Positions 1 to 64,000 of a stretch of DNA of 64,000 nt are shown piece by piece; the stretch's first letter is position 1, and each line of letters opens with the position of its first letter. The notes under the pieces were generated by a model. That model was not told the DNA's origin and did not search any database. It saw only the letters and a list, made by a program, of their open reading frames with translations. The position numbers and the translations under genes are program-made. Source of the DNA: Sediminibacterium sp. (lineage in GTDB: Bacteria; Bacteroidota; Bacteroidia; Chitinophagales; Chitinophagaceae); contig JAFWCB010000006.1 of assembly GCA_017537025.1 (NCBI GenBank), positions 124,001-188,000 of the forward strand. The letters are read 5' to 3'.

Positions 1-434
1 GAGAACGTAATACCTGGATCGTAAGCAACCGTAAATTGAATGATTATGCCTTAAATCATCGCCCTTCGATCGTTGATATTTTCCCAACCTTAGCTAATTT
101 TTTACATGTTTCCATCCCGGATTCTGTAGCTACAGAATTAGATGGGGTTTCATTGCTAGGTAAAGTATCTGTTATAAAACCGGAAGTAAATATCTTCAGA
201 AACAAAGCCGATATTACTTGGCAAACCATCGATCAAACAGGAGAAGTTACTATTGGGATATCAACCACTAATAATAAAAAGAAGGGTGGGACAGACAATT
301 ACTTTTGGTTGGGTTCTGTGCCCGCATCTCAAAGATTTTGCACCCTAAATATTGACCAATATCCTTCAAAATTTTATAAAATAGTTATCAAAGGAAAATA
401 TAACACGATCAATAAATGGTACTTAAAAGAATAG
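1..434 (+). CDS. Sulfatase/alkaline-phosphatase-superfamily protein, C-terminal part (5' truncated by window edge)
   Basis: The reading frame is open at the left edge, so only the last ~144 residues are seen. The stretch SIVDIFPTLANFLHVSIP followed by ELDGVSLLG resembles the C-terminal end of sulfatase/alkaline-phosphatase-like catalytic domains, where such a phrase follows the metal site. About 85 further residues, rich in beta-prone sequence (W, T, I, Y), look like a small accessory domain. The catalytic residues would lie upstream of the window, so the substrate (sulfate ester, phosphate ester or phosphonate) cannot be judged. It converges on the cupin gene with a 22-base gap and no clear terminator. 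Confidence 0.6.
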   Translation, partial: ERNTWIVSNRKLNDYALNHRPSIVDIFPTLANFLHVSIPDSVATELDGVSLLGKVSVIKPEVNIFRNKADITWQTIDQTGEVTIGISTTNNKKKGGTDNYFWLGSVPASQRFCTLNIDQYPSKFYKIVIKGKYNTINKWYLKE

Positions 435-456
435 CGATCCGGTATTACTCAAGTAT

Positions 457-798
457 CTAAATTAGTACTCCTCCCTTGGCTACATAATCCTCTCTTCTGG
501 GTGTGAACACATCCAGCAAAAAACAGTCCGTAATGGCCAATCCACTGTGTGGTGTGTTCGACGGGATAACGAATACTTGTCCGGCTACAAGCCTATAGGG
601 CTTTCCGTCTACAGTAAGTTCAAATTCCCCGCTTATTACATAGGATACTTGCTCATGTACATGATGATGTACGGGTAAATGGGCACCGGCAACAACAGTA
701 ACATGCGAATATGTTGCCGACTGAGTATGTATAAACTGAGCGGTATACCCTTCGATAAGTCCCGATTTGGGCAATTCTTCTATTTTATAGAGAGGCAT
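457..798 (-). CDS. Small single-domain cupin protein
   Basis: A 113-residue protein that is essentially one cupin beta-barrel. The metal-binding motif is visible as HLPVHHHVHEQVSYVISGEFE (cupin motif 1, His-rich with the Glu), and motif 2 is near VFVIPSNTPHSG. Cupins of this size bind a divalent metal and serve as small dioxygenases, isomerases or ligand-binding proteins; nothing here shows which. It stands alone between a convergent sulfatase-like gene and a divergent DUF3817 gene. The start MPLYKIEELP is the only sensible one. The family is confident, the function unknown. Confidence 0.85.
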   Translation of the reverse strand: MPLYKIEELPKSGLIEGYTAQFIHTQSATYSHVTVVAGAHLPVHHHVHEQVSYVISGEFELTVDGKPYRLVAGQVFVIPSNTPHSGLAITDCFLLDVFTPRREDYVAKGGVLI

Positions 799-927
799 AA
801 ATTTATTTTTATGAAGTTACTATGCAAATAAACGCCTATTTATAATAATTAGCAGAAACTTCATAAACGCATCCGCTTAAAATTGCCGTTTCTATTATTT
901 TGGCAATAGATTTGTTGAATCCTAATT

Positions 928-1230
928 ATGCGTAAACTAATCGATAGTACAATGGGTCGCTTAAGACTAATCGGCTTCGCCGAGGGTGTTTCACTTTTGG
1001 TTTTGCTGGTTATTGCCATGCCATTAAAATATTGGGCCGGTAATCCAATACCTGTAAAGATTTGGAGCTGGATATATCTTATCCTCTGTTTGCAATATCT
1101 CTACCAGGCCTACACTGCTAAAGAAGAATATAATTGGCCTTATACAAGGCTTTTTATAGCTTTCTTGGCTGCTATTTTGCCTTTTGGCACTTTTATTTTC
1201 GATATCTGGTTAAAGAAACAAAACGTATAG
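928..1230 (+). CDS. DUF3817 integral membrane protein
   Basis: A 100-residue membrane protein with three hydrophobic segments (about residues 18-35, 43-63 and 72-93). The opening GRLRLIGFAEGVSLLVLL is the characteristic start of DUF3817 proteins, and the size matches the family. No enzymatic motif is visible and the role is unknown. It is followed after 41 bases by the bifunctional nuclease gene on the same strand, so the two may be co-transcribed. Confidence 0.8.
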   Translation: MRKLIDSTMGRLRLIGFAEGVSLLVLLVIAMPLKYWAGNPIPVKIWSWIYLILCLQYLYQAYTAKEEYNWPYTRLFIAFLAAILPFGTFIFDIWLKKQNV

Positions 1231-1271
1231 CCATTTATTTTGCCCTTTTTTGAGTTATTTTCGCGGGTAAT

Positions 1272-1856
1272 ATGAAGAAGATTGAACTCGAAATTGTGGC
1301 CCTCTCTCATAGCATTACTCAAACCCATTCTTATGCTGTGGTATTGGGTGAAATAAATGGACTCCGTCGCTTACCTATTGTGATAGGTGGTTTTGAAGCA
1401 CAGGCGATAGCCGTTGCCTTAGAACACATGCAACCCAGCAGACCACTCACTCACGATTTAATGAAGAACTTCATGAATGCCTTTGCAGTAGAGCTGCAAG
1501 AAATTATTATCAGCGATTTACAGGAAGGTATTTTCTATTCTAAATTAGTATGTTATACAGAAAATGATACTGTGGAAATAGACAGTAGAACAAGTGATGC
1601 ATTAGCCCTAGCGGTTCGTTTCGGATGCCCTATCTACACGTATGAAAATATCTTGGAAAACGCAGGTATCATGATGGATGATGGTAATCCTAAAAAGAAG
1701 GAAGCAGTAGGCGGTGTTGAGGAAACGGGTGCCCCAAGAGAGGACTTAAGTGCCATGAACATTGAAGAGCTAAATAACTTACTTAATGAAGTATTAGAAC
1801 AGGAAGATTATATACGCGCCATTGCTATTAGAGATGAATTGAATAAAAGGAAATGA
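1272..1856 (+). CDS. Bifunctional nuclease (BFN/DUF151) domain protein with C-terminal UVR motif
   Basis: Residues 1-130 form a BFN (DUF151) domain, recognisable from LPIVIGGFEAQAIA, LTHDLMKN and DSRTSDALALAVRFGCPIY. Residues ~155-194 (NIEELNNLLNEVLEQEDYIRAIAIRDEL) match the UVR helical motif of UvrB/UvrC, which mediates protein-protein contact in excision repair. BFN-family proteins have been reported to have DNase/RNase activity; the activity here is inferred. The BFN-UVR arrangement is common in Bacteroidota. The stop codon overlaps the ispE start (ATGA), implying translational coupling. Confidence 0.85.
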   Translation: MKKIELEIVALSHSITQTHSYAVVLGEINGLRRLPIVIGGFEAQAIAVALEHMQPSRPLTHDLMKNFMNAFAVELQEIIISDLQEGIFYSKLVCYTENDTVEIDSRTSDALALAVRFGCPIYTYENILENAGIMMDDGNPKKKEAVGGVEETGAPREDLSAMNIEELNNLLNEVLEQEDYIRAIAIRDELNKRK

Positions 1857-2713
1857 TCGCTTTCCCAAATTGCAAGATAAACCTAGGGTTACACATTACT
1901 GAAAAACGCCAAGACGGCTATCATAATCTTCAAACTATTTTTTACCCGGTTCCATGGTGTGATATTGTAGAAATTATCAATCTGAAATCTTCAATCTATA
2001 ATCAAAAAAATGATTCATCTGATTTCAGATTTCAGATTGAAGATTCCAGATTCAAAGCCTCAGGTATTCCTGTACCGGGAGATCCAAGGAACAATCTCTG
2101 CATCAGAGCATGGGAGCTCTTAAAAAAAGATTACCCGCAACTCCCTTCCGTTTATATACATCTTCATAAAATAATTCCGATGGGAGCCGGATTAGGAGGC
2201 GGATCTTCAGATGGTGCATGTGTACTAAAGACACTGAATGAACAATTCACATTGAACCTTAATGCAGAGCAAATAAATAGATATGCCCTGGCACTAGGAA
2301 GCGACTGTCCGTTTTTTATGGAAAACAAACCATCTTACGCAACCGGCAGAGGAGAAATATTAGAGCCTGTTGCATTAGATCTAAGCAATTATAAGATAGT
2401 GTTTATTAACGCGGGTATACATATCAGTACCAAATGGGCTTTTGAAAATATACAACCACAACAACCGCAAAAAGATTTACGCGAGGTCATTGCTTTGCCG
2501 ATAACGGAATGGAAACATACACTGTGTAACGATTTTGAAGCACCGGTAATAGCTGCTAATCCACAAATAGGCGAAATCAAAGAAGCCTTATATGCTGATG
2601 GTGCGCTATATACCAGTATGACCGGCAGTGGAAGTACTATTTTTGGAATATACCCAAAGTATCAATCAATTAATCTTAATTTCCCATCAACTTATCTGGT
2701 AAAAACTGTATAA
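1853..2713 (+). CDS. ispE: 4-diphosphocytidyl-2-C-methyl-D-erythritol kinase, with an unusual in-frame repeat insertion
   Basis: GHMP kinase of the MEP isoprenoid pathway, phosphorylating the 2-hydroxyl of CDP-methylerythritol with ATP. Visible motifs: N-terminal CKINLGLHITEKRQDGYHNLQT, the ATP loop IPMGAGLGGGSSDGA, and the C-terminal MTGSGSTIFGIY motif. At 286 residues it is near family length. Residues ~43-70 are atypical: they are encoded by two facing sets of 7-base repeats (1979-2055) and replace the short strand or loop normally found before GDPRNNLCIRAWELLKK. The catalytic motifs are intact, so the enzyme is probably functional. It overlaps the preceding gene by 4 bases. Confidence 0.95.
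   Translation: MIAFPNCKINLGLHITEKRQDGYHNLQTIFYPVPWCDIVEIINLKSSIYNQKNDSSDFRFQIEDSRFKASGIPVPGDPRNNLCIRAWELLKKDYPQLPSVYIHLHKIIPMGAGLGGGSSDGACVLKTLNEQFTLNLNAEQINRYALALGSDCPFFMENKPSYATGRGEILEPVALDLSNYKIVFINAGIHISTKWAFENIQPQQPQKDLREVIALPITEWKHTLCNDFEAPVIAANPQIGEIKEALYADGALYTSMTGSGSTIFGIYPKYQSINLNFPSTYLVKTV
1979..2055. repeat. Heptameric inverted repeat inserted in the ispE coding region
   Basis: The left part reads as 7-base units AATCTGA, AATCTTC, AATCTAT (1979-1999). The right part reads as GATTTCA, GATTTCA, GATTGAA, GATTCCA, GATTCAA (2021-2055). The AATC core of the left units is the reverse complement of the GATT core of the right ones. The 19-base arms (AATCTGAAATCTTCAATCT and its complement) match at 18 of 19 positions, so the mRNA could form a long hairpin. 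The unit is shared with the gltB-gltD spacer. Confidence 0.85.
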
Positions 2714-2748
2714 CTCGCTATAGCTAAAAATTATTTAACTCAAAACCA

Positions 2749-4263
2749 ATGATAAAAAAAACTACGTCAACCCTTTCTTTTGGTATCGCTATTATTTTGT
2801 CGCTGTTCAATGCTTCTATTTGTTTTGCTCAAAATAGTATGACTGCAAAACAATCTTCCAATAAAGAAGCGATGCTTGGCTATGAGAAATATTTTGAGGA
2901 GAACAAAGAAAAACATTTAAAGGAATTTATTGAATTAGTATCCATTCCCAGTATCTCATCCATGCCTTCGCATAAAGCTGATGTAAAAAAAGCAGCAGCA
3001 TGGATCGTAAAAAAATTACAATCCATTGGCATGTCTACCGCAATGGAGATACCATCTGCAGGCAATCCTTTTGTATTTGGCAGTTGGGATAAAGCTCCGG
3101 GCAAACCTACCGTTTTAATTTATGCGCATTATGATATTCAACCTGTAAAAGAATCAGAATGGGATTATCCTCCTTTTAAACCGGTGATAGTGGAAGGAAA
3201 AATATTGGGCCGCGGAGCGAGCGATGATAAAAGTGGAGTCATGATATCTATATGGGCTATTGAAGCCATGCTCAAAAAAGATGGTAAACTTCCCGTTAAT
3301 GTAAAATTTCTGTTTGAAGGAGAAGAAGAAATAGGTAGCACTCATTTTCATGATTTTATCGCTGCTAACAAAGAACTACTGAAAGCGGATTATGCATTGA
3401 ATGCAGATGGCGGACAAGCAAGCGATACGGATCCTTCTATTGTAATGAGCTTAAGAGGAGCTATTACCATGGAGTTTAGTGTTAAAACAGCCAATATCGA
3501 CGGGCACTCCGGAGAATATGGTGGTAAAACGCCTAATTCAGCCGTTATTTTATCACAAATTATTAGTTCATTTTATACAAAAGAAGGAAATGTGGCAGTT
3601 GCAGGATTTTATGATAAAGTGATACCCCTGACTGTCGCAGAAAAAACAAAGCTGAAACAAGTTCCCTACAACCCTGCCAAAGACATGAAATTTTTAGGAA
3701 CTACAGCAGAGGTAGGTGATACAAACTATTTACCACTGGAAAGAATTTGGTACAGACCAACATTAGAGATAACGGGCATCCAGGGCGGTTATACAGCTCC
3801 GGAGGGAAGTTCTAATATTATTCCTAGCAATGCTTTTGCAAGAATCACATGCAGATTAGTGAGTAATCAGGATGGATTTGAAATAATCGACTTGATCAAA
3901 AAACATATTGCTAAAAATACACCTCCCGGTGCAAGTATTATCTACAAACCATTGACCGGAGGCTTTGCACGACCGATGAAATTTCCATCCGATACAAAAG
4001 CATTTAGGTATGTGTCTAACGCTTTAGTAAACTATTATGGTAAAGAACCTCTTCAAAACGCTACAGGCGGAAGTGTGGGTGCCTTAGTAGAAATAAAAGA
4101 ACAATTAGGTATTTATGCGTATTCACTAGGGTTTCAGCAGCCGGATGAAAAATGGCATGGTGCAAATGAGTTTCTACGTGTTTCAAGTATTCGAAAAGGA
4201 CAAATGATATACTGCTATTACTTACAACAGTTGGGTAATGAAGAAGCAAAATTAGTCAAGTAA
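2749..4263 (+). CDS. Secreted M20 family metallopeptidase (dipeptidase)
   Basis: A 504-residue zinc peptidase with an N-terminal signal peptide (hydrophobic core to about residue 27, ending ICFAQ). The di-zinc ligands of the M20 family are visible: His and Asp in IYAHYDIQPV, the bridging Asp in GRGASDDKSG, the catalytic Glu pair in EGEEEIGS, Asp in NADGGQA and the last His in KWHGANEFL. A lid domain separates the two halves. It probably cleaves dipeptides or amidated amino acids in the periplasm. The next small membrane protein gene follows after 16 bases. Confidence 0.9.
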   Translation: MIKKTTSTLSFGIAIILSLFNASICFAQNSMTAKQSSNKEAMLGYEKYFEENKEKHLKEFIELVSIPSISSMPSHKADVKKAAAWIVKKLQSIGMSTAMEIPSAGNPFVFGSWDKAPGKPTVLIYAHYDIQPVKESEWDYPPFKPVIVEGKILGRGASDDKSGVMISIWAIEAMLKKDGKLPVNVKFLFEGEEEIGSTHFHDFIAANKELLKADYALNADGGQASDTDPSIVMSLRGAITMEFSVKTANIDGHSGEYGGKTPNSAVILSQIISSFYTKEGNVAVAGFYDKVIPLTVAEKTKLKQVPYNPAKDMKFLGTTAEVGDTNYLPLERIWYRPTLEITGIQGGYTAPEGSSNIIPSNAFARITCRLVSNQDGFEIIDLIKKHIAKNTPPGASIIYKPLTGGFARPMKFPSDTKAFRYVSNALVNYYGKEPLQNATGGSVGALVEIKEQLGIYAYSLGFQQPDEKWHGANEFLRVSSIRKGQMIYCYYLQQLGNEEAKLVK

Positions 4264-4279
4264 AAAGTACCTTAATCAT

Positions 4280-5065
4280 ATGGAAGTACATCACCACACA
4301 CATCATCCTAAAAAATGGACAGAATATTTCTGGGAATTTTTTATGCTCTTCCTTGCCGTATTCTGTGGCTACTTAGCGGAATACCAATTAGAACACAAAA
4401 TTGAAAGAGATCGTGTAAAAAAATATATGCACGATATGGTAGAGAATTTAAAATATGATATCGAAAGGATAAATAGAAATACGCCAAGGAATAAAGAAGT
4501 AAAAATCGATTGTGATTCACTTAGGAATGAAATTAAAAAAGCGATTGATGGACAAATAAACCATAGTAAGTTATATTATTACTATTATAAAAAACCGGGA
4601 TCTGGACTAGTAACTTTTAATAGAGCCGCAATTACCCAGCTTAAAAATTCCGGACAATTACGTTTAGTAAAGAACGATTCACTTCTCAAAAAAATACTGG
4701 ATTACTATGAGCGTTTAATATATGCTACTGATGTATTCCGAGACCTAGAGGGAAAAGAACTCGAAAATCTAGTCCAAATTTCAAATGAGATCTTTAGTAC
4801 TACCTCACTCAAATTTCTAGATACTATTTCAGATACAATAAGCCCGTTTGGGGCTATTGATTTTAAAAACGATCTCCCAAAAATACTAAATAACAAAGAG
4901 CTCAAGTTATTAAGTAGTGATAAAATTACACTAGAAAAATTCCATAACTCATTGTTATCATTTGAATTAGCATTAGTAAACTACAATCGCTTTTTATACT
5001 ATTCACGCACAAGTGCAAAAGATTTAATTATACAAATCAATAAAGAGTATCATTTTGAGGATTAA
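4280..5065 (+). CDS. Hypothetical single-pass membrane protein with His-rich N-terminus
   Basis: A 261-residue protein starting MEVHHHTHHPKKWTEYFWEF, followed by one membrane helix (about residues 19-38, FMLFLAVFCGYLAEYQ) and a long charged, probably helical domain. This plan (a short HHH stretch, a PKKW-like basic patch, one helix, then a conserved ERDRVKKYM-like segment) recurs in Bacteroidota proteins without assigned function. It was recognised from memory only. It probably shares a transcript with the preceding peptidase. No catalytic motif was found. Confidence 0.6.
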   Translation: MEVHHHTHHPKKWTEYFWEFFMLFLAVFCGYLAEYQLEHKIERDRVKKYMHDMVENLKYDIERINRNTPRNKEVKIDCDSLRNEIKKAIDGQINHSKLYYYYYKKPGSGLVTFNRAAITQLKNSGQLRLVKNDSLLKKILDYYERLIYATDVFRDLEGKELENLVQISNEIFSTTSLKFLDTISDTISPFGAIDFKNDLPKILNNKELKLLSSDKITLEKFHNSLLSFELALVNYNRFLYYSRTSAKDLIIQINKEYHFED

Positions 5066-5146
5066 GACTTTAATTGAAATTTATTTTAAATATTTTTTAA
5101 TATAAATCACATTTTATTAGATTATTTCTAAATTATAGTCGATAAC

Positions 5147-5163
5147 TTGGAATCTTATTCCAA
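5147..5163. promoter_or_regulatory. Palindrome upstream of gltB (candidate operator)
   Basis: TTGGAAT-CTT-ATTCCAA is a perfect inverted repeat with 7-base arms and a 3-base centre, lying 67 bases before the gltB start in a 164-base AT-rich spacer. The shape fits a dimeric regulator binding site. No regulator is identified, and chance occurrence cannot be excluded. Confidence 0.35.
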
Positions 5164-5229
5164 ATTTCCTTTCTTTTCTATAACTTCCGTGAGATTGCCT
5201 GCCATTTTGTTCACCCTTAAACGGATAAC

Positions 5230-8200
5230 ATGTTTTATTCCCGTTACGATGGAGGCTTGTACGACCCTGCTTTTGAGCATGATGCTTGCGGTATTGGCTT
5301 TGTAGCTAATATAAAAGGACATAAATCACATCAACATATTAGCGATGCACTTACCGTGCTTGAAAATATGGAACATCGTGGTGCCTGCGGTTGCGAAAAT
5401 AATACCGGCGATGGCGCCGGTATCTTGCTTCAAATTCCACATGAATTCTTTTTCGATGAATGTATTAAACTAGGTGTGCATTTACCTAAGCCGGGTAAAT
5501 ATGGTGTGGGTATGATCTTCTTCCCAAAATCCATTTCACTGCGAGAGGAGTGTAGAGATATCTTTAATCGCGCCGCTGAAAAAATAGGTTTAGAAGTATT
5601 AGCATATCGTAAAGTACCTGTTAATAAGGAAAATATCGGAGCCTCTGCCCTATCTGTTGAGCCATGTATAGAACAGGTGTTTATTGGTTCTTCAGATTAT
5701 ATTACCGATACCCTCGCTTTCGAAAGAAAATTATTTATTCTTCGCAATTATGCTTCACATACCATTAATAACACCATTCGTAAAGATGATATAGGATTTT
5801 ATTTTTCGTCTTTATCCGCTAAGATTATTATCTATAAAGGGCAACTAACCAGCTTGCAGGTACGCGAATACTTTCCCGATCTCAGTGATAAAAGAATGGT
5901 ATCAGCTTTTGGACTAGTACATTCTCGATTTGCTACCAATACCTTCCCTTCCTGGAAACTCGCTCAGCCATTTCGATATATGGCACATAATGGCGAGATC
6001 AACACTCTACAGGGAAATCTCAACTGGTTACGTTCAAGTGAACAGGGATTTACTACTCCGTATTTTTCTAAGGAAGAATTAGATATGATTCTCCCTATTG
6101 TTTCAGGTGTTCAATCCGATTCCGCATGCCTAGATAATATGATTGAACTGCTTACACTTACAGGGAGATCTTTACCACATGTAATGATGATGCTTATCCC
6201 CGAAGCTTGGGATGGGAATGCCGAAATGGATCCCATTAAAAAAGCATTCTATGAATACCACGCTTGTATGGTTGAGCCCTGGGATGGCCCTGCTTCTATT
6301 TCTTTTACAGATGGTAATATTATCGGTGCTACTTTAGACCGAAACGGATTACGCCCTTCTCGCTATACGGTTACTCACGACGATCGTGTTATTATGGCTT
6401 CCGAAACAGGTGTGCTACCTATTGATCCTGCCAATGTAAAATCAAAAGGTCGTTTACAACCGGGCAAAATGTTTGTAGTAGATATGACGGAAGGGCGAAT
6501 CATTAGTGATGATGAACTCAAAAAACAAATTTGCGCACAACAACCTTATGGCGAATGGTTGAATAAATATAAAATTCGTTTAGAAGAATTACCGGAGCCC
6601 AGGGTGCTATTCACACATTTAGAACACGATCAGGTTTTTAAATATCAAAAAGCATTCGGCTACTCAACGGAAGACCTTGATACCATTATTGCACCTATGG
6701 CACTTGAGGGTAAAGAACCCATCGGATCTATGGGTACAGACACACCACTGGCTGTACTAAGTGAACAACCGCAACATCTAAGTGCTTATTTCAAACAATT
6801 ATTTGCACAAGTAACTAACCCACCTATCGATCCCATTCGGGAACGGATGGTTATGTCGCTCGCAACTTTTGCAGGCAGCAATGGGAATTTATTAATCGAA
6901 GATCCTTTAGCATGCCATAGTGTAGCGTTGAAGCATCCCGTACTCAACAATCATGAACTTGAAAAAATCAGAAGCATTGATACCGGTATTTTTCAAGCTA
7001 AAACCTTACAAACTTATTTCCGTGCAGACGGTAAACCCGGTTCTCTAAAAGCCGGACTTGATCGTTTATGCAGATATGCAGTAGATGCGGTAATGGATGG
7101 GTTTGAAGTGATTATTCTTTCTGATCGCGCCATCGATTCCGATCATGCACCTATTCCTACTTTACTGGCAACAGCAGCTGTACATCATCATTTGATAAAA
7201 AAAGGTTATCGCGGACAAGTAGGCATTATCGTTGAAGCAGGTGATGTATGGGAAGTTCATCATTTCGCTTGCTTAATCGGTTTTGGAGCCACTGCCATCA
7301 ATCCATACCTAGCACTTTCTTCTATTCGCGACATGAAATTAACCGGTAAACTTCAAACCGATCTAGACCCGGAACAACTCAAGAAAAACTATGTAAAAGC
7401 AGTTTGTGACGGACTACTAAAAGTGTTCTCTAAAATGGGGATCTCTACACTGCAATCTTACCAAGGAGCACAAATTTTTGAAATTATAGGTATTAATAAA
7501 AATGTAGTTGACACCTATTTCACCGGAACCACTTCTCGCATTGAAGGAATGGGATTAGATGAGATTGCAAAGGAAACTTTAGCAAAACATTTCTTCTCCT
7601 TTAGCAAAAAAGATAAAGCTATCGATCGCTTACCCGTTGGCGGAGTATATCAATGGAAGCGCAAAGGTGAATTCCATTTATTCAATCCACAAACCATCCA
7701 TTTATTACAAGAAGCTACGCGTAAAAATGATTATAGCACTTTCAAAAAATATTCAACACTCATCAATGATCAAAGCGAAAAAGCGTGTACGCTGAGAAGT
7801 CAGTTTGAATTCGTGCAACAACGCCCCTCCATTCCTATTGAAGAAGTAGAGCCTGCAACAAATATTTATAAACGCTTTGCCACGGGCGCCATGAGTTTTG
7901 GTTCCATTTCTTGGGAAGCCCATACTACGCTTGCTATAGCTATGAATCGATTAGGTGGTAAAAGCAATACAGGCGAAGGTGGTGAAGATGAACAACGTTA
8001 TAATCCTTTACCGAACGGCGATTCTATGCGCTCCGCTATTAAACAAGTGGCATCCGCTCGCTTTGGTGTAACCTCCTTATATCTTACCGAAGCCGATGAA
8101 TTGCAAATAAAAATGGCACAGGGTGCTAAGCCCGGTGAAGGCGGACAATTACCCGGACATAAAGTTGACGAATGGATTGGTAAAACGCGCCATGCTACAC

Positions 8201-9765
8201 CGGGCGTGGGTTTGATATCTCCCCCACCACATCATGATATTTATTCTATTGAAGATTTAGCACAATTAATTTTTGATTTAAAAAATGCTAATCGCGCAGC
8301 ACGTATCAATGTTAAGCTCGTATCAAAAGCAGGTGTTGGAACCATTGCTGCAGGTGTTGCGAAAGCAAAAGCAGATGTGATTTTAATTTCAGGCCATGAT
8401 GGTGGCACAGGCGCCTCTCCTATAAGTTCTATTAAACACGCAGGCTTGCCCTGGGAATTAGGATTGGCAGAAACACATCAAACACTAGTAAAAAATAAAT
8501 TGAGAAGCAGGGTTGTAGTACAAGCAGATGGACAAATGAAAACCGGAAAAGATATTGCCATTGCTACTTTATTAGGTGCAGAAGAATGGGGCGTAGCAAC
8601 AGCTGCGCTAATAGTAGAAGGTTGTATTATGATGCGTAAATGCCATATGAATACTTGTCCGGTTGGAGTGGCCACACAAGATGAAAACTTGCGTAAAAGA
8701 TTTACCGGTGATGCCGATCATGTAGTGCATTTCTTCCAATTCATCACACAGGAATTAAGAGAGATCATGGCAGAATTAGGTTTTAGAACTATTGAGGAAA
8801 TGGTAGGGCAAGCCAATTGCTTACAACAAAAAGAAAACACAACACATTGGAAATACAGCAAGCTCGATTTATCTAAAATTATTTTCTATGAGCCTGAATC
8901 CTCTAGTACAGGGCTTTATAAGCAAGAAGAACAAGATCATGGATTAGCTGAAGTATTAGATTGGAAATTATTACATGCTGCTAAATCTGCTATTGATAAG
9001 CAAGAAAAAGTGCAAGTGAGTTGTGCTATAAAGAATACAGATCGTACTACAGGCACCATTGTATCAAATGAAATTACAAAGAAATATAAAGCTGCCGGAT
9101 TACCGCCGGATACCATTCATTTTAAATTCACCGGAACGGCCGGACAAAGTTTCGGTGCTTTCAATACAAAAGGTATTACACTGGAATTGGAAGGTGATGC
9201 GAACGATTATTTTGGAAAGGGATTGAGTGGTGCTACATTAATTGTATATCCCTCTGCCCATGCAAATTTTATTCCTGAAGAAAATAGTATCATAGGTAAT
9301 GTGGCATTATATGGTGCAACTTCAGGCGAAGCCTATATCAGAGGAAAAGCAGGAGAGCGTTTTGCTGTTCGTAATTCAGGAGCCACTGTTGTTGCAGAAG
9401 GTGTAGGCGATCATGGTTGCGAATATATGACCGGTGGAGTAGCTATCATTTTAGGCGATACCGGCAGAAATTTCGCGGCAGGTATGAGTGGAGGCATTGC
9501 CTATGTATATGACCTTCAAAAAACATTTGCCCAAAAATGTAATAAGGAAATGGTTGAATTAGATCCGCTTGATCAGGATGATACCAAACTATTATACGAA
9601 CTCATTGAAAAGCACGCGAAACATACAGGAAGTACAGTTGCAAAATTTATATTGGCAGATTTTGAGAACCAACTGCACCATTTTGTAAAAGTATTCCCCA
9701 GTGATTATAAGAAAGTACTTCAAAAAAATAAACAGACTTCTCCTGCCCTAGGCAGTTCAAAATAA
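5230..9765 (+). CDS. gltB: Glutamate synthase large subunit
   Basis: This 1511-residue protein has the full length and domain order of bacterial GltB. It begins with an Ntn-type glutamine amidotransferase domain whose nucleophile should be Cys20 (HDACGIGF), implying a 19-residue propeptide. A central domain, the FMN-binding synthase domain (GAMSFGSISWEAH; GEGGEDEQRY; GQLPGHKVDEWIG; SGHDGGTGASP) and the GXGXG beta-helix domain follow. The 3Fe-4S cysteines are in CIMMRKCHMNTCPVG. It transfers the glutamine amide to 2-oxoglutarate, making two glutamates. It is followed by gltD, with the ammonium transporter downstream. Confidence 0.98.
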   Translation: MFYSRYDGGLYDPAFEHDACGIGFVANIKGHKSHQHISDALTVLENMEHRGACGCENNTGDGAGILLQIPHEFFFDECIKLGVHLPKPGKYGVGMIFFPKSISLREECRDIFNRAAEKIGLEVLAYRKVPVNKENIGASALSVEPCIEQVFIGSSDYITDTLAFERKLFILRNYASHTINNTIRKDDIGFYFSSLSAKIIIYKGQLTSLQVREYFPDLSDKRMVSAFGLVHSRFATNTFPSWKLAQPFRYMAHNGEINTLQGNLNWLRSSEQGFTTPYFSKEELDMILPIVSGVQSDSACLDNMIELLTLTGRSLPHVMMMLIPEAWDGNAEMDPIKKAFYEYHACMVEPWDGPASISFTDGNIIGATLDRNGLRPSRYTVTHDDRVIMASETGVLPIDPANVKSKGRLQPGKMFVVDMTEGRIISDDELKKQICAQQPYGEWLNKYKIRLEELPEPRVLFTHLEHDQVFKYQKAFGYSTEDLDTIIAPMALEGKEPIGSMGTDTPLAVLSEQPQHLSAYFKQLFAQVTNPPIDPIRERMVMSLATFAGSNGNLLIEDPLACHSVALKHPVLNNHELEKIRSIDTGIFQAKTLQTYFRADGKPGSLKAGLDRLCRYAVDAVMDGFEVIILSDRAIDSDHAPIPTLLATAAVHHHLIKKGYRGQVGIIVEAGDVWEVHHFACLIGFGATAINPYLALSSIRDMKLTGKLQTDLDPEQLKKNYVKAVCDGLLKVFSKMGISTLQSYQGAQIFEIIGINKNVVDTYFTGTTSRIEGMGLDEIAKETLAKHFFSFSKKDKAIDRLPVGGVYQWKRKGEFHLFNPQTIHLLQEATRKNDYSTFKKYSTLINDQSEKACTLRSQFEFVQQRPSIPIEEVEPATNIYKRFATGAMSFGSISWEAHTTLAIAMNRLGGKSNTGEGGEDEQRYNPLPNGDSMRSAIKQVASARFGVTSLYLTEADELQIKMAQGAKPGEGGQLPGHKVDEWIGKTRHATPGVGLISPPPHHDIYSIEDLAQLIFDLKNANRAARINVKLVSKAGVGTIAAGVAKAKADVILISGHDGGTGASPISSIKHAGLPWELGLAETHQTLVKNKLRSRVVVQADGQMKTGKDIAIATLLGAEEWGVATAALIVEGCIMMRKCHMNTCPVGVATQDENLRKRFTGDADHVVHFFQFITQELREIMAELGFRTIEEMVGQANCLQQKENTTHWKYSKLDLSKIIFYEPESSSTGLYKQEEQDHGLAEVLDWKLLHAAKSAIDKQEKVQVSCAIKNTDRTTGTIVSNEITKKYKAAGLPPDTIHFKFTGTAGQSFGAFNTKGITLELEGDANDYFGKGLSGATLIVYPSAHANFIPEENSIIGNVALYGATSGEAYIRGKAGERFAVRNSGATVVAEGVGDHGCEYMTGGVAIILGDTGRNFAAGMSGGIAYVYDLQKTFAQKCNKEMVELDPLDQDDTKLLYELIEKHAKHTGSTVAKFILADFENQLHHFVKVFPSDYKKVLQKNKQTSPALGSSK

Positions 9766-9770
9766 AATAT

Positions 9771-9798
9771 AGATTGAAGATTTAAAATTGAAGATTTA
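9771..9798 (+). repeat. Four tandem 7-base repeats in the gltB-gltD spacer
   Basis: The spacer consists of AGATTGA, AGATTTA, AAATTGA and AGATTTA in perfect 7-base register, ending three bases before the gltD ATG at 9802. The GATT core matches the right half of the element inside ispE. Confidence 0.85.
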
Positions 9799-9801
9799 AA
9801 T

Positions 9802-11268
9802 ATGGGCAAGCCAACCGGATTTTTAGAACATACCAGAGCATTACCTTCCAAAAGAAGTGTAGCAGAACGTGTGCATGACTATTATGAGTTTGTTAACAAA
9901 ATGAGTGATATACAACTTAATCAACAATCATCTAGATGTATGAATTGTGGCGTTCCTTTTTGTCATAGTGGTTGTCCGCTCGGAAATATCATTCCCGAAT
10001 TTAATGATGCCGTATACCGCCAGAGTTGGGAAGAAGCTTATGAAATTCTTTCATCTACCAATAATTTCCCGGAGTTTACCGGTAGAATTTGTCCGGCTCC
10101 TTGTGAAAGCGCTTGTGTACTAGGTATTAATCAGCCCCCCGTTACCATTGAAGAAATTGAAAAACATATTATTGAAATAGCATTTGAAAAAGGGTTTGTA
10201 AAACCAAAGAAACCGAATATTAGAACCGGTAAAAAAGTGGCAGTGATTGGCTCTGGTCCGGCAGGATTAGCAACTGCTGCGCAATTAAATTATGCCGGGC
10301 ATACTGTAACCGTATTTGAGCGTGATGCAAAACCGGGCGGTTTATTGCGGTACGGAATTCCTGATTTTAAATTAGAGAAATGGGTGATCGATAGAAGAAT
10401 ACAAATAATGGAGGAAGAAGGTATTGTATTTACCTGTAATGCCAATATAGGTGTAAATATGAGCGTCAATGATTTGCTCAGAGAAAATCATGCTGTGGTA
10501 TTAGCAGGTGGCTCTACCATTCCAAGAGATTTACATATTGAGGGACGAGATTTAAAGGGGGTTCATTTTGCGATGGAATTTCTCAAACAACAAAATAAAA
10601 GAGTAAGCGGGGAAAATTTGGATGAAGAAAATATTCTTGCCACCGGTAAAAATGTACTCGTAATCGGAGGTGGAGATACCGGAAGTGATTGTGTAGGTAC
10701 ATCAAATAGACAGGGTGCAAAATCGGTTACGCAATTTGAGTTGATGCCTAAGCCGCCGGAGCAAAGAACTGAAAATATGCCTTGGCCGCAGTATCCCATG
10801 TTATTAAAAACTACTTCTTCTCATGAGGAGGGAGCGAGCAGACAATGGGCTGTTGCAACGAAAAAATTTATTGGCGATGCAGCTGGAAATTTAACCGGGG
10901 CCCTCATTGTAGATTTAGAATGGAAGATTGGTGCAGATGGTAAAGCAAGTTTTACAGAGATACCGGGTTCTGAAAGAGAAATAGCCTGTGAATTAGTACT
11001 ATTAGCCATGGGTTTTTTATATCCGCAACAAAGCGGACTGATACAGCAGTTAGAGGTAAGTCTCGACGAAAGAGGTAATGTAAAGGCTACCGATAAGAGT
11101 TATCAAACCAATTTATCAAAAGTATTTACAGCGGGAGATATGCGTCGCGGACAATCATTAGTTGTATGGGCCATTAGTGAAGGAAGAGAATGTGCCAGAA
11201 AAATCGATGAATATTTAATGGGCAGTAGTTTGCTGGAAGCAAAAGACCGCAGTTTTTTAGCGCAATAA
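9802..11268 (+). CDS. gltD: Glutamate synthase small subunit
   Basis: This 488-residue FAD/NAD(P)H oxidoreductase passes electrons to GltB. The N-terminal iron-sulfur cysteines are seen in CMNCGVPFCHSGCP and CPAPCESAC. The FAD-binding Rossmann motif is VIGSGPAGLATAAQ, the NAD(P)-binding motif is VIGGGDTGSDCVG, and the C-terminal FAD contact is FTAGDMRRGQSLVVWAI. Its length and domain order match the beta subunit. It is the second gene of the gltBD operon, with a 36-base spacer made of 7-base repeats just before its start codon. Confidence 0.98.
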   Translation: MGKPTGFLEHTRALPSKRSVAERVHDYYEFVNKMSDIQLNQQSSRCMNCGVPFCHSGCPLGNIIPEFNDAVYRQSWEEAYEILSSTNNFPEFTGRICPAPCESACVLGINQPPVTIEEIEKHIIEIAFEKGFVKPKKPNIRTGKKVAVIGSGPAGLATAAQLNYAGHTVTVFERDAKPGGLLRYGIPDFKLEKWVIDRRIQIMEEEGIVFTCNANIGVNMSVNDLLRENHAVVLAGGSTIPRDLHIEGRDLKGVHFAMEFLKQQNKRVSGENLDEENILATGKNVLVIGGGDTGSDCVGTSNRQGAKSVTQFELMPKPPEQRTENMPWPQYPMLLKTTSSHEEGASRQWAVATKKFIGDAAGNLTGALIVDLEWKIGADGKASFTEIPGSEREIACELVLLAMGFLYPQQSGLIQQLEVSLDERGNVKATDKSYQTNLSKVFTAGDMRRGQSLVVWAISEGRECARKIDEYLMGSSLLEAKDRSFLAQ

Positions 11269-11310
11269 AACGCAAGCTGGGCTTCGCATACGTTTGCAAT
11301 TTGCGGTTTT
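11267..11310 (+). terminator. Probable terminator after gltD
   Basis: The stem AAAACGCAA / TTGCGGTTTT, with one bulged base and a 25-base internal segment that can itself pair, starts at the gltD stop codon and ends in a TTTT tract. The pairing is imperfect, so termination efficiency is uncertain. Confidence 0.5.
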
Positions 11311-11331
11311 ATTCTAATATATTATAATTTG
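11300..11331 (+). promoter_or_regulatory. Candidate Bacteroidota-type promoter for amt
   Basis: TTTG at 11300-11303 is followed 19 bases later by TATAATTTG (11323-11331), close to the -33 TTTG / -7 TAnnTTTG pattern of the phylum's primary sigma factor. It is about 95 bases before the amt start, in very AT-rich DNA. Confidence 0.4.
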
Positions 11332-11358
11332 TAAAATATTAATTTTTCTCGATGAAAA

Positions 11359-11385
11359 TTGATAATTATTAATTATTTTTATCAA
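11359..11385. promoter_or_regulatory. Dyad TTGATAA...TTATCAA upstream of amt
   Basis: Perfect 7-base arms separated by 13 bases, between the candidate amt promoter and the amt start codon. It could be an operator or an RNA hairpin; in DNA this AT-rich it may also be chance. Confidence 0.3.
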
Positions 11386-11425
11386 AATATTAAATATTAT
11401 TTTATTTTTTAATAAAAACTATGCA

Positions 11426-12808
11426 ATGACAAAAATCACCTTTAAACAACTCGCCCCATTTGCTGCTTTGGCTGCAGTAGCCATTGCTGCCTTATTTGTT
11501 CCTGCCCTCCCCAATTTCAACGACGGCGGAAAATACAGCGCTGCGGATATTACCTGGCTACTTATAGCCACCGCATTGGTATTTTTGATGACACCAGGTT
11601 TAGCATTTTTTTATGGCGGTATGGTACATAGAAAGAATGTGATCTCCACCATGATCAAAAGTGTTGTGGCAACAGGTGTTGTATCTGTACTCTGGGTTTT
11701 TGTAGGGTACAGTTTATGTTTTGGAGAATCAATCGGCGGTGTAATCGGTAACCCCTTTACCCATCTTTTTTTTAAGGGTGTTAATTCAGGGGCGCCTTGG
11801 AGCTTAGCGCCTACTATTCCACTTGCTTTATTCGCCTTATTCCAGTTGATGTTTGCCATCATTACACCCGGATTGGTGGTTGGGGCTGTAGCAGAAAGAA
11901 TTCGTTTCACTGCTTATATCTTATTTATTGCCTTGTTTAGTTTGTTGGTGTATGCACCCATTGCTCACTGGACCTGGCACCCGGAAGGTTTCCTGTTTAA
12001 GATGGGGGTGCTCGATTTTGCCGGAGGTACCGTAGTACATATTTCAGCAGGTTGTGCAGCACTTGCCGGAGCATTGGTATTAAAACGCCGGCAATCGCAT
12101 ATAGAGCATAAAGAAATTCCGCCTGCGAATATCCCTTATGTATTAATAGGCACCGGGTTACTATGGTTTGGCTGGTTTGGCTTTAATGCAGGTTCTGCAG
12201 TTAGCGCTAACGCGCTTGCTGTATCCGCATTCGGAACAACCAATACTGCAGCCGCTGCTGCCGGTTTATCTTGGATGTTTTTTGATGTGGTTAGAGGTAA
12301 GAAACCCTCTGTACTAGGCTTCTGCATAGGTGCCGTAGTTGGTTTAGTAGCCATAACGCCTGCAGCCGGATTTGTAGCTATTCCTCAAAGTATTTTTATT
12401 GGCGTAGTTGCAGCTATCATTTCTAATCTCGCTGTTTATTATAAGAGTAAATCTAAGCTAGACGATACCTTAGATGTTTTTCCTTGCCACGGTATTGGCG
12501 GTATGGTTGGTATGTTACTTACCGGCATATTTGCTACCAAAGCTGTGAACAGTGCCGGTAATGATGGTTTATTTTATGGCAATGTATCTTTCTTTTTTAT
12601 ACAGCTCAAAGCCCTTGCTATTGTTGTTGTGTATAGTTTTGTTGCTTCATATGCGATTTTTAAATTTATCAATTTTGTACTTCCGCTACGGGTAAGTTCT
12701 GAAGAAGAAGAAATTGGTTTAGATGCTACACAGCATAACGAAAAATACGTACAAGGCACTTTACTGGTAGAAAAAACCGGAGAATTAGCAGAAACCATTT
12801 CTCATTAA
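11426..12808 (+). CDS. amt: Ammonium transporter
   Basis: A 460-residue Amt/MEP/Rh family channel. An N-terminal hydrophobic segment precedes the conserved TWLLIATALVFLMTPGLAFFYGGM. Other signatures are APIAHWTWHPEGFL, VVHISAGCAALAGALVL (pore His region), LLWFGWFGFNAGSA and DVFPCHGIGGMVGMLLTGIFA (second pore His), together giving about 11-12 membrane helices. It imports ammonium that the adjacent gltBD system assimilates. No glnK/PII gene is next to it, unlike the classical glnK-amtB pair. Confidence 0.97.
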   Translation: MTKITFKQLAPFAALAAVAIAALFVPALPNFNDGGKYSAADITWLLIATALVFLMTPGLAFFYGGMVHRKNVISTMIKSVVATGVVSVLWVFVGYSLCFGESIGGVIGNPFTHLFFKGVNSGAPWSLAPTIPLALFALFQLMFAIITPGLVVGAVAERIRFTAYILFIALFSLLVYAPIAHWTWHPEGFLFKMGVLDFAGGTVVHISAGCAALAGALVLKRRQSHIEHKEIPPANIPYVLIGTGLLWFGWFGFNAGSAVSANALAVSAFGTTNTAAAAAGLSWMFFDVVRGKKPSVLGFCIGAVVGLVAITPAAGFVAIPQSIFIGVVAAIISNLAVYYKSKSKLDDTLDVFPCHGIGGMVGMLLTGIFATKAVNSAGNDGLFYGNVSFFFIQLKALAIVVVYSFVASYAIFKFINFVLPLRVSSEEEEIGLDATQHNEKYVQGTLLVEKTGELAETISH

Positions 12809-12821
12809 GATTTTCTCAAAA

Positions 12822-12885
12822 TAAAAAGGTACAGCCTGTACATAAACTTCTCTGACAAAGTTTAAAGGCTGTACCGAATTTTTAA
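12822..12885 (+). terminator. Intrinsic terminator after amt
   Basis: Perfect 9-base arms GGTACAGCC (12828-12836) and GGCTGTACC (12867-12875) with a 30-base loop, followed by GAATTTTT. It lies 20 bases after the amt stop and before the porin gene, so it may separate the two genes or only partly attenuate read-through. Confidence 0.65.
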
Positions 12886-12903
12886 CTACAAAAATTCTTT
12901 GCA

Positions 12904-13986
12904 ATGTTACAAAAAATTATTGCTATAGGCACATTATGTGTAGCCTTTAGTAACCTTTCAGCACAAACACCTCCTTTTGAAAAACCCGCCCCGAAAGTTT
13001 TGGTAACCGGCTACGCCGATGTATATTATCGATACAATTTTGATAATGCAGCAACTACAGCCAATAAAAACAATTATACTAGTTTCACCAATTCTCAAAA
13101 CTCTTTTGAACTTGGAATGGCCTCTATCAAACTCGAGCACAACACCGGTAAAATCGGACTGGTAGCCGACCTCGGATTTGGTAAACGAGCTGAAGAGTTC
13201 GCCTACAACGATGCCAATACACGCGCCGCCATTAAACAGTTATATATCAGTTATGCTATTACCGATAAGCTTAAATTCACAGCCGGTACCTGGGCAACCC
13301 ATGTTGGTTATGAATTGGTAGACCCTTACTTGAATCGTAATTATAGTATGAGTTATATGTTTTCATACGGTCCCTTTTCACATACCGGTATAAAGGCAGA
13401 ATATACAGCAGGTAAACATAGCTTTATGCTAGGTGTTGCAAATCCAACCGATTATCATTCTGCAAATTTCTCGGCGAAATATGTCATTGGCCAATATGCT
13501 ATTTCCTTGCTAGATGAAAAACTAAAGTTTTATATCAACTACCAGGGTGGCAAGCCGCACGATAGTGCCATCATTAACCAGATAGATTTTGTTGCCTCTG
13601 CCACACTATCATCCAAATTTAGTATTGGCTTTAATGCTACGGAATCGATGTATAGAGCCGTACAGTTAGCTAAAAAGGGGCCTATGAATGATTGGAGAGG
13701 CGAGGCTATTTACCTGAATTACGATCCAACCCCTACATTAGGATTCACCCTTAGAAGTGAGGTATTTATGGATAATAAAATAATCACCCCACTTTTTACG
13801 AGTACTCCTGCGGGGGGCAATGTATTTGCCAATACCCTATCGGCTAATATAAAAGCAGAAAAGAATCTAACTATTATTCCTGAACTGCGCTACGAAAGAT
13901 GTACTCAACCCATTTTTACCAGTAAAGATGGCAATGCTATACAAAATACAATCAGCTTCTTAGTAGCAGCTATATACCGATTCTAA
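12904..13986 (+). CDS. OmpL-like outer-membrane beta-barrel porin
   Basis: A 360-residue protein with a signal peptide (cleavage likely after FSNLSAQ). The mature part has alternating amphipathic strands and ends in an aromatic residue (AAIYRF), as expected for outer-membrane barrels. The opening VLVTGYADVYYRYNFDN and the run ...NSFELGMASIKLEH resemble the porin-2/OmpL-like (bbp2) family of Bacteroidota. Following amt closely, it plausibly forms the outer-membrane route for ammonium or another nitrogen solute. That function is inferred from context only. Confidence 0.8.
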   Translation: MLQKIIAIGTLCVAFSNLSAQTPPFEKPAPKVLVTGYADVYYRYNFDNAATTANKNNYTSFTNSQNSFELGMASIKLEHNTGKIGLVADLGFGKRAEEFAYNDANTRAAIKQLYISYAITDKLKFTAGTWATHVGYELVDPYLNRNYSMSYMFSYGPFSHTGIKAEYTAGKHSFMLGVANPTDYHSANFSAKYVIGQYAISLLDEKLKFYINYQGGKPHDSAIINQIDFVASATLSSKFSIGFNATESMYRAVQLAKKGPMNDWRGEAIYLNYDPTPTLGFTLRSEVFMDNKIITPLFTSTPAGGNVFANTLSANIKAEKNLTIIPELRYERCTQPIFTSKDGNAIQNTISFLVAAIYRF

Positions 13987-14017
13987 AAGCAACCCCTATT
14001 TTTCGTATGTTCGAAAA

Positions 14018-14776
14018 ATGAAATGGCTCCTGAAAGGATTAGAAACAGCTTATAGTATTTATGCACTATGCATGTTCATTGTTGTAATGCTTTTAGTATC
14101 CCCTTTTATCCTTTGTTGCCTTCCCTTCGGAAAAATAAAAGGTGGAAATCTCATTTACAGATTTTGTAGAATATGGGGACGCACATGGTATTATACCATT
14201 GGAGTGCAACACCGCGAAATTTATGAAGCCCCACATGATACAACGAGGCAGTATATTTTTATTGCCAACCATATTTCTTATATGGATATTCCTCCCGTAA
14301 TACTGGCTACCCATCAACCCATTCGGGCACTGGGAAAAGCCGAAATGGTTAAAATACCAATATTCGGATGGATTTATAGGGCAGCTGTAATATTAGTAGA
14401 TAGAAGCAATACGCAAGCTCGTGCCAAAAGTGTTCGTGCCTTAAAAGCCGCCATCAAAAAAAATATCTCTATCATTATTTTCCCGGAGGGAACTTTTAAT
14501 GAAACAAAAAAACCATTAAAATCTTTTTTTGATGGGGCATTCCGTATTGCAGTAGAATCACAAACCCCTATCAAACCTTTATTATTAGTGGATACCTTAA
14601 AACGGCTTCACTATAAGAGTGTATTTTCCTTAACACCCGGTATTAGCAGGGTAGTTTATTTAGAAGAAATACCGGTAAACAACCTTACACAAAAAGATAT
14701 TCCTGCTTTAAAAGAAAAAGTGTACAAAATTATGGAGGAAGGATTGCGCCGCTATGTTCAATATCCCACTCCATAA
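14018..14776 (+). CDS. plsC: 1-acyl-sn-glycerol-3-phosphate acyltransferase
   Basis: A 252-residue membrane-bound acyltransferase of the PlsC family, which converts lysophosphatidate to phosphatidate. An N-terminal membrane helix (residues ~12-35) precedes the catalytic HX4D motif in NHISYMD. Further blocks are LVDRSN and FPEGTFNETKKPLKSFFDGAF, the acyl-acceptor and phosphate-binding motifs. Length is typical. The stop lies 20 bases before the likely priA start, suggesting co-transcription of plsC-priA-murB. Assignment to plsC rather than another LPLAT-family enzyme rests on the motifs. Confidence 0.85.
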   Translation: MKWLLKGLETAYSIYALCMFIVVMLLVSPFILCCLPFGKIKGGNLIYRFCRIWGRTWYYTIGVQHREIYEAPHDTTRQYIFIANHISYMDIPPVILATHQPIRALGKAEMVKIPIFGWIYRAAVILVDRSNTQARAKSVRALKAAIKKNISIIIFPEGTFNETKKPLKSFFDGAFRIAVESQTPIKPLLLVDTLKRLHYKSVFSLTPGISRVVYLEEIPVNNLTQKDIPALKEKVYKIMEEGLRRYVQYPTP

Positions 14777-14796
14777 CCTATTTTTGAAAAAAGAAA

Positions 14797-17217
14797 TTGT
14801 TCGCCGAAGTTATTATACCGCTTGCTCTACCAAAAAACTATACCTGGAAAATTCCCCCTGGTATGGAAACCGCTATACAACCGGGTATACGGGTAGAAGT
14901 ATCTTTACGAAAGAAAAAATATGCCGGTATCGTAAAAAAAATAGTTGCCGATCTTTCTCCATCTATCAAGCCCGCATCCATATCAAATATTCTCGACACA
15001 GAACCTATTATACATCCCACTCAGTTAACCTTATGGGAATGGATGGCCAACTATTATATGTGTTCGGAAGGTGAGATCATGCAAGCTGCTATACCTGCCA
15101 ACCTTAAATTATCTAGCGAAAGTATCCTTCAATGGAACGAAGAACGCGATACCGATTTCAGTGATCTTAGCGATAAAGAATATATCGTTGCAGAAGCACT
15201 CGAACTAAGAAAAGAATTAAGACTAAGTGAAGTTCAAGAACTACTCGATTCCAATAATACATATCCCGTTATAAAAAAATTGATAGAAAAAGGAGTCTGT
15301 TATGTTTGGGAAACATTAAAAGAAAAATATAAACCCAAAATAGAAACCTATATTCAGCTTCATACAAATTATCGTAACGAAGAAAAGCTGGAAGCATTAT
15401 TGAATAATTGGAGCAAAGCCCCTAAGCAAATGGAACTTCTCCTCGCCTATTTACATTTTCAACAAAAGAATGGCGAAGTGATACAATCCGATCTTTTGAA
15501 AAAAGCAAATGCGAGTGCTGCTCAATTAAAAGGATTAATTGAAAAAGGCATTTTAGTTACCGAAAAAAAAGCTGTTGATCGTATAGAAATACTTCCACAA
15601 GCAATAAATACAAATTTTACACTTTCCTCAGCTCAATCGAATGCACTTCTTGCTATCCAACAATCCTTTCAAGAAAAACAGGTTTGTTTATTACACGGTG
15701 TTACGGCATCGGGTAAAACGCAACTCTATATAAAACTGATTGAAGAAGCCATTACCCAAAAAAAACAAGTATTATTTCTCCTACCCGAAATTGCACTAAC
15801 CGCGCAAATGATTCGAAGATTACAAAAAAGCTTGGGCGGTTATATTGCTATCTATCATTCAAAATTCAACCCAAATGAAAGAGTTGAAATATGGAATAAA
15901 GTAAAATCGGGAGAGACAAAAGTAGTACTGGGAGCCAGATCGGCTTTATTTCTTCCTTTCAACAAATTAGGGCTAATCATTTGCGATGAAGAACACGATG
16001 GTTCCTATAAACAACAAGATCCCGCCCCCCGTTATCAATGCAGAGATGCTGCCATTTATTATGCCTCTTTAACAGGGGCTAACGTATTATTAGGTACTGC
16101 CACCCCTTCTATAGAAAGCTACTATAATGCCATACAAGGAAAATATGGATTAGTTACATTGCATGAAAGATACGGCGATGTTCAATTACCTACTATTCAT
16201 TTAGTAGATGTGAAAAATAAAAAAGGATTGAGTACTGAATTAATAGACCGAATCAGAGAAACAATAGCCGCCAAGAAACAAGTGATCATTTTCCAGAACC
16301 GACGTGGCTATAGTCCCTATTTAATTTGTACTACCTGTGGCTGGATTCCCCATTGCGAGCATTGTGATGTTACCCTTACTTATCATAAACACAACCATAA
16401 ACTAAGTTGTCACTATTGCGGTACCAACTATCCTGTTGTACAAACCTGTATAGCCTGTGGTAATTCCAATTTCAATCAAAAAAATTTCGGTACAGAAAAA
16501 ATTGCTGAATTACTAACTGAAGCATTTCCCGATACAAGCATCGCACGTATGGACTATGATAGTGTGAAAGGGAAACAAGATCATGACATATTAATCAAAC
16601 GCTTCGAGCAGAAAAATATTCAAATTTTAGTAGGTACCCAAATGGTGGTTAAAGGATTAGATTTTGAAGACGTCGGTTTAGTGGGTATTGCCGATGCAGA
16701 CGGTATTTTAAACTTTACAGACTTTAGGGTAAACGAAAGAGCTTTTCAACTGATGGAACAAGTAAGTGGAAGAGCGGGTAGAAAAAATGGGGATGGTGAA
16801 GTACTCATTCAGGTTAGCAATACTACGCACCCGGTATTAGAATTTGTGCAACAACATCAATATGAAAATTTATATCATTGGGAAATAGCTAACAGACAGC
16901 AATTTTTTTACCCCCCTTTTAGCAGGCTGATTCAAATAATTTTTAAACATAAAGAGAAACATATTGCCGAAGAAGCCGCCAATGTGTTTATCCAAGGAAT
17001 GAAAAAAGAGTTTGGCCAATACCTGAATGGCCCGTCACAGCCCCTGATCGATCGAATTCGTAATCAATATATTTGGGAAATCTTATTAAAACTACCTAGG
17101 GAATCAAAACTGGTAAACTATTGTAAACATTGTATCAATCAACAACTTATTATCCTGAGTAACAATAAAAGATATAGATCAGTTCAGATCATTCCAAATA
17201 TTGATCCGGTATATTAA
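14797..17217 (+). CDS. priA: Primosomal protein N' (replication restart helicase), TTG start
   Basis: An 806-residue superfamily 2 helicase that reloads the replisome at stalled forks. The N-terminal DNA-binding domain (FAEVIIPLALPKNYTW) precedes Walker A GVTASGKTQLY, the DEEH box (ICDEEHDGSYKQQ), an eight-cysteine double zinc-binding region (CTTCG, CEHCD, CHYCG, CIACG) and helicase motif VI (QVSGRAGR). The predicted start is TTG at 14797: an in-frame stop at 14785 excludes anything further upstream, and the typical N-terminus begins exactly there. It ends one base before the murB ATG. Confidence 0.95.
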   Translation: MFAEVIIPLALPKNYTWKIPPGMETAIQPGIRVEVSLRKKKYAGIVKKIVADLSPSIKPASISNILDTEPIIHPTQLTLWEWMANYYMCSEGEIMQAAIPANLKLSSESILQWNEERDTDFSDLSDKEYIVAEALELRKELRLSEVQELLDSNNTYPVIKKLIEKGVCYVWETLKEKYKPKIETYIQLHTNYRNEEKLEALLNNWSKAPKQMELLLAYLHFQQKNGEVIQSDLLKKANASAAQLKGLIEKGILVTEKKAVDRIEILPQAINTNFTLSSAQSNALLAIQQSFQEKQVCLLHGVTASGKTQLYIKLIEEAITQKKQVLFLLPEIALTAQMIRRLQKSLGGYIAIYHSKFNPNERVEIWNKVKSGETKVVLGARSALFLPFNKLGLIICDEEHDGSYKQQDPAPRYQCRDAAIYYASLTGANVLLGTATPSIESYYNAIQGKYGLVTLHERYGDVQLPTIHLVDVKNKKGLSTELIDRIRETIAAKKQVIIFQNRRGYSPYLICTTCGWIPHCEHCDVTLTYHKHNHKLSCHYCGTNYPVVQTCIACGNSNFNQKNFGTEKIAELLTEAFPDTSIARMDYDSVKGKQDHDILIKRFEQKNIQILVGTQMVVKGLDFEDVGLVGIADADGILNFTDFRVNERAFQLMEQVSGRAGRKNGDGEVLIQVSNTTHPVLEFVQQHQYENLYHWEIANRQQFFYPPFSRLIQIIFKHKEKHIAEEAANVFIQGMKKEFGQYLNGPSQPLIDRIRNQYIWEILLKLPRESKLVNYCKHCINQQLIILSNNKRYRSVQIIPNIDPVY

Positions 17218-17218
17218 T

Positions 17219-18232
17219 ATGCTAATAGCACAAAACATATCATTAAAACCCTTCAATAGTTTTGGTATTGAAGCAATAGCTGCCTATTATTCTCGCATCG
17301 ATACAGCCGCAGCTTTAGAAGAGCTTTTGCAAGAGCCGATAGTACAGCATCAAAAAATACTTGTACTAGGTGGCGGCAGTAATCTTTTGTTCACAAAAGA
17401 TGTAAACGGATTGGTTATTCATAATCAAATAAGAGGAATTCATATCATTCATGAAACAAATGATACTATTTATCTCAAAGTGATGGCCGGTGAACCATGG
17501 CATGAACTGGTGCAATATTGTGTGGTTAAAAACTGGGGGGGAATAGAAAATTTAAGTCTGATACCGGGCAATACAGGTGCGGCACCCATTCAAAATATAG
17601 GTGCTTATGGAGTAGAGATAAAAGATCTAATACATGAAGTAGAAGCTATACAGCTTACCGACGGAAAAAAAATAAACCTTAGTAATACTGATTGTGCCTT
17701 TGGTTATAGAGATAGTATTTTTAAAAATGAATTAAAAAATACGTGCATTATTACAGCAGTAATACTTCGGCTTACAAAAAATCCAATATTCAATACCAGC
17801 TATGGGGCTATTAGTACAGAACTTGAGAAAATGAAAGTTTCCACACTTTCTATATCAGCAATATCGCAGGCAGTTATTAATATCAGAAGCAGTAAATTAC
17901 CCAACCCATCCATTATTGGTAATGCAGGTAGTTTTTTTAAGAACCCAATTATTTCTAAAACCCAATACCTGCAGCTACTAAAAGATTTCCCAACCATGCC
18001 CTCCTACCCCTCCAGAGAAACTGTCAAAATACCCGCCGGTTGGCTAATTGAACAATGTGGCTGGAAAGGATACAGAAAAGGAGATGCCGGTTGCTATGAT
18101 AAGCAGGCGCTGGTTTTAGTGAATTACGGCAATGCAAGCGGCGCTGATATTTATGAACTATCTACTGCCATCATTCAATCTGTTCAAACAAAATTTGGTA
18201 TATATTTAGAAAGAGAAGTAAATATTATATAA
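17219..18232 (+). CDS. murB: UDP-N-acetylenolpyruvoylglucosamine reductase
   Basis: A flavoprotein that reduces UDP-GlcNAc-enolpyruvate to UDP-MurNAc in peptidoglycan synthesis. Visible are the FAD-binding VLGGGSNLLF, the long conserved LSLIPGNTGAAPIQNIGAYG, and the catalytic Ser loop GNAGSFFKNP, with GWLIEQCGWKG after it. At 337 residues from the ATG at 17219 it has the usual length. A TTG 18 bases upstream would overlap priA and is less likely. Residues after GAYGVEIKD match the longer E. coli-like (type I) form. Confidence 0.96.
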   Translation: MLIAQNISLKPFNSFGIEAIAAYYSRIDTAAALEELLQEPIVQHQKILVLGGGSNLLFTKDVNGLVIHNQIRGIHIIHETNDTIYLKVMAGEPWHELVQYCVVKNWGGIENLSLIPGNTGAAPIQNIGAYGVEIKDLIHEVEAIQLTDGKKINLSNTDCAFGYRDSIFKNELKNTCIITAVILRLTKNPIFNTSYGAISTELEKMKVSTLSISAISQAVINIRSSKLPNPSIIGNAGSFFKNPIISKTQYLQLLKDFPTMPSYPSRETVKIPAGWLIEQCGWKGYRKGDAGCYDKQALVLVNYGNASGADIYELSTAIIQSVQTKFGIYLEREVNII

Positions 18233-18247
18233 CACTAAAATTATTTT

Positions 18248-19144
18248 ATGAAACGCTTCATACTTTTCATTGGTTGCTATTTTATCGTGTTCGCAAGCAT
18301 GGCACAAGAATTATCGCTAAGCTTTAATCATATTGCCTTATCTGTAAAAGATGTAAATGCGAGTGCAACATTTTATAGTTCTATACTTGGGTTACAAGAG
18401 ATCACAAACAGAACTAAATCGGAAGGTATACGTTGGTTCTCATTGTTAGACGGTAAAGAATTACATTTAGTTTCAACCGTTAAAGGGCCTGTAACAATAA
18501 ATAAAGCCGTTCATATAGCTTTAACTACAAGCAATATGGATGCCTTAATTAAGAAACTAGCGGCTAATAATATCACTTATTCGGATTGGCCGGGTACTTT
18601 AAATAAGGTTTCGGTTAGGGCAGATGGCATATTGCAAATCTATTTTCAAGACGTTGATGGATATTGGATCGAAGTAAATAGTGTAGCAAGTGATAAAAAT
18701 GAAGAAGTGCTGGCCAAAAAAGATATCGGTGCTATGCTAGACACTCTGAATGCAACTGCCGGCAGGGCTAATTTTGGCGCTTATTTTAAACTATATACAG
18801 AGGATGCCGTTTTCATTGGTACCGATGCAACTGAAGTTTGGGATAAGAAGGCATTTATGCAATTTGCCAAACCCTATTTTGATAAAGGGAAAGCTTGGAA
18901 TTTTACCGTCCTTAAGCGTAATATTTATGTAGATAAATCAGGCGCCTGGGGTTGGTTCGATGAAATGTTAAATACGCAAATGAAAATTTGTAGGGGATCC
19001 GGTGTGGTTGTAAAAGTGGGTAATGAATGGAAACTCAAGCAGTATGTATTATCTATGACCATGCCTAACTCCCAAGTAACCCCAGCAGTAAAATTGAAAG
19101 CCGAAGAGGAAGATGCATTGATGAAGAAACTTATAAGTCAATAG
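18248..19144 (+). CDS. Secreted VOC-domain and NTF2-like fusion protein
   Basis: A 298-residue protein with a signal peptide (ends FASMAQ). Residues ~25-140 form a glyoxalase/bleomycin-resistance (VOC) domain: FNHIALSVKDVNASATFYS, then YFQDVDGYWIEVNS at its end. Residues ~160-280 (MLDTLNATAGRANFGAYFKLYTEDAVFIGTDATEVWDKKAF) are a SnoaL/DUF4440-type NTF2-like cone domain. Both folds are versatile small-molecule enzymes or binders, and no substrate can be named. The fusion of the two in one exported protein is uncommon. It converges on miaA across an 8-base-period inverted repeat. Confidence 0.75.
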   Translation: MKRFILFIGCYFIVFASMAQELSLSFNHIALSVKDVNASATFYSSILGLQEITNRTKSEGIRWFSLLDGKELHLVSTVKGPVTINKAVHIALTTSNMDALIKKLAANNITYSDWPGTLNKVSVRADGILQIYFQDVDGYWIEVNSVASDKNEEVLAKKDIGAMLDTLNATAGRANFGAYFKLYTEDAVFIGTDATEVWDKKAFMQFAKPYFDKGKAWNFTVLKRNIYVDKSGAWGWFDEMLNTQMKICRGSGVVVKVGNEWKLKQYVLSMTMPNSQVTPAVKLKAEEEDALMKKLISQ

Positions 19145-19239
19145 GAAAGCCCGAAAGACCGGAAGTCAGGAAGTCCGAATATATAAGAGTTAAACGGACT
19201 TGCTCACCGACTCTCGGACTTTCGGACTTACCGACTTCT
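19145..19239. repeat. Octameric inverted repeat filling the spacer between convergent genes
   Basis: Left units have an 8-base period: GAAAGCCC, GAAAGACC, GGAAGTCA, GGAAGTCC (19145-19176). Right units are ACCGACTC, TCGGACTT, TCGGACTT, ACCGACTT (19206-19237). The right half is roughly the reverse complement of the left, so transcripts from either side could fold into a long hairpin. It occupies nearly all of the gap between the VOC gene and miaA and may act as a bidirectional terminator. Confidence 0.85.
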
Positions 19240-19240
19240 C

Positions 19241-20095
19241 CTACAAATACTTCCTAAACCAGGTTAATTGTCGCTTTGCGTATTGCCGGGTATGTACTTT
19301 TATTTGATGTATGGCTTCGTCCAAACTGATATCACCATCGAGATAATCAAAAATTTCTTTATACCCCACTGTTTGTAAAGCTGTTTTATTGCGATAACCA
19401 ATAACAGATTCAACTTCCTTTACCAAACCTTGTGCTATCATCATTTCTACACGTTGATCGATTCTTGCAGACAAAGCCTCTACAGGCATTTCTAACAATT
19501 TGGTTTCGATACCGAATGGGCGTTGTTTTTTTGCTGCCGAACGATATGTTATAATTGATTTACCGGTTGCTAAAAATACTTCAAGCGCACGCATCAATCT
19601 TTGAGGATTCTGTTTCTCTGCCTTTTCCCAGAATAAGGGGTCTTTATGCTTTAGTTCGTTTTGTAACCATATCAACCCTTTTTGTTCATAAGCAGCAATA
19701 ATGTCGGCTCTTATTCCTTCAGGAATTATCGGCATAGGATCTATCCCTTCCATAAATGCTTTAATATATAAACCGGTTCCACCAACCATTACTACGCTAT
19801 CGCTATGTTGAAATAATTCTTCTACTTTTTGCAAAGCATATTGTTCAAAATAACCCGCATTTATATCTTCCGTAATACTGTGTGAAGCAATAAAATAATG
19901 GGGTACTGCAGCTAATTCCTCGATACTTGGTCTTGCCACCCCTATACAAAGCTCTTTATAACATTGGCGTGAATCTGCTGAAATAATGGAGCTTCCTAAC
20001 TCCTGAGCGAGTTGAATAGCGTAAGCTGTTTTTCCAACAGCTGTTGGTCCGGCTACGATATAAACTTTTTTAGTAAGCTTGTTATCAGAAATCAT
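19241..20095 (-). CDS. miaA: tRNA dimethylallyltransferase
   Basis: Adds the dimethylallyl group to N6 of A37 in tRNAs reading UNN codons. The P-loop is VAGPTAVGKTAYAIQLAQ, followed by SADSRQCYKELCIGVARPS, VGGTGLYIKAFMEGID and the C-terminal KVHTRQYAKRQLTWFRK, all family signatures. The ATG at 20095 (MISDNKLTKK, 284 residues) is preferred over a GTG at 20113, because a GAGGAGG tract lies just upstream of the ATG. It overlaps the end of the upstream gene by 11 bases, implying coupling. miaE, acting later on the same base, is at 43320. Confidence 0.95.
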   Translation of the reverse strand: MISDNKLTKKVYIVAGPTAVGKTAYAIQLAQELGSSIISADSRQCYKELCIGVARPSIEELAAVPHYFIASHSITEDINAGYFEQYALQKVEELFQHSDSVVMVGGTGLYIKAFMEGIDPMPIIPEGIRADIIAAYEQKGLIWLQNELKHKDPLFWEKAEKQNPQRLMRALEVFLATGKSIITYRSAAKKQRPFGIETKLLEMPVEALSARIDQRVEMMIAQGLVKEVESVIGYRNKTALQTVGYKEIFDYLDGDISLDEAIHQIKVHTRQYAKRQLTWFRKYL

Positions 20096-20654
20096 GACTT
20101 GCTTCCTCCTCACCCCCTATATCTTCGGTATCTCCGGCATCTTCGGCTTCCTCTCCCTCTTCTCCAAAACCATCGGTAGCATCTGCTAAATCATATTTCT
20201 CTTCGATATCTGCAAACTTATCACCTAATAAACTTTTAGTACCATACTGTTGTGGACCAATACCCTCTGTACGGGTAATAACCGGGTAGCTGTGTCGGCT
20301 ATTTTCTTCTTTTGAAACATTGATTAATGCAACGAGGAAAGTCCAATGCTTATTGAAATCGTATTCATATACAAATTTTTGATTGGTATCTTGAATCTCT
20401 GAGCCGATCGTAGTTTCATGCATCAATAATGGTGGAACCCGATAGGCCTTATCATATATCTCAAAACTTATTTCTCTTCCCCGCTGCCAATTATCATTAC
20501 TTCTATAGAATGTAGCCTGGTGTTTATTATCAAACTCATAGGACTTTAAAATAGCAAAATGCAGATCCTGAAAATATTGAGTATGCTTTATCACGATATC
20601 ACGATAAACAGCATCATCTTCTTCTAGATAAATCCTGAACTTTAAAATAGCCAT
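20085..20654 (-). CDS. pRiA4b ORF-3-like (IS1096 TnpR-like) family protein
   Basis: A 189-residue protein. Residues 1-140 (FRIYLEEDDAVYRDIVIKHTQYFQDLHFAILKSYEFD; YEYDFNKHW) match the PRiA4_ORF3 / plasmid pRiA4b ORF-3-like domain. The ~40-residue tail is strikingly acidic (EEGEEAEDAGDTEDIGGEEE). The family name derives from plasmid and IS1096 passenger genes, but in Bacteroidota it is usually a stand-alone chromosomal gene of unknown role; no mobile element flanks it here. It overlaps miaA at its 3' end. Confidence 0.75.
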   Translation of the reverse strand: MAILKFRIYLEEDDAVYRDIVIKHTQYFQDLHFAILKSYEFDNKHQATFYRSNDNWQRGREISFEIYDKAYRVPPLLMHETTIGSEIQDTNQKFVYEYDFNKHWTFLVALINVSKEENSRHSYPVITRTEGIGPQQYGTKSLLGDKFADIEEKYDLADATDGFGEEGEEAEDAGDTEDIGGEEEASHDF

Positions 20655-20688
20655 TGAAAGGGTTTGGGGTTATGGTGCAAAGTAAAGA

Positions 20689-22107
20689 TTATTTAACGGG
20701 TTTTAATCCTAATTCAGCGGCTTTTTCAATCATAAAATGTTGTGCAGCTTCTAACTGATTGGGTATAATCCCATCCAATATCGCTTCCCGAATAGCATCT
20801 TTAATAATACCTACATATTTTCCCGGTGTGAGTCCAAAAAAATCCATAATCATTTCTCCTGTAATGGGAGGTTGCCAATTTCGTAATCGATCACTCTCTT
20901 CTACAGCTGCCATTCTCTCTTTTACTAATTCAAAATTGGCTAAATATTTTTTAACCTTTGTTTTATTTTTACTGGTAATATCTGCTGCGCAAAGTGTCAT
21001 CAAATCATCGATATCTTCCCCTGCGTCGAATAACAATCTTCTGATGGCACTATCGGTAATATTTTCTTTGGTAACACTGATTGGACGTAAATGTAGTAAT
21101 ACCAGTTTTTGTACATAGCGCATCGGCTCATGAAGGGGTAGTTTTAGTTTTGCAAAAATTTTTGGTATCATTCTGGCTCCAACTACCTCATGACCGTGAA
21201 AAGTATACCCATGACCTTCCTCAAATTTTTTTGTGGCAGGTTTTCCAATATCATGTAGCAAAGCAGCCCATCGAAGCCATAGATTGTTGGTATGTGGGGC
21301 TATATTATCCAATACTTGTAAGGTATGGTAGAAATTATCTTTATGCCCTTTTCCATCTATATATACAGCACCATGTAAATCCACCATTTGAGGAAAAATA
21401 AATTGTAATAACCCTGATTGGAAAAGTAAATCCCAACCAATAGACGGCTTTTCGCAAAGCATGATTTTATTGAGTTCATCCGTAATACGTTCTTGCGAAA
21501 TAATATGAATGCGCGCGGCACTTTCTTGAATAGCCACAAAAGTGGTAGGATCAATAAAAAAGCCCAACTGTGCGGCAAAACGAATAGCCCGAAGCATACG
21601 CAATGGATCGTCGCTAAAAGTTTGAACAGGTGCTAAAGGGGTTTGAATTTTTTTCTCTTCAATCGCTTTCAATCCATCAAAAGGATCAATTAATTGACCG
21701 AATTCTTTTTTATTTAAACAAATAGCTAGGGCATTTATAGTAAAATCTCTTCGCCATTGATCATCTGATAAGGAGCCGGCTTCTACTCTTGGTTTTCTGC
21801 TATCGGATTGATAACTCTCTTTTCTAGCCCCTACAAATTCAATATCAATATCTTCCCATTTGATTTGTGCTGTTCCGAAATTTTTGAAAAAAGCTACGGA
21901 GGGGCTTGGTCGCAAGGTATTTGCAAAAGTCCTTGCTAATGCGATACCATCACCCCCACAAACAATATCCACATCTTTTACAGTACGATTCAATATTTTA
22001 TCGCGCACGTAACCCCCTATCAAATAGCAGGGTATTTCTAGTTCATCTGCTACCTTGCCAATTTTTGAAAATAGCTCCCGCTCTTTTTCTGTAAACACTA
22101 CATCCAT
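20689..22107 (-). CDS. cca: CCA tRNA nucleotidyltransferase with HD domain
   Basis: Adds or repairs the CCA 3' end of tRNA. The class II nucleotidyltransferase signature is LIGGYVRDKILNRTVKDVDIV (GG and DxD), followed by WRRDFTINALAI and an RNA-binding helical region. The HD phosphohydrolase domain carries LRWAALLHDIGKPATK and FHGHEVVGA. The ATG at 22107 (MDVVFTEKERELF, 472 residues) fits the family and a promoter ending directly upstream; the longer frame adds a nonconserved Arg/Pro-rich stretch. It could in principle be a poly(A) polymerase-like relative, but the HD domain favours Cca. Confidence 0.92.
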   Translation of the reverse strand: MDVVFTEKERELFSKIGKVADELEIPCYLIGGYVRDKILNRTVKDVDIVCGGDGIALARTFANTLRPSPSVAFFKNFGTAQIKWEDIDIEFVGARKESYQSDSRKPRVEAGSLSDDQWRRDFTINALAICLNKKEFGQLIDPFDGLKAIEEKKIQTPLAPVQTFSDDPLRMLRAIRFAAQLGFFIDPTTFVAIQESAARIHIISQERITDELNKIMLCEKPSIGWDLLFQSGLLQFIFPQMVDLHGAVYIDGKGHKDNFYHTLQVLDNIAPHTNNLWLRWAALLHDIGKPATKKFEEGHGYTFHGHEVVGARMIPKIFAKLKLPLHEPMRYVQKLVLLHLRPISVTKENITDSAIRRLLFDAGEDIDDLMTLCAADITSKNKTKVKKYLANFELVKERMAAVEESDRLRNWQPPITGEMIMDFFGLTPGKYVGIIKDAIREAILDGIIPNQLEAAQHFMIEKAAELGLKPVK

Positions 22108-22112
22108 ACGAA

Positions 22113-22142
22113 CAAAGGTACGAGATTGTTTAGGCAGGCAAA
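22113..22142 (-). promoter_or_regulatory. Bacteroidota-type promoter of cca
   Basis: On the minus strand TTTG (22142-22139), an 18-base spacer and TACCTTTG (22120-22113) match the -33/-7 consensus TTTG...TAnnTTTG. The -7 box ends 5 bases before the ATG, predicting a nearly leaderless mRNA. Confidence 0.6.
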
Positions 22143-23128
22143 ATGGATAATAATTGTTGGGCCGAAATGGTTTCTGCACAATTAAAATGCCCGTGCGGAC
22201 AAGCCACTTTACCATGCAAACCGCAGGGTTTACAAGCTAAAGGTTGTTTGGTTTCAATGATAAAGCGCTTATCGGATAAAGGACCATATCCGAATGCCGG
22301 TATTGTTGAACAGTAAATAGCGGCAACAGGTGCATTAACTGCAGAACAGAAATGCATGGGAGCAGAATCATTTACATAGTTCATGAGAGCATCTTTCATA
22401 AGTGCCGCTGAAGCAAGGAAGGATAATTCACCACATAAATCCACTATTTTTTTACTAGGCAATAAAGATTGAATATAAATACTTGCCTCTTTATCGGCTC
22501 GGGCTCCCACAATATAAATAATCATTTCATTCGGCAACAGCTCAATAAAATCGGCCCATTTGTGTGCAGGGTATTGTTTTGTAAACCATACAGAGGAGGG
22601 AGCAATAACAATATAAGGTTGCTCTTTATAGGGCTGTACTTTTTCAAAGTCTTCAACAGAAGGGTATAATCGAGGTAAAGAAATAGTGGCTTCTCCAAAA
22701 CCGGATAAGAGTAAATGATTTCTTTCGATTTCATGTATCGGGTTCTCCCGATTCGTCATTTCGTGCTTTACAATTCTTGAAAATAAAAAACTAAACGGAT
22801 TATTATGGAAGCCAATTTTTTGTTTAGCTCCGGAAAATGCTGTTAAAAAACCGGTTGCTGCATATCGCTGTACATTAATAACAATGTCATACTTGTTTCT
22901 TCGGATAGTTTGCAGTAGTCTAAATAGGGAACCATATTTATCGTTTTGCTTATCCCAGATTAAAACAGAATGGATAAAAGGGTGATTTTTAAATAGAGAC
23001 TCATTCCCCTTTCTTAAGGCAAAATCGATGATATAATTAGGATATAACTGGTGTAAGGATTCTACTAAAGAAGAAGCTAATACAACGTCTCCAATAAAAG
23101 CGGTTTGAATGATCAGCACGCGAGGCAT
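22130..23128 (-). CDS. Glycosyltransferase family 9 (heptosyltransferase-like)
   Basis: A 332-residue GT-B glycosyltransferase of family 9, as in ADP-heptose:LPS heptosyltransferases. It has the N-terminal RVLIIQTAFIGDVVLASSLVESL, the ligand region IVIAPSSVWFTKQYPAHKWADFI and the late block LMNYVNDSAPMHFCSAVNAPVAAIYCST. It probably adds a sugar to lipopolysaccharide core in the cytoplasm. Its stop lies 22 bases upstream of the cca start, within the cca promoter region. The exact donor and acceptor are not predictable. Confidence 0.88.
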   Translation of the reverse strand: MPRVLIIQTAFIGDVVLASSLVESLHQLYPNYIIDFALRKGNESLFKNHPFIHSVLIWDKQNDKYGSLFRLLQTIRRNKYDIVINVQRYAATGFLTAFSGAKQKIGFHNNPFSFLFSRIVKHEMTNRENPIHEIERNHLLLSGFGEATISLPRLYPSVEDFEKVQPYKEQPYIVIAPSSVWFTKQYPAHKWADFIELLPNEMIIYIVGARADKEASIYIQSLLPSKKIVDLCGELSFLASAALMKDALMNYVNDSAPMHFCSAVNAPVAAIYCSTIPAFGYGPLSDKRFIIETKQPLACKPCGLHGKVACPHGHFNCAETISAQQLLSILPA

Positions 23129-23141
23129 GCTACAAATTTAC

Positions 23142-23354
23142 TTACTCGTACTCTAATTCATTACTATAAAACTCCCAATCAAAGAGAATATAACTTTGAG
23201 ATATCTGTTTTAAGCTATTTAATAAATTTCCTGGTACCGGATTTTTTGCATCCGGCTTAGCACTAATAGCATGACCAGAAATGCCGATATCCAGTATCGC
23301 CTTGATAAAAGGCTGCATTTTATCTTTTGGAACGTCTAAGATTATTCTGGTCAT
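23142..23354 (-). CDS. Small hypothetical protein
   Basis: A 70-residue protein, taking the ATG that gives MTRIILDVPKDKMQPFIKAIL; an upstream ATG would add 13 residues rich in Tyr and Asn that look like AT-rich leader. It ends NELEYE. It has a predicted beta-alpha start and no cysteines. No family was recognised beyond a resemblance to short Bacteroidota proteins that begin with a beta strand and a KM.PF helix. It is 13 bases upstream of the GT9 gene and probably co-transcribed with it. Confidence 0.6.
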   Translation of the reverse strand: MTRIILDVPKDKMQPFIKAILDIGISGHAISAKPDAKNPVPGNLLNSLKQISQSYILFDWEFYSNELEYE

Positions 23355-23512
23355 TATATATAAATCTTTAACATAGTTACGATTATAATACATTGTTTGA
23401 AAACAAAAGTTTAATTCTTTAACAAAATATAAGTCAAGAAATCAAACACGAAATTGATAATCAATCAATTAACAGTTTCAAGTAGTTCTGCACAGGTTTA
23501 TGCACAAAGACT

Positions 23513-23520
23513 TAGCTTTG
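23513..23520 (+). promoter_or_regulatory. Candidate -7 element upstream of dapD
   Basis: TAGCTTTG matches the TAnnTTTG consensus exactly, but no convincing -33 TTTG lies at the expected distance. If used, transcription would begin downstream of the ATG at 23500, supporting translation from the ATG at 23533. Confidence 0.35.
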
Positions 23521-23532
23521 CGAAAAAAATAC

Positions 23533-24342
23533 ATGTTGAAAGAGCAGGTTACAGCGGCATTTGCCAACAGAGACTTATTAAAAGATGCCATCTATGTAGA
23601 TGCAGTGAAAGCAACTATTGAGAAAATCGACAAAGGCCAGCTCAGGGTTGCGGAGCCCGGTGAAAACGGATGGATAGTGAATGAGTGGGTTAAACAAGCC
23701 ATTTTGCTCTATTTTGGTATTCAACAGATGCAAACTTGGGACATGCCTCCCTTTGAGTTTTATGATAAAATGCTGCTAAAAAGCAATTATAAAGAATTGG
23801 GTGTTAGAGCTGTACCACCTGCAACGGCTCGTTACGGGGCATATATTGCTAAAAATGTGGTACTCATGCCAAGCTATGTTAATATTGGCGCTTATGTAGA
23901 TGAGGGGTCCATGGTAGATACTTGGGCTACTGTTGGCAGTTGTGCGCAAATCGGTAAGAATGTTCACCTAAGCGGTGGTGTAGGAATCGGTGGTGTGTTA
24001 GAGCCATTACAGGCTAGTCCGGTTATTATAGAAGATGGTTGCTTTATTGGTAGCCGTTGTATTGTGGTAGAGGGGGTTATTATAGAAAAAGAAGCTGTAT
24101 TGGGAGCCAATGTAGTACTTACGCAATCCACAAAAATTATAGATGTTAGTGGTAACACGCCCGTTGAAATGAAAGGGCGAGTACCGGCAAGAAGTGTTGT
24201 TATTCCTGGGAGCTACACGAAAAAATTTAATGCCGGAGAATATCAGGTTAGTTGTGCGCTAATCATAGGGCAAAGAAAGCCCAGTACTGATTTAAAAACT
24301 AGTTTAAACGATGCACTTCGCGATTTTAATGTGAGTGTATAA
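23533..24342 (+). CDS. dapD: 2,3,4,5-tetrahydropyridine-2,6-dicarboxylate N-succinyltransferase
   Basis: An acyltransferase of the succinylase branch of lysine/diaminopimelate synthesis, using succinyl-CoA. The left-handed beta-helix hexapeptide repeats are plain, and the block NVVLMPSYVNIGAYVDEGSMVDTWATVGSCAQIGKNVHLSGG is near-identical to proteobacterial DapD. The ATG at 23533 (MLKEQVTAAFANRD, 269 residues) aligns with the E. coli N-terminus better than the ATG at 23500. It overlaps the next transporter gene by 8 bases. Confidence 0.96.
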   Translation: MLKEQVTAAFANRDLLKDAIYVDAVKATIEKIDKGQLRVAEPGENGWIVNEWVKQAILLYFGIQQMQTWDMPPFEFYDKMLLKSNYKELGVRAVPPATARYGAYIAKNVVLMPSYVNIGAYVDEGSMVDTWATVGSCAQIGKNVHLSGGVGIGGVLEPLQASPVIIEDGCFIGSRCIVVEGVIIEKEAVLGANVVLTQSTKIIDVSGNTPVEMKGRVPARSVVIPGSYTKKFNAGEYQVSCALIIGQRKPSTDLKTSLNDALRDFNVSV

Positions 24343-25282
24343 AATCTTGCAGACTACCGAAAAATCATATCAGTTAGCCGGTTTTATTTTTGCTATTGGC
24401 GGTGCTATTCTTTTCTCAACCAAAGCCATCTTAGTAAAATTGGCATTTCTGCATACCGGTATAGATGCCATCAGTTTATTAACGCTACGCATGGTATTTT
24501 CATTACCATTTTATCTGATTGCCGCATGGCTTGGAACTAAGAAAGAAGATAAAACCCGTTTGTCTTATAAACAACTAGGTTGGATTATTTTGTTAGGAAT
24601 TTTTGGTTATTACCTGAGTAGTTTATTTGATTTTATCGGATTACAATATGTTTCAGCGGGGTTGGAAAGGCTGATCCTGTTTTTATATCCCACCTTTGCG
24701 GTATTATTGAACACGTTTCTTTTCAAAGTAGCTTTAAAAAGAATACAAATAATTGCCCTAGCACTATCTTATGCAGGCATTGGAATTGCCTATTTTGCGG
24801 AGATCAAAACAGATTTTACAATTCCGGGCTTTTATTACGGGTCTTTCATGATCTTTTTATGCGCAATCACATATTCATTTTATTTGGTGGGTACCGGAAA
24901 ACTCGTACAAGCGGCGGGAGCTACTCGGTATACCGCTTATGCTATGCTAGCGGCAAGTGTAGGGGTTTTTATACATTTTATGCTCACCAGATCTGTTACT
25001 GATATTCATTTTTCATCAACCCTCATATACTATGCGATAGCCTTAGCCCTTGTTGCTACTGTGATTCCCTCATTTTTAATGAGTGCAGGAATGAAAAGAA
25101 TTGGCAGCAATAATGTGTCGATTATTACAAGTGTGGGCCCGGTTTCTACGATTATACAAGCATATTTTCTTTTGGGTGAAAAAGTATTGTTCCTACAAGT
25201 TGCAGGAACAATACTAGTAATAGCCGGCGTAGTGCTTATTGGCTGGCAAACACAAAAAAATCAAGAGGATACGGGAATTTAA
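24335..25282 (+). CDS. EamA/DMT family transporter
   Basis: A 315-residue protein with about ten membrane helices arranged as two EamA repeats. The first begins GFIFAIGGAILFSTKAILVKLAF and the second GFYYGSFMIFLCAITYSFYLVG. The conserved end of the second repeat (ITSVGPVSTIIQAYFLLGEKV) is typical. These drug/metabolite transporters export or import amino acids, nucleobases and similar solutes. The predicted GTG start at 24335 overlaps dapD by 8 bases, so coupling with diaminopimelate synthesis is possible; the substrate is unknown. It ends two bases before the convergent signalling gene. Confidence 0.85.
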   Translation: MYKILQTTEKSYQLAGFIFAIGGAILFSTKAILVKLAFLHTGIDAISLLTLRMVFSLPFYLIAAWLGTKKEDKTRLSYKQLGWIILLGIFGYYLSSLFDFIGLQYVSAGLERLILFLYPTFAVLLNTFLFKVALKRIQIIALALSYAGIGIAYFAEIKTDFTIPGFYYGSFMIFLCAITYSFYLVGTGKLVQAAGATRYTAYAMLAASVGVFIHFMLTRSVTDIHFSSTLIYYAIALALVATVIPSFLMSAGMKRIGSNNVSIITSVGPVSTIIQAYFLLGEKVLFLQVAGTILVIAGVVLIGWQTQKNQEDTGI

Positions 25283-25284
25283 AT

Positions 25285-27168
25285 TTATTCAGCATGACTA
25301 AAAGCAACTTCTAAATCACTGAGTTTTTCAAATTGCTCGATCGTCAATGGCTTGGTAATAAAATGGGTTACATTACTATATTTTTTTGATCTTTCATAAT
25401 CATTATGATCGATGGAAGAGGTAAGAATAATAACTGGCCATGGTTGACCCATCTTTTCATACTCTTTCAAAAAATCCCACCCCGAGCGTCCGGCAAAATT
25501 CAAATCCAGGAATATTTTTCGTTTCTGGTTGGGATTTTCTTTTACATATTTAAGGGCATCATCGATATCGTCGAAAGCATGAACCGGTAGGCTTGGCATC
25601 ACATTCTTAATAATTAATCCATTCAATTTATTTACCAAATGATCGTCGTCTACTAAGCAGATCTCTTCTATAGCTTGGTTCAGTAAATATTTATTCAATG
25701 AAATACTACTGGATGAAGCGAAATTAATTTGATCATTTAATTTGTATATAGCATCATTCATCAGATTAGCTGACTTTTCTACTTCTGCGAAAATTTGTGA
25801 ATAGCTATACACAGTATTATCCTGAAACTTAGCTGTTTGTATAAGTTGTAAGATTTTAGAAAACTCATGTCGCAATTCATGAGATGTAATAAAGGATATT
25901 TTCTTTAAATGTGCCATTTGTTCTTGTACTTCTTTTTCTGACACTTTCTTAAGTGTAATATCTTTCTGAATAGTTATATACCCAGTAATATTCCCATCCT
26001 TATCATAAATGGTTTCTATCATAATATCGAGCCATAACTTCGACCCACTTTTTGTATAATAAAGAACCTCGCTCCTAATACCCCTACCCTGCTCTATTAT
26101 ACGTTTAATTTTCTGTAAGGTTTCCTTATTTGTTTCAGGTCCTTTTAAAAAACTGCCCGGTTGCTTTCCTACAACCTCCCGCATACTATATCCGGTAACT
26201 TTAACAAATGCATCATTTACCCAGGTAACTTGATTATCAGGGTTTGTAAGAATCACGATGCTGCTGATTTTCTGTGCTATTTTAGTGAACTTACCAAATT
26301 CAATTTTAGTGCTCTCCATAAGCTCTTGTTGCCTTTTTATTTGCAACTGCGCCTCTTTTACCGGAGTAGAGTCTAAGCAAGTTCCTGTATATCCTAAAAA
26401 TTCCCCTAATTGATTATATAATGGATTTCCTTTGAGCGTTAACCATCTATAGCTACCGTCTCTTTTACGAAATCGAAAAGTTATCGCATAAAAAACTTGT
26501 TTTTGAAAAGCGGCTTTACGTTCCTCAATAACCGTTTCTAAATCCTCGGGGTGAACCGCCTGCAGCCAGCCAATTCCCAGTTCATCCTCTAAATCAGTAC
26601 CGGTGAAATTAAGCCAAGCTTTATTAACGAAAATCATATTATGTGCTTCATCTGCCAGCCACATCATCTCCGGCATATGATTGGCAATATCTCTAAACCA
26701 CTCACTCCGATAACCTTCTTCAATAGATACCATTTTTTGCTTTTGCTTTTCGGTTCCATTATGTATAACGGTTAACCCGCTTTCTTTTCCTATTTGTAAT
26801 ACACCTAACACATTTCCTTTTTTATCCCGTATTAAGCTTAATTCATACATTACGCGAGATGATTGATTGCTACCCTGCAAGGATTTGTATTGTACAGTTA
26901 TACTATTGGAAGAGCCGTGAGTACATTCCCGAATACCTTGTTTAAATTGAACCAAATCATCCGTATTTACGAGTGCGTCAAAATTGATTCCTAACATAGA
27001 TTCCCCAAGGATTTGGCATCGCCTTTGAAAAGCTTCATTGGTAAACGTAATATTGCCTTGTAAATCAGTTGTGATGATATAATGATTATTAGAATGAATA
27101 ATAGGAGCAATCTTTTTATCTATTGTATAAGGATATCTCATGTTCAGCTTTTTTAGTTTATCATTCAA
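25285..27168 (-). CDS. PAS - H-box-like - receiver protein lacking an ATPase domain
   Basis: A 627-residue cytoplasmic signalling protein. Three PAS/PAC units occupy about residues 20-410 (HYIITTDLQGNITFTNEAF; FRFRKRDGSYRWLTL; ITGYITIQKDITLKK). A HisKA-like helical hairpin follows at ~420-490 with the H-box-like SFITSHELRHEFSKI. Then comes a receiver domain (~505-620) with acidic VDDD, phospho-acceptor Asp in IFLDLNFAGRSGWDF, the Ser in LTSS and Lys in ITKPL. No N, G1 or G2 ATP-binding boxes exist between the hairpin and the receiver, so it cannot autophosphorylate as a normal histidine kinase. Its paralogue is at 28341. Confidence 0.85.
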   Translation of the reverse strand: MNDKLKKLNMRYPYTIDKKIAPIIHSNNHYIITTDLQGNITFTNEAFQRRCQILGESMLGINFDALVNTDDLVQFKQGIRECTHGSSNSITVQYKSLQGSNQSSRVMYELSLIRDKKGNVLGVLQIGKESGLTVIHNGTEKQKQKMVSIEEGYRSEWFRDIANHMPEMMWLADEAHNMIFVNKAWLNFTGTDLEDELGIGWLQAVHPEDLETVIEERKAAFQKQVFYAITFRFRKRDGSYRWLTLKGNPLYNQLGEFLGYTGTCLDSTPVKEAQLQIKRQQELMESTKIEFGKFTKIAQKISSIVILTNPDNQVTWVNDAFVKVTGYSMREVVGKQPGSFLKGPETNKETLQKIKRIIEQGRGIRSEVLYYTKSGSKLWLDIMIETIYDKDGNITGYITIQKDITLKKVSEKEVQEQMAHLKKISFITSHELRHEFSKILQLIQTAKFQDNTVYSYSQIFAEVEKSANLMNDAIYKLNDQINFASSSSISLNKYLLNQAIEEICLVDDDHLVNKLNGLIIKNVMPSLPVHAFDDIDDALKYVKENPNQKRKIFLDLNFAGRSGWDFLKEYEKMGQPWPVIILTSSIDHNDYERSKKYSNVTHFITKPLTIEQFEKLSDLEVAFSHAE

Positions 27169-27177
27169 AAGAAAAAT

Positions 27178-27579
27178 TTAGTCTACATATTTTAGTTTTA
27201 GCACTTCTTCAATAACACTTGTTAGCATTAAAAAATCTTTTGATTTATCTAGGAAATAGTTAGCCCCTAGTTCTAAACAAGCTAATCGATAATCTGAGAT
27301 TGTATTATTAGTAAGCATGATGATAACGGGTTTAACTTTATTTTTTTCTCTGATCTTTTTAAGAACTTCAATCCCACTGAAATCAGGAAGGTTGATATCT
27401 AGGATCACGATATCTGGCAGCGAGGCTGTTACTAATGCTAAAGCTTGCTCAGCATTTATAGCCGAGCGAATTGAACTATCGGGAGTATACTCATTAATGA
27501 GTGAGGCTAATCTATCTAAAATAAAATGAGCATCATCCACAATGAGGATTTGTAACGAGCGGGTAATCATTGGTATCAT
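27178..27579 (-). CDS. Stand-alone response regulator receiver domain
   Basis: A 133-residue CheY-like protein with no output domain. The acidic pair is LIVDDAH, the phospho-acceptor Asp is in IVILDINLPDFSGIEV, the Thr in IMLTNN and the conserved Lys in FLDKSKD. Such single receivers often shuttle phosphoryl groups in a phosphorelay or act by protein contact. It starts nine bases upstream of the PAS-receiver gene and is likely co-transcribed. MITRSLQILI is an alternative start 3 codons in. Confidence 0.9.
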   Translation of the reverse strand: MIPMITRSLQILIVDDAHFILDRLASLINEYTPDSSIRSAINAEQALALVTASLPDIVILDINLPDFSGIEVLKKIREKNKVKPVIIMLTNNTISDYRLACLELGANYFLDKSKDFLMLTSVIEEVLKLKYVD

Positions 27580-27602
27580 TCGGAGAACAAGATAGTACAG
27601 GC

Positions 27603-27634
27603 ATAAAAAATGCTTTGTAGATTGCTCTACAAAG
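27603..27634 (-). terminator. Intrinsic terminator after the LuxR-type regulator
   Basis: On the minus strand GCTTTGTAGA - GCAA - TCTACAAAGC is a perfect 10-base stem with a tetraloop, followed by ATTTTTTA. It lies 35 bases after the stop of the regulator at 27669 and separates it from the receiver-only gene. Confidence 0.85.
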
Positions 27635-27668
27635 CTTGTGTAGTTACCCCACTACAATATCATACATA

Positions 27669-28295
27669 TTAAAAAAGTTTATGCTCAATGGCATATTTTA
27701 CCAAGTCGGCATTATTCCGAATATTCATTTTATCCATAATTCGGGATCTATAAGTACTGATCGTATTCACATTTAATGACAAACATTCCCCTATTTCTGA
27801 AATCGACTTTCCTTCTACTATCATTCGCAGTACTTCAAACTCCCTATCCGATAAATTTTCATGTGGCAATTTAGTGCCGTCATTTTCAAGAGACCCGGCC
27901 AAAACTTCTGCTACCCGATTCGTAATATATTTTCTGCCACGCAATATTTGTTGTACAGCTGTAACCAATTCGTAAGGCGCACTCTCCTTGGTTAAATACC
28001 CTGAAGCACCTGCTTTAATAGCTCTAACAGCATATTGCTCGGGCGGATACATGCTCAACATCAAAACCGGCGTATTTGGTGCATGGGTTTTTATTTGTTT
28101 TAGTATCTCAATACCTGAATAGCCGGGCATACTTATATCGGAGATAATAATATCCCATGTTTCTTTGATAGCACGCTTAAATAAATCAGCAGAATCTCCA
28201 ACATCATGTATGGTGGCAAAAGGAAGAGATTCCAATAGAATTTTTTTTAATCCTTCCCGTATCAGTGTATGGTCGTCTGCAATTAAAATTTTCAT
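27669..28295 (-). CDS. NarL/FixJ-type response regulator
   Basis: A 208-residue DNA-binding response regulator. The receiver (residues 1-120) has ILIADDH, the acceptor Asp in IIISDISMPGYSG, MLSMY and LTKESAP (Lys). The C-terminal LuxR helix-turn-helix reads LSDREFEVLRMIVEGKSISEIGECLSLNVNTISTYRSRIMDKM. The start MKILIADD at 28295 is preferred over an ATG four codons upstream. It probably activates transcription when phosphorylated. Its target and partner kinase are not evident, since the nearest kinase-like neighbour lacks an ATPase domain. Confidence 0.93.
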   Translation of the reverse strand: MKILIADDHTLIREGLKKILLESLPFATIHDVGDSADLFKRAIKETWDIIISDISMPGYSGIEILKQIKTHAPNTPVLMLSMYPPEQYAVRAIKAGASGYLTKESAPYELVTAVQQILRGRKYITNRVAEVLAGSLENDGTKLPHENLSDREFEVLRMIVEGKSISEIGECLSLNVNTISTYRSRIMDKMNIRNNADLVKYAIEHKLF

Positions 28296-28340
28296 AGCAC
28301 CACCCATTATTGAGAAATTCAGGTGCTAAGATAAGCGAAT

Positions 28341-29420
28341 TTATTTGTCTGAACCAACGGTAATAACGGATTTCAGCTCCTCAAAAAAGGTTTTAATAAA
28401 ATCAAACGACAAGGGTTTGGTGATATAATCGATTACTACTTTATACCCTCTGGCTCTTTCGCGATCCCGGTTATCTATAGATGATGAAAGCACAATCACA
28501 TTCGAAGCAGTAGAAAAGGCACTGTAATCGCTTAAAAAATCCCAGCCACCCCTGCCGGGAAAGTTAATGTCGAGAAATACGAGTGACTCATGAAGACTGT
28601 CTGTTTGCCTCAAATATGAAAGTGCTTCATCAATATCTAAAAAAACTTCTACCTGCATGTTAGGTAAGATAGCTTGTACAATTTTTTTATTTAATACGTT
28701 GGTAAGTACATCATCGTCGATAAATATGATTCTTTTATAACCGTTCCCCTCTTTACCATTATCAAAGAACCCATCATTCTGATTAAAGGAAAGTTTATGA
28801 TTTAATTTAAAAATGGCGGAATTTATCAGTTGTATCGACTTTTTCGCTTCTGAAATTAAATCTAGTCGCTCAGCGTCGGTAATAAATCTATTATCCAGCA
28901 AATTTACTATCGACTGAATTTTAGCATACTCGTGTCTCATTTCATGAGAGGTAATAAAAGAAAGCTCTTGCAACCTGGCTTTATACTTTTCAGTTTGTAA
29001 TTCGGTGTATTTGCGCTCTGTAATATCTTGGGATATGCCTAGTAAATAAATTACATCATCCCCTACTTTCTCGAATACGAATAGCCGAGTTTGAAAAAAT
29101 AAGTAATTCCCATGCTTTGTTTTACAACGGGTTTCAACTTCCTGCATTTCGTCGGGCCCCATACTTAAACAGTGCTTAAGTGCATTTTGTACCTTATCCC
29201 AATCTTCCGGATGCGTAATAGACCGTAAAGAAATACAGCTCACCGTATCACCCGATAATTCAACGAAGCCAAGCAATTCATTCAATACTTTATTTCTTAC
29301 AATAAATTTTCTCTCTTTTACATCATACACAAAAACCATATCTGGCAGTCTATGAAAAACAGTTTCCAGTAAAGCATGCTGATTTACGCGCTTGGGGAAA
29401 AGATTATTATCGGTATACAT
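28341..29420 (-). CDS. PAS - H-box-like - receiver protein lacking an ATPase domain (second paralogue)
   Basis: A 359-residue protein. One PAS/PAC unit covers residues ~15-140 (MVFVYDVKERKFIVRNKVL; YLLGISQDITERK). A HisKA-like segment follows (LSFITSHEMRHEYAKIQSIVNLL), then directly a receiver (~230-350) with IFIDDD, acceptor Asp in LVFLDINFPGRGGWDF, LSSS and ITKPL. As in its paralogue at 25285, no ATP-binding boxes are present. The two share the GWDFL and SFITSHE.RHE blocks and clearly arose by duplication. It sits 33 bases upstream of the LuxR-type regulator, probably in one operon. Confidence 0.85.
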   Translation of the reverse strand: MYTDNNLFPKRVNQHALLETVFHRLPDMVFVYDVKERKFIVRNKVLNELLGFVELSGDTVSCISLRSITHPEDWDKVQNALKHCLSMGPDEMQEVETRCKTKHGNYLFFQTRLFVFEKVGDDVIYLLGISQDITERKYTELQTEKYKARLQELSFITSHEMRHEYAKIQSIVNLLDNRFITDAERLDLISEAKKSIQLINSAIFKLNHKLSFNQNDGFFDNGKEGNGYKRIIFIDDDVLTNVLNKKIVQAILPNMQVEVFLDIDEALSYLRQTDSLHESLVFLDINFPGRGGWDFLSDYSAFSTASNVIVLSSSIDNRDRERARGYKVVIDYITKPLSFDFIKTFFEELKSVITVGSDK

Positions 29421-29435
29421 GGGTGTGGTATTAAT

Positions 29436-29642
29436 TTAAAATTTGAATTGACGCAAGGTTCCATACCAAGAATGGAAATAAGAAAACAGCCAAAGAATAA
29501 CATAAATACTCACAATGAGCTTTATACTAAAAACGCGAATATTATGAATAGAAAATACTTTTCCGAGAAATTCAGCAAACTGGAAAAAACTCAGTAAAGC
29601 ATAAGAGATAAAAATATGTTTAAACGGCTCCTTGCGATTCAT
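29436..29642 (-). CDS. Small hydrophobic hypothetical protein
   Basis: A 68-residue open frame, MNRKEPFKHIFISYALL..., with two hydrophobic segments (about residues 9-28 and 38-57), ending 15 bases upstream of the PAS-receiver gene on the same strand. Codons are varied and start with a plausible NRKEPF basic patch, which argues for a real small membrane protein. No family was recognised, and AT-rich DNA readily yields Phe/Ile-rich spurious frames. Confidence 0.4.
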   Translation of the reverse strand: MNRKEPFKHIFISYALLSFFQFAEFLGKVFSIHNIRVFSIKLIVSIYVILWLFSYFHSWYGTLRQFKF

Positions 29643-29825
29643 TCTTTATTTTTCATGTAAATACAAAATATTGTGCCAGTAATACCAACATTGATTTTCA
29701 ATATATTATGCATTTTTTGTTTGTAGTGATTTTCACAATTTTGGGAGAGCTTTCCATTTTTGGGATTTTCTTACATTTTTTCTATTGAAGTAGCACTACT
29801 TTGTATTCAAGCAAAACAATTTTCG

Positions 29826-31187
29826 ATGAAACCAACCAAGCCCCTAAAAATTTTTATCCTGGAAGACGATCTCTGGTATGGTACTATGCTTGAACACTAC
29901 TTGAGCCTAAACCCAGACTATCATGTTACAAGGTTCGAAAATGAAAAGGAATTTTTTAACCGATTACACGAGAATCCGGATGTTGTAACCCTTGATTATA
30001 CCTTAAGTGAGCAAGATGGAAATAAGGTGCTCAAAAAAATAAAAGCTACGAATCCTGATACTGAGGTGATCATGATATCCGGACAAGAAGACATTGCTAC
30101 TGCGGTAGAGTTATTGAAATTGGGAGCCTTTGATTATATCGTGAAAGATGAGGATACGAAAGATAGGTTATGGAATACCCTGATTCATTTGCAAGAAATA
30201 AAGGGGTTAAAAAAGGAAGTGGAAACGTTGAAAGATGAATTGAAAAAAACATACGATTTTTCAAAAGTAATCATAGGGCAAAGTGATCCGATCAAAAAGG
30301 TATTTAGCTTAATTGAAAAGGCAACTAAAACGAATATTACAGTTTCTATAACCGGGGAAACGGGTACAGGTAAAGAAATGGTAGCGAAAGCTATTCACTA
30401 TAATTCCGCGCGTCAAAAAAATCCATTTATAGCCATTAATGTTGCTGCTATTCCAAAAGATTTATTAGAAACAGAATTATTCGGCCATGAAAAAGGTGCT
30501 TTTACAGGGGCTGTAGGCAGACGGATCGGGAAATTTGAAGAGGCGAATAAGGGAACTATTTTTCTGGATGAGATCGGAGAAATGGACATGCACCTGCAAG
30601 CCAAACTACTAAGAGTATTACAAGAAAGAGAAATTACCAGGGTTGGTGGTAATGTATTGGTTCCGATAGACGTACGTATTATTGTTGCCACACATAGGGA
30701 TTTGTTAACGGAAGTAACAAACAAAACATTTAGAGAAGATCTATATTATAGATTACTAGGGTTACCCATAGCCCTACCACCACTGCGAGATCGTGGTAAT
30801 GATATTCTCATACTCGCTAAATATTTTATTCAAAGTTTTTGTACAGATAATCGGATGCAACTTAAGTCATTGTCGCCCGACGCACAACAAAAACTAAAAA
30901 GTTATCATTATCCCGGTAATGTTCGAGAGTTGAAATCGTTGATGGAGTTAGCTACAGTGATGAGTGATAGCCAAATTATTGAAGCAGCTGATATCAACCT
31001 AGAAACAGTCAATCATTTTGGTAACCTGCTCCATAAAGAAACAAGCTTACGGGAATACGAGACACAGATTATACAACACTTTTTAAATAAATATGACCAA
31101 GACGTTATGTTGGTATCAAAAAAATTAGATATCGGTAAATCTACTATTTACAGAATGTTACAAAATGGCGAGGTAGCCGTTCGCTAA
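29826..31187 (+). CDS. Sigma-54-dependent response regulator (NtrC family)
   Basis: A 453-residue activator. The receiver (residues 1-120) has IFILEDD, acceptor Asp in VVTLDYTLSEQDG and YIVKDE. The AAA+ domain (~140-380) shows Walker A GETGTGKEMVAKAIH, the sigma-54 contact loop GAFTGA, Walker B LDEIGEMDMHLQAKLLRVLQ and the arginine-finger region FREDLYYRLLGLPI. A Fis-type HTH ends it (VSKKLDIGKSTIYRMLQ). The ATG at 29826 (MKPTKPLKIFIL) is chosen because upstream in-frame codons encode no conserved sequence. It ends one base before the hybrid kinase gene, its likely partner. Confidence 0.95.
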   Translation: MKPTKPLKIFILEDDLWYGTMLEHYLSLNPDYHVTRFENEKEFFNRLHENPDVVTLDYTLSEQDGNKVLKKIKATNPDTEVIMISGQEDIATAVELLKLGAFDYIVKDEDTKDRLWNTLIHLQEIKGLKKEVETLKDELKKTYDFSKVIIGQSDPIKKVFSLIEKATKTNITVSITGETGTGKEMVAKAIHYNSARQKNPFIAINVAAIPKDLLETELFGHEKGAFTGAVGRRIGKFEEANKGTIFLDEIGEMDMHLQAKLLRVLQEREITRVGGNVLVPIDVRIIVATHRDLLTEVTNKTFREDLYYRLLGLPIALPPLRDRGNDILILAKYFIQSFCTDNRMQLKSLSPDAQQKLKSYHYPGNVRELKSLMELATVMSDSQIIEAADINLETVNHFGNLLHKETSLREYETQIIQHFLNKYDQDVMLVSKKLDIGKSTIYRMLQNGEVAVR

Positions 31188-31188
31188 T

Positions 31189-33642
31189 ATGGAATCTTCT
31201 ACTAATATACAATTATTAGAAACTGCTCTCGAAATGGAACGTGCTGCAAGGTATGCGGCAGAAAGAAAACTTTGGGAGAAACAAAAAGAATTAAATGCGC
31301 TGGTAAGCCATGAAAAAAATAAAAGTAGCTTTCCTCCCACTTTTTTTCACCCCCCTTTACTCGATACCATCACCTCACATTTACAAACAGGGATATTGGT
31401 TGAAAATGAAACAGGGTTGATTGTTACTGCGAATACTACTTTTTGTAATCTTTTCGAGATCAAGATTCCCCCGGCGAACATGATAGGGAATGATATTTTT
31501 CAAAAAAAACTTTTTGACCCTCACATATTTCTAGATTATAGTTACTTTTTGCAAAGAACAAATGAGATCCTGAATAATCGGGTACCGGTTTATAATGATA
31601 CCCTGGAACTGAAATCAGGAATCATCATTGAACGAGATTATGTACCCATCATTCAAAATGGAGATTATAAAGGCCATATCTGGTACTATCATAATACTAC
31701 TGAGAAAAATAATTTGGAGAAAAAATTTCAAGCTCAAAAAAAATTATATGAAAATATCTTACAGGCTATGCCTGCAGATATTGCCGTTTTTAATCCTGAG
31801 CATGCCGATTTATTTTTAAACCCGATTGCGATCAAAGATGCTGCTTTACGGAAATGGGTAATTGAATGGTTAATCAGCAACCAAGAGGGTAAAAAAGATC
31901 TTTCAAACTGGGAAGAAGAAAGCGCCTATAAAGTACTTTTTAATCAAGTAATCAAAGCCAAAAAAACGGGCTCGATTGAAGAAACAAGGATCAATGAGTT
32001 TGGTGAAGAGGAATATTTCCTGAGGCATTTGCAACCGATTTTGAACGATAACAATGAGATTGCTTTACTCATTGGTTATACCACAAATATCACAGAACGT
32101 GTAATAGCGGAGAAGGCCATCCTCAAAGCAAAAGCGCTTACTGAAGAAATATCGAAAGCCAAAGAGTTTTTCTTGGCTAATATGAGCCATGAAATTAGAA
32201 CTCCAATGAATGGTATCATCGGTCTGATTCAATTATTACTTAAAACAAAGCTCAACACGAAACAAGAAAAATTTGTTTCCTTGATGAATCATACTGCTGA
32301 AGAACTGATGGTTGTTGTAAATGATATTTTACAATTTGAAAAGATTAGTTTAGGAAAAGTAACGCTACAGAATATAGTCTTTGATCCCATTCTTCAAATT
32401 ACTAATACGGTAAACACTTTTAAGCATAAAGCCAAAGAAAAAAAGATTTTTTTACGCATTCGAAAACCTAGCCGTAAAAATGCTATACAGGTAATGGGAG
32501 ATCCACACCGGCTTCACCAAATACTCACTAATTTAATTGCCAACGCGATCAAATTTACGAGTATTGGAGGTGTTACAATCCACATTCAAACAGCTATAGA
32601 AAAAAATAAAGTATTACTTACGATTCGGATTACGGATACCGGTATCGGTATACCAAAAGAGAAATTAAACTGTATTTTTTCTCCTTTCGTACAGGCCGAT
32701 GACAGCATAACAAAACAATATGAAGGAACAGGCTTAGGACTGAGCATTTGCAAGAATTTGATTGATTTACATAAGGGAACTATTACCGTATCTAGTGAAC
32801 TTCATAAAGGAACAAGCTTTGAAATGACTCTCCCTTATCAACAAACGAATGCGGTTCCTACACATCAGGTTTCGGATAATAAAAATATACCTACTTTAAG
32901 GAGTAAAAAGATACTGATAGCAGAAGATGTTCCTTTAAATGTTTTAATAGCAGAGGAGTTCTTACAAGCACATGGGGCTATAACAAAAAGTGTGGGTTCC
33001 GGTGTAGCGGCAGTTAATGCATTACGGCAAGAAGATTTCGATTTAATACTCATGGATATCGCCATGCCCGAAATGGATGGTTTAACAGCAACCCACATTA
33101 TTCGTGGGCTACCGAATAAAAAGAAAGCAAAAATCCCGATTATAGCTTTATCAGCAAATGCCTCAGATGACGATCAAAACAGTTATATCGCAGCAGGGAT
33201 GCAGGGATCCATTTCCAAACCATTTTCTGAGGAAAACCTCATTACTACCATCGCTAATACTTGTAACATAAATACACCTCCTATTGTGTATAATACCTCT
33301 ATACTGCAGAGAACTGGAAGGGGCAAAACTGCCTTTATAGAAAAAATGGTTTCCCTTTTTTTGCTTACTGCTCCGGCAGATATTTCTTGCTTACAAAATG
33401 CTATTCAAGAAGAAAATTGGCCATTGGTTCATCAAACAGCTCATCGGATGAAATCCAGTTTCGATGGTATGGGTATTGAGTCGCTTGCATCTACAATCCG
33501 GCAGGTTGAGAATATGGCTAAAAACAATCCAGACTTAACGCAATTATCTATTTTATCTAATAGAATTGCAAGTACTACCGAAAAGGTCATCCAAGCACTA
33601 TCTGCAGATTTCCCAAAAAGCGTTGCCCTCCCAATAGAATAA
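31189..33642 (+). CDS. Hybrid sensor histidine kinase with receiver and Hpt domains
   Basis: An 817-residue cytoplasmic hybrid kinase. A short N-terminal coiled coil is followed by two PAS-like regions (~55-170 and ~185-310, the latter ending LIGYTTNITERV). The DHp H-box is FFLANMSHEIRTPMNGIIGL; ATPase boxes are HQILTNLIANAIKFT (N), ITDTGIGIPKEK (G1) and YEGTGLGLSICKNL (G2). A receiver follows (ILIAEDVPLN; acceptor Asp in LILMDIAMPEMDG; SKPF) and a C-terminal Hpt domain with the phospho-His in HQTAHRMKSSF. It is the only protein of this island able to autophosphorylate and so the probable phosphate source for several receivers. Confidence 0.95.
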   Translation: MESSTNIQLLETALEMERAARYAAERKLWEKQKELNALVSHEKNKSSFPPTFFHPPLLDTITSHLQTGILVENETGLIVTANTTFCNLFEIKIPPANMIGNDIFQKKLFDPHIFLDYSYFLQRTNEILNNRVPVYNDTLELKSGIIIERDYVPIIQNGDYKGHIWYYHNTTEKNNLEKKFQAQKKLYENILQAMPADIAVFNPEHADLFLNPIAIKDAALRKWVIEWLISNQEGKKDLSNWEEESAYKVLFNQVIKAKKTGSIEETRINEFGEEEYFLRHLQPILNDNNEIALLIGYTTNITERVIAEKAILKAKALTEEISKAKEFFLANMSHEIRTPMNGIIGLIQLLLKTKLNTKQEKFVSLMNHTAEELMVVVNDILQFEKISLGKVTLQNIVFDPILQITNTVNTFKHKAKEKKIFLRIRKPSRKNAIQVMGDPHRLHQILTNLIANAIKFTSIGGVTIHIQTAIEKNKVLLTIRITDTGIGIPKEKLNCIFSPFVQADDSITKQYEGTGLGLSICKNLIDLHKGTITVSSELHKGTSFEMTLPYQQTNAVPTHQVSDNKNIPTLRSKKILIAEDVPLNVLIAEEFLQAHGAITKSVGSGVAAVNALRQEDFDLILMDIAMPEMDGLTATHIIRGLPNKKKAKIPIIALSANASDDDQNSYIAAGMQGSISKPFSEENLITTIANTCNINTPPIVYNTSILQRTGRGKTAFIEKMVSLFLLTAPADISCLQNAIQEENWPLVHQTAHRMKSSFDGMGIESLASTIRQVENMAKNNPDLTQLSILSNRIASTTEKVIQALSADFPKSVALPIE

Positions 33643-33680
33643 TATTTTCCAAAAAAGGGAATAACGGGCATTCTACTAAA

Positions 33681-33707
33681 ATATCAACTATTTGATATTC
33701 AGTTGAT
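33681..33707. promoter_or_regulatory. Overlapping dyads upstream of the glycosyltransferase operon
   Basis: ATATCAA-CTAT-TTGATAT (33681-33698) is a perfect palindrome. A second dyad, ATCAACT...AGTTGAT (33683-33707), shares its left arm. They lie upstream of the sigma-54-like site at 33724, where an activator might bind. Confidence 0.35.
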
Positions 33708-33723
33708 TATACAAAAATTATGT

Positions 33724-33740
33724 TTGGCATTTAATTGGCA
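33724..33740 (+). promoter_or_regulatory. Candidate sigma-54 (-24/-12) promoter
   Basis: TTGGCATTTAATTGGCA carries the GG and GC dinucleotides at the spacing of the sigma-54 consensus (TGGCA...TTGCA), with one mismatch in the -12 box (TGGCA). It is 57 bases before the glycosyltransferase start and downstream of an NtrC-family regulator locus. It was judged by eye. Confidence 0.35.
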
Positions 33741-33796
33741 CATCTCTTCACGATTCTATCACCCCACCAGGAATCAACATAAAAAAGTGTACTTAT

Positions 33797-34933
33797 ATGG
33801 AAATTATTCACCTGGTATCGGGTAAATTAAGCGGTAATAATGCTTTAGTAGCGGCCATCAATAATTTGGCTACAGAACAGGTTCGCCTTGGTCATCAAGT
33901 TACCTTATGGGAAATCTCAGAAGAAGCTAACGATCATTTTCAGCTTAAATCGTATAAAACCGTACTATTCCCCGCTAAGCCCTTTATTTGGACCACAACT
34001 CGTGCTATTACTTCAGCCATTCAAAAACTACACGCCGGGGTGATTGTACATATTCATGGAAGTTTTGTTCCTATTTATTTTACTATCGCTTATCAATTAC
34101 GAAAAATAAATATCCCATTTGTTTACACTACTTATGGTATGTATCAAAAAGAAGAAATCAAAACGAGTGGTTTATTGCGACAACTATACTTCCAACTTTT
34201 TGAGCAAATGTTGATACGATGGTCGTCTGCATTGCATATTACAGGCGCCAATGAAAAGGAAATGTTAGCAGAAGCACAAACAGACCTAGATAAAAAACTG
34301 TTTCTTATTCCAAATGGATTAACCAATGAAAACAGACTTATACCTCCGAAAATAAAGCGTACTGATGAGCCCGTTTTTGGATTCTGTGGTCGTTTAGATA
34401 TTCATGCTAAAGGGTTGGATATTTTACTCCGCGCTTTTGCAGAGTATAAGTTAAAATATTTTGAGAAAGGGGTACTGTGGATTATTGGGGATGGAGAAGG
34501 CAAAGAAGTGTTATATGAAATGGCCAATGAATTAGGTATTCATGCTTATGTATCTTTCAAGGGAAATATGTATGGTCTTAGAAAATTCGAGATGATGAGC
34601 AAGATTGATGTTTTTGTAAGGCCCTCCAGAGTAGAACATTTTCCTTCAGCCATACTGGAAGCTGCATCTTCTTCTGTGCCAAGCATTGTATCACGAGCAA
34701 CTAATATGGGAGACTATATCACACAATTTGATGCGGGCTACGTATTAGTTGAAAATACCCCGAATGCCTTAGCAAAATTATTTCTGAAAGCCTACCAAGA
34801 TATCAAACAGTATCGATGGGATCATAAAAGACGAAATGCTTTTAGGATGGTAAATGAAAAATTTCAATGGAGTCGTATAGCTGAAGAGCATATCCATGTT
34901 TATGAAAAAGTACTAGATCAACAAGCCGCTTAG
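33797..34933 (+). CDS. GT4-type glycosyltransferase
   Basis: A 378-residue GT-B glycosyltransferase. The N-terminal acceptor domain starts MEIIHLVSGKLSGNNALVAAINNLA. The donor-binding half has FGFCGRLDIHAKGLDILLRAF, LWIIGDGEGKE and VFVRPSRVEHFPSAILEAASSSVPSI, the EX7E-type motif of family 4. It probably builds exopolysaccharide or LPS. It is followed after 8 bases by a half-length glycosyltransferase-like gene. Confidence 0.9.
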   Translation: MEIIHLVSGKLSGNNALVAAINNLATEQVRLGHQVTLWEISEEANDHFQLKSYKTVLFPAKPFIWTTTRAITSAIQKLHAGVIVHIHGSFVPIYFTIAYQLRKINIPFVYTTYGMYQKEEIKTSGLLRQLYFQLFEQMLIRWSSALHITGANEKEMLAEAQTDLDKKLFLIPNGLTNENRLIPPKIKRTDEPVFGFCGRLDIHAKGLDILLRAFAEYKLKYFEKGVLWIIGDGEGKEVLYEMANELGIHAYVSFKGNMYGLRKFEMMSKIDVFVRPSRVEHFPSAILEAASSSVPSIVSRATNMGDYITQFDAGYVLVENTPNALAKLFLKAYQDIKQYRWDHKRRNAFRMVNEKFQWSRIAEEHIHVYEKVLDQQAA

Positions 34934-34941
34934 CATCATAT

Positions 34942-35610
34942 ATGCATACCATGAGCTTTATTCCCCGCAGAGAATGGTTAGAAACCCATTGTAAACCTGA
35001 ACGTGTACAACAAAAAGATTCAATCCATTACCCATTTCTATATGGTCGATACGCATTCACTCAAACAAGTATTGAGCCTGAGAACGATATTCATATTCTA
35101 CTCGATTTATTTGAGCGGTTTACCTATTTCCCGTTGGTAATAAGTGGCAACTGGTATGCGAATAGTTATGCAGAAGCCTTATTTATTAAATACAACTTAT
35201 TCCAATCTGTCCACTTATTGGATACGGTAATGCCCGAACGTGTATTGAACATGCTTCGTTCCAACTGCTACGTATATATTGAACCTAATCATATTGCTGC
35301 GAAAAATACAGCATTGGCAGAATCTATGTACTTACAACTCCCTACCATTGCGTATGCCAGCGAAACAAATATGGAAATCACCAATCATAAAGCTATGTAT
35401 TACAAAACACCTGCCGAGTTACTTGCAGCACTTCAATCACTACATCCGGCTAAAGCAAGCAAACTGGGTCATACCATGAAAAAAGTAATAGAAGAAAAAT
35501 TGAATGAAGCTACACCACCAATAAACTACAACCGCGAAGATCCGCATGATCTACTCTCCCAAAAATCTCAAAGCTACCATCCGAATAAACCTTACCCATA
35601 TCTTGAGTAG
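34942..35610 (+). CDS. Half-length glycosyltransferase-like protein (C-terminal donor-domain only)
   Basis: 222 residues that resemble only the C-terminal half of GT4 rhamnosyltransferase-like enzymes: the blocks SIEPENDIHILLDLFE, PLVISGNWYANSY, LLDTVMPERVLNMLRSNCYVYIEPNH and TALAESMYLQLPTIAY follow the usual order. The acceptor-binding N-terminal domain is absent. The last ~34 residues are encoded antisense to the convergent LuxE-like gene (overlap 35510-35610) and look unconserved. It may be a decayed gene, or a partner subunit of the preceding glycosyltransferase. Confidence 0.6.
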   Translation: MHTMSFIPRREWLETHCKPERVQQKDSIHYPFLYGRYAFTQTSIEPENDIHILLDLFERFTYFPLVISGNWYANSYAEALFIKYNLFQSVHLLDTVMPERVLNMLRSNCYVYIEPNHIAAKNTALAESMYLQLPTIAYASETNMEITNHKAMYYKTPAELLAALQSLHPAKASKLGHTMKKVIEEKLNEATPPINYNREDPHDLLSQKSQSYHPNKPYPYLE

Positions 35611-36487
35611 ATACAAAAGAGCAACTGTATACATTCGCTAAATCAATAATTTGCAGCAATCCTTCCCCATACTCCCTCACGTCAAAGGGATCATCTTCTG
35701 TTCTTACAAGTACTTTCATCCAGGGAGGACAATAATACCTACCTTCTTTTGTAGCATAGGCCTGACTCATCAGTTCGGTCATACCATATTCCCCATGTAT
35801 TTGTTCTACCCCAAAACCATCCTGCAACCGTGTATGTAATTCTTTGCGAGTAAGCTCTTTACCCCTTCCCTTCATACCGCCTGTTTCAACAATAATGGTA
35901 TGATTTAATTGCTGTGGATAGGAGGCAGCAAAATCAAGTAGTGCAAAAGTTACCCCAATAAGCATCGTAGGTTGTTTCTTTTCTTCCAAAACCGCGAGCT
36001 TATCAGCCAACGCAACATGATTATATAGGTAAAAACCACTATCAGGATGTGCCGACTTCTTAATCAAATGATCCGCCATATAAACCAATGACGAACCAGA
36101 TCTTTCCAAATAAGCAGGTAATAATGCCAATATGCACCAATTGCTAATACTTCCATAGAAGTATTCAAATCCTTTTGTAAAACTTTGTTCATACAAGCCT
36201 ATATCCCGTACATAATGCCGGCTATTTACAGTACCTGTAGTGCCGCTACTCTCAAATACTACTTCTGGCTCAAACTCACCTGTTATTACTTTATGTGTTT
36301 TAAAAAAAGACACAGGCAACGCCGGGATTGTGGCAATACTCTTATCATGTGGAGATTTAGGCATGAGTGAGGCCCAGGCGCGATAGAGCGGATTATTCTC
36401 CAGCTGATAACGGTATTGGTCATGGGCAAGTGAGGAGAAATCGTTTAACCCGGCCTGAAATATATTGTTAAGGTTTGCAAAAGCCAC
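35510..36487 (-). CDS. LuxE-like acyl-protein synthetase/acyltransferase
   Basis: A 325-residue protein resembling LuxE and the adenylate-forming superfamily. The nucleotide-binding P-loop-like block is VVFESSGTTGTVNSRHYV, with YGMTELMSQAYA later and the terminal GRVDHADLRGCSLLVV. In Bacteroidota such proteins are usually labelled acyl transferase. They are thought to activate a fatty acid or another carboxylate, but the substrate here is unknown. Its 3' end overlaps the truncated glycosyltransferase by 101 bases. It is divergent from the lipoprotein at 36537. Confidence 0.75.
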   Translation of the reverse strand: MAFANLNNIFQAGLNDFSSLAHDQYRYQLENNPLYRAWASLMPKSPHDKSIATIPALPVSFFKTHKVITGEFEPEVVFESSGTTGTVNSRHYVRDIGLYEQSFTKGFEYFYGSISNWCILALLPAYLERSGSSLVYMADHLIKKSAHPDSGFYLYNHVALADKLAVLEEKKQPTMLIGVTFALLDFAASYPQQLNHTIIVETGGMKGRGKELTRKELHTRLQDGFGVEQIHGEYGMTELMSQAYATKEGRYYCPPWMKVLVRTEDDPFDVREYGEGLLQIIDLANVYSCSFVSTQDMGKVYSDGSFEIFGRVDHADLRGCSLLVV

Positions 36488-36519
36488 TTTCGCGAATTGT
36501 TGAGTTTTGTTTATTTTTG
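36488..36519 (+). promoter_or_regulatory. Bacteroidota-type promoter for the 36537 lipoprotein operon
   Basis: TTTC (36488-36491, one mismatch to TTTG), a 20-base spacer and TATTTTTG (36512-36519, exact TAnnTTTG). Transcription would start about 10 bases before the ATG. Confidence 0.5.
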
Positions 36520-36536
36520 AATAGAAAGCACGATTA

Positions 36537-36989
36537 ATGAGAACAAAAATATTAATACTGATTACAATACCACTGTTTTTTTACGGTTGTAAGAAATCAA
36601 CATACACTTCAAAACCACAAATCAGTTTACTCCCTTTAAGCTCAAACGTATTAACACAAGGGCAAATTCTTAAGTTTCAATTAGAATTTACCGATAAAGA
36701 AGGGGATATACAAGATACACTTTGGGTTCAGAAAATTTCCAGAACTTGTCCTACTACCCCTGGCGTTCAATTTATCAGCAAAAATAAAATACCCGATTTT
36801 ACCCCAACCCCTAATTTAAAAGGAACACTTGAAATTAGCTTTGTATATAATGCAAATGTGACAGGTATCCAGTCTATCGTAGGTTGCACCAATCGGAACG
36901 ACACTTCTTTTTTTCGTTTTTGGATGAAGGATAAAGCGCAAAATCGAAGTGATACCATTTTTTCGCCCGATATCATTCTCATCAGATAA
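36537..36989 (+). CDS. Hypothetical lipoprotein
   Basis: A 150-residue protein with a lipoprotein signal peptide: a hydrophobic stretch ending LFFYGCKKS puts the lipidated Cys at about residue 17. The mature part (ISLLPLSSNVLTQGQILKFQLEFTDKEGDIQDTLWV) has the pattern of an Ig/cadherin-like beta-sandwich seen in many Bacteroidota lipoproteins. No enzyme motif is visible. Its stop overlaps the next gene by one base (TAATG), implying translational coupling with the UbiA-like membrane protein. Confidence 0.8.
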   Translation: MRTKILILITIPLFFYGCKKSTYTSKPQISLLPLSSNVLTQGQILKFQLEFTDKEGDIQDTLWVQKISRTCPTTPGVQFISKNKIPDFTPTPNLKGTLEISFVYNANVTGIQSIVGCTNRNDTSFFRFWMKDKAQNRSDTIFSPDIILIR

Positions 36990-37903
36990 TGCGGTATTGG
37001 CTTAACTCAATACGTTTTATTTTTTTTGGTAATTATTTTTACGGCATTTGTGCCGTTGCTTTATCTATTGAAACAGCCTATCAACAAGCTATTCCACTCA
37101 ATAGCGCACTTTGCTATTTATTTATTTTCGCTATTACCGTATTGTATTATACACATGCCTATTTACATCATTCGCACAACACCCCTCCCGTTCATCATGC
37201 CAGAGCAAATTGGTATTATAAAAATCAAAAACTGGTTTTTGCTTCTCAGCTATTACTCACAGGTATATCCTTTTTTTTGGTTTTGATTTTTTTGAATGGA
37301 TTACAACCTCATTTCAAATACTTACCCATTCAAACCTGGTTGCTTCTTTTGCTTGCTTTACTGGCATTAGGCATGTATTATGGCGGTTGGAATCCCGGTA
37401 AATCGGGCATCAGCTTACGACATACCGGCTGGCTAAAACCATTGGTTATAGCTTTTGCCTGGGCTTGTTGTGTATCTTTTTTACCCATGGTTTTTTACGA
37501 CCTGAGTAATAAAAGTAGTAGAACCTATTCATGGGTTACCTTATTTCTATTCATTAAAAATTGGCTATACATCAGTGTTTTGTGTGTACTTTTCGATATT
37601 AAAGATTACGCCACAGATGCTAACCAAGCACTTAAAACATATGTTGTTCAATATGGGCTCAGAAAAACAATTTTTAATTTTGTGATTCCGGTTTGTGTGT
37701 TAGCCCATTGTTTTCTTCTGCTAACAGCCTACTCCAGAGGTTTTCATGCAAGTAGAATTATATTCAACACCATACCCTTTATTTTGTTAATAATTGTTGC
37801 TTGGTCGATGCATCGTCGTAAGTCTATTCTCTATTATCTTGCAGTAATTGATGGACTCATGCTTATAAAAGCCCTATGCGGCATCGCTGGCTCCCTTTTC
37901 TAA
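36989..37903 (+). CDS. UbiA-like polytopic membrane protein
   Basis: A 304-residue protein with about eight membrane helices. The motif VLFDIKDYATDANQALKTYVVQYGLRK resembles the second Asp-rich motif of the UbiA prenyltransferase superfamily (DxxDxxxD). The first motif is not canonical: around YYTHAYLHHSH there is no clear NDxxD, so prenyltransferase activity is doubtful. Start and stop are tightly coupled to the flanking lipoprotein (1-base overlap) and M42 peptidase (10-base gap). Function is uncertain. Confidence 0.55.
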   Translation: MRYWLNSIRFIFFGNYFYGICAVALSIETAYQQAIPLNSALCYLFIFAITVLYYTHAYLHHSHNTPPVHHARANWYYKNQKLVFASQLLLTGISFFLVLIFLNGLQPHFKYLPIQTWLLLLLALLALGMYYGGWNPGKSGISLRHTGWLKPLVIAFAWACCVSFLPMVFYDLSNKSSRTYSWVTLFLFIKNWLYISVLCVLFDIKDYATDANQALKTYVVQYGLRKTIFNFVIPVCVLAHCFLLLTAYSRGFHASRIIFNTIPFILLIIVAWSMHRRKSILYYLAVIDGLMLIKALCGIAGSLF

Positions 37904-37913
37904 AAAAAACATT

Positions 37914-39032
37914 ATGGCTACCAAAAAACCAAAAAGTACCGGCTCTAAACAAGTTACTACCCCTGCCTCAATGCAGTTTTTGAAAGATTATATCAATACC
38001 CCCTCTCCTGTTGGGTTTGAAAGTGGCGGACAAAAGTTATGGCTGGATTATATTAAGCCCTTTGTTGATATTATTTATACAGACCCTTATGGAACAGCTG
38101 TTGGGATTATTAACCCCGATGCACCCTTTAAAGTAGTGATAGAAGCACATGCCGATGAGATCAGCTGGTTTGTAAATTATATTAATGATCAAGGCCTTAT
38201 CTATTTAAAAAGAAATGGAGGGGTTGATCATCAAATTGCACCGGCAAAAAGGGTATGGATACATGGTAAAAAAGGGCCGGTAAAAGCCGTTTTTGGATGG
38301 CCGGCTATTCATACGCGCTTGAGCAATCCTGACCAAAAAGAACCGAATCCCAAAATTGAAAACCTGTGTTTAGATTGCGGTGCTCGCTCTAAAAAAGAGG
38401 TAGCGGCTTTAGGTATACATATTGGTTCTGTAGTTACATACGAAGAAGGTTATGAGGAATTGGCTTACGATTTTTTAATTGGTAGGGCATTTGATAACCG
38501 TGTAGGCGGCTTTATGATCGCAGAAGTTGCCCGGTTATTAAAAGAAAATAAAAAGAGATTACCCTTTGGATTATATGTGGTGAATGCCGTACAGGAGGAA
38601 ATTGGATTACGTGGAGCTGAAATGATTGCCCGCAGAATAAAACCTAATATTGCCATCATCACAGATGTTACGCATGATACCAATACACCTATGATCAGTA
38701 AAATCATTGAAGGAGATATACAATGTGGTAAAGGGCCTTCATTAGCATATGCCCCTGCCATCCACAATAAATTATTGAAACTGGTTGAAGATACTGCCGA
38801 AAAAAATAAAATACCGGTTCAAATGCGTACCCTAAGCAGAAGTACCGGTACCGATACCGATAGCTTTGCTTATGCAAATGATGGATGTCCTTCGGTGTTA
38901 ATTTCTATCCCTTTACGATACATGCACACTACTGTTGAAATGTTGCATAAAGATGATATCACGAATACAATACGTTTAATGTATGAAACATTATTAACCT
39001 TAAGTCCGAAAACAAACTTGAGTTATTTGTAA
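37914..39032 (+). CDS. M42 family metallo-aminopeptidase
   Basis: A 372-residue cytoplasmic peptidase of the glutamyl aminopeptidase/endoglucanase M family, which forms a tetrahedral dodecamer and trims peptides. Metal ligands and catalytic residues are visible: His in IEAHADEISWFV, Asp in IGRAFDNRVGGF, the Glu pair in VQEEIGLRGA, Asp in AIITDVTHD and His in YMHTTVEM. Length is typical. It precedes the glutamine amidotransferase by only 4 bases, so the two are probably co-expressed. Confidence 0.93.
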   Translation: MATKKPKSTGSKQVTTPASMQFLKDYINTPSPVGFESGGQKLWLDYIKPFVDIIYTDPYGTAVGIINPDAPFKVVIEAHADEISWFVNYINDQGLIYLKRNGGVDHQIAPAKRVWIHGKKGPVKAVFGWPAIHTRLSNPDQKEPNPKIENLCLDCGARSKKEVAALGIHIGSVVTYEEGYEELAYDFLIGRAFDNRVGGFMIAEVARLLKENKKRLPFGLYVVNAVQEEIGLRGAEMIARRIKPNIAIITDVTHDTNTPMISKIIEGDIQCGKGPSLAYAPAIHNKLLKLVEDTAEKNKIPVQMRTLSRSTGTDTDSFAYANDGCPSVLISIPLRYMHTTVEMLHKDDITNTIRLMYETLLTLSPKTNLSYL

Positions 39033-39072
39033 GGATATGTTATTAAAACAAAAATACCCTAAGTTTGCAACA

Positions 39073-39912
39073 ATGCGTTATTCAGAAAACAGGCAAATTA
39101 AAATCGCTATTCTTGATCTCTACGAGGGGCAAGCCAATCAAGGTATGCGTTGTATTCGGGAGATTATTAATCAATGGGGAGAAAATTGTGCGCTTGATGT
39201 ACAGTATGAAGAATTTGATGTTCGCATAAAACAGCAATTACCTTCCCTCGATTTTGATATATTTATTTCTAGTGGAGGACCAGGATCACCCTTGGAAAGT
39301 GAGGGGAGTGAATGGGAGCAAAAATACTTTAATTGGATTAGTGAAGTAGAGGCATGGAATAATAAAGAACATCAATTCCCAAAGAAATATATATTCTTTA
39401 TTTGTCACAGTTTCCAATTAGCATCTCGTTATTTTAAGATTGGTAAGGTATGTAAACGGGTATCCACTGCTTTTGGCGTGTTTCCTATTCATATGTTGGA
39501 GGAGGGCAAAAACGAGTCTGTATTTGATGGATTGAAAGATCCTTTTTATGCAGTAGATAGTAGAGATTTTCAGGTAATAGAGCCCAATATGGATCATTTA
39601 GCTACTATAGGCGGAACTATTTTAGCTATCGAAAAAGAACGACCACATGTGCCCTATGAAAGGGCGATCATGGGTATCCGCTTTACAGAATACTTTATTG
39701 GTACTCAATTTCATCCTGAAGCGGATGCTGTAGGTATGGGCATGTACTTGCGAAGAGAAGACAAAAAGAAAACAGTTATTGAGAACCATGGTGCTGAAAA
39801 GTGGGCAAGTATGGTTGAGCATTTACAAGACCCTGATAAAATTATGTGGACGTATAATCATATCCTTCCCAATTTCTTGAATCAGGCTATTGGAGAATTG
39901 GTATCTTCTTAA
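39073..39912 (+). CDS. Class I glutamine amidotransferase-like protein
   Basis: About 280 residues from MRYSENRQIKIAILDLYEG; an ATG 36 bases upstream would give 291. The triad is apparent: the nucleophile Cys in FFICHSFQLASRYF and His/Glu in GTQFHPEADAVG. The oxyanion-side loop is ISSGGPGSP. It resembles the GuaA amidotransferase half but has no synthetase domain. It may hydrolyse a gamma-glutamyl bond or feed ammonia to a partner; the ATP-grasp-like protein at 40980 is one candidate. Its stop codon interlocks with that of corA (convergent). Confidence 0.8.
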   Translation: MRYSENRQIKIAILDLYEGQANQGMRCIREIINQWGENCALDVQYEEFDVRIKQQLPSLDFDIFISSGGPGSPLESEGSEWEQKYFNWISEVEAWNNKEHQFPKKYIFFICHSFQLASRYFKIGKVCKRVSTAFGVFPIHMLEEGKNESVFDGLKDPFYAVDSRDFQVIEPNMDHLATIGGTILAIEKERPHVPYERAIMGIRFTEYFIGTQFHPEADAVGMGMYLRREDKKKTVIENHGAEKWASMVEHLQDPDKIMWTYNHILPNFLNQAIGELVSS

Positions 39913-40883
39913 AGCCAGCCTGATCTTTTAAACAATATATACAATAAAACGCATAGGAATACCGTAACAAATATTACGGCATAGAAACCGTACTGCCATT
40001 CAGTTTCAGGAATTACTTTAAAATTCATACCATAAAAACCTGCCACCATGGTTGGCACTGCTATAATAGCGGCCCAACCTGCAAATTGTTTTGAAACATC
40101 GTTTTGTGAAATAGATATTAATGAGAAATTAGCTTCCATAGCGGTATTAAGTAATTCTCTGGTATTATCTACCATTTCATTAATTCGTATCACATGATCG
40201 TATACATCTCTAAAATAAGGTCTGGTTTCTTCTGAAATACACTTAATATCAAAACGCATTAATCTGTTACAAATGTCAACCAAGGGAGAAATAGCCCGCT
40301 TCACTTCTAACAGTTCTCTTTTCAAGTTATAAATCTGTTCTGTAGTTTCTCTGCTTGGTTTTTCTTTAAAGGTTTTATCCTCTATTACTACTAACTCTTT
40401 TTCGAATTCATGTACTACAGGAAAATATTGATCAACAATAAAATCCATTACAGCATACAAAGCAAAGCCCTGCCCTTTACTTAATAAATCAGGCGTACTC
40501 TCGCACCTGGCTCTTACCTCGCTATAAGAAACAGAATTGCCATGCCGTACGGTAACAATAAAATTATTACCTACAAAAAAATGTGTTTCACCAAAATCAA
40601 TTTTACAATCTTTGTTCATTTGTGCAGTTCGCATCACTACAAATAAACAATCCCCATACATTTCAGCTTTAGGACGTTGATGTGCCCTATGCGCATCTTC
40701 CACCGCTAAATCATGCAGTACAAACTCTTTTTGCACCTTATCTAATACCGCTTCTGATGGCTCATGCAAGCCAATCCAAACAAAATGATTGGGGTTCTTC
40801 AAAACATTATGCACTTCAGGTAGCTGCACTTCAGCAATGCGTTTCCCATTAGAATAAGCGGCACAATTAACGATTTCACCCAT
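39909..40883 (-). CDS. corA: CorA family magnesium/cobalt transporter
   Basis: A 324-residue channel with a large N-terminal cytoplasmic domain and two C-terminal membrane helices. The selectivity motif is in VAGFYGMNFKVIPE (YGMNF), between a helix starting GWAAIIAVPTMV and a last one near GFYAVIFVTVFLCVLLYILF, ending in a basic KRSGWL tail. It imports Mg2+ as a pentamer. Its stop overlaps that of the amidotransferase gene. It is divergent from the ATP-grasp-like gene with a 96-base spacer. Confidence 0.93.
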   Translation of the reverse strand: MGEIVNCAAYSNGKRIAEVQLPEVHNVLKNPNHFVWIGLHEPSEAVLDKVQKEFVLHDLAVEDAHRAHQRPKAEMYGDCLFVVMRTAQMNKDCKIDFGETHFFVGNNFIVTVRHGNSVSYSEVRARCESTPDLLSKGQGFALYAVMDFIVDQYFPVVHEFEKELVVIEDKTFKEKPSRETTEQIYNLKRELLEVKRAISPLVDICNRLMRFDIKCISEETRPYFRDVYDHVIRINEMVDNTRELLNTAMEANFSLISISQNDVSKQFAGWAAIIAVPTMVAGFYGMNFKVIPETEWQYGFYAVIFVTVFLCVLLYILFKRSGWL

Positions 40884-40979
40884 ATTTTACTCAATTCAAA
40901 ACAAACTAGTAAAAAAAAAGCAGAAATAAAAAGTAAATTTTTACTACATATTGGTTATTTTGATACATAAATTTAGGTT

Positions 40980-42176
40980 ATGGTTTCCGCTATCCGCTCG
41001 GTTTATAATAGTGCTTTTACCCAAGCCAAGTACGCGGCTTATTTAGATGAATTGCATAGTAAGCATCCCGGTGCCATTGAATTCAGGGTTGCTGAAACGC
41101 CTATTTTCATTGATCGAAGTTTTAAAAATAAAGTGCTTGATGCCTGCGAAGCCATTGTAGATGTGATTGTAGAACCCAGTTTTAACGCACTTACCGAGCG
41201 CGCCATAGCAACAGATGTTAAAGTACCCGGGCATTCGGTACATACCCATTTTATCGCTTTCGATTTTGGTATTTGTAAAAATGATTCCGGAGAATTAGAG
41301 CCCCAATTAATAGAGATGCAAGGTTTCCCCACCCTATTTGCTTATCAAATTTGGCATGAAGAAATTACCCGAAAACATTTTTATATACCGGATAACTATA
41401 GTGCTTATTTGAACGGATTCACTCCTGAATCCTATACTAGGCTTTTACAAAATATTATTCTCGGAAAACACAATCGGGAAGAGGTAGTTTTACTAGAAAT
41501 ATTACCGCATCAACAAAAAACAAGAATAGATTTTTATTGTACCACAGATTATATTGGTATACCTGTTGTTTGTTTAACTGAATTAATACAAGAGGGAAAT
41601 CGATTGTTTTATAAAAAGGGAGATCGTAATATTCAAATCAGACGCATATATAACCGTATCATTTTTGATGATTTGCAACAACAAGAGGCCAGCATACAAG
41701 AAAAAGGGAAAATTTTGCTGGAAGACTTGGATGTTGAATGGGTACCGCATCCCAATTGGTTCTATAGAATCAGTAAGTACACTTTGCCCTTTATCAATCA
41801 TCCTTATGTTCCGCCAACGCGGTTTCTGCATGAAATAAAAACAATGCCCTCCGATTTAGAAAACTATGTACTAAAGCCTTTATTTTCCTTTGCCGGCCAA
41901 GGTGTTGTGATAGATGTTACACCAGCCGATTTGGCCGCTGTAAAAGATCCACAAAATTGGATACTACAGAAAAAAGTAAATTATGCAGCTGCTGTTGAAA
42001 CCCCTGATGAACCCGCAAAAGCAGAGATTCGTATTTTTTATTTTTGGGAAGAGGGTACTAAGCGACCGGTGGCTACTAATAACTTAGCCCGCTTGAGTAA
42101 AGGGAAAATGATTGGTGTTAGATATAATAAAGATAAAGAATGGGTTGGAGGAAGTTTAGCCTACTTCGAACAATAA
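40980..42176 (+). CDS. ATP-grasp-like protein of unknown substrate
   Basis: A 398-residue protein with features of an ATP-grasp ligase: EPQLIEMQGFPTLFAYQ early, then a Lys/Gly block YVLKPLFSFAGQGVVIDV, an adenine-contact-like WILQKKVNYAAAV, an acidic/Arg block AEIRIFYFWEEG and the late Asn in NNLARLSKG. These resemble circularly permuted or carboxylate-amine ATP-grasp enzymes. Such enzymes form amide bonds from carboxylates. It lies across corA from the amidotransferase gene and abuts the convergent BioF-like gene without a gap. The substrate is unknown. Confidence 0.6.
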   Translation: MVSAIRSVYNSAFTQAKYAAYLDELHSKHPGAIEFRVAETPIFIDRSFKNKVLDACEAIVDVIVEPSFNALTERAIATDVKVPGHSVHTHFIAFDFGICKNDSGELEPQLIEMQGFPTLFAYQIWHEEITRKHFYIPDNYSAYLNGFTPESYTRLLQNIILGKHNREEVVLLEILPHQQKTRIDFYCTTDYIGIPVVCLTELIQEGNRLFYKKGDRNIQIRRIYNRIIFDDLQQQEASIQEKGKILLEDLDVEWVPHPNWFYRISKYTLPFINHPYVPPTRFLHEIKTMPSDLENYVLKPLFSFAGQGVVIDVTPADLAAVKDPQNWILQKKVNYAAAVETPDEPAKAEIRIFYFWEEGTKRPVATNNLARLSKGKMIGVRYNKDKEWVGGSLAYFEQ

Positions 42177-43268
42177 TTATTGTAACATACTAATCAATAC
42201 ATTTAATTGGCTTACCGAGTTAAATGCATGTAAAATAATTCTTAGTCTCTCTTCTCCTTTAGGTACTGTTGGATAGAGTATAGGTCTTACATCCATACCG
42301 GCCTGTTGCAATTGAGCTGCCACTGCTTTAACGGCTGTATTACCCGGTATGATAACACCCTGTATAGCGGTATTCGAAATAATTTTAGTAAACCGAATAG
42401 GAGCGTGCTGAAAATGTTGTATCAAAAAAGCCAATTGAGCGCGTTCAGCATGCATAGTAGGAAATAGCTGATAACTGGCTTTAATAGCGGCTATGGATTG
42501 AGGAGGTAAAGAAGTGGTATACATCAAGCTTCTGGAAAAGTTGATTAAATAGTTTTTTAGCATATTACTGCCGAGTACAATCGCGCCATGGCAGCCTAGT
42601 GCTTTACTAAAAGTATGTATCCTGGCAAATATATTTTCTTCACAATTATGCACTTGCACCATCCCCTCTCCTTTTTCTCCAATAATACCTGTTGCATGTG
42701 CCTCATCAATGATTAAATGGGCATCATACCTTTTAGCTAAGTTAACGAGTTCATCCATATAACAACTATCTCCATCCATGCTAAATAAAGATTCCGAAAT
42801 AATAAAACAGTTGCCTTCGTTACGATGCTGTAATTTTTTTTCGATATCCTGCAGATCATTATGCTTAAAAGCAAAAGCCTGTGCTCTTGATAGCACTATA
42901 CCATCCCGTATAGATGCATGAGATAGTTGGTCGTATAAAATAGTATCCGATCTATTGGCAACCGCAGATAATAATCCAATATTAGCATCATATCCAGAAT
43001 TATAAATAATACCCGATTCGGCATTATGAAAGGCTGCAATTATTTGTTCTGTTTTTTCAATCAACTCGTAGTTACCTGACAATAATCTTGATCCGCCTGA
43101 ACCAGTTTGCAGGTTATTATCAATATGCTTCAACAACCCTTTGGTGGCAATCCCCAAATAATCATTTGAACAAAAATCAACACCTTGCTTTTTTTGAACA
43201 AGCGACCGCAACGCGTTGATGGCAGCCCGTTCATTCAATCTTTTTTCAAGAAAGCTATCGTTATACAT
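42177..43268 (-). CDS. bioF: 8-amino-7-oxononanoate synthase-like PLP enzyme
   Basis: A 363-residue fold-type I PLP enzyme of the alpha-oxoamine synthase family (BioF/Kbl/HemA). It starts with FCSNDYLGIATKG and GSGGSRLLSGNYELIEKTE. The PLP Asp is in LIIDEAHATGIIGEKGEG and the Schiff-base Lys in HTFSKALGCHGAIVLGS. The C-terminal RPILYPTVPKGEERLRI is typical of BioF, which condenses pimeloyl-ACP/CoA with alanine in biotin synthesis. No other bio genes are adjacent, so Kbl-like or other roles remain possible. It diverges from miaE. Confidence 0.8.
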   Translation of the reverse strand: MYNDSFLEKRLNERAAINALRSLVQKKQGVDFCSNDYLGIATKGLLKHIDNNLQTGSGGSRLLSGNYELIEKTEQIIAAFHNAESGIIYNSGYDANIGLLSAVANRSDTILYDQLSHASIRDGIVLSRAQAFAFKHNDLQDIEKKLQHRNEGNCFIISESLFSMDGDSCYMDELVNLAKRYDAHLIIDEAHATGIIGEKGEGMVQVHNCEENIFARIHTFSKALGCHGAIVLGSNMLKNYLINFSRSLMYTTSLPPQSIAAIKASYQLFPTMHAERAQLAFLIQHFQHAPIRFTKIISNTAIQGVIIPGNTAVKAVAAQLQQAGMDVRPILYPTVPKGEERLRIILHAFNSVSQLNVLISMLQ

Positions 43269-43319
43269 GTTTCAAAACTACTTAAATCATCCTATCATTG
43301 CAGCATCAATCAATGCTTT

Positions 43320-43934
43320 ATGTCATCATCCTTATCAACAGACACAAAAAATATTCTGGGGCTTCATTTACCTACCGATCCTCGCTGGGTAAATCTTGCT
43401 GCTATTTCTTTAGAAGCCATCCTTACGGATCACGCTTATTGCGAGCAAAAAGCAGCATTAACTTGTATCTCATTAATTCAACGGTATTCCGATAAAAGCG
43501 AATTGGTTACAGCTTTAGCTCCGATTGTTACCGAAGAATGGGGACATTTTAGATTAGTGCTCGCCGAATTACATAAGCGAGGTTTAATATTGGGAAAACA
43601 ACGTAAAGATATTTATGTAAATAAGTTGCTTGAATTTCAAAAGAAGGGTGGACATATAGACGACCGAATGTTAGATCAGTTATTAACCATGGCACTTATT
43701 GAAGCCAGAAGTTGCGAGCGTTTTAAACGATTGAGTGAAGGTTTAGAAGACGCCTATTTGAAGAAATTCTACAGGAAATTTATGGAAAGTGAAGCAGGCC
43801 ATTATACCCTATTTATCAACTTAGCCGACACCTATTTACCCAAGCCAAAAGTTAGAAAACGTTGGCAAGAATGGTTGAAGTATGAAATTGAAATCATGAA
43901 AGAAATAGAATTGCGAGGAGATAGAATCCATTAA
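43320..43934 (+). CDS. miaE: tRNA-(ms2io6A)-hydroxylase
   Basis: A 204-residue non-heme diiron hydroxylase that acts on ms2i6A37 in tRNA. The four-helix ligand pattern is visible: EAILTDHAYCEQKAA, IVTEEWGHFRLV, LIEARSCERFK and ESEAGHYTLF. The ATG at 43320 (MSSSLSTDTKNILGL) is preferred; the longer frame runs antisense through bioF and encodes nothing conserved. It complements miaA at 19241 in the same modification pathway. A perfect hairpin terminator follows the stop. Confidence 0.92.
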   Translation: MSSSLSTDTKNILGLHLPTDPRWVNLAAISLEAILTDHAYCEQKAALTCISLIQRYSDKSELVTALAPIVTEEWGHFRLVLAELHKRGLILGKQRKDIYVNKLLEFQKKGGHIDDRMLDQLLTMALIEARSCERFKRLSEGLEDAYLKKFYRKFMESEAGHYTLFINLADTYLPKPKVRKRWQEWLKYEIEIMKEIELRGDRIH

Positions 43935-43936
43935 AA

Positions 43937-43970
43937 AATAAGCCCTCCAACATAATGCGGAGGGCTTATT
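43937..43970. terminator. Bidirectional terminator between miaE and the OmpA gene
   Basis: Perfect 12-base arms AATAAGCCCTCC (43937-43948) and GGAGGGCTTATT (43959-43970) with a 10-base loop, in a 56-base spacer between convergent genes. The A-run before it (43933-43938) would give a U-tract to minus-strand transcripts. Confidence 0.9.
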
Positions 43971-43990
43971 CGTATTAGAGAGATATACTA

Positions 43991-45343
43991 TTACTCTTGT
44001 ACTCTGAATTCTACTCGGCGATTTTGAGCTTTCCCTTTAGCAGTTTTGTTATCTGCAATTGGCTTGCTGCTACCAAATCCATCAGTAATTAAACGCTCAC
44101 CGGCAATTTTCTTACTGAATAAGTATGCTTTAACTGCATTCGCACGCTTTAATGAAAGTGGTTTATTGATTTTGTCAGAGCCGGTATTATCGGTATGACC
44201 ATCAACATACAGTTTCAAAGAAGGATAATCAGTTAGCGCTTTCACTACTTTCTCTAACTCAACTTTAGAAGCTTTAGTTAGAATGGCAGTTCCTGTATTG
44301 AATAATATTTTTCTATTATCGAATTTATATTGAACTGCTAATTCAGGACAACCGAAGTTAGCTACAGTGCCTTTAACAGTAGGACATTTATCTTCTTCAT
44401 CATTCACACCGTCGCCATCAGTATCAGGGATAGGACATCCTTGATAACGAGCTAAGCCCGGTACAGTAGGACATTTATCTTCTTCATCGTTAATGCCATC
44501 TTTATCAGTGTCAGGAATTGGACATCCCTGATATTTAGCAATACCCTTAACGGTAGGACATTTATCATTCTCATCATTGATGCCATCACCATCAGTATCA
44601 GGGATAGGGCATCCTTGGTATTTAGCAACACCTTTAACAGTGGGACATTTATCATCCTTATCTAGAATTCCATCTCCATCAGTATCTTTCTCAACTACAG
44701 GTGGTGGAGGTGGCGGAGGAGGAGCTACAACTACAACAGGTGCCGGTTTATCCTTTAATGGAGATATAATGCTGATAGAATAAGCTAAATGATTTACCGC
44801 TAAATTAGAAATAGCAGGACGGAAATTAAACTGAGTATTCACAAATGTTTCACTACCTAAGTTTAACTGTAATCCCATACCCGCAGTTCCTTGAGCTGCA
44901 AAGTAGGTTCCGCCATACATGGAAGCACCAACTCCAAAAGCAAGGTAAGGAACAAGGGTATACTTATCTGTCAATAACTTAAGATTTACATTAGCATCTG
45001 CTTCTAACAAAAATTTATTGCTTGTTACAGGCGCTACTCCAGATTTTGGGTAGAAAGGGTAAGGAGTAAAAGTACCACCTAGTTGACCTACAAAATCAAT
45101 ATGATCTGTAAGACCTTCAACATATTGTAAAGCTAAACCGGGAGTAGTTTCAGTTGTTTTAGCCCAGGTTTTGTTCTGTAAAACAGTTGAGAGAGAGGTT
45201 TTTGAGATGCGCTCCGCAGTGTAAATATCATTGAGGAAAAAAGACACACCCAAAGAAGGTCTTTTTTTATAACTCTCGGTTGTTTGGGCAACAGCTGCCG
45301 TAAAAACAACAAGGGTTATTAAAGAAAACAGTAATTTCTTCAT
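43991..45343 (-). CDS. OmpA family outer-membrane protein with thrombospondin type 3 repeats
   Basis: A 450-residue protein. A signal peptide (ends TAAVAQ) is followed by an N-terminal beta-barrel of ~180 residues and a proline-rich hinge with eight consecutive prolines. Next come four calcium-binding TSP3-type repeats (DTDGDGINDENDKCPTVKG and variants) and a C-terminal OmpA peptidoglycan-binding domain (LYVDGHTDNTGSDKIN; LSLKRANAVKAYL; NRRVEFRV). It anchors the outer membrane to the cell wall. It carries its own promoter-like element and is flanked by strong terminators, consistent with a highly expressed monocistronic gene. Confidence 0.95.
   Translation of the reverse strand: MKKLLFSLITLVVFTAAVAQTTESYKKRPSLGVSFFLNDIYTAERISKTSLSTVLQNKTWAKTTETTPGLALQYVEGLTDHIDFVGQLGGTFTPYPFYPKSGVAPVTSNKFLLEADANVNLKLLTDKYTLVPYLAFGVGASMYGGTYFAAQGTAGMGLQLNLGSETFVNTQFNFRPAISNLAVNHLAYSISIISPLKDKPAPVVVVAPPPPPPPPVVEKDTDGDGILDKDDKCPTVKGVAKYQGCPIPDTDGDGINDENDKCPTVKGIAKYQGCPIPDTDKDGINDEEDKCPTVPGLARYQGCPIPDTDGDGVNDEEDKCPTVKGTVANFGCPELAVQYKFDNRKILFNTGTAILTKASKVELEKVVKALTDYPSLKLYVDGHTDNTGSDKINKPLSLKRANAVKAYLFSKKIAGERLITDGFGSSKPIADNKTAKGKAQNRRVEFRVQE
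44351..44686 (-). repeat. In-gene 87-base tandem repeats encoding TSP3 units
   Basis: About four copies of a 29-residue unit (DTDGDGIxDxxDKCPTVKG...YQGCPIP) are encoded here by near-identical DNA. They form the calcium-binding linker of the OmpA protein. Copy number could vary between strains by recombination. Confidence 0.85.
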
Positions 45344-45366
45344 AAACAGATTTTTAGTAATTGGGG

Positions 45367-45396
45367 CAAAAATACATTGAGAAATTGGTTCTGAAA
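45367..45396 (-). promoter_or_regulatory. Bacteroidota-type promoter of the OmpA gene
   Basis: On the minus strand TTTC (45396-45393), an 18-base spacer and TATTTTTG (45374-45367), an exact TAnnTTTG -7 box. The ATG is 24 bases downstream of the -7 box. Confidence 0.55.
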
Positions 45397-45426
45397 AATT
45401 ATGGAATGTTTATCTTTTAATATTTT

Positions 45427-45915
45427 TTAAAGGAGTTTAGGTTTCTCAATCACCTCTAATTTTACTTTTGTAAGTCCTTTTTTCATAAAATCAAGCTCTT
45501 TTGCGGCTGCTCTACTCAGATCTATCACCCTACCTTTTTTCTTCATAGATGGATGCATCCGGTCGTTTATGCGCACAATTACGGTTTTATCGTTGCTTAA
45601 ATTGGTTACCCGAACCCAAGTATTGAGTTTAAGGTTATTGCTGGCAGCAGTCATTTTTTTGTTGCGGAAAATCTCTCCTGTAGCCGTTCTGGTTCCGTCT
45701 AGGTTGGCACTATAAAAACTCGCAATGCCCGTAATTGGCTTATGTGTTTTAATGAATACGAGGGAATCTGCATTCGCAAGGCTATCTTTCTGTGCGCTGG
45801 TATCTAAGCCAATAATTTTAATAGTTGTATCCCTTCCCATACCAGTTGTATCTACCTGCGCCCGAGTACCGGTAGCAAAATAGAAGCAAAAAAGGAATAG
45901 AAATAGCTTAATCAT
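45427..45915 (-). CDS. RlpA-like double-psi beta-barrel protein
   Basis: About 162 residues from MIKLFLFLF (the frame allows 6 more residues upstream). A signal peptide ends near GTRAQ. The C-terminal two thirds are an RlpA-like DPBB domain: GIASFYSANLDGTRTATGEIF, NNLKLNTWVRVTNLSNDKTVIVRINDRMHP and RVIDLSRAAAKEL, with the conserved Asp in VIDLS. In other bacteria RlpA is a lytic transglycosylase acting at denuded glycan. No SPOR domain is present, so septal targeting is not evident. Confidence 0.88.
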   Translation of the reverse strand: MIKLFLFLFCFYFATGTRAQVDTTGMGRDTTIKIIGLDTSAQKDSLANADSLVFIKTHKPITGIASFYSANLDGTRTATGEIFRNKKMTAASNNLKLNTWVRVTNLSNDKTVIVRINDRMHPSMKKKGRVIDLSRAAAKELDFMKKGLTKVKLEVIEKPKLL

Positions 45916-46104
45916 ATAGTAATATTTTTGCATATCACTCGTTTAGCTGATGTAAAATACGGTTAAGAAACGACTTCTGCTATAGCCGAGGATAAATTTT
46001 GCCTATTTAGCCAAATTTCATGCCACGAAGGGGTTTATAGCATAAACCTCCCATACATTTGTAAGTGCTGACTAATTAATTTTTGAATATTAATTATTTA
46101 TGTA

Positions 46105-46410
46105 TTAAATAAATTCAATATTTTCTACAGCACTTAAATTCAAAGTACCATAAATATGAGGGAAATACTCGTTTACTGAACTGGCAAGTTCAAATTTGAG
46201 TGGGTGTATCAGTTTTTTTGGATTGATCGTAAGCTTTATTAATCCGGAGGTATCTGCGTAATATCTCTCGAGTACCCCCGCTACCTGCTGAGCAGTACTG
46301 CAATGTATAAAACCCTCCTTAGCGATTGAATCTGCCTCATAATAACCCTTTTCTTTAGCAAGTTCCCACTGTGCGGAACCGGTAATATGATAAATAGGCT
46401 CAGTATACAT
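46105..46410 (-). CDS. DUF952 domain protein
   Basis: A 101-residue protein matching DUF952: YHITGSAQWELAKEKGYYEADSIAKEGFIHCSTAQQVAGVLERYY, with the conserved EGFIHCS, and near its end FPHIYGTLNLSAV. The fold resembles ADP-ribosyltransferase-like small domains, but no function is established. It starts 10 bases after the aroC stop and may be the last gene of the aromatic operon. The 171-base gap between it and the RlpA-like gene holds nothing recognisable. Confidence 0.85.
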   Translation of the reverse strand: MYTEPIYHITGSAQWELAKEKGYYEADSIAKEGFIHCSTAQQVAGVLERYYADTSGLIKLTINPKKLIHPLKFELASSVNEYFPHIYGTLNLSAVENIEFI

Positions 46411-46420
46411 GTATACTTAA

Positions 46421-47416
46421 TTATTTACGAGCAATATGCTGCTCTCGCAGCAATAAATCGGTTAAAACAATAGCTGTCACAGCTTCCAAAACCACCGGAA
46501 CACGTAAAGCGATACATAAATCGTGACGCCCTTTCACTGAAAAATTTTCCACGGCTTGTGAATCCCAATTCCAGGAAGCTTGTTCTTTAGGTGTAGAAGA
46601 AGTTGGCTTCACTACTACTCTATACACCAATTCATTACCATTGGTGATTCCGCCTACTACTCCGCCTGAATGGTTTGTTTTAGTAGTACCGGCCTCATCA
46701 ATTTGAGAATCGTTATGATCTGAGCCAAACATTTTTGCTGCCGCAAAGCCGGCTCCAAATTCTATGCCTTTGATGGCCGGGATGGAAAAAACAGCGTGAC
46801 TAATAACTGATTCTACCGAATCAAAAAAATGCTCCCCTAAGCCTACCGGCAATCCGCTCGTTCTGCTCTCAACAATACCACCAATGCTGTCTTTTTGGTC
46901 GATCGCTTTTTGTAAGCCTTTATCTAGATCTTGCTCACCACCGATCTCAAGTATAGTTGCCTTTGTGATAATATTTTTTTGTGCAATAATTTTCTTGGCA
47001 ACAACTCCGGCAGCCACTAAACAGGCCGTTAATCTTCCGCTGAAATGCCCTCCACCTCTATAATCTTCATGACCCCCATATTTAACATGTGCAGTAAAAT
47101 CTGCATGTCCGGGTCGGGGAATTGATCTATGTTTATCATAATCGCCACTACGCGTATTCTTATTTTCAAAAAAAATAGCTATCGGTGCACCCGTAGTTTT
47201 ACCATTAAAAATACCACTCTTAAAAATAGGTATATCATCTTCCTTTCTCGGGGTAGTTCCTTTTAATACACCACCCTTTCTTCTTTCCATATCTGTTTCA
47301 AAATCTGAGACGGCAATAGGAATACCTGCCGGACAACCATCTAATACAAAACCAACACTCTCACCATGAGATTCGCCGAAAATATGTATTCTAAATAGGG
47401 TACCGAAGGAGTTCAT
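46421..47416 (-). CDS. aroC: Chorismate synthase
   Basis: A 331-residue FMN-dependent enzyme that makes chorismate from EPSP, the last shikimate step. Signatures are FRIHIFGESHGESVGFVLDGCPAG, RRKGG, RPGHADFT, GGGHFSGRLTACLVAAG and HNDSQ, with a late DLCIALRVPVVLEAV. Length is slightly below the common 350-390. Its ATG directly abuts a 7-base tandem repeat array (47417-47450). It is near the end of the operon that starts at pheA. Confidence 0.97.
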   Translation of the reverse strand: MNSFGTLFRIHIFGESHGESVGFVLDGCPAGIPIAVSDFETDMERRKGGVLKGTTPRKEDDIPIFKSGIFNGKTTGAPIAIFFENKNTRSGDYDKHRSIPRPGHADFTAHVKYGGHEDYRGGGHFSGRLTACLVAAGVVAKKIIAQKNIITKATILEIGGEQDLDKGLQKAIDQKDSIGGIVESRTSGLPVGLGEHFFDSVESVISHAVFSIPAIKGIEFGAGFAAAKMFGSDHNDSQIDEAGTTKTNHSGGVVGGITNGNELVYRVVVKPTSSTPKEQASWNWDSQAVENFSVKGRHDLCIALRVPVVLEAVTAIVLTDLLLREQHIARK

Positions 47417-47450
47417 TTTAGTGGGTAGTGTTTAGTGGGTAGTGTGTAGT
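47417..47450. repeat. 7-base tandem repeat array directly before aroC
   Basis: Plus-strand units are TTTAGTG, GGTAGTG, TTTAGTG, GGTAGTG and TGTAGT in exact 7-base register. The array begins at the base adjoining the aroC start codon. The 5' untranslated part of aroC is therefore this repeat. Confidence 0.85.
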
Positions 47451-47469
47451 AAAAATAATTCATAATTAA

Positions 47470-48762
47470 TTAATCAATAATAGCTTTTGCACCTAATAAG
47501 GTTAGGTGTTCAAAAAAGTTAGGGTAAGATTTATTTATCGCCTGGGCTTCTTCGATCACCACCTCTCTATCTGCGCGTAAAGCAGCAATGGCACATGCCA
47601 TGGCAATACGATGGTCGTGCCGGGAGTGAACTGTGCCCCCTTTTATATTTCCTCCTTTCACTAACATCAAATCGCCCTGTAAAATTATTTCGATACCCAA
47701 TTTAGCAAATTCTTCTTGTAAGGTTAACCCCCTATCGCTCTCTTTATGTGCTAACCTATTTACCCCCTCTATAGCTGTTGTTCCCGAGCAACATGCAGCT
47801 AAAGCCACTAGTGGAGGAAATAAATCCGGGCAATCAGTTGCATTAAAATGAAAGGCTTTCAAAGGCAAGTTTCTAACTTCAATTTGTTTCTCCAGTACAG
47901 ATAACCCGGCACCGGCATCACTCAATGCTTGCAAGATCGCTTTATCTGCCTGGGTTGAAAAAATATCCAGGCCCTCAACTATAATATCGCCCGCAATAGC
48001 ACCTGCAACTAATAAAAATGCTGCACCACTCCAATCGCCTTCAACGGTATAGGTATAAGGTGAATGGTTAGACCCCTCCTCGCCTTCGGCTCGTCGGGAT
48101 AACATACCATTAAAATGAAAAACAGTATAATCTTCGTGTGTAACCCCCCAACCAAATTCGTTCAGCACTTGTAACGTTAGATCTATATAAGGTTTACTTT
48201 TCAAATTATGAACACGTATCGTTTTACCGTTAGCCCCCGCAGCTGCATATGACATTAATAGTCCTGTTAAAAATTGCGAACTCAACGAACCATCGATTTC
48301 AATATCTGCAGGAATTAATGGCCCTTGAATATGTAAAGGCAATTTGCCGGCATTCGATTGTATACTTACCTGTAATTGTGGAAAAATAGCATCAAAAAAA
48401 TCCATGGGTCTGGTTAGTAAGCTACCCGTTCCTTGTATGGTTATGGCTTGTTCACTCAATGCTGCAATTGGTGTGAACATACGTATGCCTAATCCACTTT
48501 CCCCGCAATTCATTTCACTATTTACAGGATTAACACCCTGCGAAACAATAACGAGTTCACCTTGTTCTTCGAAGGCAAAAGTGGCTCCTAATTTTTGAAT
48601 AACATCTAATGCTGCCTTGTCATCATTACTGATCCCAGGATTTTTTATAACTGTAGTACCCTTTCGTAACAAAGCGGCTGCGCAAGCTCTTTGCATACTA
48701 CTCTTACTGGCTGGCGCATATATATTGCCTGCTACTTTACCCGGTTTAATCCTAACAATCAT
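47470..48762 (-). CDS. aroA: 3-phosphoshikimate 1-carboxyvinyltransferase (EPSP synthase)
   Basis: A 430-residue enzyme joining shikimate 3-phosphate and phosphoenolpyruvate. It contains the N-terminal APASKSSMQRACAAALL, the CGESGLGIRMFTPIAAL block, SSQFLTGLLMSYA and the C-terminal KESDRGLTLQEEFAKLG and HDHRIAMACAIAAL. The usual LGNAGT is replaced by NCGESGLG, as in the more divergent class of EPSP synthases, which are often glyphosate-tolerant (inference). It starts 2 bases after the aroB stop. Confidence 0.95.
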   Translation of the reverse strand: MIVRIKPGKVAGNIYAPASKSSMQRACAAALLRKGTTVIKNPGISNDDKAALDVIQKLGATFAFEEQGELVIVSQGVNPVNSEMNCGESGLGIRMFTPIAALSEQAITIQGTGSLLTRPMDFFDAIFPQLQVSIQSNAGKLPLHIQGPLIPADIEIDGSLSSQFLTGLLMSYAAAGANGKTIRVHNLKSKPYIDLTLQVLNEFGWGVTHEDYTVFHFNGMLSRRAEGEEGSNHSPYTYTVEGDWSGAAFLLVAGAIAGDIIVEGLDIFSTQADKAILQALSDAGAGLSVLEKQIEVRNLPLKAFHFNATDCPDLFPPLVALAACCSGTTAIEGVNRLAHKESDRGLTLQEEFAKLGIEIILQGDLMLVKGGNIKGGTVHSRHDHRIAMACAIAALRADREVVIEEAQAINKSYPNFFEHLTLLGAKAIID

Positions 48763-48764
48763 CC

Positions 48765-49796
48765 CTATAACTTAAACTGTTTAAATATTTCTTGTAGTTG
48801 CACCAACAGAATAGGTTGCACAACTGCTTTGCCCGTTTTTTCCAAGAGAATATAATGCATCGATACCCCATCACCCTTTTTATCTTTCAATAAAACTTTG
48901 AACGCTTGCTTGGCATCAAAATCAGCAATAGTTGGTAATCCATATTTTTGCAGTAAGGATATTAAACGGGGAACTTCTTTATAAAATTTTAATTGCGCAG
49001 AAATCAAAGCTGCATAGGTCATACCGATACTGATGGCTTGCCCGTGACTTAACTCGTATATATTTTCAATAGCGTGACCGAGTGTGTGGCCAAAGTTCAA
49101 CAACTTCCTATCTCCTTTTTCAAACTCATCGTCTACAACTACTTTAATTTTAATCATTGCATTTCGCTGAATCAATGATGCTAGCGCATTTGTATCTTTC
49201 TTATATTTTGCAATAGAATTTTGCTCTAGTTCAGCAAACATTTTTGCATCTTTTATGGCTGCATGTTTAATTATTTCTGCAAAACCATTTCTCCATTCTA
49301 CATCAGGCAAGGATTTGAGTAAGCTAAAATCGTATAATAAAAATTCAGGTTGCCGAATGAGTCCGACCATATTTTTATATATGCCCACATCAATGCCATT
49401 CTTTCCTCCAATAGCTGCATCAACCATGGCTAATAAAGAAGTAGGAATAAACCCAAAACGAATTCCACGCATATAGATACCGGCAGCATAGCCGGTAATA
49501 TCCGTAATTACACCTCCACCCACACCAATTAAAATAGATTGCCTATTAGCACCCATTTTAATTAACTGATCAATCAATACATCTACGGTTTGTTGTACTT
49601 TATATTGCTCCCCCGCTTTTAATACAATCGTATTCCAAGGTTTAAATAGTTTTTTATGCTTGGCAAATACGTGGGTATCAGTTACTAAAAAAGCATGTTC
49701 CTTCGCCAGCAATTTCTCTAAGTAAGAAAAAGCGGCATCGAAATAAAAAGTAGTACTACTGCTACCGAATAAAATTTTTTTGATCTTCATTATCAA
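48765..49796 (-). CDS. aroB: 3-dehydroquinate synthase
   Basis: A 343-residue NAD- and metal-dependent enzyme that cyclises DAHP. Visible: VGGGVITDITGYAAGIYMRGIRF (dinucleotide and substrate loop), PTSLLAMVDAAIGGKNGID and the metal-binding HTLGHAIENIYELSHGQAISIGM. It is a little shorter than the E. coli enzyme. Translation may begin at either of two ATGs six bases apart (MIMKIKK). A 7-base repeat array lies in the spacer to the upstream DAHP synthase gene. Confidence 0.96.
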   Translation of the reverse strand: MIMKIKKILFGSSSTTFYFDAAFSYLEKLLAKEHAFLVTDTHVFAKHKKLFKPWNTIVLKAGEQYKVQQTVDVLIDQLIKMGANRQSILIGVGGGVITDITGYAAGIYMRGIRFGFIPTSLLAMVDAAIGGKNGIDVGIYKNMVGLIRQPEFLLYDFSLLKSLPDVEWRNGFAEIIKHAAIKDAKMFAELEQNSIAKYKKDTNALASLIQRNAMIKIKVVVDDEFEKGDRKLLNFGHTLGHAIENIYELSHGQAISIGMTYAALISAQLKFYKEVPRLISLLQKYGLPTIADFDAKQAFKVLLKDKKGDGVSMHYILLEKTGKAVVQPILLVQLQEIFKQFKL

Positions 49797-49802
49797 GTTT
49801 TT

Positions 49803-49830
49803 CCTATCGCCTATCGCCTACCGTCTACTG
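49803..49830. repeat. 7-base tandem repeat array between the DAHP synthase and aroB genes
   Basis: Plus-strand units CCTATCG, CCTATCG, CCTACCG and TCTACTG in exact 7-base register. The last unit contains the stop codon of the DAHP synthase gene (49825-49827), so the array has extended into coding sequence. Confidence 0.8.
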
Positions 49831-50910
49831 ATTCATAATCTTATTCTGATGATTAATGCTCTCCATATGAACCGCATCAAAATACTTAGTGATAAATTCT
49901 TTACTCAATCCCATTTTTTCACCGTTTGCAAATGCTCTTTCTAAAATAGCATTCCAACGATTGGTTTGCAAAATGGTGATATTATTATCCTTTTTGTACT
50001 GGCCAATCTTATCCGCTACTTTCATTCGTTGACCAAGTAATTGTAACAGTTCATCATCCAGCTGATTAATTTGCGCACGCATTTTTTCCATATTAGCGTG
50101 TAATTCTTCAGAGTTGATATCTTCTTTTCTCCAGATGATAGATTCTATCATTTCACCCAATTTCTCAGGTGTGATTTGTTGCTTGGCATCACTCCAAGCA
50201 TTATCCGGATCGATATGGCTTTCAATAATTAATCCATCAAAATCAAGGTCAATCGCTTTTTGTGCCACGTCCAACAAAATATCTCTTCTTCCACAAATAT
50301 GAGAGGGATCATTAATCAATAACATACCCGGGTTACGACGTTTCATCTCAATAGCCAAATGCCACATGGGGGCATTGCGATATTCTGTATTACCATAAGA
50401 GCTGAAACCGCGATGAATCAGACCGATATTTTTAATACCTGCTTTTGCTACACGCTCAACAGCACCGATCCATAATTCTAAATCGGGATTAATCGGGTTT
50501 TTAATAAGCACCGGCACATCCACACCTTTCAACGCATCAGCAACTTCTTGAACACTGAAGGGATTTACAGTGGTTCTGGCTCCAATCCACAGCACATCTA
50601 TATCAAAATGCAAGGCATCTTCTACCTGCTTACCGGTTGCTACTTCTACTGCAACGGGCAATCCGGATATTTTTTTAGCTTGTTGTAACCAAGGTAATCC
50701 TTTGGTACCAATACCTTCAAAACTTCCGGGGCGTGTACGTGGTTTCCAAATACCTGCACGCAAAATATCTACCTTGCCGGTAGCTGCTAAACGAGTTGCT
50801 GTTTGCAACACTTGCTCCTCTGTTTCAGCACTGCAGGGGCCTGAAATTACGAGCGGGCGCTTCGCTACAATTTCATTGATGTTTGTTTGTTGTGTTGTTG
50901 CCTGTTCCAT
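49825..50910 (-). CDS. Bifunctional DAHP synthase / chorismate mutase
   Basis: A 361-residue fusion. Residues 1-260 are a type I-beta DAHP synthase: LVISGPCSAETEEQV, ILRAGIWKPRTRPGSFEGIG, WIGARTTVNPFSVQEVA and INDPSHICGRRD, making DAHP from PEP and erythrose 4-phosphate. Residues ~270-361 (MEKMRAQINQLDDELLQLLGQRMKVADKIGQYKK) are an AroQ-type chorismate mutase that feeds pheA and tyrA. The mutase domain may also provide feedback control by prephenate, as in other DAHP synthase-mutase fusions (inference). It is the first common-pathway gene after the helicase. Confidence 0.96.
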   Translation of the reverse strand: MEQATTQQTNINEIVAKRPLVISGPCSAETEEQVLQTATRLAATGKVDILRAGIWKPRTRPGSFEGIGTKGLPWLQQAKKISGLPVAVEVATGKQVEDALHFDIDVLWIGARTTVNPFSVQEVADALKGVDVPVLIKNPINPDLELWIGAVERVAKAGIKNIGLIHRGFSSYGNTEYRNAPMWHLAIEMKRRNPGMLLINDPSHICGRRDILLDVAQKAIDLDFDGLIIESHIDPDNAWSDAKQQITPEKLGEMIESIIWRKEDINSEELHANMEKMRAQINQLDDELLQLLGQRMKVADKIGQYKKDNNITILQTNRWNAILERAFANGEKMGLSKEFITKYFDAVHMESINHQNKIMNQ

Positions 50911-50921
50911 AATATATGATA

Positions 50922-50947
50922 GTTACTTAGTTTACTTATTTACTTAT
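50922..50947. repeat. Short-period repeat between the helicase and DAHP synthase genes
   Basis: Plus-strand units GTTACTTA, GTTTACTTA and TTTACTTA give a loose 8-base period. The array overlaps the helicase stop codon (50944-50946). It is less regular than the other arrays and AT-rich, so the assignment is weaker. Confidence 0.5.
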
Positions 50948-52623
50948 CTTCTGCCTCCCGAATCTGCATCGTTCATGCGAATCCTTCTGCCTTTATAATT
51001 CTTACCATCCAGTGCACGGATCATTTGTTGTGCTGCACTCTGTTCTATTTCTATCCAACTATTCATATCCTTCATATCAATTTTTCCTAACACCTCTTTT
51101 CTTAGATCACTCATATCTAAAATGAATTGTAAGAAGCTGGCTTTATAAAAACCATCTTTAGTACCGAGATTAACAAATAATCGGCTGTATCCACCACCTG
51201 TTTTATACGCTTTACGGGAATCCCCTCTTCCCTGGTCGCGAACACGATCATTACCCTGACTTCTTTCTCTTTCCCTATCTTTTTTACTACGATCACGAAT
51301 ATTCAAGTCCTCGGCATTTTCGTAATATTTCAAGAAACGATCGAACTCCATGGCAGCCACTCGCTTTAATACCTCTTCCTTATCTACGTTTGCAAATTTT
51401 TCTGCAAGCATCGGAACATAGGTTTCATAATCACCGTGACTAATATCTGCTGATAATAATTTATCCATGAAATGAAAGAATTGTTTTCTACAAACATCTT
51501 TTCCCGAAGGAATATCGAGCTTATGAAAAGCAGATTTATTGATTCTTTCAATTTGGTTAAGCTTATACATTTCTTTAGCATGTATAATAGAGATACAGAT
51601 ACCTTGATTACCGGCACGACCTGTTCTACCACTACGGTGTGTATATACTTCTACATCATCGGGTAATTCATAGTTGATAACATGGGTGATCCCTTGCACG
51701 TCGATACCACGTGCTGCTACATCTGTTGCAATTAATAACTGTAAGCTCTTATCGCGAAATTGTCCCATTACTTTATCCCGCTGTGCCTGGGTAAGATCTC
51801 CATGTAAGGCATCGATATCATATCCTTCTCTTGTTAATCTTTCAGAAATTTCTTGAGCATCCATTTTGGTACGCGTGAAAATAATACCATAGATACCGGG
51901 ATTAAAATCGATAATACGTTTTAATGTTTCATAGCGATGCATGGCAGTGGTTACATAAAACTGATGATCGATACTTTTATTGGCCGTATTTACTTTACCT
52001 ACTGTTACCTCTTTGGGTTCTTTCATGTAACGCTGACTCACTTTACGAATTTCTGGAGGCATGGTCGCAGAAAATAACCAAGTGCTATCGCGCTTAGGCG
52101 TATTTTTTAAAATAAATTCTATATCCTCCTTAAAGCCCATGTTCAGCATTTCATCGGCTTCATCCAACACTACATATTGAATTTGCTCGAGGTTAATGGC
52201 TTTTCGTTCGATTAAATCAATTAATCTACCGGGGGTAGCCACTACAATTTGAACACCGCGTTTGATGTCTTTTATTTGCAATCCGATAGAGGCTCCGCCA
52301 TATACAGCCACAACAGAAACTCCTGTTATGTATTTTTTAAAGAGTTCTATCTCTTTTACAATTTGCAAGCAAAGTTCCCGGGTAGGGCAAACAATAAGTG
52401 CTTGCGGATATTTTGCTGCTGCATCAATAATGTGTAATAACGGTAAGCCAAAAGCAGCCGTTTTACCTGTTCCTGTTTGCGCCAATCCTATAAAGTCTTT
52501 GGTGCCGCTCAGCAGCACCGGAATCGCCTGTTCCTGTATTGCTGTTGGGGTTTCATACCCCAGTTCCTTGGTTGACCGAATCAATCGCTCATCAATTCCC
52601 AACCCTTCAAAAGTCGTACTCAT
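50944..52623 (-). CDS. DEAD-box RNA helicase with DbpA-type RNA-binding domain
   Basis: A 559-residue ATP-dependent RNA helicase. Motifs in order: Q motif near PTAIQEQAIPV, I AQTGTGKTAAF, Ia PTRELCLQI, II DEADEM, III SATMP, IV-V IATDVAARGIDV and VI HRSGRTGRAG. After an Arg-rich linker, residues ~475-555 (YSRLFVNLGTKDGFYKASFLQFILDMSDL) match the DbpA C-terminal RNA-binding domain. Relatives act in ribosome assembly. Its position within an aromatic biosynthesis operon is odd; a TACCTTTG element upstream suggests it also has its own promoter. Confidence 0.95.
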   Translation of the reverse strand: MSTTFEGLGIDERLIRSTKELGYETPTAIQEQAIPVLLSGTKDFIGLAQTGTGKTAAFGLPLLHIIDAAAKYPQALIVCPTRELCLQIVKEIELFKKYITGVSVVAVYGGASIGLQIKDIKRGVQIVVATPGRLIDLIERKAINLEQIQYVVLDEADEMLNMGFKEDIEFILKNTPKRDSTWLFSATMPPEIRKVSQRYMKEPKEVTVGKVNTANKSIDHQFYVTTAMHRYETLKRIIDFNPGIYGIIFTRTKMDAQEISERLTREGYDIDALHGDLTQAQRDKVMGQFRDKSLQLLIATDVAARGIDVQGITHVINYELPDDVEVYTHRSGRTGRAGNQGICISIIHAKEMYKLNQIERINKSAFHKLDIPSGKDVCRKQFFHFMDKLLSADISHGDYETYVPMLAEKFANVDKEEVLKRVAAMEFDRFLKYYENAEDLNIRDRSKKDRERERSQGNDRVRDQGRGDSRKAYKTGGGYSRLFVNLGTKDGFYKASFLQFILDMSDLRKEVLGKIDMKDMNSWIEIEQSAAQQMIRALDGKNYKGRRIRMNDADSGGRR

Positions 52624-52639
52624 GTTTTCAAATTTTGCG

Positions 52640-52647
52640 CAAAGGTA
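52640..52647 (-). promoter_or_regulatory. Candidate -7 element of the helicase gene
   Basis: Minus-strand TACCTTTG matches TAnnTTTG exactly and is identical to the cca -7 box. It lies 16 bases before the helicase ATG, within the tyrA-helicase spacer. No clear -33 TTTG was found. Confidence 0.45.
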
Positions 52648-52666
52648 CTCTATTATAGGGGCTTTG

Positions 52667-53506
52667 CTATTTTAATATTCTTTTTATGCCATTTGCGTTT
52701 TCTATTAATTCTTGTAAGTAGGCATAATTTTCTTTTTCCAAACAAGACTTAAATTTTCTCAACTGAGAAATATGTTCATTTAATACATCTAATACATTCT
52801 CCCTGTTTTGCATAAAAACAGGAACCCACATAGCCGGGTTACTTTTAGCAAGCCTTACGGTACTCTCAAAACCCGCACTGGCCAATTCAAAAATAGCATC
52901 CTCTTCTTTTTCTTTTTCTAAAACGGTATTGGCTAATGCAAAAGAAGTGATATGAGAAATATGGCTGATATAAGCTACGTGCATATCATGATCTGCAGCT
53001 TGCATATACAGTAAATGCATATCTAATAGCCGATATAGTTTTTCCACCAATGCTAAAGCATCCTCGGCAGTTTCTTCTTTCCCACATATAATCGTCGCTT
53101 TTTTGGCGAAGGCCTGATCTACCGCTGCCTCGGGACCACTATTTTCGGTACCCCACATAGGATGTGTAGCTACGAATCGGGCTCTGTTAGGATGATGGGC
53201 AACGGCCTCGCAAATAGATTTTTTAGTTGAACCTACGTCCATGATAACCTGCTTATCTATCAAGTCTAAAATACCCGGTAATATTTCTTCGGCAACATTG
53301 ATAGGGGTAGATAGAATAATTAAATCCGATTGTTGCACTGCTTTTTCCACTGAAAGAATTTCATGCACCAATCCCAACGATAATGCTTTGGCAGCATGAT
53401 CGGGGTTTAGTTCAACACCTAATACCCTGCTAGCAAAACCCTTTTGCTGCAGCACCAGCGACATGGAGCCGCCAATTAATCCTGTACCTATTATTGTTAC
53501 TACCAT
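52667..53506 (-). CDS. tyrA: Prephenate dehydrogenase
   Basis: A 279-residue NAD(P)-dependent enzyme that makes 4-hydroxyphenylpyruvate for tyrosine. The Rossmann motif is IIGTGLIGGSMSLVLQ, followed by SDLIILSTPI, DVGSTKKSICEA and VATHPMWGTENSGPEAA with the catalytic His. AYISHISHITSFALA is the dimer-domain signature. It lacks an ACT regulatory domain. Its ATG abuts a 7-base repeat array. It lies between the aminotransferase and helicase genes in the operon. Confidence 0.96.
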   Translation of the reverse strand: MVVTIIGTGLIGGSMSLVLQQKGFASRVLGVELNPDHAAKALSLGLVHEILSVEKAVQQSDLIILSTPINVAEEILPGILDLIDKQVIMDVGSTKKSICEAVAHHPNRARFVATHPMWGTENSGPEAAVDQAFAKKATIICGKEETAEDALALVEKLYRLLDMHLLYMQAADHDMHVAYISHISHITSFALANTVLEKEKEEDAIFELASAGFESTVRLAKSNPAMWVPVFMQNRENVLDVLNEHISQLRKFKSCLEKENYAYLQELIENANGIKRILK

Positions 53507-53540
53507 TGACTACTGACTATTGACTATTAACTACTGACTT
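53507..53540. repeat. 7-base tandem repeat array directly before tyrA
   Basis: Plus-strand units TGACTAC, TGACTAT, TGACTAT, TAACTAC and TGACTT in exact 7-base register. The array begins at the base adjoining the tyrA start codon and covers the stop codon of the aminotransferase gene (53517-53519), whose last residues are thus repeat-encoded. Confidence 0.85.
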
Positions 53541-54689
53541 CACCCTCTCAATCGCCTCTTCAAATTTTTCAACCGATCCGCATAAACTAATTCTGATATA
53601 ATTATTTCCTGCCGACCCAAAAATACCACCGGGTGTAATAAATGTATTTGCCTGATATAAAATTTCATCACTTAATGCATATCCATCTTTGTAACTGGCA
53701 GGTATAGCTGCCCACACAAACATGCCTGTTTGGGTTTTGCTATAATTACATTTGAGCAGATCGAGTAATGCAAATACTTTTTCTCTGCGTGCTGCATAAA
53801 TGGAGTTGAGTTCTTGATACCAACTTATATCCAGCGTTAAAGCTTTAGCAGCAGCCAGTTGAACGGGTAAAAACATCCCACTATCCATATTACTTTTGAA
53901 AGTAAGGATTTCATCAATCCTTTCCTTAGCGGCACATAACATTCCTACACGCCACCCGGCCATATTTACACTCTTGCTTAAAGAGTTTAATTCAATAGCT
54001 ACTTCTTTAGCCCCATCAATTGATAGTAAACTTTTAGGTTGCTCATTCAATACAAAGCTGTAGGGGTTATCGTGACAAACAAGGATATTATTTTTTTTAG
54101 CGAAGGCGATTATTTTTTCGAAGAGCTTGGTGGATGCCGATTTACCTGTAGGCATATGCGGATAGTTCACCCACATTAATTTTACTTTAGATAAATCGCC
54201 GGATGCCAGTTTATTAAAATCAGGTTCCCAATCATTTGTAGCAGAAAGTTCATAATAAACAGGTATACCGCCTGCTAGTTTTACCGCACTGGTATATGTA
54301 GGGTAGCCCGGGTTAGGGATAAGTACTTCATCCCCTTCCTGTAAGTACGTCATACATATATGCATGATCCCTTCTTTACTTCCTATTAGCGGTAATACTT
54401 CACTATCTGCATCAAGTGATACACCATACCAAGTTGCATACCATTGTGCAATGGCATTTCTTAAAATGGGTGAGCCTTTATACGATTGATAGGCATGTAC
54501 ATTGGGTTTACAACTCTCTTCCGCTAATACTTGAATGATACTTGGATGTGGTGGTAAATCGGGGCTTCCAATACCCAAATTGATAATATTTTTTCCCGCT
54601 TTATTGAGCTGATCTATTTCACGCAATTTTTGGGAGAAGTAATATTCCCCAATGCCTGCCAATCGTTTTGCTGTTGTAATATGCATCAT
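53517..54689 (-). CDS. Class I/II aminotransferase, likely aromatic amino acid transaminase
   Basis: A 390-residue PLP enzyme of fold type I. Features are INLGIGSPDLPPHPS, the loop LIPNPGYPTYTSAV, VNYPHMPTGKSA (usual NPTG replaced by HMPTG), CHDNPYSFV with the PLP Asp, and SLSKSVNMAGWRVGM with the Schiff-base Lys. It resembles LL-diaminopimelate/aspartate-type transaminases. Position between pheA and tyrA suggests it makes phenylalanine and tyrosine from the keto acids; that is inferred. Its start overlaps the pheA stop by one base (TAATG). Confidence 0.88.
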   Translation of the reverse strand: MMHITTAKRLAGIGEYYFSQKLREIDQLNKAGKNIINLGIGSPDLPPHPSIIQVLAEESCKPNVHAYQSYKGSPILRNAIAQWYATWYGVSLDADSEVLPLIGSKEGIMHICMTYLQEGDEVLIPNPGYPTYTSAVKLAGGIPVYYELSATNDWEPDFNKLASGDLSKVKLMWVNYPHMPTGKSASTKLFEKIIAFAKKNNILVCHDNPYSFVLNEQPKSLLSIDGAKEVAIELNSLSKSVNMAGWRVGMLCAAKERIDEILTFKSNMDSGMFLPVQLAAAKALTLDISWYQELNSIYAARREKVFALLDLLKCNYSKTQTGMFVWAAIPASYKDGYALSDEILYQANTFITPGGIFGSAGNNYIRISLCGSVEKFEEAIERVKSVVNSQ

Positions 54690-55558
54690 TATCCTTTAAT
54701 GGGTTTTCCTTTTTTATAGGTGCCAAATAGTTTTAAGCTATTCGTAAGGGGTTCAATTTTCTGGAGTACTTTATGTAATGCCGAAATATCATCGAACTCC
54801 ATATCTGCATAAAATCCATATTTAAAATTACTCCCCGGTATGGGCATACTTTGGAGTTTACTCAGGTTAATATTGCCATTAGCAATGGTACCTAATACTT
54901 TTGCTAAAATACCTTTTGAATGATCTGTTTGAAAATAGAGAGATGCTTTGTTAGCATCGGCTACTTCAATTGATTTACGACTTGGTTGAAGCACTAAAAA
55001 TCGAGTAATATTATTTTTTTGAGTTTGAATATCAGGCGCGATGATTTCCAAATTGAATAATTCTGCCGATAGTTTACTGGCAATAGCGGCCACATGTTTA
55101 CTTTTATGTTGCTGAACATGTTTAGCACTCAGGGCAGTATCTTCTGTTTCTATCAGTTTCCATTTATTTTCTTCTAAAAAATGAAGGCATTGTAAAATAG
55201 CCATAGGGTGGCTATGCACTTCCCGGATGTCTGCTAAACTTACTCCTTTATTGACGAGTAAGTTTTGGCTGATCGAAAGATATACTTCTCCGATAACTTG
55301 CAGGTTTGCCTTTTGTAATAAATTGTAATTCGGTAAAATACTTCCCGCAATAGAATTTTCAATTGCCATTACGGCACCTGCAGATAATGAGGGATCCACG
55401 GCTTTTTTAACCAATTCTCTGAAAGAAGCGCAGGGTAATACTTCCACCGATTTTCCAAAAAAATGGCGGGCAGCAACTTGGTGAAAACTGCCCTCATAGC
55501 CCTGAATACAAATCGGTTTTGTACCGGTTACTGTATTATTTTTTTTCTCTTGAGTCAT
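54689..55558 (-). CDS. pheA: Prephenate dehydratase with ACT domain
   Basis: A ~290-residue enzyme converting prephenate to phenylpyruvate. Catalytic blocks are ICIQGYEGSFHQVAARHFF, AVMAIENSIAGSILPNYNLL and the TRF motif in KNNITRFLVL. The ACT domain (SLYFQTDHSKGILAKVLGTIANGNINLSKLQ) binds phenylalanine for feedback inhibition. The ATG at 55558 (MTQEKKNN) is preferred: a longer in-frame start at 55663 would translate the attenuator terminator and leader in a different frame. It is the first structural gene of the operon. Confidence 0.95.
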   Translation of the reverse strand: MTQEKKNNTVTGTKPICIQGYEGSFHQVAARHFFGKSVEVLPCASFRELVKKAVDPSLSAGAVMAIENSIAGSILPNYNLLQKANLQVIGEVYLSISQNLLVNKGVSLADIREVHSHPMAILQCLHFLEENKWKLIETEDTALSAKHVQQHKSKHVAAIASKLSAELFNLEIIAPDIQTQKNNITRFLVLQPSRKSIEVADANKASLYFQTDHSKGILAKVLGTIANGNINLSKLQSMPIPGSNFKYGFYADMEFDDISALHKVLQKIEPLTNSLKLFGTYKKGKPIKG

Positions 55559-55560
55559 AC

Positions 55561-55587
55561 AAAAAAAAATCCCGGTGTTAACCGGGA
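55561..55587 (-). terminator. Attenuator terminator immediately before pheA
   Basis: On the minus strand TCCCGGT - TAAC - ACCGGGA is a perfect 7-base GC-rich stem with a 4-base loop, followed by nine T. The U-tract ends two bases before the pheA ATG and about 24 bases after the leader-peptide stop codon. Its placement in front of the gene, not behind one, marks it as an attenuator. Confidence 0.9.
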
Positions 55588-55653
55588 CCTTATTGATTGT
55601 TTTAAAAGTATTATGCTTTTGCAAAAAGGACCCGGCTACTTTTTCTAAAGTAG
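55582..55653 (-). promoter_or_regulatory. Alternative leader RNA pairings (antiterminator) of the pheA attenuator
   Basis: Minus-strand CTACTTT (55653-55647) pairs with AAAGTAG (55642-55636) around an AGAA loop, inside the leader-peptide codons. The next segment CCGGGTCC (55635-55628) can pair with GGTCCCGG (55589-55582), the 5' arm of the terminator, with seven of eight pairs formed. That pairing would exclude the terminator. The folding was worked out by hand. Confidence 0.65.
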
Positions 55654-55691
55654 AAATAACCAAAAAAGTAAAACCAGGTATTTATTGTCAT
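55611..55691 (-). CDS. Aromatic leader peptide of the pheA operon (attenuation)
   Basis: A 26-codon frame starting ATG at 55691 and stopping at TAA 55613-55611. Residues 6-15 read WFYFFGYFYF: nine aromatic residues in ten (one Trp, five Phe, three Tyr). This is the hallmark of leader peptides such as PheL that sense charged aromatic tRNA. The codon run lies just upstream of and over the first leader hairpin, and the stop is followed by the terminator before pheA. A ribosome stalled by scarce Phe/Tyr/Trp-tRNA would free the antiterminator. It has no similarity expected outside leaders. Confidence 0.85.
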   Translation of the reverse strand: MTINTWFYFFGYFYFRKSSRVLFAKA

Positions 55692-55705
55692 TTTCTGCAT
55701 TCATT

Positions 55706-55714
55706 GTAAAGATA
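55706..55714 (-). promoter_or_regulatory. Candidate -7 element of the pheA operon
   Basis: Minus-strand TATCTTTAC differs from TAnnTTTG at one position and lies 15 bases before the leader-peptide ATG. No convincing -33 TTTG was found in the AT-rich DNA upstream. Confidence 0.35.
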
Positions 55715-55792
55715 CTAATGATTATGATTTAAAAAAAATTACATTTCACTAAACTATCGTTCGTTAGTATTTTAACATTAATCATATTCAAC

Positions 55793-55824
55793 AAAAAAGC
55801 CCCTCCGTGGAAACGGAGCGGCTT
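55793..55824 (-). terminator. Intrinsic terminator after the small lipoprotein gene
   Basis: On the minus strand AAGCCGCTCCGT pairs with ACGGAGGGGCTT (one mismatch) around a TTCC loop and is followed by a run of T. It ends the lipoprotein transcript before the pheA promoter region. Confidence 0.8.
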
Positions 55825-55833
55825 CTAACGATT

Positions 55834-55876
55834 GCTTGCCATATGAAAAAAATGTTCGGCTACGGTATTGGCAAGC
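55834..55876 (-). other. Hairpin in the 3' untranslated region of the small lipoprotein gene
   Basis: GCTTGCCA (55834-55841) and TGGCAAGC (55869-55876) are perfect inverted arms with a 27-base loop, between the lipoprotein stop and its terminator. Together they form a structured 3' untranslated region of about 110 bases. This could be a stability element or a 3'-derived small RNA. Confidence 0.4.
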
Positions 55877-55910
55877 TCACTTAACCATTCGCATCGGGTA
55901 GCCCTTATAA

Positions 55911-56090
55911 TTACTTCTTAGTAGCAGTATCTACTTTCTTAGCAGCAGTATCTACTTTTGCAGCAGCAGTATCAACTTTCACAGCAGCAGTATCTACTTT
56001 CGCAGCAGTAGTATCAGCTTTAGCTTCTTTATTTTCACCACCGCAGGCAGCAAAAGCGCCAATTACAAGAACGAATAATAACTTTTTCAT
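55911..56090 (-). CDS. Small alanine/lysine-rich repeat lipoprotein
   Basis: A 59-residue lipoprotein precursor starting MKKLLFVLVIGAFAACGG, with the lipobox Cys at residue 16. The mature part consists of VDTAAxK heptads (about five copies: KVDTAAV, KVDTAAA, KVDTAAK...), encoded by 21-base tandem repeats. Such Ala/Lys/Asp repeats probably form an extended helix in the periplasm, somewhat like a miniature Lpp; this is inference. It diverges from the sigma factor gene, and a palindrome lies between them. An upstream in-frame start adds 23 residues and would destroy the signal. Confidence 0.75.
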   Translation of the reverse strand: MKKLLFVLVIGAFAACGGENKEAKADTTAAKVDTAAVKVDTAAAKVDTAAKKVDTATKK

Positions 56091-56139
56091 TTTTTTTTGT
56101 TTTTGATTTGAATGATTTATGGTTAATACGGAGATGCGA

Positions 56140-56154
56140 AAAAGGTAACCTTTT
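56140..56154. promoter_or_regulatory. Palindrome between the lipoprotein and sigma factor genes
   Basis: AAAAGGT-A-ACCTTTT is a perfect 15-base dyad in the divergent intergenic region. A second, smaller dyad GGGGTA...TACCCC lies at 56184-56209, nearer the sigma factor start. Either could be an operator or promoter part. Confidence 0.35.
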
Positions 56155-56234
56155 GCCAACCGATTTTTTTTAAAAATATTTTAGGGGTATTTTGGGTTAC
56201 TTTTACCCCCCTCATTGTATTAAAAGCACAGATA

Positions 56235-56801
56235 GTGAAAGGCGACACGAACGAACAAGCATTATTGAAAGGATTGGCCAACAATGACTCAAAGGCTATC
56301 GAAACCATATATAAAGACAATTTTAATATGGTTCAGGCCTACGTTCTTAATAATAATGGTTCATACGACGAGGCAAGGGATATTTTTCAGGAAGCCATGA
56401 TTGCCTTGTACGAAAAGGCACAAAACGAATCTTTCGTCTTAACCTGCCAAATCAAAACCTATATATATTCTATATGTAGGCGGCTTTGGCTCAAAAGACT
56501 TCAACAGATCGGGAGATATGCTCATCCGGTAGATAGTATGGAGGAAACAGTGGCTGTGGAAGAAGATTTGGAAGCTCATGAGAAAAGAAATGCCGATTTC
56601 AACATTATGGATCGGGCATTGGGTAGTTTGGGAGAGCCGTGTAAGAGTTTATTGGAGGGCTACTACCTTAAGAAAATGGATATGAATACCTTGGCAACTG
56701 AGTTTGGATATACCAACGCTGATAATGCCAAGAACCAAAAATATAAATGTTTGATGCGCTTAAAGAAACTATTCTTTTCGCAATACAATATTGGAGAGTA
56801 A
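56235..56801 (+). CDS. ECF-type RNA polymerase sigma factor
   Basis: A 188-residue sigma-70 family protein of ECF size. Region 2 is recognisable in YDEARDIFQEAMIALYEKAQ and IKTYIYSICRRLWLKRLQ. Region 4, with the helix-turn-helix, is in LGEPCKSLLEGYYLKKMDMNTLATEFGYTNADNAKNQKYKCLMRLK. The predicted start is GTG at 56235 (MKGDTNEQALLKGL). Only 4 bases separate its stop from the membrane protease gene, whose N-terminus looks like an anti-sigma domain. It probably responds to an envelope signal. Confidence 0.9.
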   Translation: MKGDTNEQALLKGLANNDSKAIETIYKDNFNMVQAYVLNNNGSYDEARDIFQEAMIALYEKAQNESFVLTCQIKTYIYSICRRLWLKRLQQIGRYAHPVDSMEETVAVEEDLEAHEKRNADFNIMDRALGSLGEPCKSLLEGYYLKKMDMNTLATEFGYTNADNAKNQKYKCLMRLKKLFFSQYNIGE

Positions 56802-56805
56802 GTAT

Positions 56806-57912
56806 ATGGATGATATTTTATTATTAGAAGCCATCGAAAGATACCTTAACGGAGAAATGAACTCCGAAGAGCGAGCTTATTTCGAAAATCTTCGGAAAAC
56901 AACTCCAGAGATCGATCAGATGGTGGTGGAACATAATATGTTCATTCATCAAATGGATATGTATGCTACCCGCCGAAATATCAAACATAGCTTACACGAA
57001 GTTCATACTCACCTATTAGAACGTGGAGATTTGAATGAAGGTGGTGAATTAACTACAAAAGGTAAAGTTGTTCAGTTCTGGAATAGATATAAAAAAGTTA
57101 CAGCTATTGCTGCTTCAGTGGGTGGAGCCATTGCCTTATTCATAAGCGGTTTAGCATTCTATTTTTCTTCTGCTGTGAATGATCCCAAGCTCGAGCAATT
57201 AGGTAAAGATCTGGAAGTAGTAAAGAAAAATCAACAATACCAGGGTGCCGTTATTAAAGAAGTGACTAGTAAAATTCCTACAAATGCGCGGTTATTGAGT
57301 GGTGGATCGGGTTTCTTAATTAGCAACAAAGGATATATCGTTACCAATGCGCACGTTTTAAAAGGAACAGGTGCTGTGGTAGTAAATAATAAGGGAGAAG
57401 AATTCAAATCCTCTATTGTGCATATTGATCATGATAAGGATTTAGCGATTTTACTCATCAATGACCCTGAATATGTGCCTGTTAAGAATATCCCTTACAC
57501 TATTCGCAAATCGAATGCCGATTTAGGAGAAGAAATTTTTACTTTGGGTTATCCCAGAAATGAAGTGGTTTATGGCATGGGATATTTAAGTGCCAAATCG
57601 GGTTATAATGGCGATACCCTTTCCTATCAAATACAAATAAGTGTGAACCCCGGTAACTCCGGTGCACCTGTATTCAATAAAGTCGGCGATATTATTGGCG
57701 TATTGAGCACCCGCCAGCTTCAGGCAGATGGTGTTGCTTTTGCCGTGAAATCTAAAAATATATATGCATTAGTAGATAGCTTACACAGTTCCGATAAGGC
57801 TTTTGACGATTTGAAATTGCCTGTAAAGTCTACTTTAAAAGGAATGGAAAGAAAGGAGCAGATTAAAAAAGTAGAAGACTGTGTATATTATGTAAAGGCT
57901 TACGGAAAATAA
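56806..57912 (+). CDS. Membrane anti-sigma-like protein fused to a trypsin-like (HtrA-type) protease
   Basis: 368 residues from the ATG at 56806; a TTG 15 bases upstream would overlap the sigma gene. Residues 1-90 (LLLEAIERYLNGEMNSEERAYFENLRKTTPEI) resemble the helical N-terminus of anti-sigma factors but lack zinc-binding Cys. One membrane helix spans ~99-121, then a short coiled stretch. Residues ~155-325 form an S1C protease with the triad His183 (VTNAHVL), Asp212 (DKDLAILL) and Ser285 (NPGNSGAP). No PDZ domain follows. The protease should face the periplasm and the N-terminus the cytoplasm, linking envelope proteolysis to the sigma factor. Confidence 0.85.
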   Translation: MDDILLLEAIERYLNGEMNSEERAYFENLRKTTPEIDQMVVEHNMFIHQMDMYATRRNIKHSLHEVHTHLLERGDLNEGGELTTKGKVVQFWNRYKKVTAIAASVGGAIALFISGLAFYFSSAVNDPKLEQLGKDLEVVKKNQQYQGAVIKEVTSKIPTNARLLSGGSGFLISNKGYIVTNAHVLKGTGAVVVNNKGEEFKSSIVHIDHDKDLAILLINDPEYVPVKNIPYTIRKSNADLGEEIFTLGYPRNEVVYGMGYLSAKSGYNGDTLSYQIQISVNPGNSGAPVFNKVGDIIGVLSTRQLQADGVAFAVKSKNIYALVDSLHSSDKAFDDLKLPVKSTLKGMERKEQIKKVEDCVYYVKAYGK

Positions 57913-57934
57913 TCATAAGCAAGCAAGAGAAACG

Positions 57935-57960
57935 GGGAACCAGTAATGGTTCCCTTTTTT
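57935..57960 (+). terminator. Intrinsic terminator after the membrane protease gene
   Basis: GGGAACC - AGTAAT - GGTTCCC (57935-57954) is a perfect 7-base stem followed by six T. It ends the sigma-protease operon and touches the stop of the convergent TMEM175 gene. Confidence 0.9.
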
Positions 57961-58630
57961 ATTTTGCGATATGCTTGCTTGCAGCTCTATTAATAATAAT
58001 CAAAACAAAAGGAATCAGGACATATACATATCTGGCTGCTTTATGAAAAAAATACCTGTTGAAGCTTGCAAATATGGCTCCCAATAAAAAAATGGAAGCA
58101 ACGGAAAGGCTTCTCAGATAAGCATACTTTCTTGCTAGCTTATCATGAGCTAATTCGGATAAATTTCTTTTAGGGTTACCGATATATCTGTACAAAAAGA
58201 AAAGCGATAGTCCAATCATAAAAAGATTCAAACTATAAATCTGCCATACTAGATCTAGGTCTCCATAATGCGAATTCAATCCGCTGGTAAAAGGCACTAA
58301 TACGATCCAAAAAAGCATATGCAGATTTAGCCAAAGTAATCCGTTATTAAAGTTATTAACCAACCCAAACAAGCGGTGGTGGTTCGTCCAGAATTGCCCA
58401 ATTACAGCAAAACTCAATATAAAACCAAAGAATTGAGGAAACCGAAGCAATAGCTCGTCTCTAAGATGTGCAAGAAGATTATTCGTCGCATAATCTATTT
58501 CCGGAACGCGAATTTCTATTACGAGTAATGTAATAGCGATGGCAAAAACGGCATCGCTGAATAATATTAATCGCTCTAATTGAAACTGCCTTCGGTTTTC
58601 AAAAAGATCCTCATGATGATGCTGTGCCAT
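57959..58630 (-). CDS. TMEM175-family (DUF1211) potassium channel
   Basis: A 223-residue membrane protein with about six helices. The signature RLILFSDAVFAIAITLLVIEI (RxxxFSD in the first helix) is the filter motif of TMEM175-like K+ channels. Next come FIGFILSFAVIGQFWTNHHRLF-like sequence and later helices. Bacterial members conduct K+ as tetramers. The single-repeat form is typical of bacteria. It is isolated, with no operon partner apparent. Confidence 0.87.
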   Translation of the reverse strand: MAQHHHEDLFENRRQFQLERLILFSDAVFAIAITLLVIEIRVPEIDYATNNLLAHLRDELLLRFPQFFGFILSFAVIGQFWTNHHRLFGLVNNFNNGLLWLNLHMLFWIVLVPFTSGLNSHYGDLDLVWQIYSLNLFMIGLSLFFLYRYIGNPKRNLSELAHDKLARKYAYLRSLSVASIFLLGAIFASFNRYFFHKAARYVYVLIPFVLIIINRAASKHIAK

Positions 58631-58670
58631 AATCTAATTTACTAGGGGAAGATAAGAAAGAAATGATAAT

Positions 58671-59570
58671 CTAACCCCAAAGGGATGCCGGATAGGTACC
58701 TGCATCTACCAATGCATTGATAGACGCTTGCACACCGGGGGCATCTTCTTTATATGTTACGCCAAACCATTGCGCAGTGGTAGGTAACACTTTTAGTACA
58801 CCCATTTTATGTTCAATAAAATAATTGGCCGCAAAGGGAATAAAGAATTCAGATTTGAGCTCTCCCCCTCTGGTAACAATAAATTCGCTAAACAATTTTT
58901 CACAGAGATTGATAAATCCCGGGGCAAAGCAGAAATAGTTCATACTAACCGGACTTTCTTCCGGAAGTACATGAACGCCATCTTCTTCTTCGAATACGAT
59001 TTGATTATCTTTTCTATAAATTTTCGTACGCTCCGTAATATTGGTAAGATTATGATTCTCATCAGCGGTACAAACCCCCCTGCTTACGCTTCCGTTCTCA
59101 CTCAATGTTTTTTTCAATTGATAGCCTACCAAGGCATAGGTTTGATCGTTGCAACGATTTACTAAAAAATCATATGCCTGAACAAAAGCATCGGTACCAT
59201 AATAATCATCCGCATTAATCACCGCGAAGGGTTCATTCACTTTTCCTTTACAACATAAAACTGCGTGCGCCGTACCCCATGGTTTTTGTCGCTCCGGATT
59301 ATAAGCCGCCCCATTGGTAAAAGCTGCAAGATCTTGGTACACATAATCAGTATCAATCTTACCTTTCAGTTTGGGCTCAAATATGTTTTTAAATTGATCG
59401 GCGAATTCCTCTCTTATGATAAATACTACTTTCCCAAAACCTGCTCGAATGGCATCATAAATGGAGTAATCCATAATAGTTTCTCCTGCCGGACCAAATC
59501 CCTGAATTTGTTTCATACTTCCATATCTGCTGGCCATTCCTGCGGCTAATATTACAAGGGTAGGTTTCAT
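58671..59570 (-). CDS. Sugar-phosphate nucleotidyltransferase family protein
   Basis: A 299-residue GT-A fold nucleotidyltransferase. The N-terminal LVILAAGMASRYGSMKQIQGFGPAGETI is a variant of the G-x-G-x-R-x8-PK signature, and NADDYYGTDAF supplies the metal-binding Asp. It is related to UTP/dTTP-glucose-1-phosphate transferases, but the sugar and nucleotide cannot be told from sequence alone. It is divergent from the ACC-deaminase-like gene and has no sugar operon neighbours. Confidence 0.75.
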   Translation of the reverse strand: MKPTLVILAAGMASRYGSMKQIQGFGPAGETIMDYSIYDAIRAGFGKVVFIIREEFADQFKNIFEPKLKGKIDTDYVYQDLAAFTNGAAYNPERQKPWGTAHAVLCCKGKVNEPFAVINADDYYGTDAFVQAYDFLVNRCNDQTYALVGYQLKKTLSENGSVSRGVCTADENHNLTNITERTKIYRKDNQIVFEEEDGVHVLPEESPVSMNYFCFAPGFINLCEKLFSEFIVTRGGELKSEFFIPFAANYFIEHKMGVLKVLPTTAQWFGVTYKEDAPGVQASINALVDAGTYPASLWG

Positions 59571-59631
59571 ACTGTATTTTTACGCGACACGAAACTATAT
59601 CATTCCTATTTTACCACAAATAATTTAACCC

Positions 59632-60510
59632 ATGGTTGATGTAAAAGCGGCAGTAATTGAGGAAATCACAGCATTTTCATTACCGGTTGGTATGCTCTCG
59701 ATACTGAGGCTCGATAAAATACATCCCATTATCAGCGGTAATAAATGGTTTAAATTGAAGGGATATATGGAGGAAGCTAAAAGTAAAAAGGTGGAAGCTA
59801 TAGCCAGTTTTGGGGGGGCTTATTCCAATCATATTGTAGCACTGGCTTATGCGGGCAAGCAGGCAGGAATTGCAACAGTCGGTTTTATTCGGGGTGAAGA
59901 CGGCGATTCGGAGAGTTTGAAACAGGCTAGAGAATTCGGAATGAAATTATATTTTGTATCACGTGATGATTATAGAGATAAGGAGAAAATTAAACAAAAT
60001 TTTCAAGATCCTCATTGGTTATGGGTTGCCGAAGGTGGGTATGGAGTTGGCGGCGCCGAAGGCGCCGCTGATATTCTCCGCCTACCGGGATGCGAACAAT
60101 TCACGCATATTGTTTGCGCATGCGGTACAGGCACTATGATGGCCGGACTCATCAACAGTTCCCTACCCCATCAACAAATTATGGGTATATCTGTCTTAAA
60201 AAATCATACGGGTTTAGATACAGCCATCAAAAAGCTCCTCATCAAACCCCAACAAAATAATTGGGAAACCAAACATGAATTCCATTTTGGAGGATATGCC
60301 AAACATCCACAAAAATTGCTGGCATTCATAAATACATTTTGGCAACAAACCTCCATTCCTACAGATATCGTGTATACCTCTAAATTATGTTATGCCACCA
60401 TGCAATTAATAGCAGAGAATTATTTTAATGCCACTAGTAAAATACTAATCATCCATAGCGGAGGCTTACAGGGTAACCACTCCTTAAAACAGGATCAATT
60501 GGTTTTCTAA
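59632..60510 (+). CDS. ACC deaminase / D-cysteine desulfhydrase-like PLP enzyme
   Basis: A 292-residue tryptophan-synthase-beta fold (type II) PLP enzyme. The Schiff-base Lys lies in ISGNKWFKLKGY, and SFGGAYSNHIVALAYAG, CGTGTMMAGLI and IIHSGGLQGNHS match the ACC deaminase/D-cysteine desulfhydrase family. Residues that separate the two activities were not checked; D-cysteine desulfhydrase is more common in this setting. The next gene encodes a small exported protein 22 bases downstream. Confidence 0.85.
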   Translation: MVDVKAAVIEEITAFSLPVGMLSILRLDKIHPIISGNKWFKLKGYMEEAKSKKVEAIASFGGAYSNHIVALAYAGKQAGIATVGFIRGEDGDSESLKQAREFGMKLYFVSRDDYRDKEKIKQNFQDPHWLWVAEGGYGVGGAEGAADILRLPGCEQFTHIVCACGTGTMMAGLINSSLPHQQIMGISVLKNHTGLDTAIKKLLIKPQQNNWETKHEFHFGGYAKHPQKLLAFINTFWQQTSIPTDIVYTSKLCYATMQLIAENYFNATSKILIIHSGGLQGNHSLKQDQLVF

Positions 60511-60532
60511 ATTAACCGGTATCTTTAGTACA

Positions 60533-61186
60533 ATGAAGAAAGGTTGGCTTTTTATTATTTGCTTACTATATTCTATTGCGGTTGTTTGTCAGCCTGCACT
60601 CCCCCATTTCGCCATTCAATCCACCAAACAAAATAATATTAAACTCAGTTGGCGTAACCCACATCGAAACTGCGTGCAATTACTCATTCAAAGAAGCGTA
60701 GATAATCAAAAAACATTCACCACTATCCGTTCAGCTACACATCCCGATATGCCGGAGAACGACTTTATCGATAAAAAAATTCCTCCAAATAAAATTCCAT
60801 ATTACCGTATCAGCTATACCATGAGAGGCGGTAAAACTATTTTTACAGCTGCTCAATCTTTACATGATAAAAAGATAACATCAACTCCTGTAATAGAACA
60901 AACCGAAAAACAATCAGCCCCTGCTACCAAAACATCCTACTTAACTATTTCTCCAAAAGGATATGTAATCATACATTTACCGGAACCTACTAATCATCGC
61001 TATCATATCATCATTTATGATACCGACGGAGGTATTTTATTTGATATACCTGATATCAAACAATCCTCCCTGATACTTGAAAAAGGGAATTTCTTTCGTG
61101 CCGGCTGTTTCTACTATACACTTTTTAAAGACGACCAACCAATAGAAAAGAGTAAGTTTTGTTTGTCGATCGAACAGCATCCTTAA
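60533..61186 (+). CDS. Hypothetical exported protein
   Basis: A 217-residue protein with a signal peptide (hydrophobic MKKGWLFIICLLYSIAVVCQ). Residues ~25-110 (IQSTKQNNIKLSWRNPHRNCVQLLIQRSVDNQKTFTTI) look like a fibronectin type III fold, with the WRNPHRNCV strand pattern. The C-terminal ~70 residues (TISPKGYVIIHLPEPTNHRYHIIIYD) resemble the terminal beta domains of Bacteroidota secreted proteins. No enzyme motif is visible. It probably shares a transcript with the upstream PLP enzyme; function unknown. Confidence 0.65.
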   Translation: MKKGWLFIICLLYSIAVVCQPALPHFAIQSTKQNNIKLSWRNPHRNCVQLLIQRSVDNQKTFTTIRSATHPDMPENDFIDKKIPPNKIPYYRISYTMRGGKTIFTAAQSLHDKKITSTPVIEQTEKQSAPATKTSYLTISPKGYVIIHLPEPTNHRYHIIIYDTDGGILFDIPDIKQSSLILEKGNFFRAGCFYYTLFKDDQPIEKSKFCLSIEQHP

Positions 61187-61238
61187 CTATTTTCCGATCA
61201 TTTTTTCCGTATCTTGTTCCTACACTAAAACCTTTACC

Positions 61239-64000
61239 ATGAGATCTTCATGCAGGAAGCCTTTACAATCTTATCTATCATTGAGTCTTATACTCATATT
61301 GGTGACTGCCGGTAGTATACAAGCCCAAGGTACCCGCCTTCTTCGCCAGCCGGATATTAGTGCTACCCAAATAGTTTTTGCCTATGGCGCCGATTTATGG
61401 ATCAGTGATTTGGATGGCAGTAATCTCATTCGTTTAACAAGTACACCGGCCGTGGAAATGGAGCCCCATTTTTCTCCGGACGGAAAATGGATTGCTTTCA
61501 CCAGTAATCGTAGCGGTAGCAATGCAGTTTATGTAGTATCATCTAAAGGAGGCGAAGCAACTCGCTTAACTTGGCATCCGGCAAATTCTATCGCGAGAGG
61601 CTGGAGTGTAGATGGAAAAAATATTTTATACTCCTGCGAAAGAGAAACAGCGCCCACTCCACATATGCGTTTATGGTCTGTACCGGCAACAGGTGGCCCC
61701 AGTAAATTACTTTCTAAACAATGGGGGAATGATGGAAGCTATAGCCCCGACGGTACAAAATTAGTAATTGATAAAGTGGATCGCTGGGATGTTGAATGGA
61801 GGGCTTATCGTGGCGGACAAAACACGCCGCTCATTATCTTAGATCTTGCCACCCAAGCAGAAACATTATTACCGAATAATCGCACCATTGATATTCAACC
61901 TGTATGGATCGGCGATAATATTTATTTCCTGAGCGATAGAGATGGTGGTGTTGCTAATATCTGGAGCTACAATACAAATACTAAAGCTGTTACTGCCATT
62001 ACTTCTTTTAAAGGTGCCGATGTAAAATGGTTATCAGGTAATGGAAAGAAATTAGTGTACGAGCGAGAAGGTTTCTTACATACCATCGACCTTACTGGCA
62101 ATAACAATAAACAGTTAGCGATTAATGTTGTGGGTGATTTTCCATGGGCTGCTCCGCGCTGGGAAAATATTGGCCGCAGAATAGAATCTGCGAGTATTAG
62201 TCCAACCGGCAAAAGAGCTATCCTAGAAGCACGTGGAGAAATTTTTACTGCACCTGTTGAAAATGGAGATGTACGCAATATTACCCAATCAAGTACGGCT
62301 GCGGATAGAGCTCCTATATGGTCGCCCAAAGGAAATGAGATAGCCTGGTTTAGTGATGCTGGTGGTAAAGGATATGCCTTAATGATTGCACCACAAGATG
62401 GTATGGGTAAACCAAGAAGTATTGCTATCGGAATTTCTAAAATGATCTGGGAACCTACCTGGAGCCCCGATGGGAAATATATTGCTTTTGTAGACGACGA
62501 CTTAAGAATACAAGTAATAGAATTATCTACCGGTAATCTTACTACTGCCGATATTGGCGGTATAAATATTGAACGTGGTAGAATGGGGCTTACCTGGAGC
62601 CCCGATGCACAGTGGTTGGCATATAGCAAAACAGGATCGAATATGTTGAGAGGTGTGAAGGCCTGGAATGTAAAAACAAAAGCTATTTTGAATTTAACAA
62701 ACCCGTTTGCTGATGCCTTCTCCCCCGCTTGGGATAGAGATAATAAGCATCTCTATTTTTTAGCGAGTACGGAACTTGGATTGGCCAGCGGCTGGGCAAA
62801 TACCAGCTCACAAAATGCAAGAGCAGAGTATGAAGCCTATGTTATTAATTTACGTAAAACAGATCAATCTCCGTTCAAGCCAACCAGTGATGAAGAAGAA
62901 GTAAAGCCGGAAGAAAAACCTAAAACAGAAGAAGCTCCCAAGCCGGTAGAAACTAAACCCGCTGATACCAAAGCTGCCGACAAAACAAAAGTGGATGTTA
63001 AACCAAAAACAGCAGAGGCAAAGCCAAAAGATGATAAGGAAGTAATTATTGATATCGCAGATATCGATAGAAGAACTATTCCCCTCCCTCTTCCCAAAAG
63101 AAATTATGTGGAGATTATAGCAGGCCCGGCAGGTAGCATGTTTATTAATGAGCGTATTCCAAACAGACCTTCTTCTTTACAAAAATTCACACTGGAAAGC
63201 AAGGAAGCCAAAGAATTTACAACAGGTGCAACAGGTATCAGTATTTCTGCAGACGGTAAAAAAATATTATTGAATCAACAAGGCAGTTGGAAGATCGCTT
63301 CTACCAATGGACCTTCTGCCGCTGATGCAAAAAATGTAAAGACCGATTTACGTGTATACTTAAATAGAGAAGAAGAATGGCTACAAATTTTTAATGAAGC
63401 GTGGCGCTATGAAAGGGATTTCTTCTATGACCCCAATATGCATGGCAGAGATTGGGACGAAGTATACAGGAGATATGCTCCACTGGTTCCTTATGTAAAA
63501 CACAGAGACGATCTTACTTATATTTTAGATCAAGTAAATGGTGAACTTAGTGTAGGTCATAGCTTTGTGGGTGGAGGCGATTATCCTTCTGTGGATGTAC
63601 CAAGTGTTGGTTTACTAGGAGCCGATTTAATTGCCGATAAAGGTCGTTGGAAAATTGCCCGTATCTATAATACCGAAAGCTGGAATGCTGGTTTGAGTAG
63701 TCCGCTGGATAGACCCGGTATTAAAGTAGCTGTTGGAGATTATATCGTGGGTATAAACGGAAAAGAATTAACTGCCAACGACGATCCCTATAAAATGTTA
63801 GATGGGACAGCCGATATTCAAACAACTATACATGTTAATAAAAATCCGGTTTTCGAAGGTCATACAACAGAGATTGTGAAGCCCTTGCGTAGCGATAATG
63901 CATTGCGACAAAGAGCTTGGGTCGAAGATAACAGAAGATATGTAGATAGTTTAAGTGGTGGCAAACTTGCCTATATATGGATACCTAATACCGGAGGACC
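61239..64000 (+). CDS. Tricorn-like protease homologue (3' end beyond window)
   Basis: The frame is open from ATG 61239 to the right edge (about 920 residues seen). A signal peptide ends near GSIQAQ. Beta-propeller repeats (TSTPAVEMEPHFSPDGKWIAF; WSPDGKYIAFVDDD) are followed by a low-complexity KPEEKPKTEEAPKPVETKP linker at ~545-610. Then come the core-1 like segment (EAWRYERDFFYDPNMHGRDWDEVYRRYAPLV) and a PDZ domain (VGDYIVGINGKEL). The S41 catalytic Ser/Lys-type domain starts at the edge (GKLAYIWIPNTGG). Tricorn relatives degrade oligopeptides; here it is exported. Confidence 0.9.
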   Translation, partial: MRSSCRKPLQSYLSLSLILILVTAGSIQAQGTRLLRQPDISATQIVFAYGADLWISDLDGSNLIRLTSTPAVEMEPHFSPDGKWIAFTSNRSGSNAVYVVSSKGGEATRLTWHPANSIARGWSVDGKNILYSCERETAPTPHMRLWSVPATGGPSKLLSKQWGNDGSYSPDGTKLVIDKVDRWDVEWRAYRGGQNTPLIILDLATQAETLLPNNRTIDIQPVWIGDNIYFLSDRDGGVANIWSYNTNTKAVTAITSFKGADVKWLSGNGKKLVYEREGFLHTIDLTGNNNKQLAINVVGDFPWAAPRWENIGRRIESASISPTGKRAILEARGEIFTAPVENGDVRNITQSSTAADRAPIWSPKGNEIAWFSDAGGKGYALMIAPQDGMGKPRSIAIGISKMIWEPTWSPDGKYIAFVDDDLRIQVIELSTGNLTTADIGGINIERGRMGLTWSPDAQWLAYSKTGSNMLRGVKAWNVKTKAILNLTNPFADAFSPAWDRDNKHLYFLASTELGLASGWANTSSQNARAEYEAYVINLRKTDQSPFKPTSDEEEVKPEEKPKTEEAPKPVETKPADTKAADKTKVDVKPKTAEAKPKDDKEVIIDIADIDRRTIPLPLPKRNYVEIIAGPAGSMFINERIPNRPSSLQKFTLESKEAKEFTTGATGISISADGKKILLNQQGSWKIASTNGPSAADAKNVKTDLRVYLNREEEWLQIFNEAWRYERDFFYDPNMHGRDWDEVYRRYAPLVPYVKHRDDLTYILDQVNGELSVGHSFVGGGDYPSVDVPSVGLLGADLIADKGRWKIARIYNTESWNAGLSSPLDRPGIKVAVGDYIVGINGKELTANDDPYKMLDGTADIQTTIHVNKNPVFEGHTTEIVKPLRSDNALRQRAWVEDNRRYVDSLSGGKLAYIWIPNTGG

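Follow-up and report, generated by a model that had tools for sequence, protein, structure and literature searches.

The DNA in front of pheA in a Sediminibacterium sp. genome raises the question of whether a short reading frame crowded with codons for aromatic amino acids, together with the hairpin that follows it, acts as an attenuator, and if so, which amino acids it senses. We addressed this question within a window of 64,000 nucleotides, the whole stretch of DNA analyzed here, and by comparison with related loci. Comparative sequence evidence points, with a probability of about 0.9, to a ribosome-mediated transcription attenuator that senses phenylalanine and tyrosine together, placed before an aromatic operon. 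That it is an attenuator of the pheL/trpL working type is well supported.

Leader anatomy and the operon downstream

The frame with WFYFFGYFYF recognized in the initial annotation was retained, while its length of 26 codons was not. An in-frame ATG lies at 55700, nine bases upstream of the earlier start at 55691. Since the leaders of relatives begin MQT, MKA or MQM at this position and a −7-like box (Table 1) ends 6 nt upstream of it, the leader probably has 29 codons. Transcription is predicted to start about 5 nt downstream of the box, near the leader ATG.

Table 1. Features of the pheA leader and its surroundings (positions in the window)
Feature	Position	Strand	Basis or remark
−7-like promoter box TATCTTTA	55707..55714	−	inferred; TAnnTTTG consensus with one mismatch; position −12 to −5 per PMC9723704
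Leader ORF MQKMTINTWFYFFGYFYFRKSSRVLFAKA-stop	55611..55700	−	probably 29 codons; start at ATG 55700
Control codons WFYFFGYFYF	55647..55676	−	sequence reading and codon comparison
Segment 1, protector arm	55647..55678	−	overlaps control codons; can pair with segment 2
Segment 2, antiterminator 5' arm AGCCGGGTCC	55628..55637	−	inside leader ORF
Segment 3, terminator 5' arm	55581..55589	−	alternative partner of segment 2
Segment 4, terminator 3' arm	55568..55576	−	
Nine-T tract	55561..55569	−	overlaps terminator foot
pheA, prephenate dehydratase	54689..55558	−	best NCBIfam match, under curated cut-off
PLP-dependent aminotransferase	53517..54689	−	next gene after pheA; NCBIfam matches under cut-offs
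tyrA, prephenate dehydrogenase	52667..53506	−	above curated cut-off
DEAD-box RNA helicase	50944..52623	−	between tyrA and DAHP synthase; under curated cut-off
DAHP synthase / chorismate mutase	49825..50910	−	under curated cut-offs
aroB	48765..49796	−	above curated cut-off
aroA	47470..48762	−	above curated cut-off
ORF after aroA	46421..47416		presumably aroC, which it resembles
Second conserved RNA	55793..55905	−	candidate sRNA
Gene preceding second RNA	55912..56090	−	presumably small lipoprotein-like

The terminator (55589-55568 plus the T tract) ends 2 nt ahead of the pheA ATG (55558), as had been described, and the nine-T tract is present. Its stem of 11 pairs, five of them G-C, is however not perfectly Watson-Crick, with two G-U pairs read from the sequence near its foot. 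The short distance between terminator and start codon, which had been singled out as a feature, is not conserved, the leader-to-pheA distance varying widely among relatives. The claim that a leader segment can pair with the terminator 5' arm was confirmed: the duplex formed by segment 2 in the window has an energy of −21.7 kcal/mol versus a shuffle mean of −6.7, and none of 100 shuffles was as good. Folding of the 138-nt window leader gave a z of −3.0 against shuffles (3/200 as good), and its minimum free energy fold pairs CCUGGUU with AGCCGGG.

A pattern of four plus four F/Y codons around one free codon had 2 matches in the 3.19-Mb genome, and the reversed control pattern had 2 as well. Because the control matches equally often, this genome-wide count is uninformative, and the evidence has to come from conservation instead.

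Downstream, the operon that had been described as running from pheA and tyrA to aroC holds from pheA through to aroA, and the ORF at 46421-47416 that follows is presumably aroC. A DEAD-box RNA helicase gene interrupts the row of aromatic genes. Upstream of the leader lies a second conserved RNA, a candidate for a new sRNA, which has a near-invariant TTTCATATGGCAAGCAATCGTTA and a covarying terminator hairpin, and in which an upstream GCTTGC can pair with GCAAGC. Its exact 14-mer GGCAAGCAATCGTT was present in 62 fetched loci, the alignment was made from 40 of 60 full-length copies that were less than 90% identical to one another, and the window copy had no Rfam match at E ≤ 1.

Spread of the leader and pairing of its arms

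The best matches among named records carry the labels Flavihumibacter (95% identity in pheA) and Sediminibacterium, next to other Chitinophagaceae and unplaced Bacteroidetes. The set of best pheA matches comprised 30 loci, one of which is the window's own; L028 has no upstream DNA, and all 29 others carry an F/Y-rich leader. Such a leader was also found in 77 of the 80 named records that matched best, out of at least 589 matches, and in 35 of 60 loci sampled throughout the phylum. In the remaining three named records (L035, L041, L072) a contig end cuts the leader, and segment 2 and the terminator are present. The 60 phylum loci were our own pick of about one per genus, 59 from the 215 genomes whose match was strong enough to be listed and one from the best-match set. 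Grouped by the rank shared with the window, leaders occurred in 1/1 loci at genus, 4/4 at family, 4/5 at order, 22/23 at class and 4/27 at phylum level, and these last four have, among the 27, the pheA sequences closest to the window's. At the other 25 loci, a search of 500 nt found no short ORF that reaches 5 aromatic residues in 10. Besides L028, L035, L041 and L072, the loci L182, L187, L194-L196, L202 and L205-L207 were left out of the counts, these loci being partial, having little upstream DNA or belonging to other genera. Three loci (L030, L127, L128) have tandem leaders, two each, every one with its own hairpin and T tract as read by eye.

Operon content was checked at 20 loci, comprising 12 of the 35 with a leader and 8 of the 25 without a leader ORF. 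Downstream of pheA, a DAHP synthase match lay within about 4 kb in 12/12 of the former versus 0/8 of the latter; leader presence goes along with operon content. Within the same distance, the 12 leader loci had the aminotransferase in 8 cases and tyrA in 7. Both genes are present in G037 and G134, though these loci are without a leader. Among the 80 named loci, the aminotransferase is, by the criterion we used, next to pheA in 77 and overlaps pheA by one base in two more.

The initial annotation had proposed aligning the pheA upstream regions of related genomes; when such regions were compared, the aromatic run proved to be conserved and compensatory changes fell on the alternative stems. Against 100 shuffles per locus, the antiterminator (segments 2:3) ranked in the top five at 132 of 134 loci; the exceptions are L127 (33/100) and L125 (7/100). 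An intrinsic terminator between leader ORF and pheA was identified by automatic detection in these 134 loci; for L094, L095, L097, L121, L122 and L142, where none was reported, a hairpin is visible by eye, with a T tract within the stretch for three of them. Since the locus sets share records (e.g. L003 and L034), the 106 distinct leaders among the 134 were used for the counts of codons, cores and ribosome masks. A perfect three-way core of at least 5 pairs was present in 100 of these 106 and not in the other 6.

The antiterminator and terminator arms covary, and the cores of different clades differ in step on all three arms. Triple changes were seen among close relatives in L037 (CCAGG/CCTGG/CCAGG) and L042 (CCGAG/CTCGG/CCGAG), and further in L029 (CGAGAC/GTCTCG/CGAGAC) and in L133 (CGAGG/CCTCG/CGAGG). 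In 38 loci, the locus's own antiterminator partners paired at a mean of −16.5 kcal/mol versus −10.6 for swapped partners; the own partner was in the best 5% for 17/38, with a median rank of 2. Segment 2 is translated in differing frames among relatives (SRVVFVKA, RPGMLLL) and is therefore conserved as RNA. The antiterminator most commonly starts 9 nt past the last control codon (62/134 loci), and a ribosome reaches about 9 nt beyond its A site. The conserved leader, the antiterminator and the covarying arms thus bear out the earlier proposal of leader-peptide attenuation in front of an aromatic operon.

Amino acids probably read by the leader

Both F and Y occur in the run of all 106 distinct leaders. 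Over all runs, F codons number 560, Y codons 344 and W codons 41. Codon changes were counted between nearest neighbors (81 pairs), related sequences that are not independent of one another. F/Y codons underwent 128 single changes: 64 were silent and 39 exchanged F and Y, which leaves F or Y in place in 103 cases, and 15 of the other 25 were N/Y. This retention of 103/128, uncorrected for shared ancestry, compares with 2/9 expected under equal base changes.

The initial annotation had counted tryptophan as a third sensed amino acid. A single leader sensing Phe, Tyr and Trp would fit the presence of W in the run of 41 leaders, the window's included, and the fact that the common-pathway genes of the operon feed tryptophan synthesis too. 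However, the other 65 leaders have no W in the run. Where it occurs, it stands at the first run codon in 28 of 41 leaders, and several other leaders show R or G codons just ahead of the F/Y run at this place (read by eye). Segment 2 pairing, examined over the 106 leaders, is strongest near the beginning of the run, which in the window is the W stretch contained in the CCUGGUU:AGCCGGG pairing. In addition, trpE has a WWW leader of its own in this genome. Given the 65 leaders without W and the separate trpE leader, tryptophan was rejected as a sensed amino acid in the main reading, and we regard a three-way aromatic switch as unlikely.

Control by phenylalanine alone, as in pheL, with the Tyr codons as mere A/U-rich neighbors, seems improbable to us as well. 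F outnumbers Y in the runs and is the last run codon in 93 of 106 leaders. Moreover, five of the 12 leader loci that were checked show no tyrA match within about 4 kb. These five count against joint sensing of Phe and Tyr, which one would expect most readily of operons that always include tyrA. Set against this are the Y codons in the run of every distinct leader, the exchanges between F and Y that make up 39 of 64 non-silent changes at F/Y codons, and the tyrA gene in the window's own operon.

A ligand-binding riboswitch or a T-box before pheA would likewise appear as a conserved structured 5' RNA with a terminator, and is very improbable in view of the codon-level conservation. No Rfam match reached its gathering score in the window, and in 11 related loci only one tRNA did (L030). 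The best of the weak matches in the leader was Phe_leader itself (RF01859; 25.6 bits, E = 0.027, model positions 1-125); membership in this family was rejected, the score being far under the 55-bit gathering cut-off. A plain promoter-proximal terminator with a chance ORF is scarcely credible, for although F/Y codons are common in A/T-rich DNA, the leader is conserved down to its codons, its arms show triple changes, and 0/25 loci without a leader have a comparable ORF.

Proposed mechanism, related leaders and known systems

For the attenuator sensing Phe and Tyr jointly, we propose the following course. When Phe- and Tyr-tRNA are charged, the ribosome would reach the stop codon and mask segment 2, whereupon the terminator 3:4 would form and transcription would stop near 55561. 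When Phe or Tyr is scarce, the ribosome would pause in the run and mask segment 1. Segment 2 would then bind segment 3, and RNA polymerase would continue into pheA and the aromatic genes. The two alternative partners of segment 2, namely segment 1 where the run starts and segment 3 in the terminator 5' arm, are those brought out by the sequence comparison.

An equilibrium model with a masked ribosome fits this classical scheme for most leaders. With the ribosome placed over the final three codons of the run, 1:2 pairing decreases in 100/106 leaders; with it placed at the stop codon, 2:3 pairing decreases in 86/106 and increases in 8/106. By itself, the model yields no switch for the window. 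In window RNA without a ribosome, before segment 4, 2:3 is favored already (0.87); it stays at 0.83-0.89 at most stall positions and drops around codons 18-19 and from codon 28 to the stop. In the complete window RNA, the terminator is favored at every ribosome position (0.63-0.92). Because the 2:3 profile is nearly flat and the full RNA always favors the terminator, the switch needs timing beyond the equilibrium model.

The leaders may also lack nearly all of a 5' UTR. In 92 of 123 contexts, the 90 nt preceding the run include a TAnnTTTG box, a count that excludes the window's own box, which is one base off. The leader ATG lies 4-9 nt after the box in 74 contexts, and 7 nt after it in 46. As the promoter box is placed at −12 to −5 (PMC9723704), this spacing predicts a 5' UTR of 0-5 nt, and the leader mRNA probably starts within a few nt of the AUG. 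As a coarse control, such spacing was seen for 2 of 50 window ORFs of at least 150 aa; 43 have no box, some of them surely operon-internal. Leaderless mRNAs make up 5.5% in F. psychrophilum (PMC9723704), and UTRs shorter than 10 nt about 3.7% in B. thetaiotaomicron (PMC7366714). The spacing is 17-21 nt in 6 of 8 class-level loci with a box, which suggests that the near-leaderless form is limited to the window's family and close kin.

Two further leaders were found in the same genome (both on G000:C17): His-rich MNKNIHTHHHFLPIG-stop with HTHHH before hisG (L174), and Trp-rich MNLINKHWWWHTNSVRGL-stop with WWWH before trpE (L193), each with a terminator-like hairpin and T tract by eye. Of 12 hisG loci fetched, 11 were examined and all have a His leader; of 14 trpE loci fetched, 10 were examined and 9 have a Trp leader, the tenth having 159 nt upstream. 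For ilvD, 11 loci were fetched and 7 examined, 2 of which clearly have a branched-chain leader; in the window's own genome none was found within 500 nt. The Ile/Val-rich leader ORFs before ilvD are MFKGINHNVNIINTIIIVVVIIVPALNGGGALI in L199 (G010) and MNNKQLSVILSIIISVVNIY in L197 (G037).

The pheL-pheA attenuator of E. coli (RF01859) has its control codons in a leader ORF, together with alternative hairpins and a terminator before pheA. The window shares all of these parts and differs in its Tyr codons beside Phe, its long operon and its predicted near absence of a 5' UTR. In the multivalent leaders of E. coli ilvGMEDA and thrABC, one leader likewise combines the codons of several amino acids, in their case other amino acids in another phylum. 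The Sinorhizobium meliloti trpL attenuator transcript starts at the leader ATG (PMC7298713), as predicted for the window, but is an alphaproteobacterial Trp leader.

Within the Bacteroidota, the earlier statement that no such example had been described was too strong. PMC9723704 mentions "strong clues" of leader-peptide attenuation before amino acid operons of Flavobacteriaceae and a conserved structured 5' element before pheA; this element concerns the same phylum and gene as the window leader, and leader-peptide attenuation is suspected there. The main-text passages of that paper give no sequence, codon content, antiterminator or covariation for the pheA element. Leader-like sORFs have been remarked on for Bacteroidota (PMC7366714). 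Among the hits examined in the openly readable literature, no Bacteroidota precedents were found beyond these two papers. The basic idea for Bacteroidota pheA is thus already hinted at in print; what appears to be new is the joint Phe/Tyr code, the predicted near-leaderless mRNA, the tandem copies and the wide spread.

We lean somewhat towards a broader interpretation, in which attenuation would be an old and general habit of the Bacteroidota. Here it would take the form of an interchangeable Phe/Tyr switch, near-leaderless and sometimes tandem, with leaders for His and Trp built in the same way in the same genome, the lone Trp codon being an RNA-pairing element and not a sensor. The analysis places a complete covarying attenuator set in the Bacteroidota and provides codon-level evidence for two amino acids read as one signal, with an anatomy that is testable in culturable species. 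If the leaders are truly near-leaderless, they would show coupled translation-transcription control in a group described as having no Shine-Dalgarno sequences (PMC9723704).
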